Assembly (NCBI RefSeq): GCF_024807655.1
Contig: NZ_JANUCR010000008.1
Coordinates: 1-47,704, forward strand
Length of the DNA stretch: 47,704 bases
Reading direction: 5' to 3'
Source: Methanococcus voltae
Lineage (GTDB): Archaea > AGJL01 > Methanococci > Methanococcales > Methanococcaceae
The translations under genes were made by a program, and so were the position numbers. The notes beneath the pieces were generated by a model. The model saw nothing but the letters and a program-made list of their open reading frames with translations, made no database searches and had not been told where the DNA came from. This document shows, one piece after another, positions 1-47,704 of the stretch; positions within the stretch are counted from its first letter, which is position 1; every line of letters begins with the position of its first letter.

Positions 1-859
1 TTAATATAGGACCTTGAGTATCAAATACTAATGGTAAGTAATCTACATTTCCTAATGAGATGTTATATATTTCATCACAAAAACCATCGCCGTTTGTATC
101 GTTATGAGTTTCAGACCAACCGGTACCATCAGGTTTAAGCCAGAAGTTTCCCCCACCGTTTGCTTTTGTTATATTTAAGTTATTTGACGATTGATAAAAA
201 TCTATATTATTGGTATTATTAAATAAATTTCCATAGATTAGATTACCACTTGAAGTTTCAAGATACGCCCCATATTGATTATTTGATTTGATATTGTTAT
301 ATCGAAATATTAAATCGGTGCTTCGCAATGTATAAAATCCTATACTAGTATGGTTAGTGATATTATTGTTTTCAACGAGTGTTTTATTGGCATACCATAA
401 AACCATACCATTCCAGTTGTTATTTGCAGTGTTATTATAAACAGTGTTATTAGTCCCTTGTATACGGATACCAATTGCACTATCGTTTACAATGCTATTA
501 TGTACGCTACTGTCATTACAATATTCTAAATATATACCTTCTGCCATACAATTGCATACTCTACAGTTTGTTATTGTAATGTTTTTGAGTACTACTGATG
601 ACGAAACATACGCCCAAATACCCCTATCTGCATTGCTTGCCCCATTTATTAAATGATTCCTACCATCAATAGAAACATTATCGCAAGTTATTTTAATTAT
701 GTCCCCCATATTGTGGGAAATATCATTGGCTATAAAATATTTTCCAGGCGTGTTGATTGTAGTAGTACCAGTTATTGCAGTATCTGCAAATGCCGTATTA
801 ACCGATACAAGTGTTAATATCAACAGAGTGAAAAATATAAACTTAGAATTTGATTTCAT
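1..859 (-). CDS. Secreted parallel beta-helix (NosD/PbH1-like) protein, C-terminus outside window
   Basis: Read on the minus strand, an open frame runs from an ATG at 857-859 to the window edge with no stop, giving about 286 codons. GGAGGT (864-869) sits 4 nt upstream of the ATG. The first 25 or so residues form a signal peptide: Lys/Asn-rich, then a hydrophobic stretch, ending near TAFA-DT. After it come repeated short beta-helix turns with Asn ladders, such as ITNCRVCNCMAEGIYLEYCN, NTVYNNTANNNWNGMVLWYA and GNLIYGNLFNNTNNIDFY, then NGGGNFW and NDTNGDGFCDEIYNIS, which are typical of NosD-like carbohydrate-binding or surface proteins in methanogens. It is probably exported or cell-surface. The ligand is unknown. 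The C-terminal half is missing because the window starts here, so a membrane anchor cannot be judged. Confidence 0.8.
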   Translation of the reverse strand, partial: MKSNSKFIFFTLLILTLVSVNTAFADTAITGTTTINTPGKYFIANDISHNMGDIIKITCDNVSIDGRNHLINGASNADRGIWAYVSSSVVLKNITITNCRVCNCMAEGIYLEYCNDSSVHNSIVNDSAIGIRIQGTNNTVYNNTANNNWNGMVLWYANKTLVENNNITNHTSIGFYTLRSTDLIFRYNNIKSNNQYGAYLETSSGNLIYGNLFNNTNNIDFYQSSNNLNITKANGGGNFWLKPDGTGWSETHNDTNGDGFCDEIYNISLGNVDYLPLVFDTQGPIL

Positions 860-1264
860 ATTGTACCTCCAATATTATATATAAAATTATTTTTTTTATT
901 AGATATATAATTATTGATTTAATTATTTAATTGAGGTATTAAAAAATATTATCGGGTTTATTGGGCAATGTGGGGTAAATAATGGATTATTTCAAAAATA
1001 AAAAGAATAATTAAAGTATAATAAATTATACTATATTATACTAGATTATAATAAATTATTACGATATTAGTAAGTGAAAGTGTTAGACGTTTTAGACGTG
1101 TTAGAAGTATTAAAATTAAGTCATAAAACATATTTTTGATTTTTAGGTATGAAAATAATCTATATTAATTTAATAAATTATATATTGTACAAAAAAAATA
1201 ATATATATTATCTATATTACAAGAGCATTTAATATCCAGTAGTCATATTTGATAGGGGTATAAT
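860..1264. other. Intergenic region between divergent genes
   Basis: About 400 bases with no supportable gene. It must hold the promoters of the beta-helix gene (leftward) and of the gene at 1265 (rightward). The DNA is extremely AT-rich, so no single TATA box can be chosen. The only distinct structure is three 9-nt tandem copies with core TTAGACGT, TTAGACGT, TTAGAAGT at 1082-1108. Confidence 0.5.
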
Positions 1265-2389
1265 ATGTACAGATTTAAAATAAAAGACAATTCGAAGGGA
1301 ATGGTAAGCTACCATATATCATATTGCTATGAAAAAGAGCAAGAACTTGATATAATTAATAATAAAAAAAGTAATAATAATAAAAATAAAAATAAAAAGA
1401 ATGATAAAAAACATTTAAAAAATTATGATTATGATTTAATATTTGATGACGAATTTGTTCAAATTATGGGCGATTTGAATAGTGAAGAAAATTTTAATAA
1501 TTATGTTGATATTGTTGTAAATTCCATTAATTACGAATTTGATGAAAAATTTTTAAAAGAATCGGTTTTAATAAAAATTCCGACCTTTTACAATATAATA
1601 AACAAAAATATGAGTATCGGAGCTGATGAAATAAAAGCAGATGCACTTAATGATAATTTTTGTGATGAAATTTTTAAATATGTCCGATTTAATAACTTGT
1701 ACGATATAAATATCGAAAATAACAATTTAAAAAACCACATTTTTAGAAAAAATGTAATTTTGTTTAATTTGTTAGATATTGAAACTGAGTACCTTAAAAA
1801 TTTAAAAAATAACTTAAAAAGAAATGGTGCAAAAAATGTAATTTTCATATCATTCTTTAAGCTTTTAGGCAGTCCAAAAGATTTATTGGAGCAACTTACA
1901 AAAGAAGTAATACTACAAGAATTAAATGTAATCCCAAGAAATGATTTAAATTCTGTCAAATACGATTGGAGGGAGTATTATATCGAACAGCTTCGAAAAG
2001 ATTCTGCACTGTGTATAAATCTTATAAATAGTTTAAATAAACCAAAATTGCAAAAACTTTCAGATATACTTTCAAAAAAATTGGAATATTTTCCAAAAGA
2101 CCCAAATTTAAACCTTAGTTTGGCAATAATAAATATTTTGAAAAAATATAACAATGTTGATGAATTAAATAACTTATCTTTTACAAACAATGAAGAAATT
2201 GAATATTATGATAATTATGTTGGTAATTATATAAAAAATGGGTTAACAGAATTTAATGAATTTATAGCAGAATATTTTGTATTGTATATTAATTTAAAAT
2301 TTGAAAAAAATATTATATTGAAAAATAAGATGCTTCAACCTATTATGGACGGGTATATTCAATCTCTGGCAAAATATGATGACGAATAG
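1265..2389 (+). CDS. Unrecognised 374-aa protein
   Basis: I do not recognise this protein. The ATG at 1265 follows an AGGGG ribosome site. Residues 1-25 (MYRFKIKDNSKGMVSYHISY) look like a beta hairpin. Residues about 35-57 are an Asn/Lys low-complexity insert, a habit shared with many proteins in this window. The middle contains a hydrophobic alternating stretch around residues 160-205 (NVILFNLLDI, KNVIFISFF), which could be an alpha/beta core. The C-terminal third is predicted helical and acidic. There is no signal peptide, membrane segment, cysteine cluster or P-loop. It is probably cytoplasmic and may be genus-specific. It is not obviously in an operon: the next gene starts 171 nt downstream. 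Confidence 0.75.
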   Translation: MYRFKIKDNSKGMVSYHISYCYEKEQELDIINNKKSNNNKNKNKKNDKKHLKNYDYDLIFDDEFVQIMGDLNSEENFNNYVDIVVNSINYEFDEKFLKESVLIKIPTFYNIINKNMSIGADEIKADALNDNFCDEIFKYVRFNNLYDINIENNNLKNHIFRKNVILFNLLDIETEYLKNLKNNLKRNGAKNVIFISFFKLLGSPKDLLEQLTKEVILQELNVIPRNDLNSVKYDWREYYIEQLRKDSALCINLINSLNKPKLQKLSDILSKKLEYFPKDPNLNLSLAIINILKKYNNVDELNNLSFTNNEEIEYYDNYVGNYIKNGLTEFNEFIAEYFVLYINLKFEKNIILKNKMLQPIMDGYIQSLAKYDDE

Positions 2390-2560
2390 ATATAATATAC
2401 CATATACTTTATGGTATATGCCCCATATAATATATACTAATAATATATAGTACCTATTGACCTATCAACTAACTAATGTATAATTGATATATAATTAATG
2501 TATAATTGATATATAATTAATATATAATTAATATAGAAATATTGAACTACTGGTGAAATA

Positions 2561-2857
2561 ATGGAATGTCCTATTTGTAAAAGTGAAAAATGTATTAAAA
2601 TGTCCGCAATTGAATTATATGAAAGTCTTATGGAGTTGTTTTTTAAATATCAAGACCCTGAAAGCGATATAACTTTTAAAAAATACCCGACTGTCGGAGA
2701 AATTGGTGCTTGCGAAAAAACAGGTAAAAAAATATGGTACTGCCCGTACTGTAAAAAGCCATTTCCTGAAAATTACGAGAATAATAAAGTAGTAATTAAA
2801 TGTCCACACTGCGATAAAACGCTTTGCATACCTGTATCAAATAGAACTTTTTGTTAA
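2561..2857 (+). CDS. Small zinc-ribbon protein (98 aa)
   Basis: It starts at ATG 2561 behind GGTGA with 4-nt spacing (GGTGAAATAATG). Three Cys pairs can be seen: CPIC at residues 3-6 followed by KSEKC, CPYC around residue 66, and CPHC around residue 86, with further Cys near the C-terminus (LCIPV, TFC). This pattern fits one or two structural zinc ribbons of the kind used for nucleic-acid or protein binding. No catalytic motif is visible. The function is unknown. It is followed by a strong T-rich tract, so it probably ends its own transcript. Confidence 0.75.
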   Translation: MECPICKSEKCIKMSAIELYESLMELFFKYQDPESDITFKKYPTVGEIGACEKTGKKIWYCPYCKKPFPENYENNKVVIKCPHCDKTLCIPVSNRTFC

Positions 2858-2873
2858 TTATATAATAATATAC

Positions 2874-2928
2874 ATTTTATTTTTCTTTTTTGTATTTTTA
2901 ATTTTATATTTTTAATTTTATCTTTTTA
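2874..2928 (+). terminator. T-rich archaeal-type terminator
   Basis: A pyrimidine tract with several runs of 4-6 T (CATTTTATTTTTC, then repeated ATTTTTAATTTTAT) begins 17 nt after the zinc-ribbon stop codon. Archaeal RNA polymerase terminates at such U-rich tracts without needing a hairpin. It separates the zinc-ribbon gene from the phosphate operon. Confidence 0.55.
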
Positions 2929-3098
2929 TAATTATATAATTTAATTCATAAAATAGGAAATATAATTCATATATAGAAACATTTATATACAATATTGTAC
3001 ACTAAAGTTCTTTAGACATATATTAAAATTCCTAAAATTCCTATCAATAAAATATTAAAAATAAGACCACAAAAATCAATAAATCAATAGGTGATTTA

Positions 3099-3938
3099 GT
3101 GAAGAAAATAATCTCAACAGTAATTGCAGTATTGGTTGTATCCTCCGTCTTGATATTCTCAGGATGTATAGGGGGCGATGCAAGCAGTAATCCTGTAAAT
3201 CAAAAACAAAGTTTAAAGATATCAGGCTCTACAACTGTATTGCCAATTATTAAAGAATGTGTAATCGAATACGACGATAAAAACGTTGTAATTGACGTAT
3301 CAGGCGGAGGTTCTGGCTTCGGTATTTCAGAAGTAGGAAGTAAAATAGTAAATATAGGTATGAGTTCAAGAGACATTAAAAGTAGTGAATTCACAGACTA
3401 CCCTGATTTAAAAGCACATACTATCGCAAAAGATGGTGTAGCTATTGTAGTAAACCCTGAAAACACCGTGGCTAATTCAATTACCAAACAGCAATTAAAA
3501 GACATATACGCTGGAAAAATAACCAACTGGAATGAATTAGGGGGAGACGATGCTACAATTAACGTTTATACGAGAGACGAAGAAAGCGGTACAAGAGAAG
3601 TATTTGACAAAAAAGGACTTGACGGTCAGGAAATATTCCCTAAATCTATAGTAGTTGCTTCAAACGCTGCAATGAAATCCTCAGTTAAAAACGATAAATA
3701 CGGTATTGGATACATTTCAATAGGTTATGTGGACGATACAGTAAAAACATTGGACTTTGAAGGCGTAGAACCTACAAAAGAAAATGTGATTACTGAAAAA
3801 TACGAAATTTCAAGGTCATTGTACTTAATAACCAACGGAAACCCTACGGAAGTAGAACGTAATTTCATAGACTTCGTAAAAAGTTCCAAAGGTCAAGAAA
3901 TCGTATCAAATAAAGGATACATTTCATTAAAATTATAA
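3099..3938 (+). CDS. pstS: Phosphate ABC transporter substrate-binding lipoprotein PstS
   Basis: Extracellular phosphate-binding protein of the high-affinity Pst importer. The start is GTG at 3099 behind AGGTGAT. Residues 1-22 are a signal peptide ending in a lipobox (IFSGC), with Cys23 as the probable lipid anchor. The mature protein begins with the family hallmark LKISGSTTVLPI and contains VDVSGGGSGFGI and GMSSRDIKSSE, the phosphate-contacting loops of PstS-type proteins. It also has the expected DEESGTREVF segment. The length of 279 aa is normal. It is first in pstSCAB, with 228 nt to pstC, room for differential expression of the binding protein. Regulation by phosphate is expected from the family but no operator was identified. 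Confidence 0.93.
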   Translation: MKKIISTVIAVLVVSSVLIFSGCIGGDASSNPVNQKQSLKISGSTTVLPIIKECVIEYDDKNVVIDVSGGGSGFGISEVGSKIVNIGMSSRDIKSSEFTDYPDLKAHTIAKDGVAIVVNPENTVANSITKQQLKDIYAGKITNWNELGGDDATINVYTRDEESGTREVFDKKGLDGQEIFPKSIVVASNAAMKSSVKNDKYGIGYISIGYVDDTVKTLDFEGVEPTKENVITEKYEISRSLYLITNGNPTEVERNFIDFVKSSKGQEIVSNKGYISLKL

Positions 3939-4166
3939 AATCTTTAAAAAGTACTATTAGAAATAATACTTAGAAATAATAATTAGTATACTAATTATAC
4001 CCAGAATTAGTATAAAAGTGCATACAAATCATATATTGCCGAAAACACATTATATAACCCAAAATAATAATTCATATCTATTAATTTTTTAATAATTTTT
4101 AATAATTTCCAATATTTCCAATATTTTTAATGTTATTACATTTTCAGTTGAATTATGGTGAAGCTT

Positions 4167-5084
4167 ATGGTACTTACGAATTTTACAAAATTTACAAAAT
4201 TTACAAAATTAACGCAAAAAAATAGAAAATTTAATAAAAAAATCCCCGAATATACGTTAAAATTCTTTGCAATGTTTTCAAGTTCAATAATTTTTGCAAT
4301 AGTAATTTTTTTAGTATACAACACAGCCCCGCTGATAACCGAAATAAATCTGCTGGATTTTTTGCTTGGAAATCGTTGGTATCCCTCAAAAGAACTCTAC
4401 GGGATTTTACCGATGATAATAGGCACCATAATAACGAGTTTTATAGCTCTCGCAATAGCGGTACCTTTAGGTGTAGGTTGTGCGATATTTCTTTCCGAAA
4501 TAATCCCAAATAGTATTTCTAAGGTATTCAGAAGTAGTATTGAAATATTGGCCACAATACCCTCCGTAGTTTATGGTTTCATAGGTATGATATTACTTAT
4601 ACCACTAATTAGGGATATTTTTGGAGGTACGGGATTCAGTGCTTTATCTGGAGGCATAATTTTATCAATAATGATATTACCGACGATTGTTTCACTTTCA
4701 GAAGATGCACTTAGGACTGTTCCGAGCGCTTTAAAAGATGGGAGTCTTGCCTTAGGAGCTACAAGATTTCAGACCTTAAAAAACATTACACTACCATCTG
4801 CACTCAGTGGTATAATATCAAGCATCATTTTAGGGCTTGGTAGGGCAGTGGGTGAAACTATGGCTGTAATTATGGTCGTAGGTAATTGGGCTTTAATACC
4901 GACTTCGCCATTAGAACCTGTAAGGACTTTAACAAGCCATATCGTACTCAATATTAAAGAAACTGCAACCGGTGGGGTTATATACCACGTAATGTTTGCT
5001 ACAGGTCTTGTATTACTTATTGTAGTTATGGCGTTGAATTTAATTGCGAAATACGTTAATTCAAAATATAATTTGAACAATTAA
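4167..5084 (+). CDS. pstC: Phosphate ABC transporter permease PstC
   Basis: Integral membrane permease that pairs with PstA. I prefer ATG 4167 over ATG 4155, because GGTGA at 4157-4161 then lies 5 nt upstream; the upstream ATG overlaps it. About six membrane spans can be seen, the first after residue 35. The cytoplasmic EAA-type loop reads DGSLALGATRFQTLKNITLPSA, which contacts the ATPase. The cytosolic N-terminus contains a 9-nt tandem repeat encoding FTKFTKFTKLTQ, probably a slippage-prone low-complexity tail. The gene is followed 14 nt later by pstA. Confidence 0.93.
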   Translation: MVLTNFTKFTKFTKLTQKNRKFNKKIPEYTLKFFAMFSSSIIFAIVIFLVYNTAPLITEINLLDFLLGNRWYPSKELYGILPMIIGTIITSFIALAIAVPLGVGCAIFLSEIIPNSISKVFRSSIEILATIPSVVYGFIGMILLIPLIRDIFGGTGFSALSGGIILSIMILPTIVSLSEDALRTVPSALKDGSLALGATRFQTLKNITLPSALSGIISSIILGLGRAVGETMAVIMVVGNWALIPTSPLEPVRTLTSHIVLNIKETATGGVIYHVMFATGLVLLIVVMALNLIAKYVNSKYNLNN

Positions 5085-5098
5085 AAGAAGGTATTTTT

Positions 5099-6106
5099 AT
5101 GAAAATCAAAATTGGTAAGAGTGGATTTAAAAATAGGTTTAAAAATACAATTATCAATAAATCTTTAATTAATTTATTAACAAGTGATATGACTATGGAT
5201 AATGACGAAAATATTGATTATTTACCGGACGAAAAACTAAAGAAAAATTTTAAAAAGTTTAAAAAATTTAAAAATTTAAAATATTTATCGCACGCACAAA
5301 AAAGAAAATTAGAGCAAAAAATAGCATTTTCAATATTTTATTTATGCGGATTTTCAGTATTGGGGATTTTATTCTTTATGATTTGGCATATCGTCTCTAA
5401 TGGAATCAGCGTAATCTCATTAAGCTTTATTGCAAGTATTTACAATGCAATAATAGGTACTTTATCTTTAGTAGCTTTATCTATAGTATTTGCAGTTCCT
5501 TTCGGTGTTTTATCTGCCATATATCTTTATGAATATGCAAAAGACAGTAAACTTTCCCAAATTGTTATATTTTCGTCTGATTGCTTAGCGGGTTTGCCTT
5601 CCATCGTATTTGGTATATTTGGGTACGCTATCGCAATTAAAACCATTGGACCCTCCTTATTAGTGGGGGGAATAATACTGTCATTTATGATATTGCCAAT
5701 AATCATTAAAGCTACAGAAGAAGGTTTAAAGTCCGTACCAAGCGATATAAGAGACGGAAGTCTTGCTTTAGGCGCTTCCAAATGGCAAACTATACGCCAA
5801 ATTGTAGTCCCGTCAGCTATGCCACAGATTATAACGGGCGTTATTCTTGCAATGGGTAGAAGTGCCGAAGAAACCGCTGCGGTTATGTTTACAGCTGCTA
5901 CAATCTATGCATCTGGCTTTGGTCTATTAAACAGGGTAGAAACACTTTCATTTAATTTATACATCACTGCTACAGAATACTCGACACAGCAAGAATTAGC
6001 TTCCGCATACGGTATTGCGGTCGTTTTACTGATGTTAATGATTGGATTATTCATAATTTCTAATTTAGTAAAAAGAAGATTTGCGAAATATAATTCTAAC
6101 GTATAA
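5099..6106 (+). CDS. pstA: Phosphate ABC transporter permease PstA
   Basis: Second membrane permease of the Pst importer. ATG 5099 follows GAAGGT. The C-terminal 250 residues hold the membrane spans and the EAA-type loop DGSLALGASKWQTIRQIVVPSAMPQ, close to the PstC loop. GRSAEETAAVMFTA follows it, as usual in PstA. The first 80 or so residues are a Lys/Asn-rich hydrophilic extension (for example LKKNFKKFKKFKNLKY) not typical of bacterial PstA. It may be low-complexity growth rather than a functional domain. Confidence 0.92.
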   Translation: MKIKIGKSGFKNRFKNTIINKSLINLLTSDMTMDNDENIDYLPDEKLKKNFKKFKKFKNLKYLSHAQKRKLEQKIAFSIFYLCGFSVLGILFFMIWHIVSNGISVISLSFIASIYNAIIGTLSLVALSIVFAVPFGVLSAIYLYEYAKDSKLSQIVIFSSDCLAGLPSIVFGIFGYAIAIKTIGPSLLVGGIILSFMILPIIIKATEEGLKSVPSDIRDGSLALGASKWQTIRQIVVPSAMPQIITGVILAMGRSAEETAAVMFTAATIYASGFGLLNRVETLSFNLYITATEYSTQQELASAYGIAVVLLMLMIGLFIISNLVKRRFAKYNSNV

Positions 6107-6192
6107 TAAAAAATTAAATTTAAGAATAAAATTAAAAATAAAAATAAACGTAAAAATAAACGTAAAAATAAAAATTTTATTTTGGTGTAAAT

Positions 6193-7032
6193 ATGATATC
6201 AAATGAAACCATAAAAAATACGGAAAATTTAGAGAATTTGGATAATTCAGAAGTTAAAGATGTAATAATCGATGTAAAAAAATTAAACTTAAAATATGGG
6301 GATAAACAAGTTTTATTTGATGTAGATATGCCAATTTATAAAAATAAAGTTATTGCGTTGATTGGCCCAAGTGGTTGCGGTAAATCTTCATTTATCAGAT
6401 GTTTAAACCGTATGAACGATGAAATACAAAATACGGAAGTTAAAGGAACTATAATTTATGAAGGAGTTAATATCAACGATTTAGACGTTGAAGACTTAAG
6501 AAAAAAGATAGGAATGGTATTCCAGCGCCCTAATCCATTCCCTATGAGTATTTACGAAAATATTGCTTATGGACCTAAAATTCACGGCACAAAGTTATCT
6601 AAAAAGGAAAAAAATGATTTAGTGATTGATTGCTTAAAAAAATCAGCACTATATGATGATTTAGATGAACCAAACGAACCAAATAAAATTAAAATATTAC
6701 AAAAATCAGCACTTAAATTATCAGGCGGTCAACAGCAACGTTTATGTATTGCAAGATGTATTGCTGTTTCTCCCGAAATTATACTAATGGATGAACCTTG
6801 TTCAGCATTAGACCCGATTTCTACCCTTAAAATTGAGGATTTAATTAAGGAACTTAAAAAAGATTATACAATTGTAATCGTTACGCACAATATGCAACAA
6901 GCAAAGCGGATATCTGACTATACCGGGTTTTTTATGAATGGTAATGTCGTAGAATTTGGAAAAACTGATGAATTATTTAATAATCCAAAAAGTAAGTATA
7001 CTGAAAATTATATAAAAGGAATATTCGGATAA
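6193..7032 (+). CDS. pstB: Phosphate ABC transporter ATP-binding protein PstB
   Basis: Cytoplasmic ATPase driving phosphate import. The motifs are in order: Walker [10 protein letters not shown] near residue 59, Q-loop [18 protein letters not shown], signature [16 protein letters not shown], Walker [14 protein letters not shown], and switch His in [10 protein letters not shown]. The FQRPNPFP and IYENIAYGP wording is specific to PstB among ABC ATPases. A 25-residue Asn/Glu-rich N-terminal tail precedes the domain. It is last in pstSCAB. No phoU follows, because the next gene (frcB) is convergent. Confidence 0.95.
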
Positions 7033-7088
7033 ATAATTATATTTTAAATAAAAAAATAACTTAAAAAATTAAAATAGAAATAAAAATT

Positions 7089-7937
7089 TTAGTATGGAAC
7101 AGGTAAACCTAATTCTTTTCTATATTCTATTTCTTTCTGATTTTTCTCTTTTTTCTGTAATGCAAGTTTTTCGAGTATGTCTAATCCTGGTTTTACATCA
7201 TCCATATTTTTAACTTCAAGTACGCCAGCTTCTACCATATTGTTTAAGTACGCTTCACCTTTTGCAGTTCTTACAAATACAGTACTCCAACCGTCAGGGC
7301 TACCTACTGAACCGGTTGAGATATCTGCAAGTTCTGCAGTGTAATCTGTACATATGTGGCAAGATTTTTGCTCGTACATATGCGTATCTTTCAATTTAAC
7401 TGACTGTACATCGCCATATTTTGAATATACCCAGAATTTACCTTTTCCGATGTCTGTTTTTAAAACATCGTTCATTCTAATACCTGCGTATTCTTCAACG
7501 ATTGCTTTCATACCTTCGTATGAAAAGTTTTCCATACAGAAAATACCCATTACTAATGCGATTTTTGAATCAGTATGTCTAAATCCCATAGGGTATTTCA
7601 TTAATTTTCTAATAGCTTGCACTTGGCAAGGTGTTCCTACAATACCAACTTTTTCGAGCGCATATTCTCTAACAGCGTCTTTTAAAACGGATATGTTTGG
7701 AGATACAGTATATTTTGTACCTGCTGCATTTAAAACTTCTTCGGGTGTTGTAGCAATTTTAGGAGCTGCGTTAAATCCGTCTTCTGTGTTTGCAACGATT
7801 ACACCATCAAGGAGTTTACTTTCTAATCCGTGGATATATGCAGCGGAGACAATACCGCCATCTTGTGCCTTTTTTAAAATTTCTTTATCTGTGGCTCTTG
7901 CAGATATTACTGTTTTATAATTTCCAAATGGGTCCAA
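7089..7937 (-). CDS. frcB: F420-reducing hydrogenase beta subunit, selenium-free type (FrcB)
   Basis: Flavin- and Fe-S-containing subunit that passes electrons from the hydrogenase to coenzyme F420. I choose TTG 7937 as start, giving [20 protein letters not shown], which matches how FrhB proteins begin. AGAGGTGG at 7942-7949 is 4 nt upstream; an earlier ATG at 8000 would add an unrelated AT-rich repeat-coded tail. The family motif [16 protein letters not shown] is near residue 26. Cys-containing segments [25 protein letters not shown] and [15 protein letters not shown] supply cluster ligands. At 282 aa the length is normal. It is the last gene of frcADGB and is convergent with pstB. Confidence 0.93.
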
Positions 7938-8029
7938 AATACCACCTCTAAGAAATATGAGAGTATTTTTTAATACATTTAATATATTCAATATATTCAA
8001 TATATTTATGATTAGTATTAAAATTTTAA

Positions 8030-8061
8030 TTTAATAGATTTAATAGATTTAATAGATTTAA
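8030..8061. repeat. 10-nt tandem repeat between frcG and frcB
   Basis: About three copies of the unit TTTAATAGAT occur just downstream of the frcB start region, and AATATATTC copies lie next to them at 7979-8007. Similar short-period tandem repeats occur in other gaps of this operon. No function is evident. Confidence 0.6.
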
Positions 8062-8089
8062 TTTATTTTAATTTTCAATATTTGTCCAT

Positions 8090-8818
8090 TTACTCAATTT
8101 TTTGAAGTAATTCAGGGAATCTAACTCTTGGGCATTGTGCACCACAGAGTCCACATTTTATACAAAATTCTGAGTTAATGTTTGGTTTTCCTTCAACCAT
8201 TTCAATTGCTCTAACCTGACAAGCTGCTGCACAAGTACCGCAACCCATACAAAGCGATTTGTTGATTACGTCTTTAATTACGTCGCAACCGCAAGCATCT
8301 TTACCAATTTTTGCAATTTCTGCGAATGGTTCTAAATACTCCATATCCCCCTCTAAAGCTGCCGTAATTAAATTTACGATTGATTCAGGGGATGGAGGAC
8401 ATCCTGGAAGTGCCAAATCTACTTTAATTACATCACCAATCGGTGCAAATGAAGCATGACTTGGTTGGGACATTTGTCCGCCTCTCGCAAATCTTGTAAC
8501 TCCTCCAGAAGCTGCACAAGCTCCGAGTGCTACAACAATTTTTGAGTTCTTACGGGTTGTTAATATATCATCCATTGCGTGATGGTCGTCTAAACATACG
8601 CTACCTTCCACAAGTGCGATATCTATGTTTTCAGGTATTTTTCTTTCGATTAATATCTTATCGTCAGTTTCTGTGATTTCCGTCTTTTCATCGGCTAATG
8701 TTAACGCATAAACTAATTCAACAGCACCTAAAATATCAAGTAATTTCTCGTAGGTATCTGTGAGAGATATTAAACATCCTGTACAGCCACTCATGTGTAT
8801 ATGGGCAATTCTTACCAC
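8090..8818 (-). CDS. frcG: F420-reducing hydrogenase small (gamma) subunit, selenium-free type (FrcG)
   Basis: Electron-transfer subunit joining the NiFe site in FrcA to FrcB. The start is GTG 8818 ([12 protein letters not shown]) with GGTGA 4 nt upstream. Proximal-cluster ligands of [NiFe] small subunits are seen as C12-T-G-C15, [13 protein letters not shown] and PGCPPSPE. The C-terminus adds two ferredoxin motifs, [17 protein letters not shown] and [17 protein letters not shown], the normal architecture of FrhG. The length of 242 aa fits. It is third in the frcADGB operon. Confidence 0.94.
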
Positions 8819-8937
8819 ATTATCACCATTTATCGATATAATTCATTATTTATAGTCATTTAGTAATTTTAATAATTTTAGTCATTCGATAGTCAATTTA
8901 ATTTAATATACTTTAATTTTAATTTAAGTTAATTAAT

Positions 8938-9435
8938 TTAGTTTAATTCTTCAATTATCATTTTAACTGCATCTTCAATCGAATTACTTACATCATCTGA
9001 TAATTCAAGTAATATATCCGGTGCCGTGACATTCTTCTGCTGACAGCCTACCACAACAATTTCAATCCCAAAATCATCGTTAATTTCCCTTAACATAATT
9101 GCAAGTGGCATATCGTGAGCATCTACACGATATTTAGAAAGATTTGGTAAATCTTTAACGGTTAATCTCTTTAATTCACCGGGTTTTAAACCATATTCAA
9201 TAATATCTGCAATTACAATCTTTTTCAATGGAGTTTCATTGTCTATTAATGATAATATAAAGTGTGAAGCTCCCGTACCTGCGTCAATTAATTGTATTTT
9301 TTCAGAATTTAAGATGGGATATTCTTCTCTCAATTCATTCAATCGGTTTATAACGTGATATCCAAATCCATCGTCTCCAAAAAGGATGTTGCCACATCCA
9401 AGCACCAATATTTCTTTATTTAAATATCCTGGCAT
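8938..9435 (-). CDS. frcD: F420-reducing hydrogenase maturation protease (FrcD)
   Basis: HycI/HyaD-family endopeptidase that trims the C-terminus of the large subunit once nickel is inserted. ATG 9435 is preceded by GGTGAATT. The N-terminus has the family signature LVLGCGNILFGDDGFGYHV, with Asp/Glu-type nickel-sensing residues in the GDDGFG turn. The second metal-binding region is LIDAGTGASHFILSL, and His lies in YRVDAHDMPL. At 165 aa it has normal length. Its substrate should be FrcA, which keeps the cleavable tail. Confidence 0.93.
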   Translation of the reverse strand: MPGYLNKEILVLGCGNILFGDDGFGYHVINRLNELREEYPILNSEKIQLIDAGTGASHFILSLIDNETPLKKIVIADIIEYGLKPGELKRLTVKDLPNLSKYRVDAHDMPLAIMLREINDDFGIEIVVVGCQQKNVTAPDILLELSDDVSNSIEDAVKMIIEELN

Positions 9436-9592
9436 AATTCACCATTTTTAAGTTGGTAGTATTGTATATTAGTAATATTATTGTATAGTAATTTAATAAC
9501 GATAATTCCTTATTTTTTAATTTCAATCCTTTTAATCCAGTTAATCCAGTATATGAAATTTAAAAAATATTATACGTGTATTTTAAACTATT

Positions 9593-9625
9593 TTTAAGAT
9601 ACGTTTAAGATACGTTTAAGATACT
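9593..9625. repeat. 11-nt tandem repeat between frcA and frcD
   Basis: Three near-perfect copies of TTTAAGATACG lie directly after the frcA stop codon (on the minus strand, in the frcA-frcD gap). Nearby is a doubled TTAATCCAG (9532-9550). They may only reflect replication slippage. Confidence 0.6.
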
Positions 9626-9631
9626 TTCAAA

Positions 9632-11317
<1,686 letters not shown>

Positions 11318-11785
11318 GTGGCTGAAAACTGGGAACCGAAAATTATCGGTTTTTGTTGTAATTGGTGTACCTATGGTGGTGCAGATACAGCAGGTGTTGG
11401 GAGAATGCAGTACCCTCCAAGCATCAGAATTATAAGAGTGATGTGCTCCGGTAGAATCGAACCGTCATTCATATTAAAAGCATTTAAAGAAGGTGCTGAT
11501 GGTGTATTCATTGGCGGTTGCCACCTTGGAGACTGCCACTACGATGCAGGAAACTACAAATGGCAAAGAAGAGTGATGATGCTCTATGATATGCTCGACG
11601 AACTCGGTATCGAAAGAGAAAGAGTTATGCACGAATGGATTTCAGCATCAGAAGGTGAAAAATTCCAAATTGCAATGAATGATATCTATGATAAAATAAA
11701 AACGATGGGTCCTTGTACTTTAAAAGAAAATACGGGCAATATCGACAAATTTGTAGATGAATTAACAGAAGAATTAAAAGAGTAA
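11318..11785 (+). CDS. vhcD: F420-non-reducing hydrogenase delta subunit, selenium-free type (VhcD)
   Basis: Iron-sulfur protein that links the Vhc hydrogenase to heterodisulfide reductase HdrA. The start is GTG 11318 ([12 protein letters not shown]), with GAGGTGA at 11307-11313; the ATG at 11316 is out of frame. Characteristic MvhD cysteine motifs are seen: [12 protein letters not shown] near residue 13, [18 protein letters not shown]. The length of 155 aa is normal. It is the first gene of vhcDGAB and is divergent from frcA. Confidence 0.94.
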
Positions 11786-11865
11786 GATAACTCAAATAAT
11801 TTTTAATATGGTGTAAATCGATTAAATTCGATTACAGACTAATTAAATAATATAATGGTGGTTTC

Positions 11866-12777
11866 ATGGTTAAAATAGCTACTACGTGGCTTGGATGTTG
11901 TTCTGGTTGCCACATAAGTCTTTTAGATTTACACGAAGATTTATTGGATATATTAGGACAAGTTGAATTAGTCCATTGCCCTGTTTTAATGGATGTTAAA
12001 GAAATACCTAACGATATAGACGTTGCATTAATTGAAGGTGGAATTAGAAATGAAGAAAACCTTCATACTGCAAAAGAAATGAGAAAAAAAGCAAAAATTG
12101 TAGTTGCTTTTGGAACTTGTGCCGTATACGGCGGTATTCCTGGTATGGGCAATCTTTACTCAAATGAGGAAATACTCGAAAAAGCGTACAAAACTACACT
12201 CACAACGAAAAATGATGAGGGAATTATTCCAAACGAAGAAGTACCCCCATTAACTTCGAGAGTAGTGCCACTTTCACAAGTTATTGACGTTGATTACATA
12301 CTTCCAGGATGTCCTCCTAAACCAGAGTTAATTGCAAGCGTATTAACTGCACTTTTAGAAGGCAAAGAACCTGAAATATCAAACAAAAACATGTGCGAAG
12401 TATGTCCAAGAGAAAAAAGTAGTGAAGGGGTTGTTGTAGGCAGTCTTAAGAGAAACTACGAAGGTGAAATCGACCCTAAAAAATGTTTACTTGAACAAGG
12501 CTACATGTGTATGGGTGTTGCTACAAGGGCAGCTTGTGGTGCAATATGTCCAAGTGCTGGCGTTCCTTGCACGGGATGCTATGGTCCAACCGACAAAGTG
12601 GTAGACCAAGGTGCTAAAATGATATCTGCGTTAGCATCAGACTATAAAGTCGATGAAGACAAAGAAATGGACCCTCACGAACTTCCTAATAAAATAATTG
12701 ATAAAGTAGGCAGTTTCTATAAATTTACCTTGCCAAGTGCGTTAATTCCTGTAAAAAACGATAGGAACAAAAAATAA
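11866..12777 (+). CDS. vhcG: F420-non-reducing hydrogenase small subunit, selenium-free type (VhcG)
   Basis: Electron-transfer subunit of the Vhc hydrogenase. It starts at ATG 11866 behind GGTGG. Cluster ligands typical of the MvhG family are [17 protein letters not shown] (C12, C15), [20 protein letters not shown] and a C-terminal Cys-rich region with [27 protein letters not shown] and PCTGCYGPT. At 303 aa it is normal. It is co-transcribed with vhcD (80-nt gap) and precedes vhcA. Confidence 0.95.
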
Positions 12778-13013
12778 TAAAATAAAATAATAATAAAATA
12801 ATAATAAAATAAAATAAAAAATAATAAAATAATACTAAAAATAAGTAGTTTTAATGAGTAAAATTAAATTTTAAACATTAATATGGGGATTACCTATAAA
12901 TAAATTTATTATATTAGACAATTACACAATTTGACTATAAAATGACTATAAAATATCAAATTAATATAAAATATACTATATAATTACTATGGATTATCAT
13001 ATATGGTGATATA

Positions 13014-14435
13014 ATGACAAAATTGTCAATAGAACCTGTTACTCGGGTTGAAGGACACGGTAAGGTTACACTATCATTCGATGATAGCGGAAAACTCGAT
13101 AAAGTCAATTTTCACGTTGTGGAAGTTAGAGGTTTCGAGAAATTCTTAGAAGGTAGATATATCGAAGATGCACCTGTATTTACACCAAGAATCTGCGGAA
13201 TTTGCCAAGTTTCCCACAATTTAGCAAGTGCTAAAGCCGTTGATAATATTTTCGGTGTAAAAATACCTAAAACAGCAGATATGCTCAGAAATTTAATGCA
13301 ACAAGCTTCAAACGTGCACAGCCACGCTTTACACTTTGGTATGCTTGCAGCACCAGATTTAATGTTCCCTACTACAGATGATGCTTTAAAAAGAAATCTT
13401 TTAGGCATTGCTGCAGAAAATATGGATATGGTAAAAGACTCAATTGCAATGAGAAAAGTTGGTCAAACTGTTATCCAAAAAGTCGGTGGTAGAGCAATTC
13501 ACCCAGTAACTGCGATAGTAGGCGGTCAATCAAAAGCATTGAGCGAAGAAGAAAGAGACGAACTTTTAACCTTATCTGACAACCTCGTTGAAACAGCTGA
13601 AAGAACGTTAAACGTTGGAAAACAGATGATGGAAAACTTAAAAGAAAAAGATTTAATGGACCTCGGCTATTTTGAATCATACCATATGGGTTTAGTAAAT
13701 AAAGGTGCTCAAGACATCTATGAAGGTAATATTAGAGTTGTAAACTCAGAAGGTAAAACTGAGTACGAATTCGACCCTTCAGAATATATGAACTATATTT
13801 CAGAAGGCGTAAGACCTTATTCATATTTAAAATTCCCTTACTTAACTGAAAAAGGAGATGGGGAAGGAAAAGGTGCTTATAGGGTTAATACACTTTCAAG
13901 ATTAAACGTATGCGACAAAATGCCTACGCCACTTGCTCAAAAGTACTATGAAAAATTTGTACAAACCTACGGAAAACCTGCACATCAACCTATGTTATTC
14001 CACTACGCAAGATTAATCGAATTATTATCAAGTTCTGAATTAATTAGAAAATTCTTAGAAGATGATAAAATCGTTGATACAGATGTTAGAGCTGAAGCTA
14101 ACGACATTGTAGGCGAAGGTGTGGGCTGTGTTGAAGCTCCAAGAGGTACTTTAATACACCACTTCAAAACGGACGACAGAGGAATTATTAACGATGCTAA
14201 CTTAGTAGTTGCTACCGTTCAAAACAACCCTGCTATGGACATCGGTGTTCAAAAAGTTGCTCAAAAATACATTAAAACGCCAGAAGACGCAAAACCTCAT
14301 ATATTAAACTATATGGAAATGGTTATCAGAGCATACGACCCTTGTTTATCCTGTGCAACGCACAATATAGGCGAAGAACCTAAAATGTTATCTATGGACG
14401 TATACCAAGGCGGAAAATTAATTAAAACGTTATAA
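13014..14435 (+). CDS. vhcA: F420-non-reducing [NiFe] hydrogenase large subunit, selenium-free type (VhcA)
   Basis: Catalytic subunit oxidising H2 to feed HdrA-based flavin electron bifurcation. ATG 13014 follows GGTGA with 4-nt spacing. Nickel ligands are C61-G-I-C64 with His68, and C444-L-S-C447-A-T-H450. All are Cys, and the C-terminal site is in the same chain, unlike the selenium paralogue, where it lies on the separate small VhuU peptide. The 23 residues after His450 are a probable cleavable tail. No dedicated protease lies in this operon, so the protease acting on it is encoded elsewhere or is shared. It is 473 aa. Confidence 0.95.
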   Translation: MTKLSIEPVTRVEGHGKVTLSFDDSGKLDKVNFHVVEVRGFEKFLEGRYIEDAPVFTPRICGICQVSHNLASAKAVDNIFGVKIPKTADMLRNLMQQASNVHSHALHFGMLAAPDLMFPTTDDALKRNLLGIAAENMDMVKDSIAMRKVGQTVIQKVGGRAIHPVTAIVGGQSKALSEEERDELLTLSDNLVETAERTLNVGKQMMENLKEKDLMDLGYFESYHMGLVNKGAQDIYEGNIRVVNSEGKTEYEFDPSEYMNYISEGVRPYSYLKFPYLTEKGDGEGKGAYRVNTLSRLNVCDKMPTPLAQKYYEKFVQTYGKPAHQPMLFHYARLIELLSSSELIRKFLEDDKIVDTDVRAEANDIVGEGVGCVEAPRGTLIHHFKTDDRGIINDANLVVATVQNNPAMDIGVQKVAQKYIKTPEDAKPHILNYMEMVIRAYDPCLSCATHNIGEEPKMLSMDVYQGGKLIKTL

Positions 14436-14519
14436 AAAATATGACGTATAATACATTGTAATATTGTAATATTGATATAGTATAATATTGTAATAAACAG
14501 AAACATTTAGGGGATGTTT

Positions 14520-14957
14520 ATGAATAATATGGATTCAGAAAATAGTACAAATGGTATTAAATGGGATGAGAAGAAGTGTGAATATTGTGGTCCTTGTGCG
14601 ATAAAATGCCCAAATGATGCTATTACAGTTGTAAATCCCAAAGGTCTTGAATTACCTTCAAGGAATAAGACTGATAAAGCTAATGAATTTAAAATGTGTG
14701 ATTTATGCGGTACTTGTGTATCTGTATGCCCTACAGAAGCTTTGAAAATGGGAAAAATCATACATAACGAAAAAGAATATGATAGGATTGAATTTACACC
14801 AAGTTTATGCAATAGTTGCGGTACTTGCGTTGAAGTTTGTCCTCAAAATACGTTAAAAGTAGATGAAGAATATAAACTTAAAGGTTTTTGCGTAATGTGT
14901 CTTAAATGTATTGATGCTTGCGAAAAAGCTAAAAAGAACGCTTTATCCTTGGAATAA
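14520..14957 (+). CDS. vhcB: Polyferredoxin VhcB, short form with four cluster motifs
   Basis: I choose ATG 14520 (MNNMDSEN), because AGGGGA ends 5 nt upstream; ATG 14514 overlaps that site. Four Cys motifs run through the protein: CEYCGPCAIKCP, CDLCGTCVSVCP, CNSCGTCVEVCP and CVMCLKCIDACE. They bind about four [4Fe-4S] clusters. The role is electron transfer around the hydrogenase. At 145 aa it is far shorter than the roughly 400-residue, twelve-cluster MvhB/VhuB type I know from other methanogens. The frame closes normally at 14957 and the next 245 nt hold no continuation, so it looks complete rather than broken. It is last in vhcDGAB. Confidence 0.85.
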   Translation: MNNMDSENSTNGIKWDEKKCEYCGPCAIKCPNDAITVVNPKGLELPSRNKTDKANEFKMCDLCGTCVSVCPTEALKMGKIIHNEKEYDRIEFTPSLCNSCGTCVEVCPQNTLKVDEEYKLKGFCVMCLKCIDACEKAKKNALSLE

Positions 14958-15202
14958 TTTTTTTGATAGATATAGATATTAAAAAAATTAATGTATTTAT
15001 CAATTATAATAATAGGTATAAAATTTTATAATGTGCATATAATAAAATAATAAAATAATAAAAATATGAAATATACGAAATAGAATAAATCCAAATTAAA
15101 GTAAGATATTACCATTCTAACTTTAAATTACAAAAATTGAATAAAATAAATAATTAAATAAATAGATTAATCAATTAATATAGCCAAAATATCGGTGATA
15201 TT

Positions 15203-17167
15203 ATGGAAGAACCAAGAATCGGAGTTTATGTTTGCCATTGTGGTGTTAACATAGGCGGAGTTGTAGACTGCGAAAACGTAGCTAAAACTGCCGAAGGACT
15301 CGAAAACGTAGTAATTGCAAGAGACTACAAGTATATGTGTGCAGACCCTGGGCAAGAAATGATTAAAAAAGATATTAAGGAGCTTGGATTAAATAGGGTT
15401 ATTGTTGCAGCTTGCTCTCCAAGACTTCACGAACCTACATTTAGGAGATGTGTTGCAGAAGCAGGTTTAAACCCATTTTTATTCGAATTTGCTAACATCA
15501 GAGAACATTGTTCTTGGGTGCATATGAAAGACAAAGAAAAAGCTACTGAAAAAGCAAACGACCTTGTAAGAATGGCAGTAGCAAAATCAAGAGGTTTAGA
15601 ACCTTTAGATTACCTTAACGTACCAGTTACAAAAAGAGCACTCGTAATTGGTGCAGGGGTTGCAGGTATACAGGCAGCTCTCGATTTAGGTGATGCAGGA
15701 TTTGAAACCATCGTTGTAGAAAAAACTCCATCAGTTGGTGGTAGAATGGCTCAACTCGATAAGACATTCCCTACAAACGACTGCTCAATTTGTATTCTTG
15801 CCCCTAAAATGGTTGACGTTGCAAAACACCCTAACATTAAATTGTACTCTTACTCTGAAGTAAAAGAAGTAAAAGGATACATTGGTAATTTCACGGTGAA
15901 AATCGAGAAAAAACCAAGATACTTAAGTGAAGAAAAATGTACGGGTTGCGGTTCTTGTGCTGAAGTATGTCCTATCAGCGTTCCAAACGAATTTGATATG
16001 GGACTTGGTATGAGAAAAGCAATTTACAAACCATTCCCTCAAGCTGTTCCAGCTAAATATACAATTGATATGGAACATTGTATCGATTGTGGTCTTTGTT
16101 CGAGAGTATGTGGCCCTCAAGCGATAGATTACAACCAAAAACCAGAAATCATTGAAGCTGACGTCGGTTCAATTATCAACGCTACAGGATATGACCCATA
16201 CGACCCAACGGAAAAAGAAGAATATGGTTATGGAACTTACCCTAACGTAATTACTGCCATGGAATTGGAAAGAATGATTAACGCATCCGGTCCTACAATG
16301 GGTAAGGTAATCAGACCAAGCGACAGCCAAAAACCAAAAAGAATTGCATTTATTCAGTGCGTTGGTTCAAGAGATGCCAAAACAGGGAATAGATACTGTT
16401 CAAACGTTTGCTGTATGTATGCAATGAAAAACTCACAGTTAATAAAAGAAAAATCACCAGAAACCGATATCGACATATACTATATGGATATACGGGCATT
16501 TGGTAAAGCATACGAAGAATTCTACGAAAGAAGTGCTAAACAGTATGGTATCCAATTTATTAGAGGAAGACCTGCTCAAGTATTCCAAGAGATTGATAGC
16601 GATAACCCAATAATTAGGGCAGAAGACACCCTTTTGGGTGAAATATCTGAAAAAGAGTACGATTTAGTAGTTCTTTCAGTTGGTATGGTACCATCATCAA
16701 GTGCTGACGAAATTCAAAAATTACTCGGAATATCAAGAAGTGCTGACAGATTCTTCTTAGAAGCACACCCTAAATTAAGACCTGTTGATACGGCAACAGA
16801 CGGTGTTTACTTAGCAGGTGCTTGTCAAGGTCCTAAAGATATCCCTGCTTCAGTTGCGCAAGGTTCTGCTGCTGCTTCGAGAGCTTCAATTCCATTATCT
16901 CAAGGTGAGGTACAAATTGAACCTATCGTTGTAAACATTGATTCAGATATCTGTGGAGCTTGCGGTATTTGTGTACAACAATGTCCATACGGTGCACCAA
17001 GATTTGTTGAAAAAGACGGCAAATTATCAGTAGAAGTAATTTCAGCACTCTGTAAAGGTTGCGGTACTTGTGCAGCAGGTTGTCCAAGTGGTGCTTTAGA
17101 GCAATCACACTTTAAAACTGGGCAAATTTACCACCAAATCGAAGGAGCATTTAAAGACTCAATTTAA
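15203..17167 (+). CDS. hdrA: CoB-CoM heterodisulfide reductase subunit A, cysteine form (HdrA)
   Basis: FAD- and Fe-S-containing bifurcating subunit that uses hydrogenase electrons to reduce ferredoxin and the CoM-S-S-CoB heterodisulfide. ATG 15203 follows GGTGA with 4-nt spacing. Domains in order are an N-terminal Cys region ([11 protein letters not shown]), the FAD Rossmann motif [14 protein letters not shown] near residue 152, ferredoxin motifs [12 protein letters not shown] and [13 protein letters not shown], the CSNVCCMYA motif at residues 399-407, and two C-terminal ferredoxin motifs, [12 protein letters not shown] and [12 protein letters not shown]. Methanococci also have a selenocysteine HdrA; here the CSNVCC motif uses Cys codons only. 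It is 654 aa. It lies 245 nt after vhcB in the same direction, so it probably joins the selenium-free set. HdrBC are not in the window. Confidence 0.95.
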
Positions 17168-17356
17168 ATAAATAGTTAAATATTTATTAACTATTTATTA
17201 ACTATTTATTGAATATTCTTCCTATTAATTTAAAAAAGTATTATATTATTAACTTTTTAATTTTTTAATAACTATCTAATTAGTGGTGTAATAGATAGAT
17301 ATGCAATATAAGGATTATGTAAAAATATAACAACTAATATGACAATATTACTTAAT

Positions 17357-17391
17357 TTAAATTTTATTTTTTTAGTTTTTTATTTTTAAAT
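17357..17391 (+). terminator. T-rich terminator after the vhc/hdrA region
   Basis: Runs TTTTATTTTTTTAG and TTTTTTATTTTT occur in the 250 bp between hdrA and the convergent DenV-like gene. U-rich tracts of this kind stop archaeal RNA polymerase. Imperfect copies of CTATTTATTAA lie upstream at 17185-17212. Confidence 0.5.
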
Positions 17392-17419
17392 TATAAGGGC
17401 ATAAATTTAAAATATGATT

Positions 17420-17803
17420 TTAATATCCTAATTCTATCGATCTCCTGAGATAAATAGCATACCTCTTTCTACATTCAGGACAACGCTTTACATAAAGTAG
17501 ATAATGTACAACATTTCCACGATTTGCTTTTTTCTTTAGAATATCCTCAGGCAAATGTGTAATATATTTGTCAACATTTTCCAAGTCTGATTTATGATTG
17601 TATCCCCTCTCACTCATCTCCTTAGCTAACTCATCGTGTCGTTTTTTGATACTTTCAACTTCAACTTGGTCAAACTCAACGTGTTTTGTTATTTGTCGCC
17701 TACGTTTTAAAGAACCTAAAAGCATATGGCTTTCAACGTGTGCACTTCCGAGATGTTTCTGACACAATGCTTCAACTGGAAAATGTGGAAATTGATTAAC
17801 CAT
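17420..17803 (-). CDS. DenV-like pyrimidine-dimer DNA glycosylase/lyase (probable)
   Basis: The start is ATG 17803, with AGGTG (17809-17813) 5 nt upstream; this removes a 30-residue hydrophobic stretch read from the promoter. The 127-aa product resembles T4 endonuclease V, which excises UV-induced cyclobutane dimers. QKHLGSAHVES aligns with the phage QHLMAEYRE, and KKRHDELAKEMSERGYNHKSDL aligns with its [21 protein letters not shown]. Glu24 matches the catalytic Glu23. The phage nucleophile is the alpha-amine of Thr2. Here residue 2 is Val, which still offers an amine if Met is removed, but this weakens the assignment. A CPEC motif near the C-terminus is extra. It is back to back with the trp leader and convergent with hdrA. 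The alignment is from memory. Confidence 0.6.
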   Translation of the reverse strand: MVNQFPHFPVEALCQKHLGSAHVESHMLLGSLKRRRQITKHVEFDQVEVESIKKRHDELAKEMSERGYNHKSDLENVDKYITHLPEDILKKKANRGNVVHYLLYVKRCPECRKRYAIYLRRSIELGY

Positions 17804-17876
17804 TTTTACACCTATATTAATATATTCACAATAATGTATATATATTATAAGATATCTATATGTTAAATAACCTAAA

Positions 17877-17927
17877 ATAAAAATATAATACAAAATTGTT
17901 TAAAAATTGTTTAAAAATCAAATGGTG
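17877..17927 (+). promoter_or_regulatory. trp operon promoter region with 11-nt tandem repeat
   Basis: A TATA-like AAAATATAAT (about 17880-17889) is followed by two tandem copies of ATTGTTTAAAA (17895-17905 and 17906-17916), one helical turn apart. Then comes the GGTG ribosome site of the leader ORF (17924-17927). A second TATA candidate, ATGTATATATATTATAAG, lies at 17834-17850 and may serve the divergent DenV-like gene or both. The exact transcription start cannot be fixed from sequence. Confidence 0.45.
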
Positions 17928-17933
17928 TTTAAA

Positions 17934-18059
17934 ATGAATCATATAAAGAAAATCTCGAGTAAGGATAATTTCCGAAATATGAATACTGATAAATTAAATA
18001 ACGAAATAAGTAAATTAAATTCATTTGAAAGTGTTGTTTTATTCCAGTGGTGGCACTAA
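17934..18059 (+). CDS. trpL: trp operon leader peptide with tandem Trp codons (41 aa)
   Basis: This short ORF starts at ATG 17934, with GGTG 6 nt upstream, and ends at TAA 18057-18059. It encodes 41 residues beginning MNHIKKISSKDN and ending SFESVVLFQWWH-stop. Codons 39 and 40 are both TGG (18048-18053). Trp is rare in this AT-rich genome, so two in a row three codons from the stop, 266 nt ahead of trpC, is the classical layout of an attenuation leader in bacteria. Scarce charged tRNA-Trp would stall the ribosome there. The proposed role is translation-coupled control of trpCDEGFBA. Expression and conservation are not shown by the sequence. I know of no established archaeal example. Confidence 0.75.
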   Translation: MNHIKKISSKDNFRNMNTDKLNNEISKLNSFESVVLFQWWH

Positions 18060-18096
18060 TCACTGTGTAATTTTGTTAGCGAACGCCATAGTTCGT
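18045..18096 (+). promoter_or_regulatory. Candidate trp attenuator hairpins
   Basis: Hairpin A pairs 18045-18051 (CAGTGGT) with 18059-18065 (ATCACTG): seven pairs including one G-U, with a 7-nt loop GGCACTA. It buries the two Trp codons and the stop. TTTTGTT follows at 18071-18077. Hairpin B pairs GCGAAC (18079-18084) with GTTCGT (18091-18096), loop GCCATA. The loops share GGC/GCC and could kiss. A ribosome stalled on the Trp codons would melt A. This was folded by eye, not by energy calculation. Confidence 0.5.
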
Positions 18097-18325
18097 GAAT
18101 GTATTTAAATTGTATGATATTTTGCAGTAGTTAATTAAAAATTTATAAATTTTAATAAGGTTATATCCATATATTTAACCATTCAAATTTATAAGTAGTT
18201 GATTAAGTATTGTTTTGTAAAATTATTATATTTAGATTTATAAATTTATATAACTTTATGTTGATATCTATTGAGTATATAAATTTAAAAACTCAAAAAC
18301 TCAAAAAATTTTAAGGATGATTATT
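18097..18325 (+). other. trp leader transcript, remaining AT-rich part
   Basis: About 230 bases between the hairpins and trpC with no ORF. It contains an imperfect AT palindrome (AAAATTTATAAATTTT, about 18138-18153) and repeated ACTCAAAA just before the trpC ribosome site. A second promoter for trpC cannot be excluded. Confidence 0.4.
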
Positions 18326-19066
18326 ATGATAAATTTCAAAAGACAGGCGAATGCCATAAAGAATTTTAAGGAAAATAAACACGATAAAAACGACCCTGTA
18401 AATAAAATAAATAAAAATGCAATAATAGCGGAAATTAAAGTCCATTCCCCAAAATATGGAGATTTATTAAAAAATAGGAAAGAATTAGACATTTTAAAGA
18501 TATATGAAGAAGCCGGAGCTGTTGGAATCTCGTATATTACGGATAAACAGCATTTTAACGGAAATTTCAAAGTTTTCGAAGAAATTTGTAAAAATACGGA
18601 ATTACCCGTGCTTAGAAAAGATTTTATAACTACAAAAGATGAAATTGAAAAAACTGCCGAAGCTGGTGCGAGTACAGTTTTAATAATTTCAAGGTTGCTA
18701 AAAGAGGAAACTGCCGAATTCGTAGATTTTGCAATGAGTTGTGGACTTGATACGCTTGTAGAAGTTCATAACAAAGAAGAAATTGAAGTCGCAAAAGATA
18801 CAAAAACGTCTATGATTGGTATAAACAACAGGGACATACGCAAATTGGAACTTGACGATGGAACAGTTTCTTTAACTGAAAAATTAGCTAATTTAATCCC
18901 GAAAGATAGAATAATTATCAGTGAAAGTGGAATCGCTAATTTAAACGATTTAAACACAGTATTAAAATACACTGATGCAGCACTAATTGGAACATCATTT
19001 ATGAAAACTAACTTTGAAACACAGAAAGAATTTGTTAAAAGCTTTGTAAGGGGAAAATATGAGTGA
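18326..19066 (+). CDS. trpC: Indole-3-glycerol phosphate synthase TrpC
   Basis: Converts carboxyphenylaminodeoxyribulose 5-phosphate to indole-3-glycerol phosphate in tryptophan synthesis. I choose ATG 18326, since AAGGATGA (18313-18320) lies 5 nt upstream; ATG 18317 is inside that site. The family motifs of this TIM barrel are visible: AEIKVHSPKYGD (catalytic Lys), VLRKDFITTKDEI, GINNRDIRKLELD, IISESGIAN and GTSFMKTN. It is 246 aa and normal. It is the first structural gene of trpCDEGFBA and overlaps trpD by 8 nt, so translation is probably coupled. Confidence 0.95.
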   Translation: MINFKRQANAIKNFKENKHDKNDPVNKINKNAIIAEIKVHSPKYGDLLKNRKELDILKIYEEAGAVGISYITDKQHFNGNFKVFEEICKNTELPVLRKDFITTKDEIEKTAEAGASTVLIISRLLKEETAEFVDFAMSCGLDTLVEVHNKEEIEVAKDTKTSMIGINNRDIRKLELDDGTVSLTEKLANLIPKDRIIISESGIANLNDLNTVLKYTDAALIGTSFMKTNFETQKEFVKSFVRGKYE

Positions 19067-20147
19067 AACAGTTGCAAAATTAAAATCAAAAGTAAATACG
19101 AATAATTTAAACCAGAATAATTTAATGGACAAAATTCTTGAAAAAAATGATTTATCTTTTGAAGAAGCATATGAACTTTTTGGAAAATTATTAAATGAAA
19201 GTGAAATTAAAATCGGTGCTTATTTAACTGCCTTACAGATGAAAGGCATTAGTTCCGATGAAATTGCAGGTTTTGCAAAAGCTATGCGAGATAATGCTGT
19301 AAAAATTGAATTAGGTGATGTGATAGACACTTGCGGGACTGGAGGGGATGGTTCTAAAACCATTAACGTTAGCACAGCGGTTTCTTTGATACTTTCTTGC
19401 TTTACAAAAGTTGCAAAACACGGTAATGTTTCAATTACCTCAAAAAGTGGCTCTGTAAATGTATATGAAACTATGGGTTGTAAAATTCCAGAAAATATTG
19501 AAGTTGCGAAGCTTTCACTTGAAAAAACAAATTTTACATTCTTGCACGCTCAAAAATACCACCCCGCACTTAAAAAAATAATGCCTGTAAGGAATGAATT
19601 AAAATTCAAGACAATATTTAATATATTAGGACCTTTAGCAAATCCTGCAAGTCCAAAATATCAAATAATCGGTGTAAATTCCTCTGATTTGTGTGATAAA
19701 ATTGCAAGAGCGTTGCCAAGATTACAAAATATTGAAAGAGCTTTGGTCGTAAACGGCTATGGGGAAAATTACACCCTTGACGAATTAAATCCGAATGGAA
19801 ATTCAAAAATCGTAGAATACAATAAAAATGGCGCTGAATTTGAATTTAAAGAATATATCGTAAATCCTAAAGATTTTGGTCTTAAAAATTCGAAAATAAT
19901 TCCTTGTAATAGCCCTAAAGAAAGCGCAGAACGTTTAATCAACGTATTTTCTGGAAAAATAAACGAAGACAGGAATTTTATATTAATGAATGCAGCGGCT
20001 GGATTATATGCTTGTAAAATTGCATCTGACTTTATAGATGGTGTAGAAATCGCAAAAGAAGCACTCGACTCCGGTGCAGTATTGAAAAAACTTGATGAAT
20101 TGGAAAAAGTGAAAAAGTATGATGGGGGTGAGCAGTATGAAAAATAG
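19059..20147 (+). CDS. trpD: Anthranilate phosphoribosyltransferase TrpD
   Basis: Joins anthranilate to PRPP. ATG 19059 is preceded by GGGGA with 4-nt spacing and overlaps the end of trpC. Glycine-rich PRPP loop DTCGTGGDGSKTINVSTA and KHGNVSITSKSGSVNVYE are diagnostic, as is FNILGPLANPA. An N-terminal 20-residue Asn/Lys stretch (SKVNTNNLNQNNLMDK) precedes the helical domain. It is 362 aa. Its 3' end overlaps trpE by 11 nt. Confidence 0.95.
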   Translation: MSETVAKLKSKVNTNNLNQNNLMDKILEKNDLSFEEAYELFGKLLNESEIKIGAYLTALQMKGISSDEIAGFAKAMRDNAVKIELGDVIDTCGTGGDGSKTINVSTAVSLILSCFTKVAKHGNVSITSKSGSVNVYETMGCKIPENIEVAKLSLEKTNFTFLHAQKYHPALKKIMPVRNELKFKTIFNILGPLANPASPKYQIIGVNSSDLCDKIARALPRLQNIERALVVNGYGENYTLDELNPNGNSKIVEYNKNGAEFEFKEYIVNPKDFGLKNSKIIPCNSPKESAERLINVFSGKINEDRNFILMNAAAGLYACKIASDFIDGVEIAKEALDSGAVLKKLDELEKVKKYDGGEQYEK

Positions 20148-21573
20148 TACGGAAAAAAATATGAAAATTAGATTAAATTATGTAAATCCATTAGTTTTAT
20201 ACAGTTTACTGAAGGAAGAAGGAAAATATCCTGTAATGCTCGAATCACGCTCCAAAGGTCAAACTAATGCACGTTATACGTATATCTCTTCAAATCCGGA
20301 ATATATGTTAAGAGTAAAAAATAAGACAAAAATCGATAATGAAACCGTTTCAAAAGAAAGTAATCCATTTAAAGCTTTAAAAGAAATTTCAAATGATAAT
20401 AAAAATAATAACAAGTTAAATTTTGATAAAAATAACAAAGATGACAGATTTACGGGCGGATATCTTGGATATATGGCTTACGACTGTATTCATAACTACA
20501 TTGGTGGAAAAATAGAAGAACCCTCTGTTTTTGGCTATTATGACCATATGTATGTTTACGACCATTTATTAAGGAAATTTTATTATTATTCTGAGAATAA
20601 TAATTCTATTGATGAATTAAAAAACGCTGAAAAAATTGTCGAAAAAGCTAAAAAAATTCAAATTAGCGATAAAAATAATAATAATAATAAAATTAATAAA
20701 ATTAATAACGAAATGAATACTAAAGAAATTGAAATCTTAGGTTGTGATGCTGATTTCGAAGAATATACAAATATGGTTGAAAAAGCAAAAGAACATATTT
20801 ACGCAGGAGATTGTTTCCAAATAGTACCTTCTCGAGAGTATTATTTAAAAAGTGAATATTCTGCGTTTGAATTGTATAAAAATTTAAGAAAAATTAACCC
20901 AAGCCCATATATGTTTTTGCTTGAATTCGACAAAAAAATAGTTGGTGCATCGCCTGAAACAATGGCATCAGTTCAAAATAACGTTTTAAAAGTAAACCCA
21001 ATTGCAGGAACTGCACCTGTTGGAAAAAATGACTCGGAAACCGAAAAATTTGCGAAAGAATTGTTAAACGATGAGAAAGAGCGAGCAGAACATATGATGC
21101 TTGTAGACCTTGCAAGAAACGATGTAAGAAAGGTTTGTAAGCCTGGAAGCGTTGTTCTCGAAAGATTTTTCGATGTAGTCAAATACAGCCACGTTCAACA
21201 CCTTGAGAGCGAAGTTATAGGCGATTTGGATGAAAAATATGACTACAATATGTTTGATGCAATAGAAGCTACATTCCCCGCAGGTACTCTTACCGGAGCC
21301 CCTAAATTTAGGGCGATGGAAATAATCGATAAATTAGAGAAATCAAGACGAAAAGTCTACGGTGGAGCTGTAGGTTATTTCTCAAATAGTGGAAATGCGG
21401 ATTTGGCCATAGGAATTAGAATGGCAGAAATCGAGAAAAACGGAATTTGCAGTGTAAGAGCAGGGGCGGGAATTGTGGCAGATTCAGTCCCTGAAAAAGA
21501 GTATTACGAAACAGAACGCAAAATGATGGCTATGATGAAAGCCTTGGGCGTCAAAAACAATGATTTTGAATAG
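20137..21573 (+). CDS. trpE: Anthranilate synthase component I TrpE
   Basis: Makes anthranilate from chorismate with TrpG. I choose ATG 20137, behind GGGGGTGAG, rather than ATG 20119, which precedes that site; this gives 478 aa. The Trp feedback-binding region VMLESRSKGQTNARYTYIS is near residue 28. The catalytic chorismate-binding domain shows FQIVPSREY, GASPETMAS, PIAGTAPVGK, LVDLARNDV, FPAGTLTGAPKFRAMEIID and GIRAG-type SVRAGAGIVADS. A central Asn/Lys insert (NNNNKINKINNEMN) is a repeat-coded linker between domains. It is followed after 11 nt by trpG. Confidence 0.95.
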   Translation: MKNSTEKNMKIRLNYVNPLVLYSLLKEEGKYPVMLESRSKGQTNARYTYISSNPEYMLRVKNKTKIDNETVSKESNPFKALKEISNDNKNNNKLNFDKNNKDDRFTGGYLGYMAYDCIHNYIGGKIEEPSVFGYYDHMYVYDHLLRKFYYYSENNNSIDELKNAEKIVEKAKKIQISDKNNNNNKINKINNEMNTKEIEILGCDADFEEYTNMVEKAKEHIYAGDCFQIVPSREYYLKSEYSAFELYKNLRKINPSPYMFLLEFDKKIVGASPETMASVQNNVLKVNPIAGTAPVGKNDSETEKFAKELLNDEKERAEHMMLVDLARNDVRKVCKPGSVVLERFFDVVKYSHVQHLESEVIGDLDEKYDYNMFDAIEATFPAGTLTGAPKFRAMEIIDKLEKSRRKVYGGAVGYFSNSGNADLAIGIRMAEIEKNGICSVRAGAGIVADSVPEKEYYETERKMMAMMKALGVKNNDFE

Positions 21574-21584
21574 GGGTGAAGAGT

Positions 21585-22166
21585 ATGATAGTTATAATAG
21601 ACAATAAAGATTCATTTGTATGGAATTTAGCGGACTATGCTTCAATATATGATGAAATAAAGGTTGTTCCTAACACTATGAGTATTGAAGAAGTAAAAAA
21701 CCTAAATCCTGACGGTATTATCATATCCCCAGGACCTGGAAGTCCAAAAAATAGTAAAGACGTGCAAAACTGCCCCAATATAATTAAAGAACTAAATGTC
21801 CCAATATTGGGGGTTTGTTTGGGTCATCAAACAATTGCACACGTTTTTGGCGGCAAAGTAGATAGAATTTCCCCCGTACACGGAAAATCAAGCTTTATAA
21901 CTCATAATGGCGATGGAATTTTTAAGGGTATAAAAATGCCATTTGAAGCAGGGCGTTATCATTCATTATCAGTATTGGAAATTCCTAAAAATTTCCACAT
22001 TACCGCTACAAGCGATGATGGGGCAATTATGGGAATAAAACATAATTCAAAAGAGATATACGGAGTTCAGTTCCACCCTGAAAGTATATTAACCGAATTT
22101 AAGGAAAAAGAAGGTTTAAAAATTATTAAAAACTTTGTAGACCTTTCTAAATCGTATAAAAATTAA
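21585..22166 (+). CDS. trpG: Anthranilate synthase glutamine amidotransferase component TrpG
   Basis: Supplies ammonia from glutamine to TrpE. The start is ATG 21585 (MIVIIDNKDSFVWNL), with GGGGTGA at 21573-21579 upstream; GTG 21576 lies within that site. The class-I amidotransferase triad is visible: nucleophile Cys78 in GVCLGHQ, and His and Glu in VQFHPESILTE. The oxyanion region is ISPGPGSP. At 193 aa it is a stand-alone TrpG rather than a fusion. Confidence 0.95.
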   Translation: MIVIIDNKDSFVWNLADYASIYDEIKVVPNTMSIEEVKNLNPDGIIISPGPGSPKNSKDVQNCPNIIKELNVPILGVCLGHQTIAHVFGGKVDRISPVHGKSSFITHNGDGIFKGIKMPFEAGRYHSLSVLEIPKNFHITATSDDGAIMGIKHNSKEIYGVQFHPESILTEFKEKEGLKIIKNFVDLSKSYKN

Positions 22167-22221
22167 TTTATAAAAATTAAATTGTAAAAGTTTATAAAAA
22201 TTTATAAAAATTTGTGAAAAA

Positions 22222-22893
22222 ATGTTTTTAAAAATTTGTGGAATAAAAACCTTGGATGAATTGAAAATCGTTGAAAAATACGCTAATGCAACTGGTATTA
22301 TTGTAGAATGCGAATCTAAACGTAGAATAGAGTTAGAAACTGGATTAAATATTATAAAAAATTCTAAAATCCCAGTTTTTGCAGTTTCTACCACTAAAGA
22401 TTTGGAACTTTGGAAAAAAATTGTTGAATCAATTGAAAATACACTTAGTAATTCCAATAGTTATAATTCGTCTAATTCAAAAATTAAGCCCCATATTCAG
22501 ATTCATACAGATATGGACGTAAAAAATATAGAATTTCTTAAAACAGAGTATGATTGTGTTATTATGAAATCTTTTGAAGTTTCAAAGCACAGTTTAGACC
22601 CTGAAAAAGATGCAGAGAATTTATTATCTGAAATAGAAGGTTATGAAGTTGATAAAATCCTTTTAGATACGGGTAAAGGTTGTGGAAAAATTCACGACCA
22701 TAGAATTAGTCAAATTATTTCTAAAAAAATTGATGTAGTACTTGCGGGCGGTTTGAACTTTGAAAACGTAAATAACATTGTAAATTCCGTAAATCCATAT
22801 GGTATTGATATGTCGAGTGGCGTTGAGAAAAATAATAGAAAAGACGAATATTTAATAAAAAAAGTCTGTAATAACTTAAAATTAAAATCATAA
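22222..22893 (+). CDS. trpF: Phosphoribosylanthranilate isomerase TrpF
   Basis: Amadori isomerase acting between TrpD and TrpC. ATG 22222 has only a weak GTGA site, 4 nt upstream. The N-terminus MFLKICGIKTLDEL carries the catalytic Cys (KICGI). The catalytic Asp lies in ILLDTGKGCGK, and the phosphate loops are VVLAGGLNFENV and GIDMSSGVEKNNRKD. The sequence is more divergent than its neighbours and has a Ser/Asn insert (NSNSYNSSNSK). It is 223 aa. The operon position supports the call. Confidence 0.92.
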   Translation: MFLKICGIKTLDELKIVEKYANATGIIVECESKRRIELETGLNIIKNSKIPVFAVSTTKDLELWKKIVESIENTLSNSNSYNSSNSKIKPHIQIHTDMDVKNIEFLKTEYDCVIMKSFEVSKHSLDPEKDAENLLSEIEGYEVDKILLDTGKGCGKIHDHRISQIISKKIDVVLAGGLNFENVNNIVNSVNPYGIDMSSGVEKNNRKDEYLIKKVCNNLKLKS

Positions 22894-22962
22894 ACATATA
22901 CTCATAAACATATAAACATATAATCATTTGAAAATTTATAAAATTAATCTATTGGTGAAATT

Positions 22963-24162
22963 ATGAAATGTGATAAAAACGGATATTTTGGAGAATTTGG
23001 GGGTCAATACATACCCGAAGTTTTAAAACCAGCGATTGACGAGATTAAAGAAGCATACAGTGAATTAAAAAATGACGAAGATTTCCAAAACGAACTCTCG
23101 TACTATTTAAAACATTATGCAGGGCGTGAAACTCCGCTTTATTATGCTAAAAATTTGAGTGAAAAACTTGGCGGTGCTAAAATCTACCTAAAAAGAGAAG
23201 ATTTACTACACGGTGGGGCGCACAAAACAAACAATACTATTGGTCAGGCATTACTTGCTAAAAAAATGGGTAAAACAAGAATAATTGCCGAGACAGGTGC
23301 AGGACAGCACGGTGTAGGTACTTCAATGGCTGGAGCATTGTTCGGTTTAGAAACAGAAATATTTATGGGTAGCATAGATATAGCAAGACAACAACCGAAT
23401 GTAGAACGTATGAAATTACTTGGTGCAAAGGTTAACCCGGTAAACACTGGTTCAAAAGTTTTAAAAGACGCAGTAAACGAAGCTATGAGAAACTGGACAG
23501 CTACCTTTGAGAATACGCACTACTTACTCGGTACTGTGATGGGACCGCACCCATTTCCTACAATGGTCAGAGATTTTCAATCAGTAATCGGTAAAGAAGT
23601 CAAAAAACAGATTATGGAACAGGAGGGAAGATTCCCTGACCATTTAGTGGCTTGTATCGGTGGCGGTAGTAATGCTATGGGATTATTCTATCCGTTTTTA
23701 GGTGAAAAGGACTGTTCAAAAATTAATATGGTTGGAATTGAAGCAGCAGGTAAAGGTTTAGATACACAAGAGCACGGTGCTTCGATATCAAAGGGAAGGA
23801 AGGGAATTCTTCACGGTATGCTCTCCTACTTCTTACAAGATGAAGATGGGCAAATAGAAGAAGCTTACAGTATTTCTGCAGGTTTGGACTACCCAGGAAT
23901 AGGTCCAGAACACGCTTATTTACACAATCTCGGACGTGTAGAATACGACTCTGCAACAGATAAACAAGCTTTGAACGCATTTATGGAACTTACACGAACT
24001 GAAGGAATAATACCTGCTTTAGAATCGTCTCACGCAATATCTTACGCCATTGAAAACGCAGGAAATATGGCTAAAGACGATATTATGGTTATAAACCTTT
24101 CAGGACGTGGAGATAAAGATTTAAACACAGTAATAAACGCCGTAAATAAAATGGAAAACTAA
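22963..24162 (+). CDS. trpB: Tryptophan synthase beta subunit TrpB
   Basis: PLP enzyme condensing indole with serine. ATG 22963 follows GGTGA with 4-nt spacing. The PLP-binding Lys is in [27 protein letters not shown]. The phosphate cup is [10 protein letters not shown], and [17 protein letters not shown] and NLSGRGDKD are typical of the TrpB1 class that partners TrpA. It is 399 aa, full length. It is followed by trpA after 91 nt of AT-rich spacer. Confidence 0.97.
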
Positions 24163-24253
24163 TTAAAAAGTAAAAAATAAATTAAAGTAAACTAAATTAA
24201 AATAAATTAAAATATAAAAATATAAAAATATAAAAATTATAAGAGGAATTTGA

Positions 24254-25066
24254 ATGAAAAATTTAAACAATTTGAACGAAAAACCGATTTTAGTTAGTTT
24301 TTTAGTTTCAGGGGACCCAAATATTGAAGCTACATTAAAATATATGAAAGCACTCGACGAATATTGTGGAGTTATTGAACTTGGAATCCCATTCAGCGAC
24401 CCCGTAGCAGATGGTTCAACAATTCAGGAAGCAAATGTACGCTCTCTTTCAAATGGATTTAAAATAAATCAATCTTTTGACCTTTTAAAGGAATTTAGAA
24501 AAGATTCAGATACTCCAGTCGTTTTAATGACTTATTACAACCTTGTATATAACAGAGGAATTGAAGACTTTGTAATAGATGCAAAAAAAGCTGGGGCTAA
24601 TGGGCTTATAATCGTTGATTTGCCACTTGACGAAGCAGAAGAGTACCAAAAAATTTGTAAAAAGCACGAATTTGGAACAATATTCCTTGTAGCCCCAAAT
24701 ACGCCTGATGAACGTATAATATACTCAGATGAATCAAGTACGATGTTTTTATACTTGATTTCAACATTTGGGATTACTGGGACAAGAGATTCATTTGAAA
24801 AAATGACTTTTGACTTTATAAAACGTGCAAAAAGTCTCTGTAGTGATAATAGTAAATTATATGTTGGTTTTGGAATTTCAAACGAAAAACACGCTGAAAA
24901 TTTGATTTCACAAGGAGCTGACGGTATTATCGTAGGTAGTGCTTTTGTAAACATTATCAAAGAATACGGAGATTCTGAGGATACAATTATCAAATTAAAG
25001 GAATTGGCCAAAGAATTGCACGGTGGAATTGAAAAAGGATATGCAAAATATATTAAAAGCGATTAA
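24254..25066 (+). CDS. trpA: Tryptophan synthase alpha subunit TrpA
   Basis: Cleaves indole-3-glycerol phosphate to indole, which is channelled to TrpB. ATG 24254 follows GAGGA. Motifs seen: catalytic Glu in [20 protein letters not shown], catalytic Asp in [24 protein letters not shown], and the phosphate site [24 protein letters not shown]. It is 270 aa and normal. It is last gene of the operon and convergent with the acetyltransferase gene. Confidence 0.96.
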
Positions 25067-25153
25067 CTAAGCTATTGATTAAACTTTTAAAAAAATATAA
25101 AAATAAAAAAAGGAAATTTAAAAAGGAAATTTAAAAAAGATTATTATATTAAA

Positions 25154-25639
25154 TTATAATTCAATATAATGAGGGATAATGTCTAAATATTCGTTATCTT
25201 TCGATAAAAAACCGCCTGGAATAATCCCAAGCTGTTTAAATCCTAATTTTTTATAAAGATGGAGTGCCACTTCATTAGAAGCAACTACTGCATTAAATTG
25301 AAGTAATCTAAATCCTTTTTGCTTTGCTATTTCTAAAGAATGTTTTACTAATTTTTTGCCAATACTTTTACCACGTTGACCTTGCTTAACGGCGTAAGAC
25401 GAATTTGCGATATGACCGCATCTTCCAACGTTGTTTGGGTGAAGAATATATAACCCCACTACCTCGCTATTGTCAATTGCTACGCCCGTGTAAGTTTGGC
25501 TTGAAAAAAATTCTGAAGCACTTTCAAGATTTAGGCTTTTATCATTTGGAAATGCAATACCTTCATCTACTATATTATTCCAAATATCCATCATTTCCTT
25601 TAAATCCTTATTTTCGTATTCTTTAATTATTATTTTGAT
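25154..25639 (-). CDS. GNAT-family N-acetyltransferase, probable AUC start
   Basis: Acyl-CoA-dependent acetyltransferase of unknown substrate. The acetyl-CoA motif is VKQGQRGKSIGKKLVKHSLEIAK and the C-terminal fold has HLYKKLGFKQLGIIPGGFL. The first ATG (25594, MMDIWNNI) would delete strand beta-1. In frame upstream lies IKIIIKEYENKDLKE, the expected GNAT start, preceded at 25643-25649 by AGGGGAT, which sits 3 nt before an ATC at 25637-25639 (4 nt if the site is counted as GGGGA). No ATG, GTG or TTG exists between the upstream stop and the ATG. I therefore annotate from ATC, giving 161 aa. It is possibly cotranscribed with the SPFH gene. Confidence 0.75.
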   Translation of the reverse strand: MKIIIKEYENKDLKEMMDIWNNIVDEGIAFPNDKSLNLESASEFFSSQTYTGVAIDNSEVVGLYILHPNNVGRCGHIANSSYAVKQGQRGKSIGKKLVKHSLEIAKQKGFRLLQFNAVVASNEVALHLYKKLGFKQLGIIPGGFLSKDNEYLDIIPHYIEL

Positions 25640-25726
25640 ATTATCCCCTGTATTTGTACTAATTTAGTATTAATTATCTATTAAGTAATTATTAATTATT
25701 TAATTATTTACTTTATTTTTACAGCA

Positions 25727-26542
25727 TTAATTCTTTTTTGAATTTAAAAAGTTTTTAGCAACGTCCATTATATTTTCAGAAATGATATACTTCGAATTTT
25801 CTTTTAAAACGCTATTTGCAACGTCAAGAGATTTATAAAGTTGTGCTTCCTCTTTAAAGTACATTTGTGCAGCTTCTGCAACTGTTTGGATTGCTTTAGC
25901 CTGACCTTCAGCTTCAATTTTAATACTTTCTGCATTACCTTGTGCCCTAAGGATTTTACTTTGTCTTTCACCTTCAGCTTCCAAAATAGCTGCCCTTTTA
26001 AGCCTTTCTGCCTTCATCTGTTGAGTCATTGCGTTCTTAATATCCGTAGGTGGGTCGATTTCCCTAAGTTCTACTTTTTCAACTTTTACCCCCCAACTGT
26101 CTGTATCTTTGTCAAGGGATTCTAAAAGCTTGTTGTTTATGAATTCCCTTTTATTCAATACCTCATCTAACTCAAGACTTCCAATAATCGCCCTAAGTGT
26201 CGTTTGAGCTAAATTTACTATGGCATACTGGTAGTTTTGAACTTCAAGAACTGCCCTGTTAACGTCCATTACTCGGTAATAAATAACTGCATCAGTGGTA
26301 ACTCCTGCGTTATCCCTTGTAATCATTTCTTGAGGCGGTACGTCAATTACTTTTGTCCTCACATCCACTTTTATCGCATTATCGATAAATGGAATTATTA
26401 AGTTCACACCAGGTCTTAAACTTCCAACCACTTTTCCCAATCTAAAAATTAATCCTAATTCATACTGATTTACAATTACTACTGATTTAATAATTATAAA
26501 TAATATAATTAGCCCAACAATGGGTAATAATAACCATTCCAT
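25727..26542 (-). CDS. SPFH/stomatin-like membrane protein
   Basis: Membrane-anchored SPFH (band 7) protein that typically forms ring oligomers and organises membrane proteins or proteases. I favour ATG 26542, with GAGAGGT 8 nt upstream; TTG 26551 overlaps that site. Residues 1-23 are one membrane span ([21 protein letters not shown]). The SPFH domain follows with [43 protein letters not shown] and [19 protein letters not shown], then a Glu/Ala-rich coiled coil ([23 protein letters not shown]). It is 271 aa. No NfeD partner lies beside it in the window. Confidence 0.9.
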
Positions 26543-26560
26543 ATGTTTCAACCTCTCAAT

Positions 26561-26642
26561 ATAATAATAATAATAATAATAATAATCGTTAATTATTAAT
26601 TATTTAGTTATTAATTATTTAGTTATTAATTATTTAGTTATT
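26561..26642. repeat. AAT microsatellite and 15-nt tandem repeat
   Basis: A trinucleotide run of ATA/TAA (26561-26586) is followed by about three copies of a 15-nt unit, TTATTAATTATTTAG (26593-26642). They lie upstream of the SPFH gene, in its 5' flank on the minus strand. The 26543-26791 gap holds no gene. Confidence 0.7.
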
Positions 26643-26791
26643 ATGTGTTAGTAGTTAATTAACTATTTTATTTTTCAATATAAAGATATTTTGATTATAT
26701 TTATTAATTTAAGAGTATTTCTTTTATTATCTTTACATTTATGTTTGTTATAATATTAATAGATAGTATATTAAAATAAATAAAAGAAAAA

Positions 26792-28453
26792 TTAATATCC
26801 AATATTAATTTCTAAAATATAAGGATATTCTTTTGAATTATCTTCAATATTGTTTTTAAACGTTGTGTAAACTCCTTTATAACCCTTATGTTTTTCCAAT
26901 TCATTTTCAACGATTAAATAATAATTATATTTTAATTCAGGCGCTAAATCTTCCAAGTAATAATTTATTTGCTCGCCAGATTTATAATTTAAAGGCAAAT
27001 ATTCATTAGTCAAATTATTATCAATTTTTACACCCTTATTTTCTAAATCATTATTTAAATTTGAGGTTGCTAAATTTAACATATACGGCGTTATATACCT
27101 TTTTTTAGTCATATCTTTTGTATCTTGAACTATTGAAACTATTGTTTCATTATTTTCTAATTCTACTTTGTATATTGTTAAATTTTCAATATCATAGTTG
27201 TTTAAGTGATTACCTAAGTTAAAAACGGTGTTTACTTGGTCTATTGCATAATAATTATTGTTATATTCTATCGCTGTAAAACTGTGCCCTTCCTTTTCTT
27301 CTTTACCATATTCTTCAAGTTCTATTATATAGGGAGTATATCCCGAATTTAACAAGTATGCAGCAGTATATAATGTATAATCCGCACAAATACCACTTTT
27401 TAACATATACATTTCAAAAGGTGTATACGGCCTACCATAATCGTCCTGATTTGCCCTTGTTTCATTGTATTCAAAGTTTTTAGCTTGGAAGTTTGCTAAA
27501 TTAATGGTAGTTTCCAAAACGTTGTCAGATTGCAAATAACTTAATTTTGGTATCTCATTTAAATATTTAGGTTGCAATAAAGCTTTTGAATAGTCGTACA
27601 TATTAATTATATTGTTATTATCGTAATCATCATAATATCCATAAATTTCTTCCTTTGGATGTGTATAACTCGTCGAATCCTGATTTTGGAACATTGAAAT
27701 TATTGTATTTTGGTTTACAGCGACTATAGCAACTAAAACTATTATTGCAAGTATTCCCATATTTTTAATTGAAAATATATTTTTACTTCCACTATTTTTA
27801 TTTTTAGTATTATTTTTATTAATTTTATTAATTTTATTAATTTTATTTTCACTAATTTTTTGATATTGTCTATCAGTTCTATTTTTAATTTTATCAATAT
27901 TATCTCTTTTAGTTATTGAATATCCTTTCAAGTTATTCCTAAAATCTCGATAATAGTTTACATCGATATATTTCGCATAATTTTTATTATTCAACAAAAT
28001 ATCAATAAGTTCGACGACTTTATCATTTTGCTTTTTCGTATAATAATTATCTATTTCGTCCTCTATTTCCTTAACATCTTGCTTATACCTATTAGAATAC
28101 AGTATTTCATTGTAAAAATTTTTAAATTCTGTTTTTTTATCCTTAGAATTGTCTATCATATACTGAATATATTCATCACTATCATAAAGACGATTACTAT
28201 TATTTAAAATATTTTCAATATATTTTTTAGAAGTTTCCTGATTTCCGTTTATATATTCTATATACGCATAATACATATTCATAGAGCCACTTGAACCATT
28301 GTAAGCCAATTCTCTATTAATTAAGGCTTTAACCTTTTCATATTCTCCATAATACATTAAAGGCTTTATAACACGGATTATTTCTGAATGAGTATGAATT
28401 TCTTCATCCATAATGCGAGTATAATCTTTTAATATCTTTTCCAATTCTTCGAT
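26792..28453 (-). CDS. Membrane transglutaminase-like protein, probable AUC start
   Basis: The C-terminal half carries a transglutaminase-like Cys-His-Asp triad: Cys in LKSGICADYTLYTA, His in KEGHSFTAIEY, Asp in NYYAIDQV. Such domains act as cysteine proteases or transferases. One membrane span (MGILAIIVLVAIVAVNQ, near residue 230) separates it from an N-terminal helical, TPR-like half, so the catalytic part probably faces outside. A KINKINKINKN linker precedes the span. Start choice: GGTGA (28458-28462) is 4 nt before ATC 28451-28453, in frame; the usual alternative TTG 28444 is 13 nt away. From ATC the protein is 553 aa. The substrate is unknown. Confidence 0.75.
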   Translation of the reverse strand: MEELEKILKDYTRIMDEEIHTHSEIIRVIKPLMYYGEYEKVKALINRELAYNGSSGSMNMYYAYIEYINGNQETSKKYIENILNNSNRLYDSDEYIQYMIDNSKDKKTEFKNFYNEILYSNRYKQDVKEIEDEIDNYYTKKQNDKVVELIDILLNNKNYAKYIDVNYYRDFRNNLKGYSITKRDNIDKIKNRTDRQYQKISENKINKINKINKNNTKNKNSGSKNIFSIKNMGILAIIVLVAIVAVNQNTIISMFQNQDSTSYTHPKEEIYGYYDDYDNNNIINMYDYSKALLQPKYLNEIPKLSYLQSDNVLETTINLANFQAKNFEYNETRANQDDYGRPYTPFEMYMLKSGICADYTLYTAAYLLNSGYTPYIIELEEYGKEEKEGHSFTAIEYNNNYYAIDQVNTVFNLGNHLNNYDIENLTIYKVELENNETIVSIVQDTKDMTKKRYITPYMLNLATSNLNNDLENKGVKIDNNLTNEYLPLNYKSGEQINYYLEDLAPELKYNYYLIVENELEKHKGYKGVYTTFKNNIEDNSKEYPYILEINIGY

Positions 28454-28692
28454 AATTTCACCTGTATATAATTATATAATTAAATTAGTAATACAATATA
28501 ATAAATATGCAAATTTGATATTAAAAATCTTTAATTAAATGTTTATATATTTTATGAAAAAAATTAAAAACAGTATTAGTTATTTGTTAGTTTTTAATAC
28601 AATTATTACCTGTAAAATTAAAAATTAAATATATTTAAAAGAAAAAAATAATAATAAACTCCAATAATAATAGTAATAAATAACGAATAAAT

Positions 28693-29271
28693 TTAATTAT
28701 TAGAAAAACCATTCCATATTATTTCAAAACCGTCTTCGATAAGTTTAGATTCATTTTTTGAAGAACCTACATTATTAATTACCTCTACTACAGTTCTGCT
28801 ATTTTGATAAAACATTGCAATGACTAATTCGGAAGGTAATTCTTTAACGTATCCGTTTTTTATCCCACTTTCAATTAGTGTATGTAAAAATACATATTCT
28901 TTCATCACTTCTTCCCGGGTAAAATTTGATATGTAAGGGGAATTGCAAAATTGTCCAACGAAAATAAATTCGTTATGGTTATTTAATCCCCATTTAGTTA
29001 AATTATACCATATTTTTTTCATTTTATCTTTAAAATTATGTTGTGATTCAAGGTCTTTTACCATTGTTCGACTTAAATCACCCTTTACTTCAAAATACAA
29101 GTTGTTTATTAAGTCTTCTTTCGTTGGGAAGTAATGGAAGAGTGTACCTGTAGCTACGCCTGCCTCTTTTGAAATTTGAGCTGTGGAAGTTCCGTGAAAT
29201 CCACGTTCTGTAAAAAGTTTCAATGCAGCACCCATTACAGCTTTTCTTTTGTCTTCAATATTTCCTTTCAT
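28693..29271 (-). CDS. TetR/AcrR-family transcriptional regulator
   Basis: DNA-binding repressor of bacterial type. The N-terminal helix-turn-helix reads FTERGFHGTSTAQISKEAGVATGTLFHYFPTKEDLINNLY (residues about 17-56), near consensus. The remaining 130 residues form the helical ligand/dimer domain. ATG 29271 follows GGACGAG. It is 192 aa, a normal length. A palindrome-like site overlaps its own 5' flank (29285-29298), and two related palindromes lie at the cupin promoter 3.7 kb away, suggesting autoregulation plus control of that cassette. TetR proteins are uncommon in methanococci, so transfer from bacteria is plausible. Confidence 0.93.
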   Translation of the reverse strand: MKGNIEDKRKAVMGAALKLFTERGFHGTSTAQISKEAGVATGTLFHYFPTKEDLINNLYFEVKGDLSRTMVKDLESQHNFKDKMKKIWYNLTKWGLNNHNEFIFVGQFCNSPYISNFTREEVMKEYVFLHTLIESGIKNGYVKELPSELVIAMFYQNSRTVVEVINNVGSSKNESKLIEDGFEIIWNGFSNN

Positions 29272-29284
29272 ACTTATCTCGTCC

Positions 29285-29298
29285 TAATTGATTAGCCA
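29285..29298. promoter_or_regulatory. Candidate TetR operator upstream of tetR gene
   Basis: TAATTGATTAGCCA, 14-27 nt upstream of the tetR ATG, matches 11 of 14 positions of the perfect palindrome TGACTGATTAGTCA found at 32936-32949 upstream of the cupin gene. The position would allow repression of its own promoter or translation region. The remaining 29299-29613 holds no gene I can support. Confidence 0.45.
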
Positions 29299-29613
29299 CT
29301 TAATTGTAATAATGTTTAATAATTTAATTAATTGAGCTAGTATTTATGATTTATCAATCTTAAAACTTGAAAATTTATTTTTTGCCACAAGATAGTGTTA
29401 ATATTATGTGATAAGCATACCGTAATTAGGTATAATTTTATAATATATAATTCTTAAAAATAAATAAAAAACTAACCATAACTAAAATATAGAAATTATA
29501 TATAAATATGATAATGAACTAATTAATCCTTTTTTCCTTTAAAAGATAGTTTAATTTAGATATGAATATTATAGATATAATATTAATGAGTGAATCTAAG
29601 AATATTACTATTT

Positions 29614-30132
29614 TTAAACTTTTTCAATTTTTATTGTGCCAGACATATTTTCTATATTTTCGCCACCTGAAATGACGTTCCCTAATTCATATAGTCCACG
29701 TGCTGACCCAAAACTATCATAAAAGATTACCACATCTCCCCAGGGTGCATAATACGCGAGTGTACCAAATTTTGCATTTGCTAAAGGTGTATTGGTCGTA
29801 TTAAGTTTTTTAGGGGGGTAAAATATCTTTTCGTTATTACTGTAATCTTTAACTTCACTCGTTAATGGTAATTGTTCATAAAATTCCTTGGCAGCTTGAC
29901 TGTCATTAAGCTCAAAAAATGTTTTTTTCCCGTTTGATTCGATGCTAATTTTCATTTTTGAGTCCTCTAAAATTTGAGTATTGCACAATACTTTATCATT
30001 AGTTGAATTGGTAATATCTTTACCATAATTATTATTTTGTTCGATACATCCTGTTATGAAAATTGTTAGCAAAAATACTATAAAAAAAATTGTTATCTCT
30101 TTTATAGTATTATTTTTAGAATTAATTTTCAT
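29614..30132 (-). CDS. Cyclophilin-like fold lipoprotein
   Basis: The ATG at 30132 follows GGGGTAA. Residues 1-28 form a signal peptide ending FITGC, with Cys29 a lipid-anchor candidate. The rest matches the bacterial cyclophilin-like fold family: MKISIESNGKKTFFELNDSQAAKEFYEQLPLT, then FGTLAYYAPWGDVVIFYDSF, and LYELGNVISGGENIENMSGTIKIEKV at the C-terminus. These proteins keep the beta-barrel of cyclophilin, but isomerase activity is not established. It is 172 aa and likely on the outer face of the membrane. It is the last gene of the cupin-hydrolase-DUF3737 cassette. Confidence 0.85.
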   Translation of the reverse strand: MKINSKNNTIKEITIFFIVFLLTIFITGCIEQNNNYGKDITNSTNDKVLCNTQILEDSKMKISIESNGKKTFFELNDSQAAKEFYEQLPLTSEVKDYSNNEKIFYPPKKLNTTNTPLANAKFGTLAYYAPWGDVVIFYDSFGSARGLYELGNVISGGENIENMSGTIKIEKV

Positions 30133-30191
30133 ATATTTTACCCCAAAATTTAACCTATAAAAATATATGAGTAGTTTTGTTTTAATGTTTA

Positions 30192-31280
30192 TTAATCATA
30201 TTTTCTTAAATTATTAATTATCTTGTTTTTTCGAACTTCAATTATACAAGAACTATTTAAATTATCCCCCTTACAATGAGGATTATAATTAGAATTAGAA
30301 TTATCTTGTTTTTGATTTTCATCTATTATTATATCGTCAATATAGTCTGCAACAATGTGCCCACTTCTTGGATTTTTCACGCTTGTTATTGAACCATTGA
30401 TTACGGCATTAACATCGCTATATTCAAAGGAATAATCACAATCAGTCATCTCACAATCTTCTAAAACCAAACCTTTTGCATAACAAAGTGGTTGAGTTCC
30501 AATTATCTTGCAGCGGATTAATTTAAGATTTTCAGAATACCAGCCCAGATATTCACCTTTTACAATACTATCTGAGACTATGACATTTTTACTATGCCAA
30601 AAAGCATCCTTTGTATTCAGACGAGAGTTTTTAATTTCAACATTTTCCACATATTGAAAGGAGTATTTCCCATTTAATACGAAGTTATCAAATAAAAGGT
30701 CTTTACTATGTAAGAATGGATATTCAGACTCAAGTTCTGTATTTTTTAGTTCCATATTATGAGATAACCAACCAAATTCCGCTGAATTAATGGTGCTATT
30801 ATCAATAAGGACATTTTCACATTCCCTTAATGCTTTAATGCCTCCTAAATGGCAGTTATTTATTTTCAAATTTTTAATATACCAAAGTGCAGCACGACAC
30901 GTATCTGTCATACGACTATTATCTATTTGGGCGTTTTCAACGTGCCAAAAAGGATAACGAAGCCTGAAATCACAATTTGAAACATATATATTACTACTTT
31001 CTTTTAAAGCAGATTCTCCATCAAGAGGGCCATCAAATATGCAATTTATAATTTTTGCATTGTGTATATTGTATAGTGCACGCTCTTCATCTAATTTTAA
31101 GTTATCATATGTTTTTATATTCTCATTTTGCCCATTACATTCATAATATTTGGTTTTAAGGGGAATTGTCCCCTTGCAATGTATTTTATCTAATTTATCT
31201 AACTTATCTAATTTATTCAAATTATTCAAATTATTCAAATTGCCCATATTATTTAAGTTATCGTTAATATTTTGACCCAT
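30192..31280 (-). CDS. DUF3737-family right-handed beta-helix protein
   Basis: The sequence is built from repeated turns of the form N-x-x-I/V-x-N/D-C/S-x-L/F, for example NAKIINCIFDGPLDGESALKES, RYPFWHVENAQIDNSRM and NVIVSDSIVKGEYLGWYSENLKL. This is the DUF3737 pattern found mainly in Firmicutes. There is no signal peptide. The first 35 residues are a 9-nt-repeat-coded tail (NNLNNLNKLDKLDKLDK) grafted before the domain, which really begins around KYYECNGQNEN. It starts at ATG 31280 with AGGT upstream. The hydrolase gene ends 15 nt before it. Function unknown. Confidence 0.85.
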   Translation of the reverse strand: MGQNINDNLNNMGNLNNLNNLNKLDKLDKLDKIHCKGTIPLKTKYYECNGQNENIKTYDNLKLDEERALYNIHNAKIINCIFDGPLDGESALKESSNIYVSNCDFRLRYPFWHVENAQIDNSRMTDTCRAALWYIKNLKINNCHLGGIKALRECENVLIDNSTINSAEFGWLSHNMELKNTELESEYPFLHSKDLLFDNFVLNGKYSFQYVENVEIKNSRLNTKDAFWHSKNVIVSDSIVKGEYLGWYSENLKLIRCKIIGTQPLCYAKGLVLEDCEMTDCDYSFEYSDVNAVINGSITSVKNPRSGHIVADYIDDIIIDENQKQDNSNSNYNPHCKGDNLNSSCIIEVRKNKIINNLRKYD

Positions 31281-31295
31281 AATAAATACCTGTCC

Positions 31296-32291
31296 TTATT
31301 TCAAATATTTTTTAAAAAATTCTTCCAATTTATCAAATGGAATGTAATTATTATCTCCTCCGTCATACAAGTCAATATGTCTTGCATTAGGGACTATGTA
31401 AAGCTCTTTTGGTTCAGCAGCTCGTTCATACGCATCTTCACTGTAGTATCTCGAGTGAGCATTCTCACCGATGATAAATAAAATTGGTCTCGGAGATATG
31501 GTTTCGATGTAGTTCATTAAAGGGAAGTTCATAAAAGACATTCCGCTCGTAGCAGTGAATGAAGCTCCTGCATTTATGTGAAATCCTCTTTTCATTGCAT
31601 AATATTCAAAGAATTCGCTACTAACTGGGTCTAATCCTTCAGGAATTGAATCTGCAGGTGTTCTTGGGAACCCTTCCGGTACTAATGGACTTCCATTTTC
31701 AAAGTCAACCCATCGCTGTTTTGCCATTTGAACCATCATTTCAGCACGTTGTTCGTCAGTTAGTGTTTTTCCAAACCCTTCCCTAAACATACCACTTATG
31801 TCATACATACTTGCAGTTGCTACTGCTTTGATACGTGGGTCAACTTGTGTAGCAGTAATTGAAAATCCCCCACTTCCACAAATGCCAATTGCTCCAATTT
31901 TTTCCCTATCTACAAAATCTCTGGTGCCTATAAAATCAACTGCAGCACTAAAATCTTCAACAAATAAGTCCGGTGATGAAATATGTCGTGGTTCTCCCTT
32001 GCTTTCACCATTGTATGATTCGTCAAATGCTAAAGCAACAAAACCTCGCTGTGCCATATTTTGAGCATATATGCCAGCACCCTGTTCTTTTACACCGCCA
32101 TAAGGTGTTCCTATAACGATTGCAGGGTATTTTTTCGACGTATCAAGGTCTTTTGATAAATACAAGTGTCCAGCAACTTCCACTCCGAATTTGTTTTTAA
32201 ACATAATTTTTTGAATGCTTACATTTTCACTTAATTCAAATGTAAGACCGTTAACATCTACATTAGTAGAGTTATTGTTTTTTAATTCCAT
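31296..32291 (-). CDS. Alpha/beta hydrolase (DeoR/YcjY-like esterase-type)
   Basis: I choose ATG 32291 (MELKNNNSTNVD), with GGGTGA 4 nt upstream, over ATG 32336. The alpha/beta hydrolase core is clear: strand-loop PAIVIGTPYGGVKEQGAGIYAQNMAQRGFVALAFDESYNGES, nucleophile elbow GAIGICGSGGFS (Ser), late Asp/His region PRPILFIIGENAHS and VPNARHIDLYD (His). It is 331 aa. Homologues in bacteria often sit with cupin, cyclophilin-like and DUF3737 genes, as here. The substrate is unknown. Cytoplasmic. Confidence 0.9.
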   Translation of the reverse strand: MELKNNNSTNVDVNGLTFELSENVSIQKIMFKNKFGVEVAGHLYLSKDLDTSKKYPAIVIGTPYGGVKEQGAGIYAQNMAQRGFVALAFDESYNGESKGEPRHISSPDLFVEDFSAAVDFIGTRDFVDREKIGAIGICGSGGFSITATQVDPRIKAVATASMYDISGMFREGFGKTLTDEQRAEMMVQMAKQRWVDFENGSPLVPEGFPRTPADSIPEGLDPVSSEFFEYYAMKRGFHINAGASFTATSGMSFMNFPLMNYIETISPRPILFIIGENAHSRYYSEDAYERAAEPKELYIVPNARHIDLYDGGDNNYIPFDKLEEFFKKYLK

Positions 32292-32442
32292 AGTTTCACC
32301 CAAATAATTTAAAATGGTTATTTCTTTTAAGTACAAGTAATTTAGTATACGTTATTTTAATTTTTTTTATTTATTCTAATTTTTATTTATTCTAATTTTT
32401 ATATATTCTAATTTTTATATATTCTAATTTTTAGTTATCTAT

Positions 32443-32865
32443 TTATTTTAATTTATTATATTCTTCATCAGAAACTGGTTCTAACCATTCTACAGAACCT
32501 AACTGCGAATTTGTCTCCACAGATAAATGTACAAACCAGCTATCGGCCGCTGCCCCGTGCCAGTGTTTCACATTTTTAGGAATTTCGACAACATCTCCAG
32601 CTTTAAGCTCCCTTGCAGGCTTTCCTTCTTCCCGATAATAACCACGCCCACCAGTAATAAGCAAAATTTGTCCTCCTGGATGTTTATGCCAGTTATTTCT
32701 ACAGCCCGGTTCAAATGTTACATTTCCGATTGGACAGTTAAATTCATTGTCCCTATCCACTAACATACTGAGCCATACTTTTCCCGAAAAATACTCGCTG
32801 AATATTTCCGGAATTTCCATTCCTTTTGGGAATATTGCACTATCGCTTAAATCATTTGATGTCAT
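32443..32865 (-). CDS. Small cupin-domain protein
   Basis: The start is ATG 32865 (MTSNDLSDS), because GGGGAGCT lies just upstream; the earlier ATG 32907 would add MKKMNKLNQKRGAN read through that site. The cupin motifs are complete: first motif NNWHKHPGGQILLITGGRGYY with two His, second motif GDVVEIPKNVKHWHG. They bind a metal. At 140 aa it is a single-domain cupin of the type often paired with carboxymuconolactone decarboxylase-like and hydrolase genes. It is the first gene of the minus-strand cassette, just behind the operator candidates. Confidence 0.9.
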   Translation of the reverse strand: MTSNDLSDSAIFPKGMEIPEIFSEYFSGKVWLSMLVDRDNEFNCPIGNVTFEPGCRNNWHKHPGGQILLITGGRGYYREEGKPARELKAGDVVEIPKNVKHWHGAAADSWFVHLSVETNSQLGSVEWLEPVSDEEYNKLK

Positions 32866-32935
32866 ATTAGCTCCCCTTTTTTGATTTAATTTATTCATTT
32901 TTTTCAATATTTATTTTCTCAGCATTATTTATGTA

Positions 32936-32997
32936 TGACTGATTAGTCAATTTAATATATGGATATTATAATATATATAGTTGACTGATTACTCAGT
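32936..32997. promoter_or_regulatory. Paired palindromic TetR operator candidates flanking the cupin promoter
   Basis: Two palindromes share the core ACTGATTA: TGACTgattAGTCA (32936-32949) and ACTGAttacTCAGT (32984-32997). The stretch between them reads, on the minus strand, as a TATA-rich core promoter for the cupin gene. The spacing and symmetry are what a dimeric TetR repressor would use. The remaining bases up to cas6 (32998-33198) hold no gene. Confidence 0.6.
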
Positions 32998-33198
32998 TGA
33001 TGATGTATAATGTTATGAAATAATTATTTTGATTAGTTCTTTTATATTATAGATTTTTCTTTTATTGTTTTTTAATTCCATTTTTAGTGATAGTTTTAGC
33101 AGGTAGGATATCAAATAATACCATTATTTAAATAATTACTTAAATATACTGTATTATTGAATAATTAGCTTATTAAATGATTTTAAAGAGGTAATCCT

Positions 33199-33951
33199 AT
33201 GAGGATAAGTATTAACTTAAAATGTGAAAAAAATACGACAATACCTTTTAATTACCAGTACCAGTTGTCTACTGCGTTATATAACTGTATGTACGACAAT
33301 AATAAAGAATTTGCAGAAAATCTGCACAAATCTAAAGATTTTAAATTTTTTACACACTCCTGGTTATTTATGCCAAATTCAAAAGTTGGTAAAAATGGAA
33401 TAATATGCAAAGATGGAAACGCATTCTTTAAAGTATCCTCGCCCAATGATGAATTAATGACTCATTTATTGCAAGGTTTATTTAAAGTGGGGTATATGCA
33501 AATTAACAATACCAAACTTGATGTAGTGGGCGTACTAAATGAAAAAGGATATAATTCAAACATCAAAAAGATGAAAACTATTTCTCCGGTATTATTACGT
33601 ACTAAGAAAGAAAGAAATGGGATTGATAATACAGAAGGGCTAAAAATATATGACATATTACCTCAGGAAAATAGTGAAAAATTTCACGAAAATTTGAAAA
33701 ATAATTTAAAGAGAAAATATTCTTTATTTTATGATAAAGATTATGAAAACTGCGATTTGGATTTTGATATAAATATATCGGAAGCTAAATCCAAGCGAGT
33801 TAAAATTAAAGACAGCTTTCAAAGATGTTCTAACTTAAAATTTGAAATAAGCGGTGATGAAGATTTAATTAAATTCGCATATGAGTGCGGATTGGGAGAA
33901 TTAAACTCAATGGGTTTCGGAATGATTGATAAATATTCATATAAGTGCTAA
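33199..33951 (+). CDS. cas6: CRISPR pre-crRNA endoribonuclease Cas6
   Basis: Cuts the long CRISPR transcript within each repeat, leaving an 8-nt 5' handle (here UUUGAAAC). ATG 33199 follows AGAGGTAAT. The C-terminal glycine-rich loop GLGELNSMGFGMI is the Cas6 hallmark, and the N-terminus has a ferredoxin-like opening (MRISINLKCEKNTTIPFNYQYQLSTALYNCM). It is 250 aa. It is first gene of the locus, 104 nt before cas8. Confidence 0.92.
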   Translation: MRISINLKCEKNTTIPFNYQYQLSTALYNCMYDNNKEFAENLHKSKDFKFFTHSWLFMPNSKVGKNGIICKDGNAFFKVSSPNDELMTHLLQGLFKVGYMQINNTKLDVVGVLNEKGYNSNIKKMKTISPVLLRTKKERNGIDNTEGLKIYDILPQENSEKFHENLKNNLKRKYSLFYDKDYENCDLDFDINISEAKSKRVKIKDSFQRCSNLKFEISGDEDLIKFAYECGLGELNSMGFGMIDKYSYKC

Positions 33952-34055
33952 TTAAATATGGAAATAATAAAATTAATAATAATATTAATAAATTAATAAA
34001 TTAATAATTAAAAAAAATTATAATATGTACTTATATAAATTTAGGGGGCATTATT

Positions 34056-35447
34056 GTGTCAATTTTTAAAATGACTGGTAATCCGTTTGTAAATCACGGC
34101 ATATATTGTATATCTGGCATTCTTGATAAAGAAATAAATGAAATATCAATAGATGATTTATACAACGTTGCTAACGATGAATTCATATACCGTTGTGATT
34201 CAATAAAAGCCTATACAATGGTATTTGGAATGAATGGGCCATTAAAACAGCCGAGTTTTAAGGGAGATAAACGAAAATTTTATAAGAATTATTTGATTAG
34301 TTTAATAGAATCTATTAACAAAGATATTACCAAAAATACCTGCAAAGAAAATAATAGTAATTGTAATGGTAATAGTAATAGTAATAGTAATTATAACACC
34401 AATAAAAAATCTGTATGTATGGTATGCGGAGAAGAATATTCTGAAGATATTACCGATATTTGGATAAATACTCAGATTAAATCAGGCTTAGAACCTCAAA
34501 AAAACGATAAATTTGAGAAATTTATTGGAAGAGAATTATTTCCACTAATTGGCAGTTATGGAAATGACGCTCAAATATTGCCTGCATCATCAAAAGCTCC
34601 GCATATATGCCCAAAGTGTTTATTTGCAGTTAACTTTTTACCCCTATCTACGATGTTAATGAAAGGCAAATTAATATGTCTGGAATCTAATTCTACAGAA
34701 TTAGCAAGAGATTTGGTCAATAAATTATATAATGAGAATACCAAAGGCGTGAATTTTGAAGATGATAAGCGAGAAATACCTGGTAAAAAAGAAGGAAATT
34801 TATTCTACAAAACTTTAATGCAATATTTTGGAGAGCTAAAGGAATATCGGAAAAATTTGGACTTGAAAAACATAGAATTATACATTTGGATGTATAGTAA
34901 TGGGGGAACCAGTCCAGACTGTGAAGTTTACGAAATTCCAAATGAAACGTTATTATTTCTAAAAAAGATTTCTCGAAGAGATTTCATAGATGAATTTTAT
35001 ACTGTAATAATTAATGACAAATCAAGACAACTTTTTGAAAATATCGTCAATAATCAAGATTATTTATATCTTTACCCCTATAAAAAATTTAATGGCGTTA
35101 GTATTGAATTATATGAATTTTATCAGAGGGAAGTCGTTAAAAGAAGTGATTTATATTTAGAAATTGCTAAAAAAATTGCTAAAGAGTTTATAAATAATAA
35201 AGATAAAAAATTCATTGATAAAATTTCAAAAGGCGATGCTTTTAAAGAGCGACAGAATGTAGTTGATTTGAAAAAATTAGTTTACGAAATGATATTAAAT
35301 GGTATATTAACCTATGACGAATATATGGAATTTTTCAATAACAAAGGATTTTATTTAAAAACTAATAAATATGACGATTATTTGCCAATTACATTTTACA
35401 TCAATAAATTCAAAGAAGGATTAAATGGAGGTGAAATAAGTGAATAA
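34056..35447 (+). CDS. cas8: Cascade large subunit Cas8 (Cst1-like, CXXC-CXXC)
   Basis: Large subunit of the interference complex, which recognises the PAM. The start is GTG 34056 behind AGGGGGC. The opening MTGNPFVNHGIYCISGI matches the Cst1 pattern TGNPFVD-G. Two Cys pairs, CMVC near residue 120 and CPKC near residue 184, form the family zinc site. A Ser/Asn insert (NSNCNGNSNSNSNYN) lies before the first pair. At 463 aa it is short for a type I large subunit. The stop overlaps the next ORF by 8 nt, so the two are translationally linked. I saw no convincing internal start that would make a Cas11 from its C-terminus. Confidence 0.88.
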   Translation: MSIFKMTGNPFVNHGIYCISGILDKEINEISIDDLYNVANDEFIYRCDSIKAYTMVFGMNGPLKQPSFKGDKRKFYKNYLISLIESINKDITKNTCKENNSNCNGNSNSNSNYNTNKKSVCMVCGEEYSEDITDIWINTQIKSGLEPQKNDKFEKFIGRELFPLIGSYGNDAQILPASSKAPHICPKCLFAVNFLPLSTMLMKGKLICLESNSTELARDLVNKLYNENTKGVNFEDDKREIPGKKEGNLFYKTLMQYFGELKEYRKNLDLKNIELYIWMYSNGGTSPDCEVYEIPNETLLFLKKISRRDFIDEFYTVIINDKSRQLFENIVNNQDYLYLYPYKKFNGVSIELYEFYQREVVKRSDLYLEIAKKIAKEFINNKDKKFIDKISKGDAFKERQNVVDLKKLVYEMILNGILTYDEYMEFFNNKGFYLKTNKYDDYLPITFYINKFKEGLNGGEISE

Positions 35448-36381
35448 TGAGGGTAATGAGGGTAATGTGAATAATGTAGATAATTTAAAAAATACCGAAA
35501 ATTTTATAATTAATCCGGAAAATTTAACATATAAAATTTCTTCTAAAAAGACGAATTCCATAATAAAAAGTTTTGCAGAGCTTTATTTTTACTATTATGT
35601 TGAAGATATGGAAAATGGTGCGGGAAAAGGTATTAAAAAATTTAAAAAATTCATATTAAACGAAGAAATGACCAATAATTATTCTAAAAAAATGTATTGG
35701 TTAGAAAATTCACTAAATAGGCTAATGGAAGTTTATGGTACGTTAGAAAGCATAAATAATTTTGAATTTATGAAACTATTTGAGGAAGATGCTAAAAAAA
35801 TCTATGATGAAAGTGATAATTGGATTTCATTTATATATGATGAAAATGGCGATTTAAAAACTTATGAACTCCTTTATCAGTTAAGATTAGCTTTTGCAGA
35901 GCTTTACAATCAATATGTGATTAAAAACGATATTTCTAAAGAGTTTGATTTGCAAGATTCAAAATATGATATATATAAAATTTCTTCTAAAAAAATGGAC
36001 TCTAAAATAAAAAGTTTTGCAGAGCTTTATTTTTACTATTACGTTGAAGATAAAAATGCAACAAAAGGTGGAAATGGATTTAATAACTTTAAAAAGAATG
36101 TTTTAGAGGGCGATATTAAAAATAATGGATTAAAATGGTTGGAAGATTCATTTTTTAGACTCGCAGAAAATTATCAAATTACTGATGAAAATAAAATAAA
36201 AAATAAAATAAAAAATAAAAATAAAAATAAAAATAATTTAAAATTAAATTATGATGGCTGGTTGGAATTTATCTCAAATTATGAAGGTAATAATAGCATA
36301 TATGCGAAATATGAACTTCTTTATCAGTTGCGATTAGCTTTTGCAGAGCTTTACAATCAATATGTATCAAAAAATAGTTAA
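35440..36381 (+). CDS. Unassigned Cas-locus protein made of two duplicated domains; candidate tandem small subunit
   Basis: The start is GTG 35440, with GGAGGTGA (35427-35434) 5 nt upstream, overlapping the cas8 end. I do not recognise a family. The 313 residues contain two copies of one roughly 133-residue unit (residues 31-163 and 179-312). Each begins YKISSKK and IKSFAELYFYYYVED and ends YELLYQLRLAFAELYNQYV. Copy ends are almost identical while the middles differ, and copy 2 has an Asn/Lys insert (KIKNKNKNKNN). The units look all-helical, with no signal peptide, Cys motif or nuclease motif. Size and the slot between large subunit and cas7 match a Cas11-like small subunit, here as a covalent pair. 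That role is inference. Confidence 0.6.
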   Translation: MNNEGNEGNVNNVDNLKNTENFIINPENLTYKISSKKTNSIIKSFAELYFYYYVEDMENGAGKGIKKFKKFILNEEMTNNYSKKMYWLENSLNRLMEVYGTLESINNFEFMKLFEEDAKKIYDESDNWISFIYDENGDLKTYELLYQLRLAFAELYNQYVIKNDISKEFDLQDSKYDIYKISSKKMDSKIKSFAELYFYYYVEDKNATKGGNGFNNFKKNVLEGDIKNNGLKWLEDSFFRLAENYQITDENKIKNKIKNKNKNKNNLKLNYDGWLEFISNYEGNNSIYAKYELLYQLRLAFAELYNQYVSKNS

Positions 36382-36471
36382 AAATTAGACCTAATTAAAA
36401 ATATTAACTACTAATTAATTATCGAGTATTAATCTATTAAATTTAATCAAAAAAGATAATTTGGTGATAAT

Positions 36472-37563
36472 ATGAAATTTAACAATATTGCGGGAACTTT
36501 TGTAATTGATGCGAATGCGAGCTTTTTAAACGGTGCAGGATTAGGTGCAGGGGAGGATAAGACCACAGTAGTGATTAAAAAAATGAAAGATGGTAAACAT
36601 ACAATACCTTATGTATCAACTCAGTCCTGGAAAAGGTGGTTAAGAAATACGGCAGTGGAAGAAAATGAGTGGAAGAAAAGTGAAATAAAAGGAATAGACG
36701 TAAATGATAAGGGAAACACAAATAAAGTAGCAGGTGATTTAAACCCTATATTATGCCCTGAAGACGATATATTTGGTTATATGTCTGCAAAAAGTAAGGA
36801 AGCTCAAAAGAATGAAAAAGAAGAGGCTAAAAGAATTGGAATACCAAAAGTTAGGGCAGTAATTAGAAAATCACCTTTTGTAGCAACGATTTTGAAATCA
36901 GTTAAAAAAACAGGGGTTTTAACAAAAGATGACGCATTTGTGCATATTAAAAATGGGTCTCCAGTACCTTATACGACAGAATTTTATAATACCTGCCTTG
37001 AAGGTTTATTTTGTATAGAATGCAATAGAATTGGTATATTTGATAATAGGGGCGATAGAGTAGAGTTAGATGACGCTAAAGCCTACGATTATTTAAATGA
37101 AGGTTTAATCGAAGTTTTAGACGTTGACGTTGAAAATGAATCTAAAGGTTGGAAAAGATATCAATTAACTAACTTAGAAGAACAGAGAAAAGAGAGGATT
37201 GCGGGAATTTTAAAAGCTTTATCTGTATTAAGAGGGGGTGCAAAACAGGCTGCTTTTGGTACTGATGTAGCTCCAAAAGTGATTATTATGGCACCTATGC
37301 AATCTGCAAATCCAATATTTAACAATTTGTTTGAATGTGATGAAAAAAACAACTTAAAATTAAAAATAGATGTTTTAAAGGAAATTTTATCAGATTATAA
37401 GGATAGAATAACTGGAAAAGTATATATTGGTATAAGAAAAGGTTATGTTTCAAATGAGGAAGAAATAAAAGCACTCAAAGAAATTGAGAATGATTTAGGC
37501 TTAGAGTTTGAAATTGCATCACCTATTGAAGTAGTTAATAAATTTAATGAAAATGAATTTTAA
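36472..37563 (+). CDS. cas7: Cascade backbone subunit Cas7 (Cst2/DevR family)
   Basis: Forms the helical backbone that coats the crRNA spacer. ATG 36472 follows GGTGATAAT with canonical spacing. The N-terminus FNNIAGTFVIDANASFLNGAGLGAGEDKTTVVIKKMKDGKHTIPYVSTQSWKRWLRNT is the DevR/Cst2 pattern, with a conserved strand-loop and a SQSWKRWLR-type helix. KQAAFGTDVAPKVIIMAPM is the later beta strand. It is 363 aa. Its specific similarity to Cst2, with Cst1-like Cas8, assigns the locus to the type I-B Tneap group. Confidence 0.92.
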   Translation: MKFNNIAGTFVIDANASFLNGAGLGAGEDKTTVVIKKMKDGKHTIPYVSTQSWKRWLRNTAVEENEWKKSEIKGIDVNDKGNTNKVAGDLNPILCPEDDIFGYMSAKSKEAQKNEKEEAKRIGIPKVRAVIRKSPFVATILKSVKKTGVLTKDDAFVHIKNGSPVPYTTEFYNTCLEGLFCIECNRIGIFDNRGDRVELDDAKAYDYLNEGLIEVLDVDVENESKGWKRYQLTNLEEQRKERIAGILKALSVLRGGAKQAAFGTDVAPKVIIMAPMQSANPIFNNLFECDEKNNLKLKIDVLKEILSDYKDRITGKVYIGIRKGYVSNEEEIKALKEIENDLGLEFEIASPIEVVNKFNENEF

Positions 37564-37658
37564 AAATTTTAAATATCAACTTTTATTTATTATTTTTAAA
37601 CTCTAATTTTTACATAACGTATGTTAAAATAACTAAAAATAAACTATTTGGTGAAAAT

Positions 37659-38405
37659 ATGAAATTATTACACGTACAGTTTCAAGCTTACACCGCTACA
37701 TTCAAAATGCCAAATATAAACTCTGGGACAATGGTCAGTATCCCCGTGCCCCTTTATTCAACAATTGTAGGAATTATAAGCTCCTGTATGGGCAGGGAAT
37801 TACAAAGAGATGAAACAAAAATCGGTTTTAAATATTCCTATGAAAATAAAGGTAAAGATTTAGAAACTACGCACCGACTTAAATACGATGGTGGTTTATT
37901 AAAACAAAATTCAGAAAACAGTGTCACGGCTCGAGAATTTCATATAAAGCCTATATTAGATATTTATTTATCAAATTTGAATTTAAAAGAGTATTTTTTA
38001 AATCCTGTATGGACACCTTCATTAGGTAGGTCTCAAGATGTAGCGTGGATAACTAAAATAGAGGAAATTGACGCAGAAAATATAACCAATGGTAAAATAA
38101 AAGCTACTTTAGTACCTATCGATAGTTTAAAAGGTAAAACAGTTCCTGGTAGGCTAATACAAGCCACAGACTACTATTATAATTACGACTGTGAAAACTC
38201 TAAAAAATATGGTTATGGGCATAATAGAACATTTGAAACTCCACAGATATATATCGCTACGCCCCACTCAAAAAAAGGTATAGATATAGAAATGGACAAT
38301 TTGTATCAAATAAATACTACATACAATGACGATGGAAATACTACCAATATCGAAATAGTTAGTGATAATGAAGTAATTTATTTACATAAATTAGGTGGAT
38401 ATTAA
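37659..38405 (+). CDS. cas5: Cascade subunit Cas5
   Basis: RAMP protein that caps the crRNA 5' handle. ATG 37659 follows GGTGA. The N-terminal KLLHVQFQAYTATFKMPNINSGTMVSIPVPLYSTIVGIISSCMGRE is the Cas5 opening strand and helix, where a Pro-x-x-Thr-x-x-Gly-type turn appears as PLYSTIVGI. The 248-aa length is normal. Its stop shares one base with the cas3 start, so the two are coupled. Confidence 0.9.
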   Translation: MKLLHVQFQAYTATFKMPNINSGTMVSIPVPLYSTIVGIISSCMGRELQRDETKIGFKYSYENKGKDLETTHRLKYDGGLLKQNSENSVTAREFHIKPILDIYLSNLNLKEYFLNPVWTPSLGRSQDVAWITKIEEIDAENITNGKIKATLVPIDSLKGKTVPGRLIQATDYYYNYDCENSKKYGYGHNRTFETPQIYIATPHSKKGIDIEMDNLYQINTTYNDDGNTTNIEIVSDNEVIYLHKLGGY

Positions 38406-40894
38406 TGCTTTTTGCAAAAAGTAAACCTTTTGAAACATTATATGACCATTCTATAAATACTTACAATACTGGTATAAAAATAATAAATAATTTACCCTTT
38501 GACGATGAAATAAAAAGAGAATTAAAAAATAATCTTACTTTACCTCTTTTATTTCACGATATTGGCAAATCTGCTACTGGTTTTCAAGATTTATTGACAA
38601 AGAATAAAAAATGGGGTAAACGTCATGAAATTTTATCTGCATTATTTTTAAAAAAATTTGATTTGTCCGATGAACAAATATTTTCTGTGCTTATGCATCA
38701 CAAATATATTCCGGAAAATAATTTAATAGATTTATCTTCGAGATATTTTAAATATGATATAATATTACCGTATGATGATTTTGATGATGATGAAGAAGAA
38801 GATGAAGGGTATCACGAAACATATTTAAAAATGATAGATGAATTTAATCAAAATATTGAAGAAATAACAATTTTATCAAATAATTTATTAAATTATATTA
38901 ATTATCCCAAAAATAGCAACAATTTAGATTATAAATTAAGTGCAAAAGAGATATTGTCTAAAAAATGGTTTTATGCAAATAATGATGTTAATAAATGGAA
39001 TAATCAACTAAAAAATATGTCATACGATAGCAGATATTTAGCGGCTTTATATCGGGGAATACTTATGTCTGCTGACCATCTGGCTTCAGGACATATTGAA
39101 ATACCAGAAATGCTTAAAAATATGGAAAATTACCATATTTTAAAAGAAGGGCATCAAAAAAGACCTTTTCAAAATAAATGTGAAAATTGCACCAATAATT
39201 TAATGCTTGTTGCACCGACGGGTTCTGGAAAAACAGAAGCTGTATTATTGTGGTTAAAAAATAATTTCAAACCTTATTCAAGAGTTTTTTATGTATTGCC
39301 ATATACTGCGTCAATAAATGCAATGCATCAACGATTATCTCTATTAGGTACGTCAGACGGTAAAATCACTAACGTACATAATATTGGAGTATTACACTCT
39401 AATTCACTATCTTATTACTATGGACTTTTAGAAGATATGGATGAAGATAATAAAAATGACAATAAGAAATATACCAAAGATAGTGAAAAAGATATTTCGA
39501 AGTTATCAAAAATGGCAAGTGAATTATCCAGTTTATCAAGAGAAATGTACTATCAATTTAGAGTTTGTACCCCTCATCAGTTATTAAGGTTTAGTTTACG
39601 AGGTAGGGGCTGGGAGTTCTTTTTATCTGAATTTCAGAACAGTATTATTATTTATGACGAAATTCACGCATTTCAACCAAAATTGGCAGGTTTAACAATA
39701 TCTACCGCTAAATTACTTACTCAAATGGGTGCAAAAGTAGCTTTTATGTCAGCAACATTTCCAGAATTTTTAAAAGAAAAAATAAAAGAAAATATTCCCG
39801 ATATTGAAGAAATAAATTTGAATGAAGATGACCCGGCAGATAGAAAAATTTTAGATAAGAAAAGGCATAAAATAAACGTTGTTTCAGGCAATATTTTGGA
39901 TAATTTAGATATGAGTTATATTTTGGAATTATTAAACGATAATAAAAAAATATTGATAATTGCAAATACCGTTCGAACTGCTCAAAAAATTTATGAGATG
40001 TTAGATAAATATCTATATGAAAATTCTCAAAAATATTACGAATTAACTAATAAGGCTAATAAGGCTAATAAGTCTAATAAGTCTAACAAGTATAGTAAAA
40101 ATAATAAAAATAATAATAAAAATTACGATGAAGGTAATGATATTTTAATGTTATTACATAGTCGATTTAATAAAAAAGACCGTAAAGATAAAGAAAAACG
40201 GTTAATAATAGAGGATAGAACACTATTACCTGATATAGTAGTTTCTACGCAAGTTATAGAGGTTTCATTAGACATAGATTATGATGTAATGTTTACCGAA
40301 CCTGCACCTATGGACGCACTTGCTCAAAGATTTGGGCGGGTTAACCGTAAGGGTGAAAGAGAACCTGCAAACATATTCATATTTTCAAATCAAAACTCCA
40401 AAATTGATATTTATAATTCCGAAAGAGTCCAAAACACCGTTTACGAATTAGAAAAAATTGCAAAAAGTTCTAAAAATGTATTATCTGAAATGAATCTTTT
40501 GGAAATTGTAAATACAATATATAAAAATGGGTATAATGAAGAAGAAGAGCGTAGTTTTACAGAAGGATTAAATTATAAATATTTGGTCAATTTTAAAGAA
40601 ACTATGGTCGCAGGCGTCGGTAAAGACTGGGTCGACGAATTAATAGATAATAGTCAAAGCAGATGTCAAGTTCTTCCACTTGAAGACCGTTCTGAGTTCG
40701 ATAGGTTGATTGAAAACAACGATTATATCCACGCTCGTGATTTACTTGTCGATATGAAATACAATATGATTTCAAATTCCAAGGTTATTGAAAAATTAAA
40801 AAAATCTAATGCATATGTGGTAGATTGTGAATATAACTCTAAAATTGGTATTAATTTAACTAAAGAATCTAATTCAAATAATTGTATTTTATAA
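38405..40894 (+). CDS. cas3: CRISPR helicase-nuclease Cas3 with N-terminal HD domain
   Basis: Degrades target DNA after Cascade binding. HD nuclease: His15 and the His51-Asp52 pair in LFHDIGKSATGFQDL, then HHKYIPEN. Superfamily-2 helicase: Walker A APTGSGKTEA near residue 273, DEIH box near residue 418 (IIYDEIHAF), SATF near 448, motif VI QRFGRVNRKGERE. A 9-nt-repeat-coded linker, NKANKANKSNKSNK, sits between helicase motifs, near residue 550. It is 829 aa, with HD and helicase in one chain. It is last gene of the effector block; a T-rich gap follows. Confidence 0.95.
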   Translation: MLFAKSKPFETLYDHSINTYNTGIKIINNLPFDDEIKRELKNNLTLPLLFHDIGKSATGFQDLLTKNKKWGKRHEILSALFLKKFDLSDEQIFSVLMHHKYIPENNLIDLSSRYFKYDIILPYDDFDDDEEEDEGYHETYLKMIDEFNQNIEEITILSNNLLNYINYPKNSNNLDYKLSAKEILSKKWFYANNDVNKWNNQLKNMSYDSRYLAALYRGILMSADHLASGHIEIPEMLKNMENYHILKEGHQKRPFQNKCENCTNNLMLVAPTGSGKTEAVLLWLKNNFKPYSRVFYVLPYTASINAMHQRLSLLGTSDGKITNVHNIGVLHSNSLSYYYGLLEDMDEDNKNDNKKYTKDSEKDISKLSKMASELSSLSREMYYQFRVCTPHQLLRFSLRGRGWEFFLSEFQNSIIIYDEIHAFQPKLAGLTISTAKLLTQMGAKVAFMSATFPEFLKEKIKENIPDIEEINLNEDDPADRKILDKKRHKINVVSGNILDNLDMSYILELLNDNKKILIIANTVRTAQKIYEMLDKYLYENSQKYYELTNKANKANKSNKSNKYSKNNKNNNKNYDEGNDILMLLHSRFNKKDRKDKEKRLIIEDRTLLPDIVVSTQVIEVSLDIDYDVMFTEPAPMDALAQRFGRVNRKGEREPANIFIFSNQNSKIDIYNSERVQNTVYELEKIAKSSKNVLSEMNLLEIVNTIYKNGYNEEEERSFTEGLNYKYLVNFKETMVAGVGKDWVDELIDNSQSRCQVLPLEDRSEFDRLIENNDYIHARDLLVDMKYNMISNSKVIEKLKKSNAYVVDCEYNSKIGINLTKESNSNNCIL

Positions 40895-40909
40895 TACATT
40901 TAATTACCT

Positions 40910-40988
40910 ATTATTTTATATTTTTATATTTTTATATTTTTACTAATTTACTAATTTACTAATTTATTAATTTATTAATTTATTTTTT
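40910..40988 (+). terminator. T-rich tract between effector and adaptation genes
   Basis: Repeated ATTTTTAT and ACTAATTT units with T-runs up to six lie between cas3 and cas4. It could end the effector transcript, leaving cas4-cas1-cas2 with its own promoter. This is an archaeal U-tract inference. Confidence 0.4.
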
Positions 40989-41049
40989 GTTTAACATATT
41001 ATTAGTTTATTAGTGTAATTTTGCATTTAAATTAACTTGGGTAAAAAAA

Positions 41050-41592
41050 ATGAAAAAAACAAATATAGATTTTGAAAAAGAACTTAATAAATTAAATGTA
41101 CGGGGAATTGAAATTAACTACTATTTTATCTGTAAAACTAAGTTATTTTTATTTATGAACAATATGGGGCTTGAAAAAAACCACGAAAACGTAGAATTGG
41201 GAAAATTATTGCACGAAACCAGTTATAGGTCTAATAAAGACAAAGAAGTTATCATAAATAAGATTGCAATCGATTTTATCAAAAAGAATAAGAAAGAGGA
41301 TTTTATTGAAATTCACGAAGTAAAAAAATCTGATAAAATGGAACTTGCAGATTATTATCAAATTTTGTACTATATATATTATTTAAAAAAATTAGGTATT
41401 GAATCAAAAGGAGTTATTAACTACCCAAATCAAAATAAAAAGAAAGAAATAACCCTTAATGATGAAAATATTAAAAATTTAATTCCCGTAATCCAAGAAA
41501 TTGAAAAAATACGTAATTCTAATTTAATAATACCTCCAAAAAAGAAAAAATATTGTAAGAAATGTGCATATTATGAATTTTGTTTTTCATAA
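41050..41592 (+). CDS. cas4: CRISPR adaptation nuclease Cas4
   Basis: RecB-like nuclease with an Fe-S cluster that trims prespacers and helps choose PAM-proximal ends. The N-terminal Cys is in YYFICKTKLFLF; the C-terminal cluster ligands are in KKYCKKCAYYEFCF. The nuclease core reads FIEIHEVKKSDKMELADYYQILYYIYYLKKLGI, with the Glu-x-Lys and Gln-x3-Tyr motifs. It is 180 aa. ATG 41050 has a weak GGGTA site. It leads cas4-cas1-cas2. Confidence 0.92.
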   Translation: MKKTNIDFEKELNKLNVRGIEINYYFICKTKLFLFMNNMGLEKNHENVELGKLLHETSYRSNKDKEVIINKIAIDFIKKNKKEDFIEIHEVKKSDKMELADYYQILYYIYYLKKLGIESKGVINYPNQNKKKEITLNDENIKNLIPVIQEIEKIRNSNLIIPPKKKKYCKKCAYYEFCFS

Positions 41593-41734
41593 ATGGTAGT
41601 TTGCAATTTTAAGTTAATTGAATTATTGAATTATTGAATTAATTAAATTAATTAAATTAACTAAAATATTAATCAATACTAAACAATAATAAATTAAGAT
41701 AAAATTAAGGATAATAAACTAAAAGAGGGGACTT

Positions 41735-42700
41735 ATGAAATACAATAAATACTTAAATTCAGAGGGTAAATTATACAGAAAAGAAAATACGGTTTATTTT
41801 ATGGATACAAAAGGTAAAAAAACGCCCATTCCCGTTGAAAAAATTTATGCGTTATATTGCTATAAGGAAGTTTCTTTTACTTCAAGTGTAGTTATTCTTT
41901 TAGCAAAATACAACATACCTATCCACTATTTCGGTAGATATGGAAATTATGTTGGTACTTTCTACCCAAAAGGTGAAAATTATTCTGGGAAAGTGATTGT
42001 ACAACAAAGTGAAAATTATTTAAATTCTGACAAAAGACATTATATAGCAAAAGAATTCGTAAAAGGAAGCATTTTAAACATATCAAAAAATTTAAGTAGA
42101 TATAAGCTTGATTATGACAAAGAAAAGTACATAACAGCACTTCAAAAAGTTAATAGGATTACTGACATTATGAATGTAGAAGCACTTATGAGAAATGACT
42201 ATTACAACAATTTTGACAATATTTTCAAGAATTTTAAATATGAAAAAAGGTCGAGAAGACCTCCCGAAAATGAAATAAATGCTTTAATAAGCTTTGGAAA
42301 CTCACTCCTATATTCGACCGTTATTTCGGAAATATTCAATACGCATTTAAATCCTTCAGTTTCTTATCTTCACGAGCCTTATGAAAGACGATACTCGTTA
42401 GCATTGGATATTGCAGATGTTTTTAAACCCATATTTGTAGACAGACTCATATTTAACCTGGTAAATAAAAAAATAATTAACGAAAATCATTTTGAAAAGG
42501 ACCTAAATTCCTGTCTATTAAATGACGAAGGTAGGGCAATATTTTTGAGTAAATATAATGAAAGACTACAAAAAACTATTAAACATAGGAAGTTAAATCG
42601 AAATGTTTCTTACCAGAGACTTTTAAGATTAGAATGCTATAAGCTTGAAAAGCATATTATGGGGATAGAACAGTATGAACCATTTGTAATTTGGTGGTAA
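41735..42700 (+). CDS. cas1: CRISPR integrase Cas1
   Basis: Integrates new spacers with Cas2. ATG 41735 follows GAGGGG. The N-terminal beta domain has KKTPIPVEKIYALYCYKEVSFTSSVVILLAKYNIPIHYFGRYGNYVGTFYP. The catalytic helical domain shows INALISFGNSLLYSTVISEI (Glu), SYLHEPYERRYSLALDIADVFKPIFVDRLIF (His/Asp) and KHRKLNRNVSYQRLLRLECYKL. It is 321 aa, full length. The cas2 start is 20 nt after its stop. Confidence 0.96.
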   Translation: MKYNKYLNSEGKLYRKENTVYFMDTKGKKTPIPVEKIYALYCYKEVSFTSSVVILLAKYNIPIHYFGRYGNYVGTFYPKGENYSGKVIVQQSENYLNSDKRHYIAKEFVKGSILNISKNLSRYKLDYDKEKYITALQKVNRITDIMNVEALMRNDYYNNFDNIFKNFKYEKRSRRPPENEINALISFGNSLLYSTVISEIFNTHLNPSVSYLHEPYERRYSLALDIADVFKPIFVDRLIFNLVNKKIINENHFEKDLNSCLLNDEGRAIFLSKYNERLQKTIKHRKLNRNVSYQRLLRLECYKLEKHIMGIEQYEPFVIWW

Positions 42701-42720
42701 TAGGGAGGGTGTAATGTAAA

Positions 42721-42984
42721 ATGTATGCAATAATAGTATATGACGTTTCAGTTGAACGTGTCAATAAAGTGAAAAAATTTCTTAGAACATATATGACCTG
42801 GGTACAAAATAGTGTATTTGAGGGTGAATTAACCAAATCAGAATTTGAAACGGTTAAAATTGGATTAAAAAATATAATAGACGAAGATTACGACAGTGTT
42901 ATAATTTTTAGTTCCAATACTTCAAAATATATTAATAGAAAGATATTAGGCGTGGATAAAAATGAATTAACAGATATTTTGTAA
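42721..42984 (+). CDS. cas2: CRISPR adaptation protein Cas2
   Basis: Small ferredoxin-fold dimer bridging two Cas1 dimers. It begins MYAIIVYDVSVERVNKVKKFLRTYMTWVQNSVFEGELTKSEFE, typical of Cas2, with the Asp in VYDVS. ATG 42721 follows AGGGAGGGTG at greater spacing. It is 87 aa. It is last protein gene before the leader and array. Confidence 0.96.
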   Translation: MYAIIVYDVSVERVNKVKKFLRTYMTWVQNSVFEGELTKSEFETVKIGLKNIIDEDYDSVIIFSSNTSKYINRKILGVDKNELTDIL

Positions 42985-43330
42985 ATCATAAAATCAAATA
43001 TCATTTAAAAATCTTTTATTTTTTAATTAATTAAATAATTAAAAGTCTCGTATTGCCCATATTTTGCAAATAATTTATAAATATAAATATATTAATTTAT
43101 ACACATAATTAAATATCCTGTAAAAAATACGGATATTGTTAAAAATTAAAGTTTATTTAACGACCAATAGTTAAAATATCCATATGTTATTACATTATAA
43201 CAAATCTGCAGATTTTGAAAACGTCTCGAACTATTATAAATAAACCACATTATTATAGATTCGAGATTTTTGTTTTCAAACGGAGCGATTTAACAACATA
43301 TTTATACCAAAAGGAGCAAATATAACACGT
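42985..43330 (+). promoter_or_regulatory. CRISPR leader
   Basis: 346 bp of AT-rich DNA between cas2 and the first repeat, with no ORF. It should carry the array promoter and the integration signal. A bulged inverted repeat stands out: TTTTGAAAACG-TCTCGAA (43213-43230) against TTCGAGA (43260-43266) and TTTTCAAA (43273-43280), enclosing the TATA-like CTATTATAAATAAACC. GCAGATTTTGAAAAC, inside the left arm, resembles the 3' end of the CRISPR repeat. Confidence 0.75.
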
Positions 43331-46300
43331 GCTAGAAATAAGACTATAGTAGATTTGAAACATAATGAACGTATTAAAATGTATAGAATTAGGGCAAATT
43401 GCTAGAAATAAGACTATAGTAGATTTGAAACTTTGACGTTAGTTTATAATATGCTTTTGGTAATTTGCTAGAAATAAGACTATAGTAGATTTGAAACTAA
43501 ATGACGTTATTGTATCATTATTAGGCAGTAAATCAAGCTAGAAATAAGACTATAGTAGATTTGAAACCCTTACCCATTCATAAGCCCCATAATAAAAGGG
43601 TCTTGCTAGAAATAAGACTATAGTAGATTTGAAACAATTGATTCAAAGGGGCGGTTAAATTATCAAATAACTGCTAGAAATAAGACTATAGTAGATTTGA
43701 AACTATATGGAATAATAGAATTTAATTGGATGTATGTTAGCTAGAAATAAGACTATAGTAGATTTGAAACGCTTTAGCATATAATCTTAATTTATCTCCT
43801 GCTTTGCTAGAAATAAGACTATAGTAGATTTGAAACCCTGAAGAGCCACTTGAACCAGAACTTCCTGAACTTCGCTAGAAATAAGACTATAGTAGATTTG
43901 AAACGTTATTGTTACACATTATAACCCCTCTTTTATAAGCTAGAAATAAGACTATAGTAGATTTGAAACAGTTTACACCTCGTCATTATCCATAGGGTAC
44001 CCCTGCTAGAAATAAGACTATAGTAGATTTGAAACACTGATACTAACTGAACAGCTTTTGAAGTGTCAAAGCTAGAAATAAGACTATAGTAGATTTGAAA
44101 CCTATTAACTCTTTGTTGAATTAATCTTCGTTCAAATTGCTAGAAATAAGACTATAGTAGATTTGAAACTGCATCGTATTTATGCCTTAATAGGTCATAT
44201 ATGGCTAGAAATAAGACTATAGTAGATTTGAAACCATAATACATTATCTTTATAATATAATGTTATTGCAGCTAGAAATAAGACTATAGTAGATTTGAAA
44301 CAACGTGCTCGATATCTCCGAGCTGAATTAGTTCAATAAGCTAGAAATAAGACTATAGTAGATTTGAAACATTGGTAGTAGGGATTAGCACCTCTTTGTT
44401 ATCTATGCTAGAAATAAGACTATAGTAGATTTGAAACTCTGAGACGTTTAGATTTTCTGCAATTTCTCCAAAGCTAGAAATAAGACTATAGTAGATTTGA
44501 AACGCGTTTTTAATTTCTTCAATGTATTCATTATATTGTTGCTAGAAATAAGACTATAGTAGATTTGAAACCTACGGCTTGTCTAATTTGTAACTTCTTA
44601 CCAACATATTCTGGCTAGAAATAAGACTATAGTAGATTTGAAACTACATAGGATGGAGTATAGTATCATATAAAAGAATGCTAGAAATAAGACTATAGTA
44701 GATTTGAAATATCAGTCTATACTTGTATATATTTTGTATGCACTATGCTAGAAATAAGACTATAGTAGATTTGAAACCTTGATGACAAACATAACGATGT
44801 AGGACGATATTTAGCTAGAAATAAGACTATAGTAGATTTGAAACTTCACGACATTTAGCGTAGAACATACACCTGACGCTTTGCTAGAAATAAGACTATA
44901 GTAGATTTGAAACTTACTACATTGAGAATTTCGATATAAAATTCAATTGCTAGAAATAAGACTATAGTAGATTTGAAACCAGGGTTGGATTCTGTTTCTA
45001 CATTATCGTATTCGTGCTAGAAATAAGACTATAGTAGATTTGAAACTCAAATTTGTCGGCACAAGCAATTGCTATTATTTTCAGCTAGAAATAAGACTAT
45101 AGTAGATTTGAAACGAATATTATAAAGCACGTGCATTGCATAATCAAATCAAGCTAGAAATAAGACTATAGTAGATTTGAAACATACAAATACGGAGCAT
45201 TATATAACATTAACACCAAAGCTAGAAATAAGACTATAGTAGATTTGAAACGAAGAGGTGCAAAATGAATAATAAAAATATATATATGCTAGAAATAAGA
45301 CTATAGTAGATTTGAAACGCTTGTGCTTGGGATGTATTTGGACACGATGTGCTAGAAATAAGACTATAGTAGATTTGAAACTGGATATCGATTTAGAAAG
45401 TATTATGATGTTATTAGCTAGAAATAAGACTATAGTAGATTTGAAACAAATTACAGACCTTAAAATTAAGGATTGTGAAGCTTGCTAGAAATAAGACTAT
45501 AGTAGATTTGAAACTCATCATAAACAAATATACTCACGATATGGTAATTCGCTAGAAATAAGACTATAGTAGATTTGAAACTATTCCTATAATATAATTG
45601 ATAATTTGAAATTACGAATGGCTAGAAATAAGACTATAGTAGATTTGAAACTTTTCATAAGTCCGTCGTTAGTCGTTGACAGATGTACTCTAGCTAGAAA
45701 TAAGACTATAGTAGATTTGAAACGTGTAATTCAAAAGTGGATGATAATAATCTTCATTCATGCTAGAAATAAGACTATAGTAGATTTGAAACTCGGGTAC
45801 AATATCGGTATTTACATAAGGTATATGGGCTAGAAATAAGACTATAGTAGATTTGAAACTTGAAATTAGAAAAAGACGACATAGTATTGATATGCTAGAA
45901 ATAAGACTATAGTAGATTTGAAACTGCTGATTTAATTACGTTGTCAAACCATAGCACTCCTGTGCTAGAAATAAGACTATAGTAGATTTGAAACGAATTT
46001 GAATATAAAGCGAAAGCAGGGGATAAAATAAGGCTAGAAATAAGACTATAGTAGATTTGAAACGAAGATGGTGTTGCAGTAATGAGCTTAAAACAAGGGG
46101 CTAGAAATAAGACTATAGTAGATTTGAAACATTATGCATAATATACTATTTTTTGTATTTATTACTTCTGCTAGAAATAAGACTATAGTAGATTTGAAAC
46201 TCTTATTTAGGATAAATTATTTATTTCTCTTTTCTCTGCTAGAAATAAGACTATAGTAGATTTGAAACGGGAAATAAATTTCTTACAATGTTCTGCACAA

Positions 46301-47704
46301 TATTTGCTAGAAATAAGACTATAGTAGATTTGAAACATTTTTTTCTTGTCTTTCTTCGACAAATATGAATATGTCAGCTAGAAATAAGACTATAGTAGAT
46401 TTGAAACGAACCAGTAGAAGAAATTAAAAACGATAATAACAACGCTAGAAATAAGACTATAGTAGATTTGAAACATTATGTTTAATAGATTATATTATTC
46501 AATTACACATTCAGCTAGAAATAAGACTATAGTAGATTTGAAACCAAACCACATAAAGTTAATACCTTTAAGTGATTTTAGCTAGAAATAAGACTATAGT
46601 AGATTTGAAACATACATTTTTAGTCTCTTGAGGAGGTATCGAATAAGGCTAGAAATAAGACTATAGTAGATTTGAAACAAAATAATAAAAATTCTAAAAG
46701 TTCCAATAGTCAAGAAAAGCTAGAAATAAGACTATAGTAGATTTGAAACAGTAATGCGAGTAAATTACTTTTATCACTCGTTAAAAAGCTAGAAATAAGA
46801 CTATAGTAGATTTGAAACATTTTGTATTTTATTATTTCTGTGGATTGGCGGTAAGCTAGAAATAAGACTATAGTAGATTTGAAACTCAATTAGCGAAGCA
46901 CTAATGCTATCAGCGTAATGTACAAGCTAGAAATAAGACTATAGTAGATTTGAAACATAGCCAGGAATTCCGAAAACGTACCGCCCCAGGGTTAGCTAGA
47001 AATAAGACTATAGTAGATTTGAAACCAGCATAATCCCATTTTTCATTTTCGTTCATTGTTTCAGCTAGAAATAAGACTATAGTAGATTTGAAACGAGCAT
47101 GAGTTATACGTGATTGAATTCGTATCAATTGATAGCTAGAAATAAGACTATAGTAGATTTGAAACAATATGGTAGGTCTTCCAAGTAATACGGAAGTTGA
47201 AGCTAGAAATAAGACTATAGTAGATTTGAAACTATAATCAATGACGTTATTAGATTTTAAAAAAGGGCTAGAAATAAGACTATAGTAGATTTGAAACATA
47301 ACTCCTTTAAACACACACTGACCTGCAACCTCCACAGCTAGAAATAAGACTATAGTAGATTTGAAACAAGTAGAGCGGAGTAAAGAGCTCCCAAACGTTG
47401 AATTTAGCTAGAAATAAGACTATAGTAGATTTGAAACTTAGAAAAGTAAGAGATGTATCCTTTTTTTATGATAAACGCTAGAAATAAGACTATAGTAGAT
47501 TTGAAACATGAAGCAGATACTCCAGTTTCATTAGTTTCAGACAGCTAGAAATAAGACTATAGTAGATTTGAAACAGATTGAAAGACAGCATATACAGACT
47601 TGCAGAGGCTAGCTAGAAATAAGACTATAGTAGATTTGAAACTTAGAAAAGTAAGAGATGTATCCTTTTTTTATGATAAACGCTAGAAATAAGACTATAG
47701 TAGA
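43331..47704 (+). CRISPR. CRISPR array, 64 complete repeats plus a truncated 65th
   Basis: The repeat is 31 nt, beginning GCTAGAAATAAGAC and ending GTAGATTTGAAAC (30 nt if the invariant leading G is counted as spacer). Starts go from 43331 to 47682 at steps of about 65-70 nt, and the last copy is cut by the window end. I count 64 spacers of about 34-40 nt. All complete repeats look identical except number 21 (44680-44710), which ends in T instead of C. The ATTTGAAAC end and the leader on the left show transcription on the plus strand, with handle UUUGAAAC. The spacers after repeats 61 and 64 are identical. No degenerate terminal repeat is reached, so the array continues. Confidence 0.98.

Follow-up and report, generated by a model that had tools for sequence, protein, structure and literature searches.

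Attenuation by a leader peptide is a textbook mechanism of bacterial gene control. The leader of E. coli and its relatives, trpL, is a short open reading frame (ORF) that precedes the trp operon and has tandem Trp codons close to its end; these codons lie in segment 1 of a set of possible 1:2, 2:3 and 3:4 helices, and a U-tract stands before the first gene. The leader that we describe here, from the archaeon Methanococcus voltae, is similar in its ORF, its Trp codons and a U-tract, and possibly in its helices. TnaC/Rho-dependent attenuation of the tna operon is comparable in that a ribosome held on the leader would keep the termination factor off the RNA (Rho there, possibly aCPSF1 here), but TnaC is an arrest peptide that senses an excess of free Trp and controls degradation, whereas here the Trp codons are terminal and the genes are biosynthetic. 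The T-box and TRAP systems of Bacillota control trp genes at the RNA level as well, through binding of uncharged tRNA or through a Trp-activated RNA-binding protein.

The described archaeal systems for control of trp operons employ DNA-binding proteins at the promoter and not a leader peptide: TrpY represses trp in Methanothermobacter, and Tar (TK0271) activates trp in Thermococcus (PMC6737238). Beyond DNA-binding proteins, archaeal trp control was regarded as little known in 2019 (PMC6737238). An earlier note on this DNA had proposed that ribosome-mediated trp control in an archaeon would be new or little described. This agrees with our searches of openly available full texts, which returned no case of leader-peptide attenuation in Archaea; the searched passages of two M. 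maripaludis transcriptome papers leave the locus unmentioned.

RESULTS

A leader ORF ahead of trpCDEGFBA

The window, by which we mean the whole stretch of 47,704 nucleotides that was analysed, belongs to a M. voltae genome (G000) and contains a 41-codon ORF on the forward strand that translates to MNHIKKISSKDNFRNMNTDKLNNEISKLNSFESVVLFQWWH (Table 1). It starts with ATG and closes with CAC (18054-18056) and the stop codon TAA (18057-18059). The ribosome-binding site and the TGG pair near the stop were found as the earlier note had reported them, and its assignment of trpCDEGFBA is borne out as well, as all seven genes 3' of the leader were identified by Pfam (TrpC, D, E, G, F, B and A). The distance of 266 nt that it had given is exact when counted from the leader stop to the conserved ATG at 18326 (MINFKRQ...), which is more likely to be the trpC start than 18317; across genomes this distance ranges from 138 to 270 nt.

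Table 1. Positions in the window of the trp leader, its signals and the operon
Feature	Positions	Strand	Basis
TATA-like stretch, candidate promoter for the leader transcript	17837..17850	+	sequence
Ribosome-binding site GGTG directly 5' of the leader ATG	17924..17927	+	sequence; counterparts in relatives
trp leader peptide ORF, 41 aa, ending VVLFQWWH before the stop	17934..18059	+	sequence, genus comparison
Hairpin H1, CAGUGGU/AUCACUG, segments 1:2, covering both Trp codons and the stop	18045..18065	+	pairing in 7 genomes
Codon pair TGG TGG (Trp-Trp), the proposed sensor	18048..18053	+	sequence; Trp codons at the equivalent place in leaders of two other genera that cannot be aligned
Possible alternative pairing of UCACUG (18060-18065) with UAGCGA (18077-18082) as segments 2:3, which could not form together with H1 or H2	18060..18082	+	comparison
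Hairpin H2, CGAAC/GUUCG, segments 3:4	18080..18095	+	pairs kept, covariation
Element UAUUUUGCAGUAGUUA with U-tract, candidate termination site	18118..18133	+	conservation
trpCDEGFBA operon	18317..25066	+	Pfam, NCBIfam; gene order identical in 11 genomes of the family

Across the genus the ribosome-binding site GGTG or GGTGG occurs at the same position; the other genera have GGTG or a GTG-type site. Relatives have TATA-like stretches as well, which lie, relative to the leader start, at -59 to -63 (G001-G003) or near -80 (G008, G009 and G015). A sigma-70 promoter scan was uninformative, the host being an archaeon. The promoter region of the trp leader overlaps that of a divergent gene on the reverse strand (17420-17803), whose product of ~128 residues has the Cys motif CPECRKRY in its C-terminal part; the gene 5' of the leader is another one in G001-G003.

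The end of the leader is conserved throughout the genus

A leader ending in VVL[F/S]QWW[H/Q] directly before the stop precedes trpC in 7/7 genomes of the genus (the genome of the window and six others). Hence both the ORF and the Trp pair, on whose conservation in relatives the earlier note had itself staked its claim, are retained in all of them. The N-terminal half of the leader varies while the frame stays open and the last residues remain fixed; changes in the N-terminus fall at codon positions 1 and 2 as often as at position 3, and in one genome of the genus the start codon is GTG. A variable N-terminus with fixed last codons is the pattern that would be expected of a leader, in which the product is dispensable and the end codons are read. 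The same data bear on the idea that a small functional protein just happens to precede trpC. Such a protein could account for an ORF with a ribosome site in every genome, but with only 29-64 aa across genomes and an N-terminus that bears no sign of purifying selection we consider it scarcely credible.

The arrangement is hard to obtain at random. In the long ORFs of the window Trp makes up 0.52% of codons, and WW occurs once in 12,418 codons. We shuffled the 420-nt upstream region 20,000 times with a first-order Markov model and searched the products for ATG-started ORFs of 15-60 codons with at least two Trp among the last six. Such ORFs appeared in 33/20,000 shuffles (0.17%), and with WW in 14/20,000 (0.07%), in line with the argument of the earlier note that Trp is scarce in this genome and a terminal pair improbable by chance. 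Among 162 real upstream regions from loci of the order, a short ORF ending with two Trp codons was present in nine, and all nine (9/9) lie ahead of trpC. Because the leader is conserved throughout the genus, chance is no longer an explanation; together with the 9/9 scan matches this rules out a chance ORF.

Leaders in other genera and at other loci

Four genomes of two other genera carry leaders that cannot be aligned with the genus type and that end, directly before the stop, in AWRWW, AWRW, SWRWCGFL and KWGWCF. The leaders ahead of trpC are MELSNRTRLSTIYKMDTFFNNYSNVAWRWW in G009, MESSDIKRTKISNIYKMDSFFSNHSNVAWRW in G015, METVSDINRAKISNIYKMDSFFNNHSNVSWRWCGFL in G008 and MNTNKNVYKIIRKNHAFLYAPILKWGWCF in G019; the genus to which G008, G009 and G015 belong includes Methanothermococcus. 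In the family as a whole a leader is present in 11/11 genomes with a complete trpCDEGFBA cluster. The constituents of a trp-type attenuator (a short ORF, a ribosome site and tandem Trp codons upstream of a trp biosynthesis operon) are found together here, and control codons are present in 7/7 genomes of the genus and in the equivalent leaders of the four genomes elsewhere.

At the split trp loci inspected in family genomes no leader was seen ahead of trpC, trpE or most trpB; none precedes trpS in the 12 family genomes inspected, or trpE in the nine genomes inspected among 14 of a second family. A survey of 73 archaeal genomes outside the family revealed no convincing ORF with terminal Trp codons preceding the first trp gene; of these genomes 60 belong to the phylum of an Archaeoglobaceae record and the rest are mostly Nitrososphaerota, with one Thermoplasmata and one partial Altiarchaeota locus, and the set is without Methanobacteriales and Thermococcales. 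The few matches in this survey were out-of-frame stretches within or overlapping trp genes and were rejected. As a positive control, the same scan detected typical leaders in bacterial loci of Idiomarina, Pseudidiomarina and Mesoaciditoga. The exact core of the leader had no match in a contig collection in which near relatives may be absent; bacterial matches dominated a TrpB profile scan.

RNA structure and candidate termination signals

Two hairpins lie at and just after the end of the leader. In H1 all 7/7 pairs are kept in 7/7 genomes, with a single pair that varies on one side only; a terminator scan scored it as terminator-like, with an energy not above that of shuffled sequence. In H2 every pair is kept in the seven genomes, and two pairs are changed on both sides (CG/UG/UA and AU/GC). 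An alternative 2:3 helix, between the arm of H1 and the first arm of H2 (UCRCUG with UAGYGR), would complete the classical series 1:2, 2:3, 3:4, and the Trp codons would then belong to segment 1. In this helix 97% of cells are paired and one pair changes from A-U to G-C, but it is mismatched in the window and its score was reached by 99/500 shuffles, so that it is suggestive only. A further alternative helix, of the UAAUCACUG arm with GCAGUNGUUA, was rejected as it is not kept in G004.

Further downstream, UAUUUU(U)GCAGU[A/U]GUUA occurs in 6/7 genomes of the genus. G004 retains UAUUUU only and has lost the downstream UUUUGCAGUNGUUA element. The U-tract of the window is U4 only, and window-like genomes have the tract at some distance from H2. 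The other genera have a hairpin (CUCCAA/UUGGAG or CCAUCC/GGAUGG) whose 3' arm contains the Trp codons, and a run of U5 or U6 begins within ~10 bases of the last Trp codon (G008, G009, G015, G019). Compared with shuffles, hairpin z-scores are about 0 to -0.8 in the genus and -0.7 to -2.5 in the other genera. With the possible exception of G015 the hairpins are not clearly more stable than shuffled sequence; stability was dropped as evidence, the z-scores being too weak. Because hairpin stability is ordinary, it is position and covariation, and not energy, that carry the structural argument.

Rfam returned nothing at the gathering threshold in the window and nothing at E values up to 1 in 17850-18330. 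A known RNA family was rejected for this lack of a match; no covariance model of the T-box riboswitch or of another Rfam family fitted, which sets the locus apart from the T-box and TRAP systems.

Conserved palindromes of this kind raise the question whether the block could instead be a DNA operator for a TrpY-like repressor, with the ORF incidental. H1 and H2 are palindromic in DNA as well, and TrpY and Tar are precedents for archaeal trp control; the marks of a TrpY regulon are a TrpY gene and promoter TRP boxes (PMC6737238). However, the block lies well 3' of the TATA-like stretch, and an operator leaves unexplained why in-frame Trp codons stand at the end of an ORF again and again, in three genera whose leaders cannot be aligned and also at a second locus (see below). 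We regard an operator as highly improbable.

A leader ahead of a second trpB

We built an RNA model on the seven genus leaders; run across 36 genomes, it found its seven members and gave a few weak matches. One of the weak matches, in G006, and a DNA pattern in G005 mark a 64-residue ORF that ends in FLFQWWH before the stop and precedes a second trpB by 377-398 nt (leaders L280 and L281, reverse strand, on G005:C2 and G006:C2). The ribosome site of this ORF is indistinct. The second trpB was identified by NCBIfam trpB and is ~72% identical to the first; a TrpB search of 22 family genomes found it only in G005 and G006. More than 200 nt 3' of this leader stands UUUUUUGCAAUUAUUA, which resembles the element at 18118-18133. 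So this type of leader accompanies tryptophan genes to another locus, where the RNA 3' of it is different.

The second locus matters for the view that the nascent peptide (...VVLFQWWx) arrests the ribosome in the manner of TnaC, perhaps with free Trp as effector, so that the residues would count and not the codon supply. Not only WW but also VLFQ is nearly invariant, and the second-trpB leader again has LFQ despite the different downstream RNA. Yet the leaders of the other genera have Trp codons in common and not VLFQ, the 3' codons are constrained as RNA too (H1), and for a biosynthetic operon a signal of Trp excess would have the wrong sign, except where it represses. TnaC-type leaders are further characterized by a tryptophanase or permease gene, a critical internal Trp and a terminal Pro, and in place of these the locus has trp biosynthesis genes, a terminal Trp pair and no Pro. 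An arrest peptide thus seems improbable to us.

Some minor observations were made along with these searches. The nonamer CGCUAUAGU of the H2 loop (CGCCAUAGU in the window, 18084-18092) also occurs 3' of the second-trpB leader, where the surrounding stem is different. GCUAU is a possible pairing partner of GUGGC from the Trp codons. In G002 (L270/L341) and G003 (L278/L342) there is an ORF ending in GFVLFQYC before the stop, which has GTTTTATTCCAGT in common with the trp leader and has a hairpin, CAGUAUU/AAUACUG, across its Tyr codon. It is followed by a small protein and a sodium/solute symporter of PutP-like type, and it is absent ahead of the orthologue in G004. Translation of this frame is doubtful because a different, overlapping short ORF has the better ribosome site.

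DISCUSSION

In this study we describe short ORFs with terminal Trp codons that lie ahead of the trp operon in all 11 genomes of one archaeal family that have it complete. As the most plausible reading, to which we assign a probability of about 70%, a ribosome stalled on the leader senses Trp starvation and controls termination before trpC. Sensing by a stalled ribosome is strongly supported by the comparison of leaders. The switch, that is the steps after sensing, we infer from the hairpins and U-tracts; the promoter, translation, stalling, termination and the role of aCPSF1 are inferred too.

The process might run as follows. The trp mRNA would begin upstream of the leader, which would be translated during transcription. 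With ample Trp-tRNA the ribosome would clear the two Trp codons and depart at the stop, and once it is gone the RNA structure and the U-tract ahead of trpC would bring transcription to a stop, with aCPSF1/FttA as the probable factor. Under a shortage of Trp-tRNA the ribosome would stall on the Trp codons and block the hairpin that contains them; the termination signal would then stay silent and the polymerase could enter trpCDEGFBA. In the genus the signal would consist of H1/H2 and the U-tract ~45-90 nt past the leader stop, and in the other genera of a U-tract within ~10 nt of the Trp codons, which would fall within the footprint of the stalled ribosome. Speaking against an attenuator, another promoter could lie in the AT-rich spacer (138-270 nt) between leader and trpC.

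It might also be possible that the same sensing of Trp-tRNA by stalling has a different output, namely mRNA stability or translation of trpC instead of transcription termination. The evidence for the sensor is identical in both cases, and H1 and H2 could protect or expose the RNA. Archaeal translational coupling fades past 30-40 nt, however (PMC12548453), and is disfavoured here because the 138-270 nt from the leader stop to trpC are too long for it. Moreover, no structure hiding the trpC ribosome site was found, and the other genera have their U-tracts immediately 3' of the Trp codons, which also counts against this reading. We therefore consider an effect on stability or translation unlikely and return to termination.

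The earlier note had called the arrangement the bacterial attenuation layout. The leader, its Trp codons and its anatomy do fit an attenuator, but the machinery of E. coli cannot be assumed: in M. maripaludis termination occurs at U-tracts via the nuclease aCPSF1, and a hairpin is not required (PMC7515710). Because termination in Methanococcus is by aCPSF1 at U-tracts, the locus may represent an archaeal variant of bacterial trp attenuation. It differs from trpL in several ways. Its helices are short and of ordinary stability, the 2:3 helix is not kept everywhere, and the U-tract is not always next to the last hairpin; the other archaeal genera have a simpler arrangement still, in which the U-tract adjoins Trp codons that belong to the 3' arm. 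A coupled ribosome has been proposed in a review to compete with aCPSF1 and keep it off the transcript (PMC8116511). Our more specific suggestion is that the ribosome stalled on the terminal Trp codons shields the nearby U-tract from aCPSF1/FttA, with alternative hairpins added in Methanococcus, and that this is the first ribosome-mediated attenuator in Archaea; we offer it tentatively and give it somewhat less than an even chance.

If the proposal is true, it would provide direct in vivo evidence that archaeal ribosomes trail RNA polymerase closely enough to decide termination. Whether ribosome-polymerase coupling in Archaea does so is an open question (PMC8116511). The leader offers a small, genetically tractable switch, and genetics, Term-seq and an aCPSF1 depletion strain are available in M. 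maripaludis. If the leader is independent of bacterial ones, the same solution would have evolved atop a different, eukaryote-like termination factor. The findings suggest that a stalled ribosome can serve as a gauge of tryptophan in archaea, as it does in bacteria.

A last observation concerns the operon itself. TrpB of the genus (22963-24162 in the window) is 87-92% identical within the genus and 65-66% identical to that of the other genera. For TrpC the identity between the genus and the other genera is 72-73%, higher than for TrpB, with the operon order unchanged. Judged from these identities, trpB possibly has a different history.
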